A stretch of DNA of 64,000 nucleotides. Origin: Siphonodentalium dalli (lineage: Eukaryota > Mollusca > Scaphopoda > Gadilida > Siphonodentaliidae). Location: NCBI GenBank assembly GCA_032622095.1, contig CP136066.1, forward strand, positions 91,719,319 to 91,783,318. Direction: 5' to 3'. A model generated the notes under the pieces. That model had not been told where the DNA came from and ran no database searches. It was given only the letters and a program-made list of their open reading frames with translations. The position numbers were made by a program, and so were the translations under genes. Shown piece after piece: positions 1-64,000 of the stretch. Each line of letters begins with the position of its first letter. Within the stretch, counting starts at the first letter, position 1.

Positions 1-242
1 TATGTCATGAGCTCATGACGTTGTATTCAAAATAGTAGGGTGGGCGGAATTCTACCTCCTAAAATGGTGGACTCTGAGGGTGGAAGCGTTACGTCGTGGA
101 GTTGCACGGAATAGTGAGTGGAGCGTCTCAGCTAGGTACGGGACTAGTATGAATCCCGGTAAGAGCGGATCTGTTATCCACGCAAAGGGAAGATTTAAAA
201 TCTGATTTGTATATCTGGGCATGTCTGCTGAAAATATTCATT

Positions 243-1042
243 TGTTTTGACCCTTTCTTTACTAAATGGATCAGTTATAAAAGTATGCACTGGAATGGTC
301 TGTCATTTATTTTGTGAACAGGGTTCGCACTGCCAATTGCCAAATTTGCCAATGGCAAAAATAGTTCACATTTGGCAAACAATATTTTCATTTGGCAAAA
401 GTTTTGGCAAGTCACTTTTTAATTCCTCAAAAATGTTGAAAAATATTGGTCAATCAATACCATTCATTTCCGGAAACTCTTACAATATAATTATATTAGT
501 GGTGTTTTATAAGGTCTATGAAAAGTTAACACCTTTATTAAGATGTAGTTAATCTGATAGCATTAGTATTGATGGGTGAGGGATTACCCGTATTTAGTGT
601 GGTGGTGGTGTTTACATAGCTAATCTTCTTGGAATGTGTCCTTCTGATGAAGCAACCCTTCTACAATTTAATTGTTTGGTGCTTGGTTTATTGTTGTATG
701 ATAAACCACAAAATAAGATTCTTTGTTCCGGAAAATTATAATATTAGGGATAGCATTTGGCAAATTCTAAAAAAAATTGGCAAAAAATATTTTCATTTGG
801 CAAAGGTAAATTTTGGTCCAGCGCGGACTCTGTTTGTGAAGCGTTCACGTAATAACAGCCGACGACAGACAGGTGAAAAGCTAATACAAGTGCAGAATGA
901 TTCATATTCTTTGGTGGGAAATGTTCAGATAATAAGTTCAACAAACAGTCAGTTCAACAAACTACTGTTTATTGAACTTGTTATCTGAACATTTCCTAAG
1001 GGAACTACTTGACAGTGAGTATTAAGCATAGAAAAGGGTTAA
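243..1042. mobile_element. Family G TTAA element, split by a hAT-like insert
   Basis: The family shows TATAAAAGTATACATTGGAA near one end, an inner stem (AATGTTCAGATAATAAGTTC and its inverse) and an AAAGGGTTAA end. In this copy the halves lie at 243-318 and 833-1042. Confidence 0.72.
319..832. mobile_element. hAT-like non-autonomous element with TSD TTTGTGAA
   Basis: The ends CAGGGTTCGCACTG and CAGCGCGGACTCTG are imperfect inverted repeats. They are flanked by an exact 8-bp duplication, TTTGTGAA, at 311-318 and 833-840. The motif TTTGGCAAA recurs near both ends. No transposase frame is present. It sits inside a family G element whose two halves resume on either side. Confidence 0.87.
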
Positions 1043-1253
1043 ACTATCCATTCTTGTGATGATATCTCTGCACAATCGTTGATGATGTCAATGTGCTCGA
1101 TTCAGATTGTTGATGTTCACCTTTTGGCAGCGGTGCTAGTAATAAATAAATGGAATCCACTAGTTTGAAGATTTTCCATTGTTTACGGAGGATTTAGTTT
1201 TGGGGAAACTTTGCATGGTTGTCATTGTTGAACTGAGCAATCTCCGTGCCACA

Positions 1254-1518
1254 TTAACCCTTCCATGACTGGAGCTTCCTCAAATTTTGCGAAAATCCTG
1301 TGCCAATGCATTCTCTTATATATATCTCCCATAGGGAGCCTCGCATATATAAGAGAATACATGATTACATTGGTCTAACAATATTTGCCTTGACCTTGTA
1401 AGCCAGTGATTCTCTTATATATGTAAGCCTCCCTATGTGAGACTTTCATATATAAGAGAATGCACTGGCACAGGATTGTTAATGCTGCATCAGCACAGCT
1501 CCCATCACGAAGGGATAA
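1254..1518. mobile_element. Family A TTAA element (double hairpin), copy 1
   Basis: The family runs TTAACCCTTCCATGACTGG at one end to GTCATGAAAGGGTTAA-type sequence at the other. Between them are two imperfect palindromes of about 55 bp; each begins CATTCTCTTATATATGCGAG and ends with its reverse complement, and they are separated by about 35 bp (ACAAGGTCAAGGTAAATATT). TTAA flanks and CCCTT ends suit piggyBac-like or Kolobok-like non-autonomous elements. This copy has a worn right end (AGGGATAA). Confidence 0.8.
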
Positions 1519-1540
1519 TGAAAACTGTTTTGTTTTACAG

Positions 1541-1604
1541 ACAGAGACGGGAATGGGCAGATGACTCCCTCAGTGATTGCCTCGCTGTTCTCAATGCTTA
1601 CAGG
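1541..1604 (+). CDS. TDRD9: TDRD9 exon 1 of window (HA2 region)
   Basis: The acceptor is tgttttacag and the donor is AGG|GTATGT. The first base completes a split Arg codon begun in an upstream exon outside the window. The peptide includes SDCLAVLNAYR, a typical DEAH-helicase HA2 ratchet-type helix. The acceptor lies only 23 bases after a family A element. Confidence 0.85.
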
Positions 1605-4600
1605 GTATGTGACATAAGTCATTGTTTTCCGAAGTGTATACAGTAATGCCCTAAATAATCAACTCCTTAACCACAGCAGAATTATGGGTAATTTTTCAGG
1701 ATTTAGTCGGAAATATGGCTTGTTGCCATTCATCAGAAAGCTCTCAGTCTTTCCGATGAATGGTGACAAGCCATATTTCCGACTAAATAATTATGATGTG
1801 GTTAAGGAGTCGATTATTTAGGGCATTATTGTATTTACATCCACTTTGTTTTCTATAGTATCTTGCCATTGGTTTTCATAAAGCTTATACATTTGTTTAA
1901 ATAGGATTATTACATTAGGGTGCATATTAAAAGCACAGATGGCCTTCTCAGTGGGTATTGCTGTTAAAATAAACACATCCATTAACGCTGTCCTAAACAG
2001 AAAGATTATTAAAATATAGACAGACTTGGTTCTTATACCAATCATAAATATCATGTAAATGGAATGTTATTGTCAAGTACGTACACTGTTTTATGTAATT
2101 AAAAGCCAAATTCTGTTACAGTATAGTACGTAAAGAGTATGAGACCCCACTAAATGAATTTTGGTTTAAGAAAGCCACCAAGTTGTTTACAACATACCGA
2201 TATATCGCTTATCGCTCAATCTTTACGAGCTGTATATAAACAAACGCTCGGCTCCCACAAAGTGTGTTTTGTGGTTAATATCGCTTCCATACTATCATTA
2301 TGCGCTTCGAGCTACACCAGGGATGAGGCGCTATACAAATACTATATATTATTATTATTCTATACATTTATTACATTCCTGAGGAAATGTTCATAATTTT
2401 GTAACTAATTTCTAAATTATAACCTATAACGAAGGCCATTTGTGCCTTTAACAACATTGCCACCTTATATGCTGTGTGAAAAACGAAGGTAGCATCATTA
2501 TGTAGGAAGTGGATTAGTGACAGGAGCTGCACTGGTGCAGCATTGAAGATCCTGTGCCAGAGCATTCTCTTATATATGCGAGCCTCCCATAGGGAGCCTC
2601 GCATATATAAGAGAATGCACTGGCTTACATAGTCAAGGTAACTATTGTTAGGCCAATGTATTCTCTTATATATATGTGAGGCTCCCTATGGGCAACTCGG
2701 ATATATAAGAGAATGCATTGGCACAGGGTTTTAAACAAATTTCAGGAATCTCCAATCATGGAAAGGTTTAAAACTAAAGGTTATTTATGTGATCAAAATC
2801 TATATTCAATAAAAGAACATAATTTTGAATCATGTTCCGAACTCGGTCAGTGAGTAGAACTAATCATGTCTACAAAAACTGCATTTATATTCTAACATGT
2901 GCACTTGTTTACAGAAATATGAGATAATCCTGTATAGGTTCTAAATTCTAATAACCTGGGGATTATTCCAATTTCACATGGGAAAAATATGTCGATCGAT
3001 TAACCCAATTACCAAACATCAACAAAATCATAAAGTGAAACCTGCTTAGCCAATCGGGAGGTGCACAGTTGAACTGTGATCTAGTTCGCTTATTGACCTG
3101 TCACCGGATGTGACTTGCATGGTGTATTCACTTCCGTAAACATGCCGGCTGTTTATTTATATTTGTGCAATATGCTATATTGTTTGTTCTGGACACTGTT
3201 AGTTGACACACATGAACCTTTAACTATATTTTAATTGATCGTCTTGACATGAAGAGGGAATCACGTAACATTTTGAGTATTTGGAATATCTGTTAATTGT
3301 TGAGAATTGTAGATGGGCCCAGTTCAACTCTAGAGGAACATTACTGACTGGTGGAGTCATTGTTTAACTAAGGCACAGGTCATGTTGAGTGGAGATAATT
3401 TGTTATGGCAACATGTGACTATAAAGTTCCAATTATTTAACAATATTTCCTATTCAAAATTCATTTTCAGGTTAATATTTTTAGTCAAGTTTAAAAAAAA
3501 AAAAAAAACTCGAATTATGATATGACGAGGGATGGTTTCTGGGCCGGTATTTGGGCAGCCCTAACTTTTAGTGATGGATTTTGATAATTTTTGTTTTGTG
3601 AGTTTATTTCAAAGTGCAACAGTGCACACAGAAAATCTGGCCTGCCTCAACTTTCTTATCAAAGTTATGGCTATTGGTCTATATTTGGTATACCAACACT
3701 TTTGAATTGCTTGCCATAGACTTTCATGTGTTCTATGACTGATCAAGAAAGGGTTAAAACTATGAATAAACTCTTTCCAGCACACTAAATGAGGGTGCTC
3801 AGAATCAATGACTGACTGCAATTTTGCTAAATTAGGTCTCTACTTATTAAGAACATAGCACACAACGTGACAGTTTACCTCCATACTCAGAAAGGACGTA
3901 TTGCTGCGAAGAAGTTGATATTCTCAATCACGCCTGGAGAAAATGTCCAATCGTTTTTTTCCCTTTATTCCCATTAAATCTGAGAGGACATAAATTATAA
4001 GCACATAACATTACTAAAAACAGGTGACCATTAGTGACATATACGATCATAATGTTTAGGACCCATATATTAACCCTTCCATGACTGGAGCTTCCTGAAA
4101 TTTTATGAAAACCCTGTGCCAATGCATTTTCTTATATATGCGAGTCTGCCATAGGGAGCCTCGCATATATAAGAGAATGCTTTGGCTTAACAATATTTAC
4201 CTTGACCTTGTAAACCATTCTCTTATATATTGGAGGCTCCCTATGGGAGACTCATATATAAGAGAATGCACTGGCACATGATCTTTAATGCTGCACCAGC
4301 GCAGCTCCCGTCAAGAAAGGGTTAATATTTATTAAATATATGTATCCTGAAAGGACAGCCATTTGAATCTAGTTGTGAAAAATCTAATTTAAAATATTTG
4401 GTCACTTGTTACAGGTATGGAAACAAAAGTCAGATACTGGTGCATTCCGTCGCTCTGGGCGACATGAGCAAGATTGGTGCATGAAATTCTTTCTACAGAA
4501 ACGAAGACTGCATGATGTAAGTAAATTTACCAAGTATAGGCCAAAAAAAATAAAATATTATTTGAGTATCATGATTGTTTAATACACAACACTATTAAAA

Positions 4601-7600
4601 CATATCATGAAAAAAGGAAATGTGACCACCTAGAGTAGCATCGATCTCCGCATAACTAAAGTTGTTTCGCGTATTTCTAACACAGGAGGCTTGAGATATA
4701 CTGTATTGTTGATCAACTCCAAACAATATTTTTATGAAAATTAGATCCAAAATATATTGGAAAATAAGTAATATTCCCGTGTTATTTCAAAATGCAGCAT
4801 ATGTTCAGAAATGGATAAAATACGGAACAAACATGTGCTCATGTATTTATTTATACAATCCAACAATAGCTTGGGATATTGGTTGGGATTATGCTGTTTT
4901 TAGACCGAGTCCTGCCCCGTTGCTCTTCTATGATGGACGTTCATTCAAAAGACATGCTACATGTAAATGTGGAGCTCAGGCATTCACATAAACCCCTGAA
5001 TGTGATTGATCACATGACATGTCCGCGATTAATCGTTCTTCAAAATGTCATCATCTACCATGATAGAAAAGGGTATATTGATGATACAATCGTTTAACCC
5101 TTTCAGTGCCAAGTCCGATTTTTGTATCAACCCATATTTCCTTGATCATTTTACAAATTTATTGATTATAATAATGTGATACATTGATGGAAAGAGCTCT
5201 AAGAGCTAATTCCATCAATGTATCACATTATTATAATCAATAAATTTGAAAAATGATCAAGGTAATATGGGTTGATACAAAAATCAGACTTGGCACTGAA
5301 AGGGTTAATGTATTGTTTACATCCATTTTCTGATAGCTCGACAAATCAAAATTCTCTGGAAAACTAGGCTTTGTTTAGTTTGCATAAAAAAAAAATTCAA
5401 AGACTAGTACAAATAGCTTTTTGTGCATAAAACAGATAAAACTAAGATTGGATATATTATCTGTCTATAAAGCAGTATAAAGGCATAATAGAGTGGTTAA
5501 TTTCTGATGCAGCGGAGCAGAGTTTGCATGAGGGTGCTAACAAGATAGAGTTATCCCTCTTGTTATGCTCCAAACATTTTCACAAGATTTCTGTTATAAA
5601 ATTTGCCCCTTTTACTGTCCCGGGATATGAGAAAAATTCTAAATAAAATTGATATTAATTGATAGAAGTTTTTCCAAGAAGGAATAGGAAGGGATACACT
5701 ATCTTTGAACATTGATCTGAATGGGAGCAAGCACAGTGGGCTAGCATCACCAAATTCACCCTCTGGGAACCTCATTCTGCTTAGGCCTCAACTGCTATGG
5801 GAGACCTAGGATCAGATTTAATTTCCCCAGTTGAAGTTGGTAATGTTCACCCATTACTCACCTCGATTATACATTTTATCTTCTGCAAATTAGGGGATAT
5901 AGAAACTTCCCATATGGGAAAAAGTAACCAAAACAATGTAAATTTGAGAATATAGATACTTCCCAGAAGATGAGGCCTAAGCAGAATGAGGTACCCAGAG
6001 TGTGAATTTGGTGATGCGAGCCCACTGTGCAGGATAGCATGCTTCACTAAAGTCACCCTCTTGGGACCTCATTCTGCAAATGACAGACAAACTATCTGCA
6101 GACTTGAATTGGAGAACATTATGGAATTTATGAGTCAAACAGTAAACAGTGCTTTTATTGTAGTTTTAAGCTTATGTTACATGAAATTCATGGATTTTAC
6201 AGGTACATCAACTTCATGGTGAGTTGAGCAGAAGATTGGAATCATTTAACATTCAGATTCCATACAAGAAACCAAAATTTAAACAAGACGTCTCAGATCC
6301 CAAGGAGAAACTCCTTCTGAAAGTAAGTCAAATCGAGGTCATCGATCTACCTTACTCTAAGTAATCAACTTCTTAACCACAGCAGAATTATGGTTAAATT
6401 TTCAGGATTTAGTCGGAAATATGGCTCCGATGAATGGCAACAAGCCATATTTCCGACTAAATCCTGAAAAGTTAGCCATAATTCTGCTGTGGTTAAGAAG
6501 TCGATTACTTAGAGCATTACTGTATGCCCATTTCTATACTGAATGAATTATCTCGCTCAGTTATACAAGTATACATTGGAATGATCTCTTATTCATCTTG
6601 AGTGGTTTTCAGGAAAAATAAGCAGATAACATAATACAAGTACAGATGTTGTCCTATTCATTGGAGGGAATTGTTCAGATAATAAGTTCAACAAATGGTT
6701 ATTTGTTGATCTTATTATTTGCACTTTCTAAGGGGAGTTAATGAGTATTTAGTATAGAAAGGCTTGAAATTCCCCCACAAATATTTTTTTCATCTGTCGC
6801 ATATATAGGGGTTGAATGATTCATATTTGTTGATATCAAATTGAGGTGATAATACTTCTAAAAAAAATTATTTGGGTCTTCTCAGGTGCAAGGAAATTGG
6901 GAAGTTGATATTAAATGTAAAAATTTGCCTATGACAGCCCGAACCATGGTCATATCCTTTGTCCCATAGACCCTACATTTGAACCCTTGCGGAAACCCTG
7001 ATCAAAGTCAAATATTGGTGCCAGAATCCAATTGAATTGTGTCTCTTGACTATAAATGATTAGCTCAGAATCCAGACAATAATTCAAGGAAAAGAAACCC
7101 TATCTTATATATTTTTCTTGACTACAGATTGTTCTGTGTGGAGCTTTCTACCCAAACTACTTCCAACGAACGGAGATCGATGAGGAAATGTCATGCAGAG
7201 CACTGAGTGGGGAGAATCCACTAACAACAGTCATTGTAAGTCTTACTGATAACTTCAGACTTATTCTCCACCTCCATTGCACTTGCCACTGCATCACCAT
7301 AGTGTTCTAATGCCGTATGGCTGGAAATTGGTATCCAATGTCCCCAATTCAGGCCCATAAATGAGCACCAAGAAAATTGAAGTGATGTCACAGTGTTGTA
7401 TCTCCTCTGCCATCCAATTAACTGACCCATTTAATACCATGTGATCACCAGACCTGTTACTTGTCACGGATTCGCGTGAGACGTCCGCTTTCAGCAAGCA
7501 TCTCACCGTGTCACGTGGACACCTCCTAATCTCACGGTTTGAAACAATCTTCTCAAACAAAAAAATAATTAAAAGTTACTTTCGTTTTCGTTGTACTATA

Positions 7601-10600
7601 ACGCGGTAAGCGAGAATATGCGAGACTACCCGGGTGCAATTGTTTAGCATCCGGTGCAGACACTGCTGTTACGCAATAATAACGCGATAGTTTGGAGTAG
7701 CTGCCAATGTGCCGCGGGTAATTAGTCTGGCAATAAATGGTTTGTCACCCACATGTTTTAACAAACAAAGGATGAAGGAGATGAGCAACCTCACGTTATA
7801 TAACTAATATTAACTATGCCAGATTGTTTTCATATTGGATTGCAAACAAGCTTTATGCATGACCCCTATATATGGTCATTTATATATGTCTCAGTAAATT
7901 GGCGACCATACATTATATTTTTGAAATGTCTGATTCTGTGGAAAGACCGACAAAACGCCGACGATACGATTCAAAGTTTAAGGACTCATTGTCTCTTGAA
8001 ATGGTATGATAAAATTCAAAGAAACATACATTCTAGATTTTAAACTTTACAATTCCGTTCCTGAATTGTACTTTTTAACATGACAGTTGAAATCTTGTGA
8101 GATGTAAATGAAACCGAAAGTAGTTTACGGTTGTTGATACATCGTGGCCTGCAATATGTTTTCTCTATAAATGAGACAATAAAATGTATAATTGCACAGT
8201 AACTGTTTTCCTGAAGAATACTTTGTTAATTTGTTATCAAACTTGCATGTTTCTGTGTGATAGATAATAAGATATTTTTTTTGTTTAATTATTTTTACTT
8301 TATTGAAATTTAAAAAATGCATAAGGAATCCAATTATTTAAAATCTCCCGGACCGTGACCCCAATCTCACGGAAAATCGTGACCAATCTCCCGGAAAATA
8401 TTTTTTGAGGGTAACAGGTCTGGTGATCACATGAATGTGAGTTCTAAAATTGTTTTATCTTGAAACTTCATTGATAGGCAATGGTGGCCATAATTGATGT
8501 GAGAGGACCAGTAAAGTGTGTAACTGAAAATTATACTTGTTCTCTTCTAGATATGTGACTGAAATTTTCCAAAATTTATTATAGCACTGAGCGAAAAAAA
8601 AAAAAAATTGGTTCAGAAAATGTATCTCCAAACACATTTTGCCTTTTTCTAGGCAAATACAGTAATGCTCTAAATAATCAACTCCTTAACCACAGAAGAA
8701 TTATGGGTAACTTTTCAGGATTTAGTCGGAAATATGGCTTCTGAAAAGTTACCAATAATTCTGCTGTGGTTAAGGAGTCGATTATTTAGAGCATTACGGT
8801 AGTTAGTATACGCTACTCTTGAATCCCAGAAAGATTTGTAATTTTAAAATATCTCTTCCAGGCTCTGAAAAGTTACGGAAAAAGGCACCTTTTTGTGCCA
8901 CACATTGAAAAGTTTTAGAACCCCCTTCTACTGCTGCCGGTCTGGAAAAGTCATGAAATCACAAAATTATCCTTGAGTTACCTTGAGGTTGAAGCATCTG
9001 CATTTATTCATATTCAATAATCACAGTCGCAAAAAATGAGGCGAAATAAGGTTTGTCTTTTTTGACTGCCAACAATAAAAATATATTTACCGAATATGTT
9101 CCTTGTGAGCACTAAAGTGATTTATAGAGCTGAAACGGATAGATGGATAACCGGTTAGCATCTGGTTAGCGACGTAACCGGTTAGAAAAAAATGAACCGG
9201 ACGTAACTGCATCCAGTTGTCAGTTGAATGTGAAAGTGAATAATCCTCAAAATATTAGGTTAAATGATGCAAAACTAATACTAAATCCTGTGTCACCGAT
9301 AGTAGAGTGCAATGCAAGCATTAATTGGTACACGCGGTAGTATCAGATACTTAGTAGCAATTCTCGAACTGTCTGGAAGTGTCGGCGACCTTCAATCAAT
9401 TCCGACCCTTTGAGGTTTTCTCTGATCTTCCGACAAAAGCATGTGTGCAGTCACTGTGTATCAAGTCTGAATGCACACAAGGAAGTGACAACGTAACAGT
9501 GGCGTTGTGTGGCAATGCGTGCTTTCGTAACTTAATAGTTAATACTGCACGAAGCAACATGGATTCAAATTGGAATCACACCATGACCTACTAAAACTGT
9601 TTTACAGTGGGGTTTATAAAAACTATGTAAGTTTACAAAGTTTGAAAATTGAGATCAGCTGCAAAATGTCTTCACTCTTCCCGTTCTTCCTCCCTGTTGT
9701 GATCTAATATGATCAATTCAACTGAGTGACCAAACAGACATCTTAGTTGAAACAACCTTTTTAACTTCTTCAATTATTGTCCATTTTATCAAGGAAATTG
9801 ATGCTCCATGCTACTCTGTAACTGGTTGTGCCTGTGGGACTAATTAACACTCAATTTGGCAGTAATTGCTATATGTTAAGTGATTGCATACTAAAACCGA
9901 AACCGAAACGTAAATTCTATAACCTCCAAACACTAGTGTCCCCGATCATGATACCGACGAATAGGACTGCGAGTCTGTGACCTAATTGACCTTCCTTTTT
10001 GTTCTATAGTTATTACTTTCTTGTCTTTATATATAATTCATCATTACCAATGATGATAATGATATCTTACAGATCTTTAATATATAGTTTTGTTACTCGT
10101 TTTACCAATACCCATACTATTGTTACTCATTTTACAAATGCCCAAACATATGCTGATCACGGCAAATAAGCGATCCCCCCTGCCATTCACAAATTTCACT
10201 TGCTCATTCCCATCACGAGAGCCAGCAAAAGAACAGTGAATGCGTGTTTTTGAATAGCGTTAAACGCCGTGAATAAGGTCTTTATTTCAGCTACTATTTC
10301 TCACCTAGGTTTGTCCCTGGAGCATGGCATAATTTTGACATAATTGGTGTGAGAGAAGTCCGCTAGAAATTAGCGGTTAACCGGTTAAAATCCGGCTAAC
10401 CCCAATGGTTAACCGGTTAGAAGAATGGGTCAACCGTTTCAGCTCTAGTGATTTATGAACACTGTTTTATATTTAGATGAAGGGGATTCCAGCCAATGAA
10501 GGTGTTCTGTACCACGAAGATATCCAGAGGATGTTTACCGGACCAGCTTTTACTGGTCTTCTGCCTGACATTACATATGAAGAGACAAAGTAAGTTTCAC

Positions 10601-13600
10601 CACTATCCATTCAGGAGTTATCTTAGGTAGCACGAAGGGCCGATTATCAGCCCCTGTCCCAATGCACCTCATTCCCCATTTTAGCCTTAAATTCCCAACC
10701 ATATTCTTCCAGATTTGTCATTAGCCTAATTAACTGGCGTAAGTTTGCCCACAAAATTCTTGAAAACAAAAATAAACACCCCATTATGCAAAGCAACAAC
10801 ACCACAAAATGCCACTACCTCGAAAATAGGCAAGATCAATCGAGAATAAAACAAAAGTCTCTCAAACTAATGGCCCAAGGTACAATTGTAATCTAGAGTT
10901 TTTATATGTAGGGGCATGGATAGAGCATAATCTAAATGAGTTTGGGTGTATATAACAAGTGATTTTTCCATGGACAAGCCTGCAAATAATGTGTCTGTCA
11001 TTTGGAGAATGAGGTCCCCAGAGGGTGAATTTAGCAACGCTATCCCGCACAGGGGGCTAGTATCACCAAATTCACCCTCTGGGAACCTCATTCTGCTTAG
11101 TCCTCAACTGCTAGTGGAGACCTAGGATCAGATTGAAGTTTACCAGTTGAATTTGGTTATGCTCACCCATTAGTCACCTCGATTATGAATTTTATCTTCT
11201 GCAAATTAGGGATATAGAAACATCCCAAAATGGAAAAAGTAACTCAAAACAATTTGAGACTATAGATACTTCCCTGAAGATGATGCATAAGCTGAATGAG
11301 GTGCCCAGAGGGTGAATTTGGTGATGCAAGCCTGCTGTGGGATAGCATAACTAAATTCACTACAAATGACAGACTCACTATTTGCAGGCTTGTCCATGGA
11401 AATATTCAGCTGTTCAGCAGTCTGAATGGACAGTTATAGTTCCATGTCTTGTACGGCTGATGAAATTAGAGTTTATATCGTAAGATACAATCAATTTGAG
11501 AAAATCACGATTCTATGAGAGATATCTAGTGAATAATATACAGTTGTCGCCCGTTGTCGAGGGAGACATTGAGATTTGTCACCCGCTCGAGAACAGAATG
11601 TCTCCCGATTCGCTCCGAGGGAGACATTCTGTTCTCGAGCGGGTGACAAATCCCGATGTCTCCCGAGAAGAAGGGCAACAACTGTTTTGTTATCCGATTA
11701 TACCACAGAAAATATCATTGCCATCCACTCGCACGATGTTGCACTGAGTCACGAGTGCTTTCTTTCCCGATTATGTATATTTTCAGTAACTACTTATCAT
11801 CCCATAGGATTTCTGTTCCATAAACGATAGTCAAGCCGTTAAGTGTTTGATAACCAGCGTTTATTTACGATCATTTTGGTGGTTAAATCATCAATATCGG
11901 TCCATGCAATGTAAACCAATAAGCCATATACATGTAGGTATGTTCTCGTCTTTTGCAATGTGGTATATTCAATGTCGTTGTGTACGCGCAATTTACTCTC
12001 GATGTTCATTTCATAACGGTCTTCCCCGAAAGCTGTTTTGCAATGTGGCATATTCAATGTCGTCGTGTATGCGCAATTTACTCTCGATGTTCATTTCATA
12101 ACGGTCTTCCCCGAAAGCTATTGGGAAGTTGTCAATTTCATTAATGTACATTCATATGTGTCAGTGCTCATGGCGATCCTCACATAAAATACTTCTATGA
12201 TCACATTGCAGACATCGCGGAGCGGTCTGATATCATGGATAAGCGTACAGTACCATTCATTCCCGACAAACGTATGCATTACGTTGTCTACCAGCAAACA
12301 TTTATAACCAACCTCAAGGGATCGATCCACTCTTTCAATCTTGCATCATAATGTCGACATGAACGAATTGAATCACCAAGATGTTTCGATGTAAAAAGTA
12401 AATAATAACGCTTGTTCGATAAAAGTTTCAACTTAAAAGTTCGAATATTAGTGTTCACTAAATATATGCAAATTAGCAAACACCACAACTGGTGTGTTTT
12501 GCGAATCCGTGGGGTATATAAGATCTATGATTTTTTAGTACGTCGTAGTGATGTGAAATAGATGAGTTACTGCAGTGTGTGTTTGGAGATATTCTTGCAA
12601 TATAACATCAGGCGGGCGACAAAACAATGTCTCCCGGGTCAGCGGGCGACAGTGTGATTTGTCGCCCGGCACGTGACAGGACATGGGCCAATCGGAAGTG
12701 TGGAAAATAGGGAGGAGGATAACAATAACAATTGTCACTCTGAGTGTTTTTGTTTGGACACTACATACATGTACTCATTCATGTTACCATTAACACGCCA
12801 TCTGATCACAATAATGTTCATCGTCGTTTTATCAACAACTATGTGTGTATATTGTTTCTATCTATTCACCATTGTATATCATGTTTTTTTGTCCCCCGAA
12901 AAATTTATTTTTGGGGGACTATAGAAACGGGCTCCATCCGTCCGTCCATTTGTCCATTCGTCGCGCCGTCTGTCTGTCCATCCGTCCGTCCGTTCGTCCG
13001 TCACACTTTTGAGTACCTTCATGGTGTAATCATCTCCTCCTACAGATTTCATCCCAGAGTTTTGAAACTTCAGAACATTGTTTCCCATATATTGAAGATG
13101 TGCAACATGTATATAGATGACGGAAAAAATATTTTTTGACAGAGTTATTAACCCTTTTCGATTTTTTTTAATTTCTTCAACAAAGCGGCATCGACTTGCC
13201 ACGTTTTCGTGGGACCCTGTGGTCAGCTGACCTTTTATTCATGTTTGATTCACTCCAATCACAACATCATTCCCCTGACTCACAAAAAAAAAAAATCTTT
13301 TAGCTCAATCTAATGCGGACATGAAAGAGACTTCAAAAAAGTTATAAACAGCTGAACAATTACAGAGTTTTGTGTCATGTGTCATTATGGCATAGGCCGA
13401 TTGTGCTTCCAGATAATAGGAAATCGGTCAGAAAGGACATCTTGTTATCAGCTTTCCGATGAATGGCAACAAGACATATTTCCGACTAAATCCTGAAAAG
13501 TTACCCATAATTCTGCTGTGGTTAAGGAGTTGATTACTTTGAGCATTACTGTACCTATCGATCCATATATTAGTGATGCCTTGCTGTTTGTTCTATTATA

Positions 13601-16600
13601 CATATATATGTGATTCTGGCATCATATAACTTGTTAACCCTTCCATAACTGGAGCTTCCTGAAATTTTGTGAAAACCCTGTGCCAATGCATTCTCTTATA
13701 TATGCAAGTCTCCCGTAGGGATCTTCGCATATATAAGAGAATGCACTGGCTTACAAGATCAAGTTATATTTTGTTAGCCCAATGCATTCTCTTATATATG
13801 CGAGGCACCCATATATAAGAGAATGCATTGACACAGGGTTTTCACAAAAATTCAGGAAGCTCCAGTCAATGAAGGGTTAAAAGTAATGACTTACAGAATA
13901 TCATCTGATAATAATGCTGTTCTTCTTAGAATCTTTTGCAATCATATATAGGCATCAGAAGTAATGCTCTAAATAATTGACTTCTTAACCACATAAGAAT
14001 TATGGGTAATTTTTCAGGATTTAGTCGGAAATATGGCTTGTTGCCATTCATCGGAAAGCTCTGCCATTCATCGGTGAGAGCTTTCCGATGAATGGCAACA
14101 AGCCATATTTCCGACTAAATCCTAAAAAATTACCCATAATTCTGATGTGGTTAAGGAGTCCATTATTTAGAGCATTACTGTAGAACCCTAAATTAGCCAA
14201 TCGATTATTTTTATTTCAGGGCGTTTGTCACTTTCAAAAGGAAGTCGAGTAAAATGCCTATGGAGACAGAATCATCAGTACATCCGGGTGTATATCTTGC
14301 TCTCAAAATGAGGTAAAATATTATTATAATGCTCTGATCACACCTAAAATTGTGTTCCCCTAATGCTGCAGTTGTCATGCCTTAGGGTGGTGGTATCTAA
14401 CTGCATTTGAGCATTTTTGAACCAAAGGTAGCCATGTTAAAGATGCATAATACGATTTGACTATTTCTTTGCCTTCCATGATAAAAAATATTTGATTCGC
14501 ATCGAGGAACCCACCTATCAAACCTCAGAGTGATCAGATATTGATTTTTGGAATTTGTAATTTCTCGAGATAATGTTTTTGCCGGCCTGGAAAATATTCT
14601 TCAAGCCGACAGTCTCGGACCAATTTGCGGATAAAGATGGATAACTCTAAAATCAAGTGGCTTTGGGTGTTGGATATTTGACAAACCGGCCAAATTTTGT
14701 TGAACAAAATGTTGATAATTAAAATGTTTTGGCCAATTTTATACTATAGTTGACTGTGGTTAGCATTATTTTGGGGCAGTTAATTGATTCTGATAACTGA
14801 ATCGGCATTTAAAAAAAATGTTGTTGTTGGAATCTGGTGATACGGGGACCATCGAATCGGATTGAGTACCTTTAACTCTCTGGTGGTACACTCACAATTT
14901 CGCTTGTCATGCTGCCTTACCTCACAATGTTATCCCTCTTCGGCATAGGCTCGCTGTGTACTGTAAATCAGCTCTAATCTTCAATAATAACGAGGCGTGC
15001 TATAGCTCTTGCATTCGTCTAGTCATTCTTTCAAATTTCTTCATCACAGAAATTTGATATTCTCATCCTTGAATCTATTAAATTTGATACCAAACAATAC
15101 CTGTTTTTCATCAGGCTTAAATCACAATTATGGTAGTTACAGTATCATTGGGCTTTTAGAACATCAAATGTTTTTGATTGAAAATCTGTTTAAAAACACT
15201 TTGAAGGGAAATATGTGTGTAATACCAGATGTTTCTTCTGTGGTTTTGGGAAATAAGGAGAGTGTCAAATTTTTGTCGGTGCAAGTCTTTCCTTAAGAGC
15301 ATTTTTATAAAAATGTTCTTTTCAGGTATTTGAGGTTAAATCTGGAGTTGAGACTGTACTCGCAAGAAGAAGTTAGGGAGATGAGAGAAAAGTTACAGAG
15401 TGCCAAACGAAATGCTACCAAAGATGATATGAGTCTGAGTACTAATAGGCGAGTACCATTTGTTTAGTCAAAACAGCCAAAGCTGTGTATATGAATACCC
15501 CGAAGAGAGCCAGCTACCAGGCTCTAGAAAAAATAAATGGTGCCATGCATTTAAGTTGTGGACAAATCAGTTTCTTGAAAAATTAGGGCTTGTACGTAGT
15601 CTGGTATCCTGGCAGGGTTGGCACTGGACGAAAATTTTCTCTTGCCAAATGAAATTATTTTTTGCCAGATTAAAAAAATATTTGCCAAATTTAATTGCGC
15701 TTTTATTTGGGGAAATTATCGTGTTTTTATGTTTGTTAAAAACTAAACAGACACAGGTAAAATGAGCTACTAGAAAAGCAAGTTAGTATTGTTAATAAAT
15801 ATCAAGGTAGAAATAGATATTTAAGCGACACCTGCCTTGAATCTACATTTAATGTTGCTACAGTCATCAAGCATACATATTATTTCGTCTTGTATTACTG
15901 CTGAAATCAACGAGCCATAAATTAATTCATCGTCATTCACAATCGGCTGATTAACTTATTGTCTTATACTCGCTGGTAATATAATGCTGACATTATAAAT
16001 ATGTGCTATATAATGTCGCCATTAATATGCATTGTTACAATGACTACATGTGTCCATAATCCAAACGGACAAAGTGGGGATTAACTGTCAAAACAAATAA
16101 ATAATTACCTTTTGTGGTATCTACATTGAAATCATGTTACAATTTTTTCCGACTCACATTTTTACCACGGTCGATTAGCTGTTTGATGAAAGTTTGATTA
16201 TGACCGAAAGATGGGATTACCATTTTTTGAAAACTAAAGAAGATTACATATAACTGTCGACATAACACTACTGACTGTGCTACATGTAAATTGATATATT
16301 TCTTGTTTTGGTGCCCCATTGTATTGTCTGTAATGTGGCACACGTAACGAATAACCCACGTTCGATGATGTTTTATGACTAGATAGTTCACATCCCATAA
16401 ATAAAAACTCACTTGCCAAAATTTTTGCCAAATGAAAATATTTTTTGCCATTGGCAAATTTGGCAAGCGGCAGCGCGAACTCTATATCCTGGAAACTTCA
16501 GAACTTTATCTATATTAACCCTTGATAAGCAGTGATCGCTTGACGAAACTTACCTATCTTATAATGATCCCAGTGGAGTTTCAGGGCGGTTACGCCCCTT

Positions 16601-19600
16601 TTTGGACTTAGAAAATTGTTCGTACGAACGTTTCAACTCATAACTTTGGTTTCGCTAACTCAATTCAGTTGATCTTTGGTATGCTAATAGACCAGCCGGG
16701 GGGACAAGATTTCCCCATAACTGCGGTTTCGTCCGCCCATTTTTTTCCAGAGTTACGCCCCTTTTTGGACTTAGAAAATTCAGTTTTCTGTGGCATACGA
16801 ACGTTTCAACTCATAACTTTGGTTTTGCTAATTCAATTCAGTTGATCTTTGGTATGCCAATAGACCAGCCGGGGGGGACAAGATTTCCCCATAGCCGTGG
16901 TTTCGTCCGCCCATTTTTTCCAGAGTTACGCCCCTTTTTGGACTTAGAAAATTCAGGTTTTCTGCTACTTTTCCAGATGATAACTTGATTTTGGATTGTT
17001 TACTCATGAATAACATAACTTTACAAAGTGCCATTTAATAAGTATTTGCACAAAAATAAGAAAAATCCTCTCTGATTGTACAGTCGGGGGCGTTACCTCC
17101 GCCCAGCGGTGCACTTGTTACCTCTTGGATTCATGACACAGCCTTCAAACAGAAAATTGTGTATAATGCTATTGATAACACATTATTAGATGGAATAGTT
17201 TTTACAAGCAGCCACCCTTATAATAAAAGTACATACTTGAAAGCCTGTACCGTGATCCTTCAATCAAATTTATAAGGCCATCCAAAATAAAATATTTGAT
17301 TCTTGGGCACCACCGCATTGATTTTTTTGTCCTGCATTGATAATTTTTGTGGACTTTCATAGAAAACCAGCAAAATTTGGAATTCAAATGGTAGGAAAAC
17401 ACAAGAGAAACCTACAGAGATGCGATACCCTGCCAAAATCCTGAACAAAATGGAAAATAGATCTATCATTTGAAGATGAAATGTCATGGTCATCAGCGAG
17501 AAATTCCAGAGTAGTTTTACTTTCTAATTGCGGCGTGTTCCAGTGGCAAAACAAAATGAAATGTGCCAGGAAAGCTGTTCAAGAGTTGATATATGGCTGT
17601 TACATCTGTCGTTGGAGGTGGAAACTAATACAATTTCCAAAAAAGGAACATTTTTCCATTATTTCTGCAAGAGAAAGTTACTGCGGGAAGCTTCACTTCA
17701 TTCACTTCTGTTATTTCTTTGCTTTGTTCTGTTTTACCTGGTTTCAAATTCTGCAAAATAAGAACAACTTCTTTTTCATATCGATGAAGAAAACATACTG
17801 CTTTCGGTCGAGATGTCATACAAAAATATAAATTAAGAACATGGTCAGTGGTTTCTGTGATAGATATTCTGACACTGGGCCAAATGGCCAACCAAATATT
17901 CACCAGGGAGTTGGCCATTACATTACATATTTCTATTTATTTCCTTATGCAGGATTGTAGTAGTCATTCATCACTGTGATTGGAATAAAAAAACAAATCC
18001 TCCCTCGTGCACTGATCTGAAGAAAAAAAAAAATTACCTGAGACACAATTAAAATTTATTTTGAATGGCCTAAGCATTGATTTATATGAAAACATGAAAA
18101 TTATTGAAGTGTCATTCCTGTAAAAATCCATTGGAACCAACGATTGGGGGAGTTGTTATATATTTCTGCAGTTCTGATTAACTGGTTCAGTGCTGGAAGC
18201 TAGAGATGGGCGGTACTCGGTATTTACCGTGCGGTATCGGTATCAGCGTAATACCGATTTACCGTACCGAATCAAAACTAAACATACCGACTTTTCGGTA
18301 TTGAAATTATTCATGTGTTGCCAACTTGTGTGTCTTCGTATTGAGTAAAGTTTCTCAGTAAACAGTTTTGATTTGGTACTTTAATTAAAATTAATCTCAG
18401 AATTATACAAATCCATCAGACCATCACAAAGAACCCGACTGGTAAAAAGCAGCCACTTGATAAGAACTCAGCTGACCGTGTCGGTGACCTGTTATCAGTT
18501 TGACAGACATTGAGCGAGCAAAAGGAATACACACTCACAGATGGTTGACCTAGTTACGGGCCTAACAATCAATGCAGTTGTTAGAATAGATACACAGTGT
18601 ATCAAAGAAGCTGTGATGTAACGTATTGTTACATTGTAACGTCGTCAATGACACACTGCCTGTCACTGTGTAATGCCCAGGCGGTGGCAGTCCGTATAGC
18701 ACGTGGCTTTGGCGACTTCAAAGACACCACAATGCAAGCGGCATTAACAGAAATAAGGTCCGATTTCATTTGTACAGTGAATCATAATCTACTTTCACTT
18801 TCTAAAAATAGAACAGATCCATCAATTGATTAAATTCTAAGATTTATTTCGCGTTGCGGCTATTTATAGGGAGTTGTGAATTGTGCTCACTGATTACTAC
18901 TCACAATTCTATTCACTCGCGAAAATGTTACGAAATTGACACGTTAGATATTGTAGCCATGCAATGATGCAATCTCTTATTCTTTTCAAAAGGGATGCGA
19001 CGGCGTGCTTGTAAATCATCAAACAGATGTGTGAATATCACTTAATTGAATAATTGTGTAGGTCATTGTGTTGCCTCATTTAGCTGTTGTCACGAATGTA
19101 GTAAATCCGTGGGCATATATACATGCATATTGTTCAGTTAAAAACTTGAATTACCGCAATTTACCGGGAATATCTGCTCTGGTTTTGTAATTTAATAGCA
19201 ATACCGATTACCGTACCGATACCGCGGTAAATCGACGAAAATTTACCGATACCGATACCGAGCTTGAAATTTCAATACCGCCCATCTCTACTGGAAGCCC
19301 ATATTTGGACCCTACGTAAGAGTGCTGGAAGCCCAGATCTGGGCTTTGGCAGCATCACTGTATTGTTTGTTTAGTTTAATCATTTAAATCATGTTTGTCA
19401 GGTAATATTTTTGAAATATTGTTACATATATAATTAAATTGGGGCATTTTGAAGTTTGAATGGATGCTGACCGATAAAATTGTCAGAAAGGGTAGTTTTA
19501 TTGCGAAAAGTTAGAGGAAACTGACAAATTGTTTTGCCCAATGGCGTCTGACAACCAGGCTCATAACCATAACCTAATTTGACAACCAGGCTCATAACCT

Positions 19601-22600
19601 TAACCTAATCAGACATCCAGGCTCATATCCATACCCTACCATAATCTGATAACCAAACTCATAACCATATCCTAATGTGACAACCAGATTCATAACCATA
19701 ACCCAATCTGACATCCAGGCTCATAACCATTATCTAATCCGACAACCAGGCTCATAAAGATAACCTAAGCTGACAACCAGGCTCATAACGATAACCTAAG
19801 CTGACAACCAGGCTCATAACCATAAGCTAATGAGATATCCAGGCTCATAACCCTACCCTAATCAGAAAACCCGAGTCCTAACCATATCCTAATCAGACAA
19901 CCAGGCTCAATATAATATTCTATAAATCTGAAATGTATATATGTGTGGGGTTCAAAATTGAGAAAAAAAGAGTGCAAACGTAGTAAATTACATACTCCAA
20001 GCATAAATTTAAATGATTTTCTGTCTATTGAAATAAATAAATGCATTTCATTATGTGTACGTGGGATATTTAGCAGCGAACAAGTTAAAATCATACTCAG
20101 GCGCTGCAGGTACTGAGTGTGACAAAATTTGGTAGGGGTTCCATTACTACAAGCAGGAATTACGTAATTGCCAGTCAATCGCAATATCATCAGTAAAGCG
20201 ATGTAACCAATCAGGTAATAGTCGCTTGGAATACCCAAGACTAGGGTAATTCCTTCAGCCAGCATGATTCCAGTAAACCCCGCCAATTAGCTAAAAACAG
20301 AGTAAGAATTTATTGATTATAATAATGTGATACATTGATAGAAAGAGCTCTAAGAGCTCTAAGAGCTCTTTCCATCAATGTATCACATTATTATAATCAA
20401 TAAATTTTAAAAATGATCAAGGAAATATGGGTTGATACAAAAATCGGACTTGGCACTGAAAGGGTTAAACACTGGTTGAAAGGCGTATACAGAGTTCAGA
20501 TTTGACCAATATTACTACTATTATCAAGAATTCCAACATTTAGTACTGATCAATCTGATGTACATTTCACTTTTGGATTTGGCTTAATAGGAATTGAAAT
20601 AGAATAAGAAGCCATGTTTTTCTTTTGCGAAAACGAAATGAAACAGAAAGTACATTATGTCGAACAAAGCTATTTTAAAGAAAAATGTGGGTGGTGACGT
20701 CATAGTGCAGGTGTTGTCTGTGGAAGTTATTTATAGCAATGGTAATACGACAAATAGCGGATTTCATCAGACTCAGTACCTGAAGCGTCTGGTTTTAATC
20801 AGAACTGATATTTCTGTGTTTGTATTCTTTTCAGATTGAAACAGGTGACGTCTGGTGATAATCAAGATGACAGATTTAAGCAGGTGCCTCTGCCGGATCA
20901 CAACCAGACTGTTATTAGCATAGCCATCACAGATGTAAGTACTATTGACTAGGCAGTAGAATAGATAGCTATGATAGAATGTATCAGACCTCAAAATATC
21001 GTGCTGGACATATGCAGAATGAGGTCCCCAAATGGTGAATTTAGTGACTCTACCCCTCAAAGTGGGCTAACATCACTAAATTCACCCTCTGTGGACCTCA
21101 TTATGCTTATGCCCCATCTTCTCTGGATATTATCTTTATTATCAAATTAACAAGTTTTATTTTAGTTTCTTTATAATCTTCTTTAGAATGTTTCTTTTTC
21201 TTTATTAGTTCAGTTTCTCTATATCCCCAAATTGGCAGATGACCCAATGCACTATCAAGGAGCCCATTGGGTGCACATCACCATCTGGGAACTTAAATCT
21301 GTGTCTAGGTTTCCTATAGCAGATGAGGCCATGCAGTATGAGGTCCCCAAGAGGGTGAATTTAGTGATGCTAACCTATTGTGCAGGGTAGCGTCACTAAA
21401 TTCACCCTCTGAGGACCTTATTCTACAAATGACCAGCACCCTATTTTGAGGCCTGGATTGTTTATAAGCACTAGCACAGTATGACTTGACCATTGTGGTG
21501 TGATTTGTGTGAATGAATTCTCATTTCTTATCAAAAGTGTTATTTTATGAGATGTTTGTTGCCTGTACTTCACATGGTTTCAAGTTGATGAGTATTATGC
21601 ATTCAAAATGGCCCAGGCAGTGCAAATATGATCAGAAATGAGGAAAAAGGTAATAAATAGAGGATCTCACATGAGTTTCTATTTTATACGGAATTTACCA
21701 ACCGAGTTCACTAAATTCGATTTGAGCTGAGGTTTACCGAAGCTCAAATAGAATTTAGTGGACGAGGTTGATAAATTACGTATAAAATAGAACGAGTTTG
21801 AGATACTTTTTATCACATGGTCATATAATCGCTTAAATTTTATCGAAAACAACAATAATTAACAGACAGAGAACTTGGTCCCAAAGAGCAGCGTGACGTC
21901 ATTGCACGCGACGATATTACACGTGTCTATTACGCTCGAATATTACATAGGAAAATAGTGCTAATCATGTGATAAACTAGGATAATGATATATTACATAG
22001 TATTTTGGCAGCTACAAGCATATGCAAAACCTTTTTTCAAAGAAACTGATACCTCACTTGTGTCCAAACTCAGTTGTTTGCTCTAACATTCTGACCAAAG
22101 TTGTCAGTCAAATGTTTCCCTAGATGTATGGACTTGTGTAATCCATGGACCAGTGACTGGACACTTTGGTCAGAATGTTATAGAAAACTATTGAGTATTT
22201 CCAAACAAATAAGGTATAAACTTTTTTGAAAAATAAACTAGCATATGTTCATAACAGTCAAAATGCTATGTTTCTAATATATTATGTTTTTGTGCATTTG
22301 CACATTCTGAATGCATGGTACTCACCAACCTCGAAACCACGTGATTCCCCACCATCTACTTGTAAAGAAGCCGTGGAACATAATATTAAATCTGAACAAA
22401 ATATTAAACTCCTATTTTATATATTAATTGAGGTTAGCAAGGGACTTGTATATGTTATAACCTATATTGCCTACTGTTGGAACAAAGAAGCTCAAAAATA
22501 TAGAGAATACCTACAATTTTTGTTTGAATACCAAAATATCTCATGAGTGTCTGGAAAGAAATATCATATTTTCACGACCATGAGTGAAAACTCAATATTT

Positions 22601-25600
22601 CTCCCAGACATGAATGAGATGTTTCAGGTATTCAAACAAAAACTATAGGTGTTCTTTTCATTATATGCACCTTTAATATTAATACTTAAAGGTACTCAAT
22701 CCGATTAAGCACCCCATAATTACTATTTCTTTGGCTTCAGGGGTAAAAAATATTTGATTCGAGTCGAGGAACCCACCCATCAAAGCTCAGAGTGATCAGA
22801 TATTGATTTTTGAAGTTTGTTATTTCTCGAGATTTGTACTGATAATTGCCCCAGAAACACTTATTCAAACGGACGAAGATGGATAACTGTAAAATCAAGT
22901 GGTAATAATAATGCAATTTTGACCGAGACCATCCTTTTGATGGCATGTTTCTGGGCCACAAACAATAGAAATAACAAAACTTCAAAAATTGATATCTGAT
23001 CACTCTGAGTGTTGATGGGTAGGTTCCTCCACTCGAATCAAATATTTTGTTACCCCCGAAGCCAAAGAAATAGTAATTTATGAGGGTCTGATCGGATTGA
23101 GTACCTTTAAAGTTGCTAAATTATGCAGCATTTTCACTTTTAATAGCACAAGAAATTAAACAATACACGGAAAGCAACACCTGTTGACCCAAATTTCTGA
23201 CACTGATCAGCTTATATTTGGTAGCAAACCGCTTTCAAGTGATGATGTCATGACGTCATTCGGCAAGCTACATTAAAATAACAAAAAGCTACAATGAAAT
23301 AACAAAATTGTATTTCACTGTACATAGATACCTTCGACGATTTACGTTTTGGTAATTTACACTATTATATAGGCAAGCATATAATAACTAGTTATATATT
23401 AAAAGTTATCTGGTTGTGATAAATAGCATAATGCTTCATTGAATTTTATTTTGAGCATATCTGTACACTGCACAGTGTGAGTTGATACCAATTACAAGAC
23501 TCAGGTTTTTTTTTTAAACTGAACTCAAGTTAATTTGTTAGAAATCATCACTGGCATCCTAATATGGTCACTGTTGCTTTTATGACAGGGTCCGAACTGG
23601 CTCAAAGAATTTGGCAAATTTTGTCAATTTGTTGGCAATTTCTGAATTTTTTTTAAAGCTATTTTTCAGAAAATTTGGACAAATTGAAAATCCAAAATAT
23701 ATGATCACTGAGAAAACCGAAAATAAAAAAAAATCATAAATAAAAAAAAAAAATGAAAAGGAAATGGAGAGAAAAAAAACACACATCCGAAAACAAAATA
23801 ACTGAGAAGTTTCCAAAAGAGAAAATTGACACTTCCCATGTGCATTAGTTAGATTGGCAAATCTGTGAAATAGTCTAGGCGGAATGGTATACCAACAAAA
23901 GTTTCATGGATTTGCTTATTGTTTGGCGTGATGATATATTGAAAACATAAACCAGTAAAGTATTGTCAATTGATTAACCCTTTCAGTGCCAGATCCGATT
24001 TTTGTAACAACCCATATACCCTGTGCCAATGCATTCTCTTATATATGCGAGTCGACCATAGGTCGCCTCGCATATATAAGAGAATGCATTGGCCTAACAA
24101 TTTTTCATCATTTGTTATTATTTTTTACAATTTTTTACAATTTTAATATTTTTTTCTTATATTCTTTAACAGACTTATTTTGTAGGTTTAGTGCCAGGGA
24201 ATCTTACATTTTTCATGGGCATCAAAATTATTACTATGAATACTTGGTGATAGTTTTGAGTTATAACATGCCCCTAAGGTTTTAACCAGTTTGTTTTTAA
24301 ATTCGCTATAGCATGCTTAAGCATACCCAAAAAAAATTCAACCCAAAAAAATAAAAATAAAAAATAAATTTTATTTATTTATTTAAAAAAAAAATTTAGG
24401 GCCGATTTTACAAACCGTAAATTAGGGCCGATCAGATAGGCCCCTGGCACTGAAAGGGTTAAGGACGGACGTGGTAAATGCAGATTCTGGCAAATTGTTA
24501 TCCAAACATACACAACCAACTAATAATGAGTGTTAGATTTAAGAGAGCTCTGAATAATTATATTTTGAAATTTTGTAAAGACCCTGTGCCAATGCATTCT
24601 CTTGTATATGTAAGTCTCCCATAGGGAGCCTCGCATATATAAGAGAATACATTGGCCTAACAATAATTTATCTTGACCTTGTAAGCCAGTGCATTCTCAT
24701 ATATATGCTAAGCTTCCTCTGGGAGACTCACATATATAAGAGAATGGACTGGGACAGGATATTTTATGTTGCTGTGCTCCCGTCATGAAAGGGTTAATGA
24801 GTGAGATGAAAGAGAGATCTGAATAATTATATTCTGAGAGGTATTAAATCGCTGGCATAAACTTGAAACGAAGGTTTGGTCAAATAGAATTTTCTGTGGC
24901 CATTTTCTTTTAAAATATGGCCATTCAGGTCCATTGGCCAATTTGACCATCAACAACACGAACCCTGTTTTATGATATGTATAGAACTTCGTTCCATCAG
25001 GCTGTCACCTCTCTTTTACTTGCTCATTACAGATTCGAGAGTGTGGCCATTTCTGGGCCAGGTACGCTGAACAGCAATACAACGATAGTTTAGCATACAT
25101 TCAGCATTTACTCAATGAGAAAGGCGGCAGGAATCTAGCAGTAAGTATCTTTACTTAATTCCATCCTCAAGCTTGGATTTAGTGTCAGATATTTGCAGAA
25201 TGAGGTGAATTTAGTGATGATATCCTGCACAGTGGGCTAGCATCACAAAATTCACCCTCTGGAGGCCTCATTCTGCTTAGGTGTCATCTTCTGGGAAGTA
25301 TCTATAGTCTCAAATTAACATTGTTTTAGTTACTTTTTCCTTCTGTTGAGTTTCTATATCCCCTAATTTGCAGAAGATAAATTGCATAATTGAGGTGCCC
25401 AATAGGTGAACATCACCAACTTCAACTGGGCAACTTCACTATGGTCCTAGATCTCCCATAGCAGTTAAGGCATATACAGAATGAGCTTCCCAGAGGGTGA
25501 ATTTGTTGATGCTAACCCGTCATGCGGGATAGTATCATATATTTCAACCTCTGGGGTGACACTCTAAATCCAGACTTGTCCATCTTTGTCTCCAGGAGGT

Positions 25601-28600
25601 TTTCAGTGTGATGCTCTTGTTACAGTAATGCGCTAAGTAATCGACTCCTTAACCACAGCATAATTATGGGTAACTTTTCAGGATTTAGTCGGAAATATGG
25701 CTTATTGCCATTCATCGGAAAGCTCTCACTGAGATGAACATACAGTAATGCCCTATGGGATAACTACTCATCAATGATGCTTTAGTATAGAAAGGGATAA
25801 ATTGATCTCTCTGATTCTCTTTCCCTAGCCTGTGTCCGAAAGATACGCACCTGGAATGTGCGTAGCTGCTCCATATCATGATGGCCAGGAGACACAGTAC
25901 TATCGCGCCAGAATCGAGAAGTTATCTTACGAGTATGACAACATGACACGGAAACAGAGGAAACAAGCGGAGGTGTTCTTCGTCGACTTTGGGAATTCTT
26001 CTCAACAATTTAGAGAAAGTCTAAAGTTGCTTCCGCCGCAAGTTATTGATATACCATTCCAGGTATTAAATTAGCTCCAGACGACCCAATAAGTCTTTAA
26101 TAGCTAACAATCTTTGAGGCAATCTGTTTTGTTGATCCTTTAATGACAGGAGCAGCGCTCGTGCAGCAATAAAGGTCCTGTGTCAGTACATTCTCTTATA
26201 TATACAAGTCTCCCATAGGGAGCCTCGCATATATATAAGAGAATGCACTGGCTTAGATGTTCATGGTTAATATTGTTAGGCCAATGTAGTCTCTTATATT
26301 TATGTGAGATTCCCTATGGGAGAGTCGCATATATAAGAATGCGTTGGCACAGGGTTTTTGCCAAATTTCAAGAAGCTCCAGTCATTGAAGGGTTAAAGGA
26401 AACATAATTTTTAAACGCCCATTGGTTTGTCCATCCATTCTTATTTCATTTCTGGATGATAACTTCAGTTTTACAAAACTAAATGAATTGAAATTTGGTA
26501 TGTAGGCTCACTACCATAAAATACGGGTCAAGTTTGTTTTTAGGCACCAGTCGCCCATTTTTAGCTCAATGTTTGAGCCATTACCATCCTTCGTGCATGC
26601 ATCCGTCAATGATTTTCTTCGGTGCACCCTACAGGCTGAATCCCTCATCCGATCTTCACCAAACTACATATGCAGCTTCAGGGTGACCTATAGATGGGAG
26701 CTATCAAATATCTCCGAATTTCGATGAAAAACATGGCCGCCAGCAGCAATCTTGGATTTCAAATTTTAATCCATCGGCACACCCTACAGCCCGTATTTGT
26801 GGCTGGATCATTTTTAGCTCAAATTTACAAAGTAAAGTTTGAGATATTGCCATGGGTGAGTCTCTGTCATGCGTGCATCCATCAACAATTTCCTTCGGCA
26901 CACCTTACAGGCCGCATCCATCATCTGATTTTTACCAAACTTCATATTTAGCTTCAGGGTGACCTATAGATGAGAGCTATCTATTTTTTTCCGAATTTCT
27001 ATGAAAAACAATGTCACCAGCAGCCATCTTGGATTTCAAATTTGAATTCATCGGCACACCCTACAGCCAATATTTATGGCCTGATAATTTTTTTATTTTG
27101 TGATTATGATCACCTATAGATGGGAGCTATCAAATTTGAACGGTTTTTGATGATACAAATGGCCGCTGGCAGCCATCTAGGATTTTATTCTTTGCATGAC
27201 TAAATCCTTCGGCACACCCTACAGACCACATTCCTCATCCGATCATCACCACACTTCCAATATATCTTCGAGATGACCTCAAGATGGGAGCCTCTTATTT
27301 TGACTGAAATTTGTTGAAAAACATGGTTGCCAGCGGCCATCTTGGAATTTACTCTTTGTATGACTAAATCCTTTGGCACACACTACAGGCCACATCTCTC
27401 GTCCGATCGTCACCAAACTTCACATGAATCTTCAGGTGACCTTGAGAGCCTCCTATTTTGACCGAAATTTAAAAAAAAAACATGACTGCTAGCAGCCATC
27501 TTGGATTTCAAATTTGAATCCATCGGCACACATCGCAGCCCGCATTTATTGGAGAATTGATTTGAAAATTAACAGACATATTTAGAATCACCTCTGGATG
27601 GGAGCTATCAAATTTGAACAATTTTCCATGAATAAACCTAGATGGGAGCCTCCTAATTTGAAAATGGCCGCCAGCATCTTGGAATTAACTCTTTGTATGA
27701 CTAAATCCTTTGGCACACCCTACAGACCACCTCCCTGATCTTCACCAATCTTCATATGGATCTTCAGAGCGACCTCTAGTTTATCATTCTATTGGCTGCT
27801 CAGCAGAAAATTATGTATGCCTTCCCAAGTTGAGCTAGAGTGTCATTGACACTTGCATTACCAGAGTTGTTGAAATTTGGGCTCAATTTTTGTTTCTGGA
27901 TAATTCCGTTAAAATTAGTTAATATTAACTGAATGGAATGAAATTTGGTATGCAGATTTACAACCATAACATTAAGACTCCAATGATTCTGCCAATGTGA
28001 GTCACTACATATAACTTATATAAAACAGTGACATTGTTCTGCTAATTTTATTTCACTTAAAAACATTCCAGGCATTTGAGTGTTTCCTGTGTAACATCCG
28101 ACCATCGGCCATGAAATGTCCGGATGGGAAGTGGACCATGGAAACAAACAAGATTTTTGGGAATTACTGTGCTCAGTACTCAGATAGCCATCAGACATTG
28201 GCACAGGTAATAACAATAATACATGTAAATAATAATAATAAATAATAATACGTAGATAGAAACTCAAAAGGTGTGTGAATGGTGATTGTTATCACACAAG
28301 TTTGTTGTGACTTAATGTTACAAGGAGAGCTGTGAGCCTCGAGTTGTAATTTGTGGCATAAGAAACGAGTGCTATAATGTTAACCTCCTTCACAAACCTG
28401 TGTCATCCATTACATACCAACAGGCAATATTCTCTATTGTCAAATAATTGTTTGTGATTAGTTTCTTTGCTAGTTAGTCATCTACTGAACAAAACACGAG
28501 GTTGAATCCTCTAAGGTATGACATGTCGAATTCACATAGCGTAATTTATTTTTATGCTATGATGAATTAGTGTAATTAAATTATGCTTAAGCAAGCATAA

Positions 28601-31600
28601 TTCAGATACCCTCTCTCAAAACTCCCCTTAGGTTGAAATGGGTGAAACCTTTGATATATCTCAGTCATATCAGTAAAAAAAATGGGAGACTCGCATATAT
28701 AAGAGAATGCATTGGCACAGGGTATCTGCAAAATTTCAGGAAGCTCCAGTCATGGAACAGTTAACATACCTCCAAATGAATAATTGACCATTCCATTGTA
28801 TACTTTTATAACTGAGTGGGAGATTCCATTTATTATAGAAAGAGTAAATTACTATTTTATTTTCAGATCTATTCTGTAGTTGACAGTACACTGAGAGTTG
28901 AGCTGATAGTGAAGAGAGGACCACATCCACAGATCTCGGTCAATTCTAAATTGGTCGAGGGTAAATTTGCAGAGTATACTGAGGAAAGCTTTGCCTCAAA
29001 GGTACGGTTTTATGGGCAGAGAAATTCAAGATTACTATTAGCTATTATTTTTATGTTATTGTTTGGTTTGTGTACACACATTTGCTTGGTGAGTTTTCCT
29101 ATGAAAATTGAAGTTGAGATGTCACTTGGGAGTCCTTTCATTTATCCCATGTATACCTTGGAAACAGGGATTTTTTTAGACAACGACAGGGGGTCGAAAA
29201 TTGGCACAATTCCCAATCAAAAATAGTAAGATTTATTCACTATTTCTGACCTCGAAATTCTCAATTCACAGAAAGTCTCTTGTTTTCTGAACAAAAGATA
29301 GGACTTCCCATTCATTTTACAGTAATGCCCAAAGTAATTGACCACTTAACCACAGCAGCATTATGGGTAATTTTTCAAGATTTAGTCGGAAATATGGCTT
29401 GTTGCCATTCATCGGAAAGCTCTCGCCATATTTTCCGACTAAATCCTGAAAAATTACCCATAATTCTGCTGTGGTTAAGTGGTCAATTACTTTGGGCATT
29501 ACTGTATGATGATTTTCATGTCCTCGGAGTACAATTGCATAAACTAAGAGTATAAAAAATACATTAAATTATTTGATTACACTGAGTTTCACAATGAAAA
29601 TGCTCATTCCTATATTTTCTATACATTCCCAAATATAAGCCTCTGTGTCGCAAATGTTTCCAATGGAAAGGGCCCAGGACTCTTATCAAAATGGATAGAA
29701 AATCCCTTGTAAAAGAACTGATTTAACCCTTTCATGATGGGAGCCCAGCTGGTGCAGCATTAAATATCCTGTGCCAGGGCATTCTCTTATATATGCGAGT
29801 CGCACATAGCATATATAAGAGAATGCATTGGCCTAACAATATTTACCCTGCCCTTGTAAGCAAGGCTAGGCCAATACATTCTCTTATAAATGCTATGTGC
29901 GACTCGCATATTTAAGAGAATGCATTGGCACAGGGTTTTCGCAAAATTTCTGGAAGCTCCAGTCATGGAAGGGTTAAGAACTTCTCATTTATCCAGCTAG
30001 AATAAAAAGCAAACCTGAAAGTTTTTAGCGATTAAAACACAACCACATTCCCTTAAAATTGTGCAATATAACATTGTTAGTCACATCCAATGTTTCATTT
30101 GTTATTTATTAGTAGTGGAATTTCCTCAGGTATCTCATTGTCAATTATGTATCTCATAACTAATCTTGAAAATATTTTGTTTGTTCGTTATTTAGACACC
30201 CGTTTATATGTTATCTGTCTGTCCGTCTATCTTAATATTTTTATTTATGACTAACCTGTAATTCCAGTTTAGAGTATTTGATCAGAATGAATGTTGATAT
30301 ATTTGTTTCTCAGCCAAAAATACAGGTCAATTTCAATGCGTTTGGTCAAATAATATTTTTCATGAGTAACGTCCCTTTTTGGAGTCATATAATTACCTGA
30401 TTTGATAACATTTTGATTTCTGACTGATAACTCCAGTTTGGATGATGTGATTGAAAATAAAGTTGGTACATGTGTTTCTGAACCAAAATTACATTCAAAT
30501 TCAAACATTCAAATATAGCAAATGATTTTTGACTGAAATCCCTCAGGTTACATTCATGTTTTGAGTGGGCTACAAATCTTTGTGTCTCACTCAAGCATGG
30601 ATGGTAACTATGTATGGAAACATGGTCCCATCTATTCGATATCGGATTACTCTTGTGTAATTTAGCAATGTATAGTCTGTGTTATTCATGGTTATATTCA
30701 TTATTACAGAGAAACCACGAGATGAGGGAGAAGTGCAACACCCTCGCTGTCGAGGGTTTTTTTGATGAGATACCAAACTTTACTCAGAGAAACTATCTCG
30801 AAGTTGAAATGAAGGCTGGATCCTCGCGGCGGGGAGGTCAAAGGGTGAGAAAGTTAAGCCTGTCTTACTGACGGCATTATTCCATGCTTATGTACAGACT
30901 AGGCACATATGTAAAAATGTCATATTTCAGATTGGTATTGAATTGGATATGTTTTATCACAGATGAGTAGTTTAGCCACACATATGTGTAACTTGTAACC
31001 TGTCTTACTGTGGTATTGCTATGGAGATATACATGGTAGGAAAAGTCACATGAGTTTGCGGCGCTAAACCTACACGTCATTGATATATATCGGCCCAATG
31101 TGTAGCAAAAAGTGTAAACAATAGTCGGATGGTGAGGAAAAGCTGTCCACACTTTTATCATTGATACGCATAATTGGCTTCAATCAAGATAAGATCTTAC
31201 TGCACAGGCTAATCCCATTTTTGTATTGCATGCACAGTGTTGGTCGCTCATTGGGTTATTCAAAGATTGGATTATCGCTACAAGTTCCATATGCTACATG
31301 TTGGACACAAACCTTCCACATGCACCGATCCTGTTTGTGTAGACAAAATGGTCATAAAACTCAGCTGCAGGTGACTTTTGATGGCAAAGGCAACAGACAT
31401 TACAAGCACGTTGGGCTAAACTTGGCTACTGTTGGAATGAATTGAGTTATGGTTTCACATAATTACTGTATCTGAGAAGGCTTCCAAATGAAATGGCCCT
31501 GTATGCACATGTAGACAAAATTGCCATAGGACTCTGGTGACTTTCGATGCCAAAGGCTACACACATTACAAGTTACATGCACATTTGGCTGAACTTTACT

Positions 31601-34600
31601 ATTATTGGAATTAATTGAGTTATGGTCTCACATTATTATCTTAGAAAGCTTTTGGTTCAGTGGGGTTTGGAGATTTAAAATTCAAATTTTTTGTTGGTCA
31701 TGTTGTGTAATAAAATCGACCTAATTTTTTGTTAATGATGGTAGCATCTCTCTGTCCGTCTGTGTCACAATGTAAACGTTATCCGACTTTTACCAACATT
31801 AGTTTGTGCAGTTATACAGATTACTCGTGTAATTATACAGATTGATAAATTAAGTCACACATTATTTTTGGGGTATATTTTCCAATTTGTTGGATATATA
31901 TATTGACATAATGTTGGTATATTGAACATTTTGCGAAAATACTCTTGTGTTATGACCCTGTGTGCTCCACATGTGAGCATGATTGCACATATAATCTAAG
32001 ACATATTCCAGCATGGAGTCAAAACATGACTATGGTAGTCACTGTCTGAAGTCTTCTAAAAGTGAGAGGAGTTATAAATGAATGCCGAGTCTGAAGTTAG
32101 GTATCCTCTTATGTCACCGTCATAGCTGTTGAACGTGACATTAACCCTTTGAGTGCCAGGGGCCAATCTTATCGGCCCTAAACCTACAAAATAAGTCTGT
32201 TAAAGAATATAAGAATAAATTATTAAAATTGTAAAAAATTGTAAAAAAAAAAAAAAAAAAAATGTTAGGCCAATGCATTCTCTTATATATGCGAGGCGAC
32301 CTATGGTCGACTCGCATATATAAGAGAATGCATTGGCACAGGGTATATGGGTTGATATAAAAATCGACCTGCCACTCAAAGGGTTAAACCTCAATTAACC
32401 CTTTCCTGATGGCTGGTGCAGCATTAGAGATCCTGTGCTAGTGCATTCTCTTATATATGCGAGTCTCCCATAGGCAGCCTCGCATGTATAAGAGAATACA
32501 CTAGCTTACAAGGTCAAGGTAAATATTGTTAGGCCAATGAATTCTCTTATATATGAGAGGTGCCCTATGGGAAACTCATATATAAGAGAATGCATTGTGT
32601 TATGTCGCATAATATTAATATACTGACATGAGCAAAATCATTCCTTGAACAGGCCATGTTTCTTTAATTTTATTATGAAGGTATTTATACCCCCCGCAAC
32701 GAAGTTGGGGGGGGGGGGTTATACTGGAATCAGCTCGTCCGTCCATCGTCCGTCCTTGGACACAAATTTGTCCGGAGTTTTTCTCAGTCGTTTTTTGATC
32801 AATTTCCATGAAACTTCGCACAGACATCAACCACCATGGGAACCTATGCACCTACGATTATGACGTCTGTCAGACTTTTTTTGGTGGAGTTATCCCCCCT
32901 TTTTCGACATAGAAAATTTTCGCAACATGTATAATTTTGTCCGAGCTTTTATTCCTACATATTTTGGTCAATTTTTTTTAACTTGGCACAGATATTTAGT
33001 ACCATGGGAACCTGTGCACCTGCGATTATGACGTCTGTCCGACTTTTTTTTGTGGAGTTATTCCCCTTTTTCGACTTAAGAACATTTTTGCAACATAATT
33101 TTGTCCGAGCTTTTATTCCTACATTTTTCGGTCAATAGGTTTAAGATTAGGGTTAGGATTGTGCACCTGCAATGGGAACTGTTATTTTATTATTTTAACT
33201 AAATGTTTACTGACATGTAAAACATCTTAGTATTTTAAAAACACGGGAGGTATCCTTAGTCCCATTGGGACAGTCACACCTCTAGTTTTGTTTGGTTGGA
33301 ATACGAAATATTTGCTTCTCCAAACTTTGTGAACAGGTCAATCATTTAAGAAATGAAGTTAATCCTCAATTTGTTTGGGATACTTTGTAATGGAGTTTGT
33401 GAGGCAGTTACAACACATGAATAAAGCGAGAATGAGACATTGCAAGTGGAGAGTAGAATGACCTAATTGTAATTCAAGTCAATTATTTGTCGCTGAGACA
33501 GGCATTCTGATTGGCCGAGAGCTGCTAACTTTAGTTTTCAATTCACCAGCATCGGTTGCTGAAGCGTGCACAAATAATAAATGAGCATGGTGTATTTGAC
33601 AACGCTCGTAAAATACGCTACCGCACTGCTATGGGTCATGTAATCGAGTCGACTGGAACGTTGTTTTCTATAGACGCGGTTAACAGGAAGTTGTTCTGGT
33701 GCTGCACAAGCCTTGAAATAGTGTGTCTGTCATTTGGGGACCTCATTCTGCTTACACCTTTAGCAGAATGAGGTTCCCAGAGGGTGAATTTGGTGATGCT
33801 AGCCCACTATGCGGGGTAGCATCACTAAATTCACCCTCTGGGGCCCTCATTCTGCAAATGACAGACACACTATTTCAAGGCTTGTGCACATGGAATAGAT
33901 CCACATATTTGATCACCGAAAAAGGATATCTCACTTAAAAGCATGTCATGTCGATTAAAAAGTGCTTTTCATGAGTTTAAAACAAAATTGTTGATGGATT
34001 GAATTAATACGGAGATAAAGGTACCCTGTTTATTTGAATATTCGGGAATTCGAGCATAAAAACAATTTGTGAATGCGTCGTCAAGTCGGCTTTTCACAAA
34101 CTCTCTTCATGCTCAAATCCCCAAATATCCAACTGAACAGAGTACGTTTATCTCCTAAATATGCCATTCCCAAGTACTGATTCATCCATCCGTATAGTGT
34201 ATAACAATGTTTCTATTACTCATATATATTGTAAATAAAAATATCCTAACATATTGCCCATATTTACTTCTAGGTGAGACTAACAGGTCCAAACAATCCG
34301 AATGAGATGGAATTTGTGGGAATGAGCAATGTGTGTCGTTTGAGGTAATTTAATGAAGTGGTAACTGTACATTGAAAATCTGACTGATCTTCATTGACAT
34401 TATCACCTCCTATACATCTTATACTGTGTTTTCCCTCACCCATGTGACATTGTCACCTCCTGTACTTACTTTGTCCATGGTGGAAGTTATATCTTCCCTA
34501 ATAGAGAATAGTTAAATAGTAAACTGGTGGCTATTTGTGTGATCAAAAGCTTTATGCAATTGAGGAACATAAATACCACGGTCAGTAAATAGATGTCCTC

Positions 34601-37600
34601 GCGTTTAGAAAAAAAACTACATTTTTAGCCGACAAGTTAAACTATTTACAAAAAGCCATTCTCGGCGTGGAGAGCCTGTCGATTTCCCCAATTTCACATG
34701 GACAATCATGTGTCAAGCTTGTGACCCAATTACCCAACAGAAATAAAATTGCAAAAATGAAATGCAGTTTAGCCAAAAGGATACCACACGAAATGATCTC
34801 CCTATGGGAGACTCGCATATATAAGAGAATGCATTGGCACAGGGTTTTTGCAAAATTTCAAGAAGCTCCAGTCATTGAAGGGTTAACTACCCCTCACCCT
34901 TACTATCCACATATCAGTGAAACAAACATGTCATAATTGTGTTTTATTATTATTATTATTGATTATTGAACATTCATTCCAATTCAATCCAAAAAGGAAA
35001 AAGTAACTAAAAACAATGTTAATTTGAGACTATAGATACTTCCCAGAAGACGAAGCCAAAGCAGAATGAGGTCCCCAGGGGTGAACTTGGTGATGCTAGC
35101 CCACTGTGTGGGATAACATCACTAAATTCACCATCTGCGGGACCTCATTTTGGAAATGACAGACACACTATTTGCAGGCTTGCCCACCATACTCTTGCGA
35201 TTTATAAACAATTTTGATTTATTTTTAAATAAAATGTTCTTGATGATGGTATCCATCCAATGAGAAAAATAAAATTGTTAATTTGTTAATAGTTTTTCCC
35301 AGGGACCAGCCTAGAGGGCGACTTGGGAGATATCTTCTCCCTAAATTGTGTCACTTCTCCCTAATTTTGTCCTAGGGAGAAGCGACATATCTCTCATATA
35401 CAAGATTGCATATGTCCCTACAGCATACTTAACCCTTTCAGTGCCAAGTGCGATTTTTGTATCAACCCATATTTCCTTGATCATTTTTTCAAATTTATTT
35501 ATTATAATAATGTGATACATTGATGGAAAGAGCTCTTTGAACTCTTTCCATCAATGTATCACATTATTATAATCAATAAATTTGAAAAATGATCAAGGAA
35601 ATATGGGTTGATACAAAAATTGGACTTGGCACTGAAAGGGTTAAACTGTATTTTCTTATTATAATGGTGTATTTACTGATTATAAGGTTTTACAAATGGG
35701 CTATTGTATTGCATAATACTTAGCGCATCATAGAATGGAGATACTGGGGTGTACACTAAACTTGAGCCATTATGACTTCTCCCTGATAACAGCCCACTTC
35801 TCCCTGATATTCAAGTATTGAGAAGTGACTTCTCCCTATTTGAAATCTCTAGGCTGGTCCCTGGTTTTTCCTACAGAGTATAATGTTTAGCCTGTCTCTA
35901 TTTTAATTCTCTTCCCAGGTCTATTCGCATTGAACCAGAGAGCGTGAACTCAATAGCCATCGAAGACGAACCCCAGCAAACATTCCAGAGGATGATGTCG
36001 TGCAGCTTCGTCGGGTTGAATCCTGGACATTCGGCTGTGATTTGTCGAGATACGACTATCATGCCAGCTATAGCAGGCTTACCGGCAATCATCCCGCTAA
36101 TCTTCACACCTGCTGCCGAGTTCAGGTAATTTAACCTTTTCTATCCTGAATGGATTCTCCCATTCACTCATAAAGGTATACATTGGAATGGTCTTATTAT
36201 TCATGTGGAGGGATGTTCAGGTAATAAAAGCAGACGACAGACAAACAAAAAGAGATCACAAATGAAGATGGATTTCCATTAATTAATGGGAAATGTTCAG
36301 ATAATATGTTCAACAAACGACCTAAGAGTATTTAGTATATAAAGTGTTAATATGATCATTCAGGGACCCCTATAGCCAATGGGGAAGATCTCAGTCTATA
36401 CAACCAACTGTGAATATTTAATTTTAGTTAAATCAGCCCAAAATATAAGCCCAAAATTTGAACATCTACAGTAATGCTCTAAATAATCGACTCCTTAACC
36501 ACAGCAGAATTATGGCTTGTTGCCATTCATCAGAAAGCTCTCACCGAGAGCTTTCCGATGAAGGGCATCAAGCCATATTTCCGACTAAATCCTGAAAAAT
36601 TACCCATAATTCTGCTGTGGTTAAGGAGTCGATTATTTAGAGCATTACTGTACAGTAATAAAAGTAGATTTATTCAAGGAATCGCAACTGTGTTCTTATT
36701 TTTGAAGGGTTTACCTGATCACTTCAAATTGGGTTTTCATCATAGCATCTTTGCTTTACTTGACAAACAACGTAACTGCCACGTTACCAGGCAAACGCGT
36801 GGCTTTTAGCAATGTCTACTTTGATAGCTTTCAGAATAGGTCAATAGGACAATAACAATCAATGTGTGTATTCTTGAAAAGTATTATATTGTTATTTATC
36901 CACCGCTCACTCCAAATGTTTAACAGTCACTTTAAAGTAAATTACCATCTGTCTTACTTCACAGAACGGACAGGAAGAGAACTCGGTACACTGGTGCCAT
37001 ATGCGGGCTGGGATACGATTCAAGAACAAATGCTCCGATCTTACCAGATCATGATATGGAAATCACGTTTGATGTACAACTAGATCTTTCTGATATCTGC
37101 CAAGTAAGTTTGTTGATTTAGTTTTTTGGAGGGTTTCACTGCTGCTTGGCAAATTTATCAAATTAAAAAATAATTCACATTTGGCAAAAATTATTCGCAT
37201 TTGGCAAAAGTTTTTGGCAAGTGAGTTCTCATTTCCACAAGAGAGTGGATACTATTAATTTAGAATTGGCTGCTTAAACCATTTACAGTAATGCCCTAAG
37301 AAATCAACTCCTTAACCACAGCAGAATTATGAGAGCTTTCCGTTGAATGGCAACAAGCCATATTTCAGACTAAATCCTGAAAAATTACCTATAATTCTGC
37401 TGTGGTTAAGGAGTCGATTATTTAGGGCATTACTGTATGTCATGAATGCCCCATATAAGGCCAAAAAAAGGGGTTTGATTCTCAGGCATAGCCTCATCGA
37501 AAAACATGGCCCTCGTTGGACCATTTTATTTTTATTTTGGATTTCACCGTAGTTGTAAATCGGTAACATGAAAATAGGAAATTGTCACATGGAAATTAGT

Positions 37601-40600
37601 TATGTTTCGAATAGGAGCTAGATACAACTGTGTATGTGTGGGTATTCAACAAAAGACCATAAGCAGCGATAAATATCAGGTTTGTTGTCACCAATGGCTG
37701 TCCAATCACCCAAGTTTATTGGTCAAATGTGTTGAAATATTTTGTAAAAGATCAGCAGGATGTTAGATATTTGACCTTTGCAACCTTTGCACAGTAAGTA
37801 AGTAACACTGCAAGATAGAGCCTTCTTTGAAGTGGCCATGGTTAACTGTAAGAGTCAATTTCCCATAAACCCCATTAATTTCAGCCTGATATCATTTGGC
37901 AAAAAATATTTTAGTATGGAAAAAGTTAATTTTGGGCCAGTGTGGACCATGTTGGATTGATTCACAATTATCTTAAAGCAAATGTTTAGAAATCGGTTCT
38001 AACCTAATCAAATAATTCACAGGACCCTTATAAAATAAAAAATTAAATCTCTGTCCACTACTGACCATAAATTTAACTAGACACATTTCATCTTGTATTT
38101 GATATTTCCCCTTGTTATTTCTGATAATATTAAAGTTTTCTATTTGGTTTGTTTAAATTGTATGTAATTGAGTTGTACAACAGACTGTTTAAAATTCCTT
38201 TAACACATTGTCATGAAAAGTCATTTTCCACACCCAACAAAGTTGATAATTCTAGAGTAGATGCATAAATACCTGCCTGCAGGCCTTAAAAAGTGTAAAT
38301 AAAAACATACCTGCTGGGTAATTTTGCAGATATTAAAAGAAATATAAAAACCTGCCTGCCTTCCCATTTTGAAACAGATAATCAACTTTGTGTGGCCTAA
38401 TTATTAAGCTTTGTTATGTTGTTACTTCAGATAAATGGTGTGCGGTTAGCTGTTGACATAATTCTAGAGAAGGATGCACAGGTCTCAAGTTGGGGACCCG
38501 ATGCCGTACAGCGGTTACAGGAAGAGGCACGCAAGAAACTACTCGAGTAAGTCAAACATTCATGCAGTTATTGTCATATAAATAAAGAGAATATCCAGTT
38601 AACATAGATAGTACGCATGCCCTTATATAGACCAAGTTTCCTTCGACGTAAACCATCTAGTGAAATCGGTAGGGATGATACTGATTTACGTCGAAGTACA
38701 GTCGCCTTCCTCTTCAAAATTAGGGACTTTACGCCCAGATCCAGGTGGTGGGATTTTTCTTAAATTTTAATCGACTTTATAATACAAATCAATACAAAAT
38801 GCAAGATTTATCGGAAAGAGTGATATCTTATGGTCATAAGGATGTATTATAATCTAAAATTTATGTTTAATTACGCACAGAATATGCTATGTAATTAGGA
38901 ATAACTTGCGTTTGATCTGTGATTGTTAATGCTAAGATAATACCCGAACTGTTACAAAGTCATGATGTCAAATGAGTTTGTTTTCTTTTGAAATTATGTA
39001 ACCATTGTGATAAAATATATATTTTCCATTATATTTCTAGTTTCATTTGACAACTCTTGTGGAGTTCAGACCAAATATAAATCTTTCTTTGGAATAAACC
39101 AAGTTACTTTCACAATTGTGACATTTTATTACTGTCATATTGGTGTTTTTAGATGAGAGGTAGACATAAGTCCTCTATAGAAAAGAAAGGCAACCATAGT
39201 TTGATGTAAACCAGTATTCGAGGCTGAATTTAGTGTGATATTTGCAGATTGAGGTCCCCTGAGGGTGAATTTTGTGATGCTATCCCGCAAGGTGGGCTAG
39301 CCCCTATGGGAACCTCATTATGCTCAGGCCTCATCTTTTGGAAAGTATCTATAATCTCAAATTAACATTGTTTTTAGTTCTTTTTTCCTTCTCTTCAGTT
39401 TCTATATCTAATTTGCAGAAGATAAAATGCATGATCAAGGTCACAGGTATTATAGACGTCAGCATTTTTCTCTACAAAAGCAACATTTTATTTTTTATTG
39501 ATCTGTAATTGCAGCACTATGTGACCAAATAATCATAGTTTTCAAAAAAGTTTGGTTCGCCGTCGTATTTGAGATTAGTGAACACAGAAAAACATTTAAA
39601 GTTGATAAATCAAATTTATTTGGTTGGTACCCGAAACGTCTGTCCAATGAAAAATAAAAAAATAAAACAATCCAACCCCTAAATCACCGAAATCTATACT
39701 CTAATCATCAAACTAAATAGCCCTATTGTCAAACAGACGTTATTTCACGAAGGACAGATAATTTGGGTGTGGTACTCAACATACATCGAGTTTAATAACG
39801 ATTTTTGTCTTTTTTTTCCGTCAGTTTTACATGATTCTTTTCGGGGCAGGCCATTTTGAAAGTGCGAAACAAACTCGAAAAACGCTGCAGTAAATGACTC
39901 CAAAATGAAATAATTTTACATCGATAAAAAAAAATGTTTTATCTAATTCCTTATCTAGTGGGTATTATATATAGACTGCATGATTTTTGTCATTAAGAAT
40001 GCCGGATATAAATTAAAAGAGAGATATTAAAATTAATTTAATAAAGTTCAAGTTAGTTTCGCTTTCAGTTTTGCAAAATGGCCTCACGCGAAAAGAAATC
40101 TGTAAAACTGACGAAAAAAAAGGACATAAATCAGCATAAATCGTTATTAAAATCGATGTATGTTGAGTACCACCCCCAAATTAGCTGTACTTCATGAAAC
40201 AACGTCTGTTTGACAATAGGGCTATTTAGTTTGATGATAATAGTATATATTTCGGTGATTTAGGGGTTGGATTATTTGATTTTTCATTGGACGGACGTTT
40301 CGGGTACAAAAAAATAAATTTCATTGACAACTTCGAATGATTTTCTATGCTCACTTGTTTAAAGTACGACGGAAAGCTAAACTTTAACAAAAAATATGAT
40401 TACTTGGGCACATAAAATGCTAGAATTCCAGATCAATTTGATAAAAAAAATTGCTTTTGTGAGGATGATTTTTGACCTCCTATTTCACTATCAGCCTTGA
40501 TACTTAGCTTTATATATTTTTATTAATTTTTTTTTTGGCCAAATACATGTGATCAAGGTGACTAATGGGTGAACATCACCAACTTCAACTGGGGAATTTC

Positions 40601-43600
40601 AATCTGGTCCTAGGTCTCCCTTAGCAGTTGAGGCCTAAGCAGAATGAGGTGAATTTTGTGATGTTATCCCGCTCTGTGGGATATCATCACTAAATTCACC
40701 CACTGGGGACCTCATTCTGCAAATGACACACACTATTTGCAGCCTTGATGACCACATTGAAACTACTATTAATTATTCCCCCTTTTTTTTTTTTAAAAGG
40801 GGGGTATACTGTTTTGCACCTGTCCGTGCGTCCGTCTGTCGTCCGTCCGATGTCTGTTCATGTCATAACTTAAACAGTAGTGCTCGGATCTCAATGAAAT
40901 TAGGTATGGATGTTCACTATTATGAGGACATTAAATAGAGGGTTCCATCGTTTTGTTCGGATTTTCCATTCTAGAGTTATTCATCTTTGTTTATCTTGAA
41001 ATGTTGGATTTTTGGTCCATCTGGTGTCTGTTCATGTCATAACATGAACAGTAGTGCTCGGATCTCAATGAAATTTTGTATGGATGTTCACTACTATGAG
41101 GGCATTCAATAGAGGGTTCCATCGTTTTGTTTGGATTTTCCATTCTAGAGTTATACATCTTTGTTCATCTGGAAATGTTGGCTTTTTGGTTCGTCTGTTG
41201 TCTGTTCATGTCGTAACTTCGACATTTGTACTGGGATCTCAATGGGATTTGGTATGGATGTTCACTACTATGAGGACATTAAAATGAGGGTTCCATCGTT
41301 TTGTTCCGCTTTTCCATTCTAGAGTTATTCATCTTTGTTCATCTGGAAATGTTGGCTTTTTGGTCCGTCTGGTGTCTGTTCATGTCGTAACTTCAACAGT
41401 TGCGCTGGGATCTCAATGGAATTTGGTATAGATGTTCACTGCTATGAGGACATTCAATAGGGGGTTCCATTGTTCTGTTCTGCTTTTCCATTCTAGAGTA
41501 ATTCATCTTTGTTTATCTGGAAATGTTGGCTGTTTGATCCATCTGATGTCTGTTCAGCTCATAACTTGAACAGTAATGCTCGGATCTCAATGAAATTTTT
41601 TATGGATGTTCACCACTATTCTCTGAGGACATTTAATGGCACATTCAAATGTTTGTTTTGGTTTTTTGTTCTATAGTTATTCATCTTTGTTTATATGAAA
41701 ATGCTGAGTTCTGGGTCCATATGTCTGAGTATAGCCATCATAAGTTATAGATGTGCCCACACTAGGCGGTATGCCACGAGGGGGTATGCACCGGACGACA
41801 GTCCATCTCTTGTTGATTCAATAATTAACCTTCATTATTGCAGGTTAGTGCAGTCAAGGAGAGATGTAATTGAACAAAAGAACTATGAACGACCATATCA
41901 ATGGAACCAGGTATGTAGTCTTAAGAACTATGAACGACCGTATCAATGGAACCAGGTATGTAGTCTTAAGAACTATGAACGACCGTATCAATGGAACCAG
42001 GTATGTAGTCTTAAGAACTATGAACGACCGTATCAATGGAACCAGGTATGTAGTCTTTATCCCTTTACCCAACAAAACGGCCAGAAACGCCCAAATAAAG
42101 CTTCAACAGCCTAAAATATCTTCGGTCTGTCTCAATAACACCATACAAATATGGGTATCATTGGAACCGGCTCATTGACCACATTGTGATGGTTACAGTT
42201 ATGCCCTGTGCCAATGCATTCTCTTATATATGCGAGTCGACCATAGGTCGCCTCGCATATATAAGAGAATGCATTGGCCTAAAAAAAATTGTTTTTTAAC
42301 ACTTTTTATAATATTTTTCTACATTCTTTGACAATTTTATCATTTTTAATATGTTTTAAGCCAATGCATTCTCTTATATATGCGAGGCGACCTATGGTCG
42401 ACTCGCATATATAAGAGAATGCATTGGCAAAGGGCCGTTCTGTTGGGTAAAGGGTTATACCATGTGTCATTTTGAAAATGTATCATGTTATGTATATATC
42501 CTCAAATTGTGTGGTTATGGAATTACACAGTCTTGTGGGATATAATCTTCAAAATAATGAATAGATGCGTGGTTTGTCCGTGACCGGAAATATTGATCCT
42601 AATTTGCCCGTGGTTGTAAACTTATAAACTAACCTAATGACGTCTGTCTGGAATAGGCCCCAACGGTCTCTCTTGACTCTCGATGTGATAAGATGTAGCT
42701 ATGGAATTGGAACTCAAATGAATATTTTACATAGGGATTTTGATATTTATATAGTCCCGGGAACTTCATATCGAATATCACTGCTAATGAGCTCGGCTTT
42801 GTGACTACAGACCGGAATGTTCGTCTGATCATCATAAAAGTTAGTTGTGGATGTTAATATTGATAAGTAGATGGGGAACAAGTCATTTTGGGGTCATTCG
42901 GCCATAAAACATGGCCACCTGCAGCCATCTTGGATTTAATAACTAAATACTTTGGCACAGGCTACAGGTCGTACCTTTGGTCAGATCATCATGAAATTTG
43001 TCATGGATGTTAACATTAACATGTAGATGGGAAACTGGTCATTTTGGGGTCATTCGGCAAAAAAACTTGACGGCCAGCAGCCATCTTGGATTTAAAAAAT
43101 CAATCCATTAGCACGGGCTACAGGTCGTACTGTTTGTCTGATCATCATAAAATTTGTCATGGATGTTAATATTGACATGTAGATGTGAACGAGTCATTTT
43201 GAGGTCATTCGGTCATGAAACATGGCCGCTGGCAGCCATCTTGGATTTAACTTTTTACATGACTAAATCATTTGGGACGGGCTACAAGTACTTTTTGTCG
43301 GATCATTATGAAATTTGTCATAGCTCTTGATATTGACATGTAGATGGAAATGAGTCATTTTGGGGTCATTTGGCAAAAAATATATAAAAAAAACATGGCT
43401 GCCAGCAGCCATCTTGGATTTCAACATTCAATTCATCATTCCATTCATTGCTCATAACAAAAATTTAACTTGTTTGCAATGTTGAGCTACATATACAGTG
43501 TCATGGACACTTCCATTGAGTAATTTCCAAGTTATATGTGTGTTTTATTTTTGGTGTAATGTTCTATTTGTCTTTGAATATATGCTGCTACGGTTGCATG

Positions 43601-46600
43601 GCTAGTTTGTAGTGCTATATTTATAATGTCACCATTTGTTGCATTTATTGTATGTGCACATTTTTCTATTTTTGTAGGTGAAGAAGGAGGATCTAATATC
43701 TGTCTCTGCCGATGAGATTGGGACATACCTGCTGAACCTCCACTCTGGAATCAAGCTGCATGGAGCAGATATTCCGAGTGAAGAGGACACTCGTAAATCC
43801 AGGTTACTCAAGCATGAAAAACAGCTCCATCAGACCGCCAACAGGTGAATACAGTTTCATCTACACAATACAATCCCTTAACTGAAACTTTTTGACTTTC
43901 CTTATTCTTTATCATTCAACTGACTGCTCAACATAACATTAAAGGTACTCAATCCGATTAGATGGTCCCCATATCATCAGATTCCAGCAACAACAACATT
44001 TTTTGAAATACCGCTTCAGTTATCAGAATCGATTAATTGCCCAAAAAATAATGCTAAACACAGTCAACTATAGTATAAAATTGCCCAAAACCTGTTATCA
44101 ACTTTTGTTTAATGAAATTTTGCCAGTTTGTGAAACATCTGACAGAAAAAAGCCACTTGATTTTAGAGTTATCCATCTTCATCCTCAATTTGGTCTGAGA
44201 CGTTCTTCTTATCGACTGTTTACTGGGCCACGGAAAATTATCGTTGGTGAAAAGTTATAGATTTCAAAAATCGATATCTAATAACTCGGTTGGGTCTGAC
44301 GATTTCTGACTGAGGTATTCACCTATTCGAATTAATTAACCCTTTCATGACTGGAGTTGCGCTTGTGCAGCATTAATGATCCTGTGCCAGTGCATTCTGT
44401 TATATATGCGAGTCTCCCATATATAAGAGAATGCACTGGCTGACAAGGTCAAGGTATATAATTTTAGGCCAGTGTATTCTTATATATATATGTGAGGCTT
44501 ACTATGGGAGACTCACATATATAAGAGAATGCATTTAAACAGGGTTTCACAAAATTTCAGGAATCTCCAGTCATGGAAGGGTTAATTTTAAATTGAAAAA
44601 TATTTAACCCTTTACCCAATAAGGATATTATCAACATCACTACCCTCAACCAACAGTGAAAGAAGATAACGTCGCCATCCCAGCCAACGAATCTCTTAGC
44701 CGACGTCAAATTATTGGGAAGAAATCAGTATTTATGGCATTATGTTACATCATTGATGTTGTTTATCTTGATCTTGTTTCCAGAGTCGTGAATCCCCCCT
44801 ATAATATTGTATGAATATTTATTTGTTTTTTTATTTATATTGAGATTTATGATAATGTCAATGTAAAAAACAAAGAAAAGGTTATTTTTTTTATCAACAT
44901 TAATTTCACAGTTGGCAAAAAACATCATGAAATTGGGTGAGTTTTAATATATCAATGTTTAAGAAATGGTACATAAATACATCATCAAGTGGCATATTAT
45001 AATTCTTGGATATTTTCATATGAATGCAGTTACAATTATCGCCTTTATTAGCTAAACTATTGTCATGATATCATTGATGACATTTTATACATTTTTTTTT
45101 TACCTCTATTAATCAGTCTTGAAATGGCATTGATATTGTAACCTTGACATTGCTGCTATTAGCCAATGTCAATACCTTCAAAAATTTATAAATATAAATA
45201 AAATAATTCCTTCATGCCTATTACAGTCGAGAAAAGTACTTTCTCTTAGTGAAATTTTGAGCAATCATATCCAATATAAAATAGCAAGACATTTCTTAAA
45301 ACGCAGATAACTAAACTATAAATTCAATTATCATTTTGAAAAATGGCCCACTATGTGCAATTTTAACTACGCCGCCAATGTCTCGTGTGTGTTCAAATAA
45401 AACATACCAGTACATAATGTTTACTAAGTCATTTCTTTGATTTTTAATATCACAATCAGGCGAACTGACCAGAGTTATCCCAGTCTTAATGCGTAGTGGA
45501 TATGAACTTTAGTACTTACACAAGAAACAAATATTCAAGCGATGATAACAACCCCTCTCGTGAACCTAACACGTCAAGTACTTGAGTTTGACCCAGTTAT
45601 GATATCTCGGTACATTTCCAATTCCATGCATCGTTAATTGTCCATTGTAAATTGTCAAGTCAATAAATTTTGAAAAAGATTGAATGGCTATATAGGTCAA
45701 TAAAATACTTTCCCTTTGTGTATATCTGAGGTATCAAACTAATTAAAGGTACTAAATCTGATGAGACGCTCCTAAGTTACTATTTCTTTGCTTCGGGAGT
45801 AAAAAATATTTGTTGAAGTCGAGAAACCCACCCGCCAAAGCTCAGAGTGATCAGGTATCGATTTTTTAAGTTTGTTATATCTCCAGATGTGTGGTATTCA
45901 AATGGAGGGTCTCAGACAAAATTTCGAATGAAGATGGATAACTCTAAAATCAAGTGGTAATATGGTCAATACTTTAGTGATAATACGGCCATATTTTGTT
46001 GAACAAAATGTTGATAAATAACATGTTTTGGGAAATTTGATGCCATAGTTGACAGTGGTTAGTATTATTTTGTTGCAATAAAATCGATTCTCATAACTAA
46101 AGCGTATTTTGAAGAAATGTTGTTGTATTTGATGCTACTCAAATTCAATATATTTTAAATAATATATAATAAATATTTGATATAAATAATTGAAATTTTT
46201 CTTATAGATTTTAATGACTGATAGAATAAATGGTAACTCAACAGGGAAACCATCCCAGTTAAGCAAACGTTGCGCTGAGATTTCGCTTAACAATGACCGA
46301 TCTAGGGCTGGGAAAATAGATTTATTTTTTGCTATTTGGAAATGAAAATCACTATCTAAGAAATAATACATAATCCAATATAAATATCAATTTCAAGTTG
46401 TCAGATGTTACAAAGATTGACCTCGCGACCCTGCAGAATGCAGTTAACAAGAAAGCGTCTCTGACAATAGGTGACAAATGGGAAGTTGGCTTCACTAATA
46501 TTTTGTGGTTGGAAATAAAAGCTATATGTCATAACCTGAATAAAAAGTACAAAATAAAGTGAAAATTAGCTATATTATGATCACAGATAACAAAACTATT

Positions 46601-47786
46601 GACTTACAGTAATGCCCTTAGTAATCAACTCCTCATTGAGAGCTTTCCGATGAATGGCAACAAGCCATATTTCCGCCTAAATCTTGAAAAATTACCCATA
46701 ATTCTGCTGTGGTTAAGGAGACGATTATTCAGGGCATTATTGTAACTCATCATTTGTTTATTACTGAATGGATAATATTATCGCCACAAGTGTGGCCCCT
46801 TGAGCATAATACCTATTTGCACACATTGTCAGTTGGGGATTTTTGGTGGGTGTTTTTTTAATAAAGCATGGGGATTGATTTACTTGTCCATTCAATCTAA
46901 GCAAACTGCATGCCCACAACATTGGGCTGATTTGACGTAACGTTGGGAGATAACTCATTCTGCAGTGTGTCCTGCAATAAAATCTAACATCTTTCCCATC
47001 AAAACTTTATTGAATTGTCATCACTTTTCACTCTTTACACTCAATGTATTAAAATAAAATATATTTCATATGGTCTTGTGATGAATGAGAACAAAAATCT
47101 GATTTGCAAACAGTTTTATTTGAGAATACATATAGGGTCTATACATTTAGAACAAAACAGCGTCCTTAGTTACAATAACAGCGCATGTGTCTTGAAGATG
47201 AACTATCTTCGCTTCGCTGGTCAAATCGTGATATTGATCGTTTTAATTTAGCTCAAAAACAAACATGTCAAATAAATATTTTATTGGAAATAAACATAAA
47301 GTTGTTAAATAAAAATTTGCAAAATAAAACTATATTAGATGACTGTACACAATTGAGTACATTGTCATTGATTTTGTCGACTGGGCATCTGGGCATCGCA
47401 GTTTTCGTTTTATTATGATTTGATCATGAAATGTTGATTAAATTGTACAACTTCTAGCACGAAACCCCATAAAAAACATAAAATATAATAATGTAACACA
47501 TATTTTAATTATTACATTCAATAAGAAGGGATAATTTTGTGTTACAATGCAATATTTTTCTCATAGATTATGATGGGGGGGGAAAAGGCAAAATTATTCC
47601 TGGGCGCTATGAACGCTAAAGGGTTAACCAAATTTCATGAAATTTATTTTTACTTGCAGTCGACATTCCAGAGGTCCTGTACACTGTGAAGTGTGTGGGA
47701 TTACAAGTCCTACGCCACAGCTACTTAATCTACATCTACACACAGAAACTCACAGAGTGCGACTGGAGAGGCTCACAGAATCATGA
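1541..47786 (+). CDS. TDRD9: TDRD9/spindle-E-like ATP-dependent helicase with Tudor domain, 3' part (20 exons)
   Basis: TDRD9 (spindle-E in flies) is a germline DEAH-box RNA helicase with a Tudor domain; it acts with PIWI proteins in nuage to silence transposons. Joined exons: 1541-1604, 4415-4516, 6203-6322, 7128-7235, 10477-10589, 14220-14312, 15326-15448, 20835-20934, 25033-25140, 25829-26062, 28072-28206, 28867-29001, 30710-30844, 34274-34344, 35919-36125, 36965-37103, 38431-38546, 41844-41910, 43678-43844, 47660-47786. All phases match and no internal stop appears. The product is 821 residues (numbered from the split Arg of exon 1). Residues 1-~200 are HA2/OB-type helicase C-terminus (SDCLAVLNAYRVWKQ, GAFYPNYF). 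Residues ~276-460 are an extended Tudor domain (GHFWARYAE, YYRARIEKL, VFFVDFGNS). Residues 789-811 form C-x2-C-x12-H-x5-H. The family is about 1,400 residues long, so roughly 560 N-terminal residues with the ATPase motifs lie upstream. The identity rests on motif recognition, not a search. Confidence 0.9.
1639..1833. mobile_element. Family B mariner-like palindrome, copy 1
   Basis: The family is a near-perfect palindrome of about 220 bp flanked by TA. It starts CAGTAATGCCCTAAATAATC; the arms contain TTAACCACAGCAGAATTATG and GGATTTAGTCGGAAATATGG; the loop lies at the TCATCGGAAAGCTCTCA sequence. TA duplication with CAGT ends fits Tc1/mariner non-autonomous elements. Confidence 0.87.
2518..2771. 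mobile_element. Family A TTAA element, copy 2
   Basis: Both hairpins are present. The left terminus has lost TTAACCC and starts GTGACAGGAGCTGCAC. The right end is worn (GAAAGGTTTAAA). Confidence 0.75.
2776..3060. repeat. Family J segment, copy 1
   Basis: TTATTTATGTGATCAAAATC to GCTTAGCCAATCGG. It matches 34507-34795 in order and orientation. A family A copy sits directly upstream. Confidence 0.6.
3060..4069. other. Intron sequence, nothing recognised
   Basis: AT-rich, with a 16-17-base poly-A run at about 3492. I see no repeat family, RNA gene or exon in it. Confidence 0.5.
4070..4325. mobile_element. Family A TTAA element, copy 3
   Basis: Both ends are intact, from TTAACCCTTCCATGAC to GAAAGGGTTAA, with both hairpins. 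It lies about 90 bp upstream of exon 2. Confidence 0.85.
4415..4516 (+). CDS. TDRD9: TDRD9 exon 2 of window
   Basis: Acceptor ttgttacag, donor GAT|GTAAGT, 34 whole codons. It begins VWKQKSDTGAF and includes QDWCMKFFLQKRRLHD, which matches the conserved W-C and R-x-L pattern just before the OB fold of DEAH helicases. Confidence 0.9.
5094..5308. mobile_element. Family D TTAA palindrome, copy 1
   Basis: A near-perfect palindrome of about 215 bp. It runs from TTAACCCTTTCAGTGCCAAG to the reverse complement, centred on GAGCTCTAAGAGCT. The arms include TTGATTATAATAATGTGA. The TTAA ends are the same as in family A, but the core is different. Confidence 0.87.
5380..5735. repeat. Family K segment, copy 1
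   Basis: AATAGAGTGG, GAGGGTGCTAACAAGATAGA and ATAAAATTGATATTAATTGA blocks recur at 48280-48480 and 56400-56790. The class is unknown. Confidence 0.65.
5730..6112. mobile_element. Family C palindromic element, copy 1
   Basis: The family has ends like AAGCCTGCAAATAGTGTGTC and several inverted copies of GAGGTCCCCAGAGGGTGAAT, with a middle containing TTCTGCAAATTAGGGGATAT. The class is unknown to me. This copy has lost its left end and ends just upstream of exon 3. Confidence 0.75.
6203..6322 (+). CDS. TDRD9: TDRD9 exon 3 of window
   Basis: Acceptor ggattttacag, donor AAA|GTAAGT, 40 whole codons. VHQLHGELSRRLESFNI continues the helix that links HA2 to the OB fold. It ends DPKEKLLLK, directly before the OB-fold strand in the next exon. 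Confidence 0.9.
6350..6524. mobile_element. Family B palindrome, copy 2
   Basis: The left end is worn (ACTCTAAGTAATC). The right end GAGCATTACTGTA is intact. It begins 28 bases after exon 3. Confidence 0.8.
6525..6768. mobile_element. Family G element, copy 2
   Basis: TTCTATACTGAATGAATTATC to AGTATAGAAAGG. It is uninterrupted and serves as the empty-site reference for the copy at 243-1042. Confidence 0.7.
7128..7235 (+). CDS. TDRD9: TDRD9 exon 4 of window (OB-fold)
   Basis: Acceptor ttgactacag, donor ATT|GTAAGT, 36 codons. IVLCGAFYPNYFQR is the signature of the OB-fold entry in TDRD9/spindle-E (G-A-F-Y-P-N-Y-F). This is the most diagnostic exon of the set. Confidence 0.93.
7449..8422. mobile_element. 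hAT-like non-autonomous element with TSD GTGATCAC
   Basis: There are perfect 12-bp inverted ends, CAGACCTGTTAC and GTAACAGGTCTG, flanked by exact duplications of GTGATCAC at 7441-7448 and 8423-8430. Subterminal motifs TCTCACGG and TCTCCCGG recur at both ends. Its interior (about 7560-8330) has no coding signal that I recognise. Confidence 0.92.
8658..8801. mobile_element. Family B palindrome, copy 3
   Basis: Both TA-CAGTAATGC ends are present. The inner loop is deleted, so the arms meet at GGCTTCTGAAAAG. Confidence 0.85.
9126..10447. mobile_element. hAT-like non-autonomous element with TSD GTGATTTA
   Basis: The ends TAGAGCTGAAACGG and CCGTTTCAGCTCTA are perfect 14-bp inverted repeats, flanked by GTGATTTA at 9118-9125 and 10448-10455. 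The motif AACCGGTTAG is iterated in both subterminal regions (9150-9200 and 10370-10425). The 1.3-kb interior has no transposase frame. Confidence 0.95.
10477..10589 (+). CDS. TDRD9: TDRD9 exon 5 of window
   Basis: Acceptor ttatatttag, donor AA|GTAAGT, phase 2 exit. The peptide MKGIPANEGVLYHEDIQRMF continues the OB-type region. The ATG at the start is an internal Met, not an initiation site. The acceptor lies just after a hAT-like insertion that ends at 10447. Confidence 0.88.
10968..11399. mobile_element. Family C palindromic element, copy 2 (full length)
   Basis: The ends CCATGGACAAGCCTGCAAAT and TTTGCAGGCTTGTCCATGG are inverted repeats. The middle part is present. It is the best full-length copy. 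Confidence 0.8.
11540..11694. repeat. Palindrome with GTCTCCCG / CGGGTGACA motifs
   Basis: ACAGTTGTCGCCC and GGGCAACAACTGT end an imperfect inverted repeat. Inside is a perfect stem around GAATGTCTCCCGATTCG. Similar CGGGCGACA motifs return at 12611-12670, so 11540-12680 may be one worn element. Confidence 0.65.
11951..12120. repeat. 85-bp direct duplication
   Basis: Two tandem copies start at 11951 and 12036 (TTTTGCAATGTGG...). Both hold the ACGCGCAATTTACTCTCGAT-type core, with few differences. Confidence 0.85.
12885..13210. repeat. Interspersed GTCCGTCC module
   Basis: It starts with a GTCCCCCGAAAAATTTATTT hairpin (closing TTGGGGGAC), followed by GTCCGTCC-rich sequence and an ATCTCCTCCTACAGATTTC block. 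This type of module is common in molluscan genomes, as far as I know. Confidence 0.6.
13450..13553. mobile_element. Family B half element
   Basis: Only the right arm is present, from GCTTTCCGATGAATGGC to GAGCATTACTGTA. The break falls at the palindrome centre. Confidence 0.8.
13634..13880. mobile_element. Family A TTAA element, copy 4
   Basis: Both TTAA ends are present. Both termini are of the GGAGCTTCCTGAAATTTT kind, so this copy is close to symmetrical. The second hairpin has a shortened loop. Confidence 0.85.
13956..14182. mobile_element. Family B palindrome, copy 5
   Basis: Both arms are full length, with a small loop duplication (CTCTGCCATTCATCGG). It ends 37 bases before exon 6. Confidence 0.85.
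14220..14312 (+). CDS. TDRD9: TDRD9 exon 6 of window
   Basis: Acceptor tttatttcag, donor AG|GTAAAA, phase 2 in and out. AFVTFKRKSS followed by HPGVYLALKMR fits the end of the helicase-associated region, where DEAH proteins have conserved A-[FYV]-[VI]-x-F and V-x-x-A-[IL]-K-M-R elements. Confidence 0.88.
14437..14875. mobile_element. Family F TTAA element, copy 1
   Basis: The family has ends TTAAAGGTACTCAATCCGAT and GGATTGAGTACCTTTAA, and an inner TTTGATTCGAGTCGAGGAAC block. This copy has a worn left end (TTAAAGATGCATAATACG). Confidence 0.75.
15326..15448 (+). CDS. TDRD9: TDRD9 exon 7 of window (GC donor)
   Basis: Acceptor ttcttttcag, phase 2 entry. The peptide YLRLNLELRLYSQEEVREM is followed by a polar linker rich in K, D and S. 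The only exit that keeps the frame open into the next exon is AG|GCGAGT at 15449, a GC donor. The nearby GT choices at 15431-15454 give the wrong phase and an immediate stop. Confidence 0.82.
15613..16484. mobile_element. hAT-like non-autonomous element with TSD TATCCTGG
   Basis: Duplications of TATCCTGG lie at 15605-15612 and 16485-16492. The left end is CAGGGTTGGCACTGG; the right end is worn (GCGCGAACTCTA). TTGCCAAAT motifs occur at both ends, as in the element at 319-832, so it is the same family. It lies inside the GC-AG intron. Confidence 0.85.
16560..17000. repeat. Tandem array, 173-bp period
   Basis: About 2.5 units. The anchor AATAGACCAGCCGGGGGG occurs at 16686 and 16859. Each unit has TACGCCCCTTTTTGGACTTA and a CAACTCATAACTTTGGTTT block. 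Confidence 0.82.
17110..18192. other. Intron sequence, nothing recognised
   Basis: It holds a few short open frames on both strands, none with a family pattern. A GGCCAAATGGCCAACC block near 17880 slightly resembles the right end of the hAT-like element at 24900. Confidence 0.45.
18201..19290. mobile_element. hAT-like non-autonomous element with TSD CTGGAAGC
   Basis: There are perfect 13-bp inverted ends, TAGAGATGGGCGG and CCGCCCATCTCTA, with exact CTGGAAGC duplications at 18193-18200 and 19291-19298. Both subterminal regions iterate TACCGATACCG-type motifs. The interior, about 18300-19150, has no recognisable gene. Confidence 0.95.
19548..19910. repeat. Minisatellite, ~31-bp period, ~12 copies
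   Basis: The unit is close to CTGACAACCAGGCTCATAAC followed by CATAACCTAAT. Copies diverge by several bases each. Confidence 0.88.
20090..20810. repeat. Inverted pair around a family D copy
   Basis: CTCAGGCGCTGCAGGTACTGAG (first 20: CTCAGGCGCTGCAGGTACTG) near 20097 pairs with ACTCAGTACCTGAAGCGTCTG-like sequence near 20772. They look like the two ends of an old element. Its class is not clear. Confidence 0.4.
20308..20468. mobile_element. Family D palindrome, copy 2, left end lost
   Basis: It starts within the left arm (ATTTATTGATTATAATAATG) and ends CACTGAAAGGGTTAA. The centre repeats the hexamer-like unit AAGAGCTCT. Confidence 0.83.
20835..20934 (+). CDS. TDRD9: TDRD9 exon 8 of window
   Basis: Acceptor attcttttcag, donor GAT|GTAAGT. 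The first base completes an Arg codon split across the 5.4-kb GC-AG intron. The peptide starts LKQVTSGDNQ, and ends VPLPDHNQTVISIAITD. It precedes the Tudor domain. Confidence 0.85.
20989..21466. mobile_element. Family C palindromic element, copy 3
   Basis: The ends CCTCAAAATATCGTGCTGG and TATTTTGAGGCC pair. Inner arms carry the GAGGTCCCCAAATGGTGAAT variants. Confidence 0.78.
21665..21808. repeat. Palindrome of ~140 bp
   Basis: TTCTATTTTATACGGAATTTA and its inverse enclose a stem around TTTGAGCTGAGG / CCGAAGCTCAAA. No second copy is in the window. Confidence 0.7.
22081..22188. repeat. Inverted repeat, arms ~25 bp
   Basis: CTAACATTCTGACCAAAGT and ACTTTGGTCAGAATGTTA pair around about 60 bp of loop. 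Confidence 0.65.
22686..23110. mobile_element. Family F TTAA element, copy 2 (palindromic)
   Basis: Both ends are perfect. The arms of about 150 bp are inverted copies, including CTCAGAGTGATCAGATATTG and its complement, so the whole RNA could fold back. Confidence 0.85.
23974..24462. mobile_element. Chimeric TTAA element: D-type ends, A-type hairpin
   Basis: The outer ends are TTAACCCTTTCAGTGCCAG and CACTGAAAGGGTTAA, as in D. Inside is one A-type hairpin with a different loop (GCGAGTCGACCATAGGTCGC), followed by an AT-rich filler and GGCCCCTGGCACTG. It is about 490 bp. Confidence 0.8.
24567..24797. mobile_element. Family A element, copy 5, left end lost
   Basis: Two hairpins and the right end GTCATGAAAGGGTTAA are present. 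The left TTAACCC end is missing. It is nested in the hAT-like element at 23586-24967. Confidence 0.75.
25033..25140 (+). CDS. TDRD9: TDRD9 exon 9 of window (extended Tudor, N-terminal part)
   Basis: Acceptor tgctcattacag, donor GCA|GTAAGT, 36 codons. IRECGHFWARYAEQQYNDSL matches the first SN-like strand and helix of extended Tudor domains (G-H-F-W-A-x-Y). It ends in a Lys- and Gly-rich turn before the Tudor barrel of exon 10. The acceptor lies 65 bases after the end of a 1.4-kb hAT-like element. Confidence 0.92.
25167..25579. mobile_element. Family C palindromic element, copy 4
   Basis: The ends CAAGCTTGGATTTAGTGTC and ACACTCTAAATCCAGACTTG pair. It lies between exons 9 and 10. Confidence 0.78.
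25620..25755. mobile_element. Family B left arm plus a second start
   Basis: The left arm runs from TACAGTAATGCGCTAAG to CTCTCACTGAGATGAAC. A second TACAGTAATGCCCTA begins at 25741. The right arm is missing. Confidence 0.75.
25829..26062 (+). CDS. TDRD9: TDRD9 exon 10 of window (Tudor core)
   Basis: Acceptor tttccctag, donor CAG|GTATTA, 78 codons. It encodes the whole Tudor barrel: APGMCVAAPYHDGQ, YYRARIEKL and VFFVDFGNSSQQF. Aromatic-cage candidates for binding dimethyl-arginine are Tyr327, Tyr335/336, Phe362 and Phe365, with Asn367 of the DFGN motif, so ligand binding is probably kept. The longest exon of the set. Confidence 0.95.
26134..26396. mobile_element. Family A TTAA element, copy 6
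   Basis: The left end is worn (GATCCTTTAATGACAGGAGC) and the right end CATTGAAGGGTTAA is intact. Both hairpins are present. It lies 72 bp downstream of the Tudor-core exon. Confidence 0.8.
26430..27790. repeat. Degenerate tandem array, ~150-165-bp units
   Basis: Repeated blocks are CATCTTGGATTTCAAATTTG, CGGCACACCCTACAG and AGATGGGAGCTATCAAATTTG. About seven to eight degraded units lie in the intron between exons 10 and 11. Confidence 0.75.
28072..28206 (+). CDS. TDRD9: TDRD9 exon 11 of window (extended Tudor, C-terminal part)
   Basis: Acceptor acattccag, donor CAG|GTAATA, 45 codons. AFECFLCNIRPS is the usual start of the second SN-like half after a Tudor barrel. It is the first of three consecutive exons of exactly 135 bases. 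Confidence 0.92.
28684..28764. mobile_element. Family A fragment (right end only)
   Basis: It comprises half of one hairpin plus the right end, CATGGAACAGTTAA. The break falls at the hairpin centre. Confidence 0.75.
28867..29001 (+). CDS. TDRD9: TDRD9 exon 12 of window
   Basis: Acceptor attttcag, donor AAG|GTACGG, 45 codons. IYSVVDSTLRVELIVKRG forms the final strands of the extended Tudor fold. The rest, ending YTEESFASK, leads out of the domain. Confidence 0.9.
29318..29506. mobile_element. Family B palindrome, copy 7
   Basis: Both TA-CAGTAATGCCC ends are intact. The variant TTGACCACTTAACC is present in both arms as a paired change. Confidence 0.87.
29723..29977. mobile_element. Family A TTAA element, copy 8
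   Basis: TTAACCCTTTCATGATGGG to CATGGAAGGGTTAA, both hairpins. The first hairpin loop is shortened (GCGAGTCGCACATAGC). Confidence 0.85.
30255..30560. repeat. Two-unit tandem repeat, ~168 bp
   Basis: The anchors TAATTCCAGTTT (30259) and TAACTCCAGTTT (30427) are followed by similar ATTTGTTTCTCAGCCAAAA-like and GTGTTTCTGAACCAAAAT blocks. Confidence 0.6.
30710..30844 (+). CDS. TDRD9: TDRD9 exon 13 of window
   Basis: Acceptor tcattattacag, donor AGG|GTGAGA, 45 codons. The peptide begins RNHEMREKCNTLAVEGFF. It ends in a basic, Gly- and Ser-rich stretch (GSSRRGGQR), probably a flexible linker. Confidence 0.85.
31335..31660. repeat. Two-unit tandem repeat, ~175 bp
   Basis: Each unit has GTAGACAAAAT, GTGACTTTTGATGGCAAAGG and GAATTGAGTTATGG, at about 31338 and 31511. 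Confidence 0.68.
32141..32387. mobile_element. Chimeric TTAA element, second copy, opposite orientation
   Basis: It runs TTAACCCTTTGAGTGCCAGG to CCACTCAAAGGGTTAA and carries the same GTCGACC-loop hairpin as 23974-24462. It is inverted and lacks much of the AT-rich filler. Confidence 0.8.
32395..32600. mobile_element. Family A element, copy 9, right end lost
   Basis: The left end TTAACCCTTTCCTGATGG and both hairpins are present. The copy stops after GAATGCATTG. It starts eight bases after a chimeric D/A element. Confidence 0.8.
32690..33290. repeat. CCCCGCAACGAAGT module with ~170-bp units, copy 1
   Basis: It opens with ACCCCCCGCAACGAAGTTGG and GTCCGTCC, then units with CATGGGAACCTGTGCACCTG and GATTATGACGTCTGTC. 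It ends CCCATTGGGACAGTCACACC. The same module returns at 60530-62050. Confidence 0.78.
33704..33888. mobile_element. Family C short palindrome, copy 5
   Basis: CACAAGCCTTGAAATAGTGT to its inverse; the long middle is absent. Confidence 0.8.
34015..34165. repeat. Imperfect inverted repeat
   Basis: GGAGATAAAGGTACCCTGTT pairs loosely with GAGTACGTTTATCTCC, and AATTCGAGCATAAAAAC with CATGCTCAAATCC. Confidence 0.6.
34274..34344 (+). CDS. TDRD9: TDRD9 exon 14 of window
   Basis: Acceptor tttacttctag, donor AG|GTAATT, phase 2 exit. VRLTGPNNPNEMEFVGM is the whole conserved block; the L-x-G-P-x-x-P-x-E pattern fits the start of a compact C-terminal domain of TDRD9. Confidence 0.87.
34507..34797. repeat. 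Family J segment, copy 2
   Basis: GCTATTTGTGTGATCAAAAG, then AATTTCACATGGACAATCAT and GCAGTTTAGCCAAAAGG. A family A fragment follows directly. Confidence 0.6.
34798..34886. mobile_element. Family A fragment (right end only)
   Basis: It comprises half a hairpin and the right end CATTGAAGGGTTAA, like the fragment at 28684. It follows a family J segment. Confidence 0.75.
34991..35186. mobile_element. Family C fragment, copy 6
   Basis: Right half only, from the AAAAGTAACTAAAAACAATG middle to CTATTTGCAGGCTTG. Confidence 0.72.
35300..35864. mobile_element. hAT-like element with TSD GTTTTTCC, hosting a family D copy
   Basis: The ends CAGGGACCAGCCTAGAG and TCTCTAGGCTGGTCCCTG are nearly perfect inverted repeats, flanked by GTTTTTCC at 35292-35299 and 35865-35872. 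TTCTCCCTA motifs recur at both ends. A complete family D palindrome occupies 35429-35644. Exon 15 starts 54 bases downstream. Confidence 0.93.
35429..35644. mobile_element. Family D TTAA palindrome, copy 3
   Basis: Complete and near-perfect, TTAACCCTTTCAGTGCCAAG to its inverse. It is nested in the hAT-like element at 35300-35864. Confidence 0.9.
35919..36125 (+). CDS. TDRD9: TDRD9 exon 15 of window
   Basis: Acceptor cttcccag, donor AG|GTAATT, 68 whole codons plus split ends. It contains SIRIEPESVNSIAIEDEP and RDTTIMPAIAGLPAIIPLIF, a conserved hydrophobic region after the Tudor domain. Its acceptor lies 54 bases after the end of a 565-bp hAT-like element. Confidence 0.9.
36135..36352. mobile_element. 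Family G element, copy 3
   Basis: TTTCTATCCTGAATGGATTC to TTAGTATATAAAGTGTTAA, just downstream of exon 15. Confidence 0.68.
36467..36652. mobile_element. Family B palindrome, copy 8
   Basis: Both ends are intact. The left arm lacks the GGATTTAGTCGG segment, so the arms are unequal. Confidence 0.85.
36965..37103 (+). CDS. TDRD9: TDRD9 exon 16 of window
   Basis: Acceptor acttcacag, donor CAA|GTAAGT. The peptide includes RYTGAICGLGYDS and ILPDHDMEITFDVQLDL. The G-A-x-C-G-L-G-x-D and D-H-D-x-E patterns are typical of the conserved C-terminal region of TDRD9. Confidence 0.9.
37129..37936. mobile_element. Probable worn hAT-like element
   Basis: A GAGGGTTTCACTG left end with TTTGGCAAAA motifs (37146-37220) and a right end CCAGTGTGGACCATG after ATTTGGCAAAAAATA (about 37895) resemble the element at 319-832. 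No clean target duplication is seen. A family B palindrome (37284-37437) lies inside. Confidence 0.5.
37284..37437. mobile_element. Family B palindrome, copy 9
   Basis: Both TA ends are present. The left arm is shortened to TTATGAGAGCTTTCCG. It is nested in a probable hAT-like element. Confidence 0.83.
38431..38546 (+). CDS. TDRD9: TDRD9 exon 17 of window
   Basis: Acceptor tgttacttcag, donor GA|GTAAGT, phase 2 exit. INGVRLAVDIILEK is followed by a probable helix VQRLQEEARKKLLE with heptad-like spacing. Confidence 0.88.
38547..39218. other. Intron with a small inverted repeat
   Basis: TTCCTTCGACGTAAACC (38639) pairs with TGATTTACGTCGAAGTAC (38683). A weaker copy of the same motif is near 49870-49940. 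The rest shows nothing recognisable. Confidence 0.45.
39219..40747. mobile_element. Family C element, copy 7, split by the Mutator-like insert
   Basis: The left part runs to 39441 and the right part resumes at 40550 with GATCAAGGTGACTAATGGG, which other copies show as uninterrupted sequence. The ends fit the family (AGGCTGAATTTAGTGTG; CACACTATTTGCAGCCTTG). Confidence 0.78.
39442..40549. mobile_element. Long-arm foldback element, Mutator-like, with 9-10-bp TSD
   Basis: GATCAAGGT (with a preceding T) flanks it at 39432-39441 and 40550-40559. Two arms of about 400 bp (39470-39910 and 40060-40480) are inverted copies; for example AACAGACGTTATTTCA-type and TGAAACAACGTCTGTT stretches pair. The insert splits a family C element. 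Long arms and a 9-10-bp duplication suit Mutator-like elements, but the class is inference. No transposase frame is present. Confidence 0.75.
40785..41750. repeat. Tandem array, exact 174-bp period, five units
   Basis: The anchor TGTCTGTTCATGTC starts at 40851, 41025, 41199, 41373 and 41547, each 174 bp apart. Each unit has ATCTCAATGAAATTTGGTAT and TAGAGTTATTCATCTTTG. It begins in a GTCCGTCC module and ends about 100 bp before exon 18. Confidence 0.92.
41844..41910 (+). CDS. TDRD9: TDRD9 exon 18 of window (end duplicated in tandem)
   Basis: Acceptor tcattattgcag, donor CAG|GTATGT. The peptide is LVQSRRDVIEQKNYERPYQ followed by WNQ. The last 33 bases and the donor are repeated three more times downstream with a 45-base period, each copy in phase 0. 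If a later donor is used, the exon extends to 41955, 42000 or 42045 and adds 15, 30 or 45 residues without changing frame. Confidence 0.87.
41878..42056 (+). repeat. 45-bp tandem repeat covering exon end and splice donor, 4 copies
   Basis: The unit starts AAGAACTATGAACGACC and includes CAGGTATGTAGTCTT. Copies start at 41878, 41923, 41968 and 42013, the last ending in the TTAT where the next element begins. Copies 2-4 share one base that differs from copy 1 (GACCG against GACCA). Each copy carries the same donor CAG|GTATGT, with GT at 41911, 41956, 42001 and 42046. The array stays open and encodes KNYERPYQWNQVCSL four times. Confidence 0.95.
42057..42458. mobile_element. Chimeric element: third type of ends with two A-type hairpins
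   Basis: The ends are TTATCCCTTTACCCAACA and TGTTGGGTAAAGGGTTAT-like. Two GTCGACC-loop hairpins lie at about 42206-42277 and 42360-42430. It directly abuts the last 45-bp repeat of exon 18, so it bounds the duplicated splice donors. Confidence 0.75.
42840..43500. repeat. Tandem array, ~155-173-bp units, four units
   Basis: The anchor CCATCTTGGATTT occurs at 42925, 43081, 43236 and 43409. Units carry GATCATCATGAAATTTGTCAT and ACATGTAGATGGGAA. It lies in the intron before exon 19. Confidence 0.82.
43678..43844 (+). CDS. TDRD9: TDRD9 exon 19 of window
   Basis: Acceptor tttttgtag, donor AG|GTGAAT, phase 2 exit. VKKEDLISVSADEIGTYLLN is followed by HSGIKLHGADIPSEED and a basic tail (RKSRLLKHEKQLHQ). 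Confidence 0.88.
43939..44335. mobile_element. Family F element, copy 3
   Basis: The left end TTAAAGGTACTCAATCCGAT is intact. The right end is worn and meets a family A copy at TTAATTAA. Confidence 0.72.
44336..44585. mobile_element. Family A TTAA element, copy 11
   Basis: TTAACCCTTTCATGACTGG to CATGGAAGGGTTAA. The first hairpin has lost its loop region. It abuts the right end of a family F element. Confidence 0.83.
45743..46128. mobile_element. Family F element, copy 4
   Basis: The left end is TTAAAGGTACTAAATCTGAT and the inner block GCTCAGAGTGATCAGGTATC is present. The right end is degraded. Confidence 0.7.
46605..46744. mobile_element. Family B palindrome, copy 10
   Basis: The left arm is cut to about 25 bases (TACAGTAATGCCCTTAGTAA). 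The right arm is full length. Confidence 0.8.
47660..47786 (+). CDS. TDRD9: TDRD9 last exon with C2H2/U1-like zinc finger
   Basis: Acceptor tacttgcag; the first base completes a Ser codon; the stop TGA is at 47784-47786. The peptide holds VHCEVCGITSPTPQLLNLH and then LHTETHRVRLERLTES. Cys789, Cys792, His805 and His811 form C-x2-C-x12-H-x5-H, spacing typical of U1/zf-met fingers, which bind RNA or protein. The intron before it is 3.8 kb. Confidence 0.88.
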
Positions 47787-48146
47787 TGGCCAATCGCAAT
47801 TCAGTGATCAGTTGTTTGTTTCAGATAAATTGAAGTGACTGCACAAAATACAGGTTTATTCACATCTGCGATTGCTCGTGCATCTAGATGATCCATGACC
47901 ATGGCATTCACTTCATTCTTTCTCACCTGGTGATAGTAATTTCTATCATCAAAGATGGGTGATTCACTATCTAATGCTAGCCAATGACAAAATAATGTGC
48001 AAATGTGCATAAAATATTGTTTGATGTTGGGTCAAATTACCGTAAGCATTGCGATTAAGTACTTGAACTTAAAAGATACACATGTGCCATTTAAAGATGG
48101 ATTATCTCTTGCTAACTATATAGGTTCCGGGTTATAAAATAATAAA
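47787..48146 (+). other. Probable 3' untranslated region with AATAAA
   Basis: The sequence runs from the stop codon to the first AATAAA hexamer, at 48141-48146. No repeat family is recognised in it. A second AATAAA-like stretch lies near 48377, so the real end could be further on. Confidence 0.45.
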
Positions 48147-48279
48147 TATTTGTGGAAGACATCTGTCCAGAAACACTTCTATCAATTAATATTGATTTGA
48201 TATCGATATTTTCTTATATAATGTGATAATCAATTAGGACATGTTTTCATTACTATTTTTAGAATAGAAGAGATATTTA

Positions 48280-48480
48280 AGGTCTCTCAGATAGAGATAG
48301 AGTTCTCCCGCTTGCTATGATCCACAGGCCGTAAAATGTTCCAAATTGATCGAATGTATTATACAAGAAAATTTGAAATAAAATAAATATTAATTTATAG
48401 AAGCGTTTCCGGACAGGGGTCTTTGATTCATTTTATACCCAGGAAACTATATAAAAATTGAAGGACAGTCTACTGCAGTC
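48280..48480. repeat. Family K segment, copy 2 (partial)
   Basis: GATAGAGTTCTCCCGCTTGC and AAATATTAATTTATAGAAGCG match copies 1 and 3. Confidence 0.6.
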
Positions 48481-48977
48481 ATTTGAACTTACTGCAGTCA
48501 TTTGGACGCCAGTTTATTAATTGCAATGTCGCACAAACAATATTATTGTGCTGACATTGTTGATATGCGAATACAATGGGTAACAATTAGCTCTGCATAA
48601 AGCAAATGCACAACTTAAAATTTGCCACTCTAGACGCATACACCGATGGCAATAGACCATAGGTCTCAAGAAGCTCACAGTTTTGTAGCTTGAGATTCTG
48701 CTTTTGACAGATATACCTTAGGCGCTATCAAATTTATTGCTTGTTTTGCGAATCCACCAACAAGTTTTCTGTGGTTGAAAAATCGGGGAAAAATTTATGG
48801 ATGCAGCGAGAAAGGAAAGATATTAGTCTGGGCCCACAAAACAAGAGAATTACTCCCTTGAAAATTCAAGAAAAGATCAGTAGTTATCACACCAGGAACA
48901 TGTGCGTCTGAAGTGTTGAATGTAAAATATTTAACCAAAGTATGACTATGAATAAGCTTCAGAGAAATAATAGATAA
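48481..48977. other. Intergenic sequence, nothing recognised
   Basis: AT-rich sequence beyond the TDRD9 3' end, without repeats or exons that I can support. Confidence 0.4.
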
Positions 48978-49109
48978 GACCTAAGTTGATTGAGGTCCCC
49001 AGAGGCTGAATTTAGTGATGCTAGCCTGCTATGCAGGATATCGTCACTAAATTCACACTCTGGGGACCTCATTCTGCAAATGACAGGCACATTAAACTCA
49101 GGCTTGAAT
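48978..49109. mobile_element. Family C short element, copy 8
   Basis: One pair of GAGGTCCCCAGAGGCTGAAT arms and a CTCAGGCTTG end, downstream of the gene. Confidence 0.72.
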
Positions 49110-49257
49110 TCATAGGTGGTGGAAAATGCTATGTAAATCAAGGGACTATGGGTATGATGTATATTTCTGGATTGATGTCTTTCTCCCCTGCTGCAGCTAC
49201 AGGTTTTTTTCCCGAAATGTATGTAATACAAACAATAAATTGGTCTGGCCTTACTTG

Positions 49258-49496
49258 TACAGTAATGCCCTAAATAATTGACTCCTTAACCACAGCAGAA
49301 TTATGGGTAATTTTTCAGGATTTAGTCGGAAATATGGCTCGAGAGCTTTCCGATCAGCTCTCACTGAGAGCTTTCCGATGAGCTCTCACTGAGAGCTTTC
49401 CGATGAATGGCAACAAGCCATATTTCCGACTAAATCCTGAAAAATTACCCATAATTCTGCTGTGGTTAAGGAGTCGATTATTAGGGCATTACTGTA
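49258..49496. mobile_element. Family B palindrome, copy 11, expanded loop
   Basis: Both arms are full. The centre carries about three tandem copies of GAGAGCTTTCCGATGA, so the loop has grown. Confidence 0.87.
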
Positions 49497-49965
49497 TTTA
49501 CTTGTTCATGTAGTACTAATTTTCACGCAAACCTACAAAATTTTAAACTAAACAACAAATAGGCCATCACAAAGAGTTTTTGAAATTCACATGAAAGCAT
49601 ATATGTGCTGAATTGAAAAAGATTTACCAGCGAAACATAATGCTGCATGATTTAAATAGCAGTAAGTTAATGTCAATATGCAGGGTCTGTTCTATATGCC
49701 ACTGGAACAATCTCTGGTAGAGCATTCGGACTAGTAGCAGTCTTATAGAATTGTGACATGAAAAGCATGTTATAGAGAAGGTTCCTCTATCGTGATCACA
49801 CTTATGGTGCTATATTTGAAGTGTTTATTATTATTTACTCACGTAAGTGCTTATAGGCTAAATATGGTCCTAGTTTCCTCTGACTTAGATCAGCTTGTGA
49901 TATCGGTTTGTTCTAGATACTGGTTTATGTCGAAGATCTGTTCCATTACTCTCATGTTGGGGAAA

Positions 49966-50227
49966 TTAACCCTTTGATGACTGGAGCTGCGCTGGTGCAG
50001 CATTAAATATCATGTGCCATTGCATTCCATTATATATGTGTATCTCCCATGGTGAGCCTTGCATATATAAGAGAATGCACTGGTTACAAGGTCAAAGTAA
50101 ATATTGTTAGGCTAATATATTCTCTTATATTTGTGAAGCTCCCTATGGGAGACTCACATATATTAGACGATGCATTGGCAAAGGGTTTTTCGCAAAATTT
50201 CAGGAAGCTCGAGTCATGAATAGTTAA
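49966..50227. mobile_element. Family A TTAA element, copy 12
   Basis: TTAACCCTTTGATGACTGG to a worn CATGAATAGTTAA end, with both hairpins, downstream of the gene. Confidence 0.83.
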
Positions 50228-51295
50228 AGTTACTAATGACACTACTAACCCAGTAAACAGTTTATTCCATAGAAGATATAATTTTTGTTATGAACTCTAC
50301 ATGAAGTGTGAAATAAAACGGAAAATTTAATACGAAAAATTACAATTTACCACATTGTTTTCATCACTTCTTTTACCAGCATATAATTACAGCTACGGTC
50401 GTTATTCATTGAAATGCGGGCATTTGATTGTTCGAGAGTTAGCATGCAATCTGATCTATCCACGCATAGATGTTGCAGTGGAAAAGTCACCCTGCTTAGT
50501 GATAAATGGGCGACTCCATGGATGTCGCAAAAGCACAGAATGAGAATTAGTTAATAAACTACTCAAAAACTCAATGCTAGAATCATTTGACAAAGTTCCT
50601 GATCCTTATGCCAAGTTATGGAGACTACTATACTTTTGTCATTGCATTTCAGCCATGTTCATGTTCAAGCATTTTTCATTTCCCAATTTTCGGAAAAGCA
50701 TTCATGACAACATATAGTTACTGCAAATTTAAGGAATCAGACTAATCAACGGGCTGATGAACATGGATATATTTATTGGGAATAAATAAAATATTTTACC
50801 CGATTACAATCCTATTAAAAAAAATTCTGCTTCATACCAATGATGATGACATGCCGGGAGTTAATCATATTACCGGAGATCGCCAACCAGTTGGGGCCGT
50901 CACTTAAAATTTGACTCTCTGTGTGTTGATAATTATTAAGACGTTTTTGCGTCATTTTAAACGTTAACAGTAGCCAAACAAGAAGTATTTATTATTATGG
51001 ATAGTTGAAAACTTGAGGTGTATTTATTTTCTGAAATTTCGCTTGGTTGATGGCCAATTTATTTTTGGAGATCGTCCAACATAAAATCCGATTTTGCCAA
51101 TTTATTTTATGAGATTGATTAATTGGTAGATAGTTGAAAATAGTGTTTTATCGTTGTAATATAACACTCATATATCGATCGATAAAGGACATTAATGGCA
51201 TATAAGCAAACACGATTACTTCTCATTGCACAACATAATATATTATGTATTTTAACATAAAATCTAGATGACAGTATTGGGCATATACTCGGCTA
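50228..51295. other. Intergenic sequence, nothing recognised
   Basis: A short open frame at 50355-50543 has no recognisable family. The rest is AT-rich. Confidence 0.4.
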
Positions 51296-51417
51296 TACAG
51301 TAATGCTCTAAATAATCTACTCCTTAACTCTCCCCGAGAGCTTTCCGATGAAAATCCTGAAAAGTTACCCATAATTCTGTTGTAGTTAAGGAGCCAATTA
51401 TTTAGAGCATTACTGTA
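51296..51417. mobile_element. Family B palindrome, copy 12
   Basis: The TA-CAGTAATGCTC ends are intact. Most of the left arm and part of the right are deleted. Confidence 0.8.
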
Positions 51418-51453
51418 AACGTATATCTAGAACAACCAATATCACAAGCTGGT

Positions 51454-51714
51454 TTAACCCTTTTCATGACGAGAGCTTCCTAAAATTTTGCGCAAATCCT
51501 GTGCCAATGCATTCTCTTATAAATGCGAGTCTCCCATAGGAAGACTCGCATATATAAGAGAAATATTGGCCTAACAATATTTACCTTGACCTTGTAAGCC
51601 AGTGCATTCTCCTATATATGCGAGGCTCCCTATGGGAGACTCATATATAAGAAAATGCACTAGCAGAACATCTTTAATGCTGCGCCAGCACAGCTCCTGT
51701 CATGAAAGGGTTAA
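51454..51714. mobile_element. Family A TTAA element, copy 13
   Basis: TTAACCCTTTTCATGACG to CATGAAAGGGTTAA, both hairpins present with small deletions. Confidence 0.85.
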
Positions 51715-52141
51715 GGAAACTTTGACTAGGCCAAAAATTATAATTCTGTGTTCTCAGGTCTCTCTCTCCCTCAGTGTGCCTTATAATTTTCTTTTCATTT
51801 GAAAATTGATCGTCCTCCCATTTTCCATCTCTAACCTCTTCGTTGTGACATCTGTAACTATTACGGACATAAAAATGCATGTCGTGTGCTATACATTCTG
51901 TAATACCTACCGACCCTTATCAGCGTACTAACAGTCTGCCGTCATTCATAACAGGAACACAGAAATTAGTGCATCACAACTAGTATATCTTGATATTTGA
52001 AATAGTGTATGATGTTCCAAGAATGTACATGACAATAGCATTTGAAAGGAGATAGTTTTAAGCTTTTCATAATACTCCTGTTACTTTCGGCCTCAAAATG
52101 GCCACAATGCCAATGGTCAAGAATACAACAACATGATGTCA

Positions 52142-53453
52142 TTAAACCTTCCATGACTGGAGCTACCTGTAATTTTGCGAAAACCATGTGCCAATGCATT
52201 CTTTTATTTAGGCGAGTCTCACATAGGGAGCCTCGAATATATAAGAGAATTCAGTGGCCTAACAATATTTACCTTTTTCTTGTAAGCCAGTGTATTTTCT
52301 TATATATGCGAGGATCCCTATGGGAGACTTAGATATATTTAAGAAATAAATACACGGTGTAGAGGTGTGTATGGTCAAGTTGTACCACAAAAAACTGATT
52401 GTAGGACGACGCGTAGCGGAGTCCTACAATCAGTTTTTTGTGGTACAACTTGACCATACACACCGATACACCGTGTATTTATTTCTTTTGTAATACGACT
52501 GAAAGTTTATGGTCACAATTCGACTGAATAGTCAACGAAATACTGCGCTTTTTCGGTCTCAGGTGAGAAAACATTTCGTGGTGTAATTCGTATTGGGCGT
52601 ACTCGATTTCTTTGCATGGAGTACTCTAGTAATGTCTTGTCTTGTTATGAAATTCCCCCGTTGACTTTTCGAGGCACCTCTTCTAGAAATAATCGTTGTG
52701 ATTGGCTAAAAAACGATGTGTTTTCAGCGGCGCCCGTGCGTTTCATTTAAATTGTACAGGAAATACGATGCGGTCATTTCTGTTTTGAACGTTGTTGGGA
52801 CAACATGAATATGATCATCGACTATGGACCATTTTCCTTACACAAAGCGATCTAAATAATCTAGTTTACTAAACTAATTTTATTCCCCTTCTGTACTGGT
52901 GAACAAACGCTTATATTTTCAACTTGATTCCGAAATATCGAATATGATCGAGATTCGAATCGACGAATGCACAGCCCGGTCCCATGGATTTATTTTGTCA
53001 TTTAATATACTTATTAAGTAACTTCTTTGGTCGTAACATATATCAATATACCATAACATCATTTGGACCATATTCATTGGCAACCAAACTGGTTTCAAGC
53101 GACAAATCGCTAGAAAATTCGCAAGATTGTCAAGATGTAGCAAAATTCAATCAAAGGGTTACGGGTGCGGGTGTACTCCGTTGATGCCCCGTTTGCGCGG
53201 AGTTAGAAAAGACGGGAAAAGTCGCGTGCGGCGATCTGAATAAACCAATTTTTTTGATTTTTTTCGTGGTACAATTGGAAAAAGTAGAATTGTACCACAA
53301 AACTGGAACGAGATAGCCATGGTAACTCGGGCCACTGGCCAATCAGGACATGGCTTTTAAGCATAGTTAGGCAGGGTCGTATTACAAAATATAATACACT
53401 GGCACATGATCGTTAATGCTGCACCAGAACAGCTCCCGCCATGAAAGGGTTAA
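52142..53453. mobile_element. Family A element, copy 14, split by a 1-kb insertion
   Basis: The left part (52142-52339) carries one hairpin and most of the second. The right part (53394-53453) resumes at CACTGGCACATGATCG and ends CATGAAAGGGTTAA. The composite insertion at 52340-53393 separates them. Confidence 0.75.
52340..53393. mobile_element. Composite insertion with 145-bp palindrome, splitting a family A element
   Basis: 52340-52484 is a near-perfect palindrome (arms starting AAGAAATAAATACACGG; loop near GACGACGCGTAGCGGAG). It is followed by sequence that opens with TTTTGTAATACGACTG (52487) and closes with the inverse GTCGTATTACAAAA (53376-53389). The family A flanks stop at about 52339 and resume at about 53394. 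No gene is seen inside. Confidence 0.6.
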
Positions 53454-53756
53454 GCAGCGAGAAAGTTATTTGCCTGAGAACATATGCATTTTTAATGGCC
53501 TTAATGACAATCATGTCATAGTATTTTCATTTTTTACTGTATATATATACTATACCGACTGATTATGAAAACTTTTCATTGTGCAAAAGTTTAAGTTCCG
53601 ACCCATGTAATGTTTCTTTGTATTCCATAAACAATTTTTATATAAACAGGCATATCTCAGATATCATTCCAGCAAATTAGCCATGAAGTTGATATTTGAC
53701 TGCTTATTTTCAGCATTTCATTCATTCAAGAATTTATTTTTATCTGTGCAGAAACC

Positions 53757-53947
53757 TATAGTAATGCCCTAAATAATCGACTCCTTTTCAGGATTTAGTT
53801 GGAAATATGGCTTGTTGCCATTCATCGGAAAGCTCTCAGTGAGAGTTTTCCGATGAGTGGCAACAAGCCATATTTATGACTAAATCCTAAAAAGTTACCC
53901 ATAATTCTGGTGTGGTTAAGGAGTCATTTATTTAGGGCATTGCTGTA
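53757..53947. mobile_element. Family B palindrome, copy 13
   Basis: The left arm lacks the CACAGCAGAATTATGG stretch. The right end is GGGCATTGCTGTA. Confidence 0.83.
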
Positions 53948-54135
53948 TTCACTTTACTGATTTTCTGATATTCTAGTCCATTATCATGCTTCTTTTTTTT
54001 TCTCCTTTTTTTTTTTTTGCTCCCGTGGTTTAGGGGGGCTAGTCCTGGGATGGTCGAAAGGGCCAATAAGCCCTTTCCTTCACCCCTCACCATTATCATG
54101 CTATGTTTCATCTTAGGTTATATTTGTTTGAATAT

Positions 54136-54292
54136 GTTTAAGAAATGGATGTTGATTTTCTTGTGTTCCATAGAGTATGGATGCAAGTTGGTCTGACATT
54201 TTGTGTGGAACGCGAACCACACATAAAAATGTCAGACCAATTTGCATCCATACTATATGTAACACAACAAAGTCAACATCCATTACTTATAT
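54136..54292. repeat. Palindrome of ~155 bp
   Basis: AAATGGATGTTGATTTTCTT pairs with AAGTCAACATCCATTACTTA; the inner arms share ATGCAAGTTGGTCTGACATT. It is unique within the window. Confidence 0.75.
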
Positions 54293-54746
54293 TTACACTA
54301 AACCGAGTCCACTGGCAGATTAGAAGATCATTAAGCGCCCACTTCCAATGTTATTCTCATGACTTGATGTAAGTTGCATCTACAAAGTAGCAAAAAAGTT
54401 ATGCAAGTTGGGGTCAGTGCACGACATCATGTGACATAATTTGGACCAACCAATGTCCTGCATTCATGTTCCTCAACGCGAATGCATGTGTGAGTGTAAA
54501 TATTTGAATATGGTTTCCAGATACTATCATCAATATCAGTTAATGGAATAAAATTTTATTTGGTTTGTTAGATTATTGGTAAGGGACTCATGTCTGGATT
54601 AAATTAATCTAGGTGACACTTCTTGACTAAATGTTATTTAATACTCTAGAACTTAATAAAAGTGAAAGCTGGTTTCATAAAAAAAATTAGCCAGGAAACT
54701 TAATTGCTGAAACCCTGATTATATTTCTAAAAGCTTAGCCATTGAA

Positions 54747-55130
54747 GGTATGGTGCTCAGGAGAGAATTATCTCCCTGGTCATTATGAAATGGTGGTTGG
54801 TAATTTTACATTGGTATGGTGCTCAGGAGAGAATTATCTCCCTGGTCATTATGAAATGGTGGTTGGTAATTTTATCTTGCTATAGTGTTCAGGAGTTAAA
54901 TATGTCCCTGGTCATTATGAAATGGTCGGTGTTAATTTTACCTTGGTATGGTGCTCAGAAGATAATTCTGTCCCTGGTCATTATGAAATAGATAATTTTA
55001 CCTTGGTATAGTGCTCACAGATATTTCTGTCCCTGGTCATTATGAAATGGTGGTTGATAATTTTATCTTGCTATAGTGTTCAGGAGTTAAATATGTCCCT
55101 GGTCATTATGAATGGTTGGTGGTAATTTTA
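54747..55130. repeat. Minisatellite, ~65-bp period, ~6 copies
   Basis: The unit starts GGTATGGTGCTCAGGAG and includes CCCTGGTCATTATGAAATGG. The first two copies start at 54747 and 54812. Confidence 0.9.
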
Positions 55131-55293
55131 CCTTTTAATTATTAGAGTGTTAGTCTTCGCTTTTCTTCAGGTCCTAATGACGTACGTAGGTCAATATATA
55201 CACAAAATATTAATATACAGACTCGATGTATTCTTAAAAGACTTGCTGCAGCCATCAAAATTGATCAACTTTCTGCATGAAAGTGATACAAAT

Positions 55294-55630
55294 CAATGAC
55301 CAGCCTTGAGAGTGACTTGGGAGACATCTTCTCCCAAAAATAGGCCACTTCTCCCTATTTTTGTCATAGGGAGAAGTGGCTTCTCTCTCATATACAAGAA
55401 TTCATATTTCCCAACAGCATATTTAAAGTATATTTACTGATTATAGTGGTGTACTTACTCACTATAATGGTTTTATAAATGGGCTCTTGCGTCGTATTAT
55501 ACTTATTGGATCACAGCTTGGTGTTGCTGGGTGTAAATTTCACTTCAGCCACTGTTACTTCTATCTGATAACAGTCGACTTCTCCCTAATAACCAAACAG
55601 GGAGATTTGAAACCTATAGGCTGGTCCCTG
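55294..55630. mobile_element. hAT-like element with TSD ATACAAAT
   Basis: It is a short relative of the element at 35300-35864, with the ends CAATGACCAGCCTTGAG and TAGGCTGGTCCCTG and the same TTCTCCCTA motifs. Duplications of ATACAAAT lie at 55286-55293 and 55631-55638. Comparison shows the family without the nested D palindrome. Confidence 0.92.
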
Positions 55631-56009
55631 ATACAAATGTTATTTTGTATTACCATATCAGGAGATGACTAACTCAGAACAATCTTTAAATTCCAAACGG
55701 AAGAAAACAATATGCGCTTGTTTTCTTCTGATGCAATACATTCTATGATATCTGAGTCAACTGCGTATATAAGTATTTCATGTATTTATCTAGCTATTTT
55801 GATCACAGCAATCAGACAAAAAGGATTTGTTACTAGTTGTAACAAAATGTTTAAGATTTATATGAGTCACTTTATTCAAATGTAATGTTTTTTTCTTTTT
55901 ATTCTGCCTGATGATTGAATTATTCTCTTCATTTAGATGGAAGTCTGTATCCTGAACAGACCTTTAGATAATGTATCTCTTCCAGGCCACAATGACAACA
56001 TTTTTTGTT

Positions 56010-56160
56010 ATAAATAGACAGAGCCATACAGTTTTGAGACAGGGAAGTGATTATCACACAAGAGCATTACACGGAAGGATATCCGCAAACTGCTCTCGTG
56101 CGATAATCGATTACTTGTCCCAAAACTGTGCGGCTCTATATTTATTACATAACCCAATCA
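56010..56160. repeat. Diverged palindrome
   Basis: AGAGCCATACAGTTTTGAGAC pairs with CCAAAACTGTGCGGCTCTAT; the loop lies near GGATATCCGC. Confidence 0.65.
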
Positions 56161-56399
56161 CAAATGAAATTGTTAATTATAAGAAGTTTTTACAATGAAA
56201 TTCATTGTTTAGCAACAATTTTGGCATCATAAAAATAAGAAATATGCGTTACATCACCTGTAGCAATGTCATGACATAGCTTCCACAAAAATGTCAAGAT
56301 TGTACCAGGGCTTTGTCAAAAAATACCACACAGTTGAAAGCCATTGCTTTTAGTGAGAATACTACAATGGGTATGAAATAAAACCTGATTTCAAGACCA

Positions 56400-56790
56400 C
56401 AAATAGCTTTAAAAAAAATACTAATAAAACTATATATCGGGTATATTATTTGTCTATATAGGCATAATCAAGACGTTTATTGATGATGAAGCTGAGCGTA
56501 ATTTGCAATGAAATCTCTTAGTTGAAATGATATTTACCTTGATTGAGGGTGCTTATAATGTAGAGTTCTCCCTCTTTGTATGCTCCAAATAGTGAGTCCG
56601 CAGATTTCTTTTCTAAAAATATACCATTTTACTGTCCTCCTATTTACATGAGAAAAATTTTGTGAATAAAATCATTATTAATTTATGTAAGCTTTCCGGA
56701 CAAGAGTCCTCAGTTCATATCTACTATTTTATACCCTGGAGAGTATATTTAAATATAAGACTGGCCAGGAAGCGATACACTATGTTTAAC
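56400..56790. repeat. Family K segment, copy 3
   Basis: GAGGGTGCTTATAATGTAGA and CATTATTAATTTATGTAAGC match copy 1. It is followed by a family C element, as copy 1 is. Confidence 0.65.
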
Positions 56791-56832
56791 TCCTAATTTT
56801 TGATTCGGTAAAACTTACTGAGTGTTTATAGG

Positions 56833-57254
56833 CCTGAGAATATGGTGCTGGACATTTGCAGAATGAGGTCCTAAAAGAGGGTGAATTTAGGGACTACCCC
56901 GCACATCATGCAGTTTCTGCTTGGGCCTGATCTCTGGAAAGTATCTTTATTTTCAAATCAACAAGTTTTTTTAGAAACTTTTCACAAAGAGTCTTTTTCT
57001 GTTTTAGTTTAGTTTCTCTATATCCACAAATTGGCAGACAACACAATGCATAATCAAGGTGCCCAATTGATGCACATCACAATATTCACTCTCTGGGAAC
57101 TTAATTCTGAGTGTATCCTCACATAGCAGATGAGACCATGCAGAATGAGGTTCCCAGAGGATGAATTTGGTGACGCTGTGTGGGATAGTGTCGCTAAATT
57201 CACCCTCTGGGGATCTCATTTTGCAAATGTCTGGAACCATAATCCCAGGCCTGG
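56833..57254. mobile_element. Family C element, copy 9
   Basis: GGCCTGAGAATATGGTGCTGG and AATCCCAGGCCTGG are the ends. As at copy 1, it follows a family K segment. Confidence 0.77.
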
Positions 57255-57271
57255 TGGTTTATATATGTTTG

Positions 57272-57414
57272 TACAATAATGCCCTAAATAATCGACTCCT
57301 TAATCAGAATTATGGGTAATTTTTCAGGATTTAGTCATATTTCTGACTAAATCCTGAAAAATTACCCATAATTCTGCTGTTGTTAAGGAGTCGATTATTT
57401 AGGGCATTATTGTA
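57272..57414. mobile_element. Family B palindrome, copy 14
   Basis: Both ends are present. The whole loop region has been lost, leaving GATTTAGTCATATTTCTGAC at the centre. Confidence 0.85.
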
Positions 57415-57970
57415 GATGCTGGCTGTTGTCAGAAAATCCATTCCATCCACTTTTTTATGTGCATTACTGTATAATCTATATAATATGTTTTATTAAAATT
57501 GTTTAAAAATGTTTCTAATTGTTGACTTAAAGGCCCACTTAATTTTCGAACCCCCAGATCACATATGCCATATTATATACCATTTGAAAGAGGAAGCTCC
57601 AAAACGTCGTATTATCAACTTATCCAGTGTAATAAACTGTAAACATGTATTTTGTTGAGGTACCGACTTGTTTTTGTGTGCTTAAGTTTCATCTGGATTT
57701 TACTGCAAAGTCAATTACTTTCAATGGAAACTCTATATCTTAGTTTGAATTCTGTTGCATTCTGGGAGCGAGACCCGGTGGGGGGGGGGGGATGTTTCTA
57801 TGATTTCAGCTATTTTCTGTTGCTCTGTGGGCACCTTCTGAGACAGACATTCCAAATGGTGATGAATTATAGATATTTTAATGATATGTTTTGTCATAGA
57901 TTGTTATTAAAACCGTATATCAAGGCTCTATTAAAAAAATAATTATCAGTGACTCAAAAATTAAATGGCT
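57415..57970. other. Intergenic sequence, nothing certain
   Basis: AAGGCCCACTTAATTTTCG at 57531 looks like the start of an old repeat. A G-run of 12 lies at 57780-57791. No gene is supported. Confidence 0.35.
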
Positions 57971-58177
57971 TTAACCCTTTTGTTACTGGATATTCTGCCT
58001 GTTATGAATGCATAAACCGGAATGGTCTACAACTAATTTTGCAGTGTGTGTTGACAATAAAGTTAAGAAAACGCGGGATTCCTATTCAGCCATTTGGGGT
58101 CATGTGTTGAACTAATTATCTGAACATTCCCCAAGTGAACCACTCATCACTGAATAATTTAATCACCAAAGGGTTAA
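57971..58177. mobile_element. Family G element, copy 4, with TTAA ends
   Basis: TTAACCCTTTTGTTACTGG to CACCAAAGGGTTAA, with AATTATCTGAACATTCCCC inside. It shows that G also has the TTAACCCTTT terminus. Confidence 0.72.
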
Positions 58178-58202
58178 ATGCATATGCTTCCTGCGCTACT
58201 TC

Positions 58203-58444
58203 CAAGCCTTGAAATAGTGTGTCTGTCATTTGCAGAATGAGGTCCCCAGAGGGTGAATTTAGTGATGCTACCCCACATAGCGGGCTAGCATCACCAAATT
58301 CACCCTCTGGGGGACCTCATTCTGCTGAGGTGTAAGCAGAATGAGGTTCCCAGAGGGTGAATTTGGTGATGCTGGGTAGCATAACTAAATTCACCCTCTG
58401 GGGACCTCATTCTGCAAATGACAGGCACACTATTTCAAGGCTTG
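58203..58444. mobile_element. Family C short palindrome, copy 10
   Basis: CAAGCCTTGAAATAGTGTGT to its inverse, with two successive inner palindromes. Confidence 0.8.
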
Positions 58445-58479
58445 ACTACTTCAAACTTATATTTAACTAGAAGGTGACC

Positions 58480-59035
58480 AGACTTCGTCCGGGCTTTGAC
58501 CTTGAATTGACCATTTTGAAGGTCAAGGTCAGTTGGGGTAACGATTTGACCCGGACAAAACACTGCCCGGACAAAAGTACCCGTCGAAATCCATCATGTT
58601 TTACCCGATTTGACCTTGAATTTATCATTTTGAAGGTCAAGGTCAGGTTGTGGTCACGATTTGACCCATCCAAAACACTCAGTGGACAAAAGTAACCCTA
58701 TGTATCAAATTTCGTGAAAATCCCATCAAAATTCGCGATTTGACCTTGAATTGACCCGATTTCAAGGTCACGTTGCACGGGCAAATGCATAGGCTTATGA
58801 GACTCCCCGGTCGAAAATACCCCCACATAGCAAGTTTCATAGAAATCCCGTGATATTCGGGCGTTTGACCTTGAAATTGCCCGATGTCAAGGTCACGTCG
58901 CACGGGCAAATTAATAGGCCTATGTCACTTCCCGGCCGAAAATACCCCCACATACCAAGTTTCATCGAAATCGGTTCGGTAGTTTTCAAGTCCATTGCGA
59001 ACAGACAGACACACATACACAGACACACAGATCTT
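58480..59035. repeat. Four-unit repeat with paired TCAAGGTCA sites
   Basis: Units of about 114-130 bp each hold TTTGACCTTGAATTGACC and then GGTCAAGGTCA in inverted order. The array ends in CATTGCGAACAGACAGACAC and a CACA-rich tail. That tail resembles the end of a widespread invertebrate element, but I cannot name it. Confidence 0.75.
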
Positions 59036-59159
59036 CCAAAATATATAAGACTATTCAGCCAACATCCCCAACTTAGAAATGATAAGACATCGGTTGTACC
59101 CTTTCGGAGAACACAACATCAGAAATACGCAAATATGTATGCCCTTAGTACTTTGAAAT

Positions 59160-59318
59160 TTTTCAAAAATCCTGTGCCAATGCATTCTCTTATATATGGG
59201 AGCCTCGCATATATAAGAGAATACATTGGCCTAACAATATTTACCTTGACCTTGTAAGCCAGTGCATTCTCTTATATATGGCACATGATATTTAATGCTC
59301 CTGTGATGAAAGGGTTAA
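59160..59318. mobile_element. Family A element, copy 15, internally deleted
   Basis: One short hairpin, the spacer ACCTTGACCTTGTAAGCC and the right end GATGAAAGGGTTAA are present. Most of the second hairpin is missing. Confidence 0.75.
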
Positions 59319-59953
59319 AGATACAGAATCCAATTTAATGTCCATAAATTACTGTTTCTTTGGCTTCGGGGGTAAAACAAATATTTGATTCGAGGAACCC
59401 ACCCCCTCAAAACTCTTTAAGAGTTGTGATTTAAATTTTTTTGAAATCTTAACCGTCAGCCAAGCAAAAATTCCACGGACTACTTCCAGAAATATACGGA
59501 TGCCATTACTAGAGGTCATGGCTCATGGTGGCCATCGAAAATTATTTTCAGAATATAAGACGATGAATAGTATCGTCAGCAACAAAAAATTAAATTTCTT
59601 GTGATAGCTGGCCTGCGGATACATACATAAACTTATTTACAAATTGGTAATCATGATTTATTCATCCAAATACTGTACATGTTATTATGCTGGTTACACA
59701 TGGAAATAGATGTTTATTTACACTTGTGATGACACATTTTGGGGATGGAATTTCAATTTTTAACTCACCATTCAAATTGCAAAGAAAAAGGTTATTATAT
59801 GACTTATTCGGCAAATATGATACCATGTTTGGTATTTTGAATATTTACTGGTAATAAAATAATTTGGATAACTAAATCGACTTTTGGTGAATTTCCATTG
59901 TTATTGTAACTGGGTGATGCAGGGACCATCAAATTGGATTGTGAATCTTCAAT
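59315..59953. mobile_element. Family F element, copy 5, diverged
   Basis: It starts TTAAAGATACAGAATCC and ends CAAATTGGATTGTGAATC. The inner GCTTCGGGGGTAAAAC block is present. About 300 bp in the middle are unlike other copies. Confidence 0.6.
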
Positions 59954-60177
59954 TCATCCCAAATCCATCACCGATTAACATTCAAAATTGATACCACAGA
60001 GCAGAATCGCCAGATAACACTTATATGAAAGAATTGTTCTCTATGGTGCTTCTTCAGATGTGTGAAGTAAGATTACTTGATGACCTTCGTTAATCCTCTA
60101 CAGCCTTGACAAAAGCTTGGACACATATATTACACTATGTTCTGGCTTATTATCAAACATAAGAAAACATAACATTT

Positions 60178-60422
60178 TCTATACTGAATGAATTCTCCTA
60201 TTCAGTTATAAAAGTATACATTGGAACGGTCTATTATTCATTTGAAGGGGCATACAGGTAATAAAAGCTGATGAAAAAAGATAATATAAAAGCAGAATGA
60301 TTCATATTGTTGGTGGCAAATGTTCAGATAATAAGTTCAACAACAACCGATTGAACTTATTATCTGAACATTTCCTAAGGGATAACTACTCGTCAATGAG
60401 TATTAGCATAAAACATGTTAAA
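60178..60422. mobile_element. Family G element, copy 5
   Basis: TCTATACTGAATGAATTCTC to AAAACATGTTAA, with a clean inner stem at about 60317-60372. Confidence 0.72.
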
Positions 60423-60529
60423 CCACCTTCCATTTGTAGGGATATATTGACACAAAGACATAATTCCCATGTCCAACGATTTATTCTCGCCTCGGGTTGA
60501 AACATTTACAGATTGCAATTTGCATAGTT

Positions 60530-62050
60530 ATACCCCCGCAACGAAGTTTGGGGGGGGGGGGGTGTATACTGGAGGCAGCTTGTCCGTCCGTCCGTGGACA
60601 CAAATTTGTCCGGAGTTTTTCTCAGTCGTTTTTATACCCCCCGCACCGAAGTTAGGGGGGTATACTGGAGTCAGCTCGTCCGTCGTCCGTCCGTGGACAC
60701 AAATTTGTCCGGAGTTTTTCTCAGTCGTTTTTTGATCAATTTCCGTGAAACTTGGCACAGACATCAACCACGATGGGAACCTGTGCACCTGCGATTATGA
60801 CGTCTGTCGGACTTTTTTTGGTGGAGTTATCCCCCCTTTGTCGACTTAGAAAATGTTCGCAACATGTATACTTTTGTCCGAGCTTTTATTCCTACATTTT
60901 TAGGTAAATTTTTTTTAACTTGGCACATATATTTAGTACCATGGGAACTTGTGCACCTGCGATTATGACGTATGTCTGAAAAAATTTGGTGGAGTTATCT
61001 CCCTTTTTCGACTTAGAATTTTTTTTGCAACATGCATAATTTTGTCCGAGCTTTTATTCCTACATTTTTCGGTCAATGTTTTTTAATCTTGGCACTGATA
61101 TATTAGGTCCATGGGAACCTGTGCACCTGCGATTATGACGTCTGTCCGACATTTTTTTTGTGTCGAGTTATTCCCCTTAGAATTGTTTTCGCAACATGTA
61201 TAATTTTGTCCAAGCTTTTATTCCTACATTTTTCGGTCAATATGTTTAAGATTAGGGTTATGGTTGTACACCTGCAATGGGAACTGTTATTTTATTATTT
61301 TAACTAAATGTTTACTGACATGTGAAACATCTTAGTATTTTAAAAACGGGGGTATCCGTAGTCCCATTGGGACAGTCACACCTCTAGTTTGATCAATTTC
61401 CGTGAAACTTGGCACAGGCATCAATCATCATGGGAACCTGTGCACCTGCGATTATGACGTCTGTCGAAACTTTTTTTGGTGGAGTTATCCCCCCTTTTTC
61501 GACTTAGAAATGTTTTGCAACATGTATAATTTTGTCTGAGCTTTTATTCCTACATTTTTAGGTTAATTTTTGTTTAACTTGGCACAGATATTTAGTACCA
61601 TGGGAACCTGTGCACCTGCGGTTATGACGTCTGTCTGGCATTTTTTTGTGGAGTTATCCCCCTTTTTCGACTTAGACATTTTTTTGCAACATGCCTAATT
61701 TTGTCCGATCTTTTATTTCTACATTTTTATGTCAATGTTTTTTAATCTTGGCACTGATATTTAGTACCATGAGAACCTGTGCACCTGCGATTATGATGTC
61801 TGTCCAACTTATTTTGCGCAGTTATTCCCCTTTTTCGATTTAGAACATTTTTGCAAAATGCATAATTTTTCGGTCAATAGGTTTAAGATTACGTTTAGGT
61901 TTGTGCACCTGCAATAGGAACTGTTATTTTATTATTTTAACTAAATGTTTACTGACATGTGAAACATCTTAGTATTTTAAAAACACGGGGGGGGGGGTGT
62001 ATCCTTAGTCCCATTGGGACAGTCAGAATGGGACTGTCACACATCTAGTT
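60530..62050. repeat. CCCCGCAACGAAGT module with ~169-bp units, copy 2
   Basis: Two module heads (60531 and 60632) lead into units anchored by GTGCACCTGCG at 60783, 60951, 61121, 61440, 61610 and 61779. The block has two internal ends with CATTGGGACAGTCACACC (61361 and 62010), so the module itself is duplicated. Confidence 0.85.
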
Positions 62051-62661
62051 ATTGCTGTTCATGAATTTTAGGATTGCTTTTAAGTTTATTAAATGTTTTG
62101 CTGGTAACCAGATATATAATCCGAATGTGGATCTAAAATGCGGTTAAAGATTGAACACCAGCGCCCAGCCATTTACTTCATGGTGTGTAACGAAACAACT
62201 GCAGACATATAGATGATCTCCAACAAGTTATGTTGGGATAGTAGATTTTATGAAACAAGTTTCATAAAATCTCATATTACAAAATAAGGAGTTGAAAATC
62301 TTGTATAAAACATGAAAAAATCTAGAGCTTTATGCATTTTTAACAAATCAATATCCTTAAAAGAAGCTGAAAATTCAGACATTTACAGCGTTGGCTGAGA
62401 CACTTCACAACCATATACGACGGTATTGCGCACTCAGGCTGCCGATGAAAACTATAGTCCCCTAATTTGCCTCTTTGTTTTTGTGTCTATTTTCATTAGT
62501 GCAACGAAGTTGGACAAGAATTTAACTTTAATGAACAAAGCAATCATTTTTCAATGTCCTGTGTTGGTGTCATGCATGGCTTTTCGAAATAGTATTGATG
62601 CACGCTGTCATTTTGTTGGTGCGATGCCAATTATCCTGGGAAGCATGCGCATATTCATCAC
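62051..62661. other. Intergenic sequence, nothing recognised
   Basis: One 86-codon open frame (62426-62686) shows no family pattern, and its end runs into a family F copy. Confidence 0.35.
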
Positions 62662-62998
62662 TAGTTCATTCATCAAAGCTCAGTGATCAGATATAAATTT
62701 TTGAAATTTGTTATTTCCCCGGGATATGAATTTTTTGCGGCCTGGCAAATATTCGTCAAGCCGAAGTTCTCGGACCAATTTGTGGATGAAGATGGATAAC
62801 TCTAAAATCAAGTGGCTTTGGGTGTTAGCGATTTGACAATCCGGCCAAATTTCATTGAACAAAATGTTGATAATTAACACAATTTGGACAATTTTATCGA
62901 TTCTGATAACTGAAGCAGCATTTAAAAATATGTTGTTGTTGTTGTTGTTGGAATATGATGATATGGGGACCATCGAATTGGATTGAGTACCTTCAACT
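62662..62998. mobile_element. Family F element, copy 6, left end lost
   Basis: From TCATCAAAGCTCAGTGATC to GGATTGAGTACCTTCAA. It contains a GTT microsatellite at 62932-62949. Confidence 0.7.
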
Positions 62999-63361
62999 GA
63001 TCTTTAGTAGGCTCATGCAGTAGCATGAATAAAACAATATCAACTTGTGATAGGTCTTGTCCATTTCTGAATTCTTCAGAATTTATAAATACGTGCACCC
63101 CCTGTGTATATCAGTCATCTTACACAGCCTTATGTGAATGGTAGTTGATATATTCATGAACCACAATGGGGTGGAGGATATCCACATGCAGATCATCACT
63201 GGTTGCATTAAGACATCTTCTGAATTAAGCCACAACAGAAAATGTATAAACCTCATCAAAAAGCCACCTGTGCGGGGATACTTTGTGCAGTGCATCGTGT
63301 TAATGTTGGGGAAAACTGATTTATCAACAACAACAAAAACTCACAGGATCACTTTATTGTT

Positions 63362-63641
63362 TTAAAGGGGGAATGTACACTAAATCCGACCATTTAGGGG
63401 ACCATCTCCTTTTATAATCAACAGAATATATGCAACAAATGAATGAATTTGAGCCATGGATTAGTGCAAAATACACTCGTGTGCTCTATGAACTATGCAA
63501 AGAAAATGGTAATTGTATTGAAAATGAATTTATGACTCCAGTCATAAATTAGTCATAAATTCATTTTCATTATAATTATCATGTTTTTAAAAAGGAGATG
63601 GTCCCAAAAATGGTCGGATTTAGTGTACAATGCCCATTTAA
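63362..63641. mobile_element. Palindromic TTAA element, single copy
   Basis: TTAAAGGGGGAATGTACACT and its inverse (GTACAATGCCCATTTAA) bound about 280 bp. The arms share CTAAATCCGACCATTTAGGG-type sequence and an AAAAGGAGATGGTCCC stretch. The centre is a further small palindrome (TTTATGACTCCAGTCATAAA). Confidence 0.78.
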
Positions 63642-64000
63642 GTTTCCACTTGTAAGAGAACACCCATTATTCCAGAAAGACAATCATGACAGGTTTGATA
63701 ATATAAGTACAAAAAGTAATGAAAATTAAAGTGCAATAGAACTACATGAGTTTTTGTGACATAATGTATTACTTTCAATTACATGCAATGCAGAAAAGGA
63801 CAATTACAGATTACTTTTCATTCACAAGCATTCAACCAGAGTAATATTGTTTAAAATTTTCAGTTGTTTAGATTTATAACTTTCAAATATTATTTAGAAG
63901 AAGTCCTGAACTCAGATTATATTACCAAAATATTTATTTAAACGTCCATCACAGTAAACATACCGGCCGCATTCATATATGCTGGTACTGGCATACCAGA

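Follow-up and report, generated by a model that had tools for sequence, protein, structure and literature searches.

The TDRD9 locus and its array of splice donors

The window analysed here is a stretch of 64,000 nucleotides of the genome of the scaphopod Siphonodentalium dalli. On its forward strand lies part of a TDRD9 gene, whose 5′ start is outside the window, together with a tandem array of four repeat units at the end of one exon and a miniature inverted-repeat transposable element (MITE) at the right edge of that array (Table 1). The original prediction that the host gene is TDRD9 is borne out by two lines of evidence: 204 residues of the family-specific C-terminal region align with residues 1170-1376 of Spindle-E, which we take to be the arthropod TDRD9 (PDB 9nhs_G; E 1.2e-30), and an earlier exon encodes a Tudor domain above the cut-off (PF00567; E 4.4e-8, 33.7 bits against 23). 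Spindle-E is also the top match of an earlier stretch of exons in the window (9nhs_G; E 6.9e-19). Upstream on the same strand are sequences resembling DEAH helicase motifs I, III and V; our own pattern for motif II had no match. Two fragments that we joined match DEAH helicases, with RNA helicase A entries first and Spindle-E (9nhs_G) among the matches (E 4.4e-19), and the Pfam DEAD model scores 25.9 bits against a cut-off of 26. The C-terminal exons form a chain with compatible phases throughout, and the protein that they encode matches only the five exons of the window in the 2.2-Gb genome.

Table 1. Features of the TDRD9 locus (window positions) and of further donor arrays at exon ends (positions on contig C1)
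Feature	Position	Strand	Details and basis
TDRD9 exon (IRIEPESVNSIAIEDEPQQ...)	35919-36125	+	Exon scan with position weight matrix (PWM); alignment with Spindle-E 9nhs_G
TDRD9 exon (...TRYTGAICGLGYDS...)	36965-37103	+	PWM exon scan; Spindle-E alignment
TDRD9 exon (INGVRLAVD...)	38431-38546	+	Phases match both neighbouring exons; Spindle-E alignment
TDRD9 exon ("18" in the original prediction)	41844-41910	+	Ancestral end taken to be donor 1; exon scan; Spindle-E alignment
Repeat copy 1	41878-41922	+	Donor 1, GT at 41911; Tandem Repeats Finder (TRF), repeat search, side-by-side print
Repeat copy 2	41923-41967	+	Donor 2, GT at 41956, +15 residues; TRF, repeat search, frame check
Repeat copy 3	41968-42012	+	Donor 3, GT at 42001, +30 residues; TRF, repeat search, frame check
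Repeat copy 4	42013-42057	+	Donor 4, GT at 42046, +45 residues; TRF, repeat search, frame check
Left target-site duplication, TTAT	42057-42060	.	MITE end search; copy comparison
MITE, TTAA-type (presumed piggyBac-like) family	42061-42454	.	394 bp; two internal palindromes
Right target-site duplication, TTAT	42455-42458	.	MITE end search; copy comparison
Next TDRD9 exon (VKKEDLISVSADEIG...)	43678-43844	+	Acceptor TTTTTGTAG, entry phase 0; exon scan; Spindle-E alignment
GANP/MCM3AP array (L055/L072/L073)	C1:15566083-15571382		112 CAG|GTATGT donors across 5.3 kb
HSD17B10-like exon and array (L075)	C1:41211900-41212700	-	35-bp units; array at C1:41212373-41212612
Probable C-type lectin exon and array (L077)	C1:245068900-245069600	-	36-bp unit, GMLAALCMMAAP per unit

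The exon that carries the array is labelled exon 18, a number that comes from the original prediction. In agreement with that prediction, its end has been duplicated in tandem together with the splice donor: TRF reports a period of 45 with 4.0 copies and 99% matches at 41878-42057, the direct repeat search likewise finds the copies head-to-tail, and the four copies align over their whole length, each unit of 45 bp consisting of 33 exon-end bases and 12 intron bases. The donor sequence CAG|GTATGT is identical in all four, and each donor keeps the reading frame of the preceding exons into the exon that begins at 43678, so that the predicted set of four in-frame donors stands; the joined exon chain is open whichever donor is taken. 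The sole difference among the copies, which had also been foreseen, is an A in copy 1 where copies 2-4 share a G, and this is silent: the codons CCA and CCG, which differ at their third position, both encode Pro. At the outer limits of the array, neither the left flank (ACAA) nor the right flank (TATC) extends the match to the unit ends in the side-by-side print, which indicates a duplication junction without microhomology. All four occurrences of CAGGTATGT on the forward strand of the window fall within the array, and only 6 of the 3448 forward-strand GT sites score as high as its donors, the four themselves being among those 6 (splice scores here and below come from a simple PWM that we typed in). 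The array is far beyond chance expectation, and a 213-bp query covering it has one match in the 2.2-Gb genome.

Aligned with Spindle-E, the product of donor 1 runs across the junction without an insert, QWNQ|VKKED facing EWKS|VPEDE. Donor 1 is therefore taken as the ancestral donor, on the evidence of one distant relative, and the products with 15, 30 or 45 additional residues would be derived.

A TTAA-type MITE at the edge of the array

The last base of the array (42057) is also the first base of the target-site duplication of the MITE, an element that did not figure in the original prediction. Its 22-bp terminal inverted repeats read CCCTTTACCCAACA[A/G]AACGGCC, and the family has at least 40 near-full-length copies in the genome, including the one in the window (40 were scored of 3386 first-look candidates). 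Around the 29 other copies fetched, TTAA is present on both sides in 21, on one side only in 6, and TTAT is present on both sides in 2; since TTAA mostly flanks these sister copies, the element is regarded as a TTAA-type MITE, and from this duplication we presume it to be piggyBac-like. The copy in the window differs from the family majority at 8 of 393 positions, the majority being a rough one because the alignment took ten of the other 29 on the wrong strand. In the array, copy 1 differs from the other copies at a single one of 45 bases, and either event may have come first. A break at the MITE may have started the duplication, which is only a lead given how abundant the family is. In the window, TTAACCCTTT occurs at 26 sites (12 on the forward strand and 14 on the reverse), from which TTAA-type elements seem to be dense there.

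Donor arrays elsewhere in the genome

Arrays of this kind recur at other genes, a point beyond the original prediction. When the genome was searched for CAGGTATGT repeated three times at intervals of 29-59 bp, 1261 + 1753 matches resulted; those listed, running from contig C1 into C2, comprise ten arrays on C1 and one on C2, and all eleven were inspected. Judged by homology, 3 of the ten listed C1 arrays begin at exon ends (Table 1). In GANP/MCM3AP, 92 of the spacings between donors are of 45 bp and 19 of 61 bp, which suggests two distinct duplication junctions at one exon end. Against solved GANP chains, the 36-residue exon reaches a best E of 0.0021 (whole sequence; 0.028 over the stretch). 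Reading on in the phase of this exon, a stop is reached 440 nt into the array, and only the exon's own donor, or another near the start of the array, would allow a full-length protein. A sequence resembling one terminal repeat of the MITE lies some 30 bp upstream of the acceptor of the GANP exon.

The exon of the second array matches 3-hydroxyacyl-CoA dehydrogenase (E 7.6e-30) and the type-2 enzyme (E 1.9e-29), for which we assume the name HSD17B10; the exon has only one match in the genome. Its own donor, CACCCG|GTATGT, is accompanied by 7 CAG|GTATGT donors that differ from it by one base before the junction. The downstream donors read GMYK-stop, out of frame, and the first, own donor must thus serve for the full-length protein. 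The third array is in frame and open in the phase of its exon, which is probably that of a C-type lectin on a sub-threshold match (PF00059; E 6.6e-4, 20.8 bits, under the curated cut-off of 22.6). Two further arrays without homology support, L043 and L076, might be exon ends as well, and no exon was recognised at L046, L053, L054, L074, L078 and L079, L074 being judged on only 24 bases before the first motif. L053 and L054 (C1, 14.800 and 14.846 Mb) are near-identical arrays of a 38-bp unit with the donor motif, lie 46 kb apart and are apparently a segmental duplication.

Triple matches are more numerous for two donor 9-mers, CAGGTATGT (3014) and CAGGTAAGT (1559), than for four control patterns, namely the same patterns reversed (780 and 295, respectively), one scramble (539) and its reverse (225). 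These counts are of matches rather than arrays, and long satellites dominate those listed, so that no claim of donor enrichment is made.

Comparison with known systems

A donor-bearing variable number tandem repeat (VNTR) at an exon-intron boundary is of a kind already in print, human ABCA7 being the one described case that we found. Its intron-18 VNTR consists of 25-bp units, about 12 to 427 in number, with the first GT serving as the exon-18 donor (PMC5954066). As in that gene, the TDRD9 array has tandem units, each with a donor, and the coding exon has its canonical donor in the first unit, to judge from the sequence. An ABCA7 transcript that keeps one unit, in which the donor of the next unit is used, is seen; such transcripts amount to 2 ± 1%, on our reading of "respectively" in PMC5954066. 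This figure understates the use of donor 2, because keeping one unit shifts the frame and exposes the transcript to nonsense-mediated decay. The ABCA7 repeat is a known polymorphism whose expansion raises skipping of exon 19, and the same source gives such skipping as 12% in cell lines, rising to as much as 45% in a brain area in which the alternative transcripts jointly exceed the canonical one in 90% of cases (PMC5954066). By comparison, the TDRD9 array has 4 units of 45 bp, in frame, with 33 coding bases in each.

The Rogers AGGT model and the 24-bp arrays of fission yeast (PMC4974935), as far as described there, share with TDRD9 the tandem copying of splice signals and AG|GT unit boundaries, but in TDRD9 it is the donor side that is duplicated, without a pyrimidine tract, and no new intron is predicted. 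Exon 1 of ER-alpha and intron 4 of DOK7 (PMC6002489, PMC5585400) resemble it in that neighbouring donors compete for U1; in the accounts cited these are pairs of natural donors outside repeats, spaced by 33 or 11 nt, as against four identical donors 45 nt apart in a repeated context.

Which donor is used

With moderate confidence, we consider the array to be probably a length-variable minisatellite seeded on a donor, with donor 1 giving most of the mRNA and a minority of transcripts carrying 15, 30 or 45 more residues. Most transcripts would use donor 1 as the ancestral site and a minority donor 2 or a later one, adding those residues between QWNQ and VKKED; leakage to donors 2-4 would be tolerated since it is in frame. 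That donor 1 is favoured in TDRD9 is what we infer from the usage in ABCA7 and the arrays of the HSD17B10-like gene and GANP taken together. The same evidence weakens the original prediction insofar as it implied equal use of the donors: the last donor in the HSD17B10-like and GANP/MCM3AP arrays cannot yield a full-length protein, and one-unit retention in ABCA7, in the text cited above, is low.

Several considerations on the other side concern donor 4. Pyrimidine-rich sequence downstream of a donor might help that donor, and the sequence 3′ of donor 4 is pyrimidine-rich MITE sequence, which might thus help it. Between two comparable donors, the intron-proximal site is described as favoured, and the U1 footprint as covering 23 nt upstream and 12 downstream (PMC6002489). 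The 45-nt spacing exceeds this footprint, and all four sites could be occupied together, in which case donor 4 might win; for the same reason the precedent of ABCA7, with its 25-bp unit, may not transfer. The loss of one-unit ABCA7 transcripts to decay and the extensive skipping of exon 19 also count against the preferred reading. Intron-proximal preference would then favour the product with 45 additional residues, and, the whole array being in frame, TDRD9 would contain it constitutively as exon, with a fixed three-unit repeat. We regard this outcome as unlikely, given the about 2% one-unit retention reported for ABCA7 (PMC5954066) and a last donor that is incompatible with full-length protein in the HSD17B10-like and GANP arrays; the lack of an insert in Spindle-E also speaks against it, though it bears on ancestry rather than present usage. 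Substantial use of several donors in a regulated, functional length series, as four identical in-frame donors might suggest, is very improbable and has no support so far: the single difference among the copies is silent, about a third of the units possible at this donor would be in frame and open (see below), and the comparable HSD17B10-like array does not keep the frame.

Copies 2-4 are identical across 45 bp and short tandem arrays are error-prone, so the copy number could be an artefact of assembly, by collapse or expansion. This seems improbable, as copy 1 has a distinct base, the stretch matches the genome once, and an array of 180 bp would fit inside single long reads, if long reads were used. 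It is scarcely credible that the units are 45-nt mini-introns or recursive splice sites, each running from GT to AG, as the CAG|GT at every unit boundary would allow. At 45 nt, such an intron would be unusually short for an animal, and the mRNA would equal that made from donor 1. In fission yeast genes, introns do lie across tandem 24-bp AGGT units (PMC4974935, in the part consulted), but the CAGs of the TDRD9 array have no pyrimidine tract and score -2.0 to -2.1 with the PWM, against 4.2 and 5.1 for two real acceptors. Recursive splicing was rejected on these poor acceptor scores (a score, not an assay), and for intron gain by tandem duplication they likewise leave no usable acceptor inside the array.

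Origin of the array, frame and selection

In the preferred scheme, with donor 1 as the main site, the TDRD9 exon end, its donor and 12 intron bases would have been duplicated in tandem to form the seed of a minisatellite. Copies 2-4 may then descend from one copy with the G; alternatively, copy 1 may later have mutated to A. The 45-bp unit being open in the phase of the exon, every donor would yield an in-frame mRNA, and strong selection was maybe escaped in this way; we infer that the array is neutral. Its copy number probably varies between individuals, given how nearly identical the copies are and the precedent of ABCA7.

The in-frame openness of the array is not remarkable. At the TDRD9 donor, 140 of 410 possible units (20-60 nt, with at most 15 intron bases) are in frame and open, and among four other donors, one has 157 such units of 1312 and the remaining three have 0 of 1312 each. 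Openness was accordingly dropped as a sign of selection, about one third of the possible units at the TDRD9 donor being open anyway. Unit lengths divisible by three occur in 3 of the 4 exon-end arrays including TDRD9 (GANP also having 61-bp spacers), against one in three expected, and four arrays are too few to argue for selection. An RNA-fold structural switch in the array region was also considered; with z 0.45 and 136 of 200 shuffles at least as stable, the array is no more stable than shuffled sequence, and no such switch is proposed.

Significance

TDRD9 is a germline transposon-defence gene, and any effect of the array on its piRNA function is speculation. For this animal more generally, it is possible, if doubtful, that exon-end donors recurrently seed minisatellites (TDRD9, GANP, HSD17B10-like, lectin), that splicing is fixed on the first donor even where more than 100 identical ones are present, and that arrays in multiples of three leak repeat-coded segments into conserved proteins. 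The cause of intron-proximal preference between comparable donors is described as not known in the text drawn on here (PMC6002489, citing Roca 2013). Natural arrays at conserved exons, with four donors in TDRD9, seven beside the gene's own in the HSD17B10-like gene and 112 in GANP, and with mixed frames, make donor choice measurable through junction reads, and such arrays could be a route by which conserved proteins gain repeat segments.
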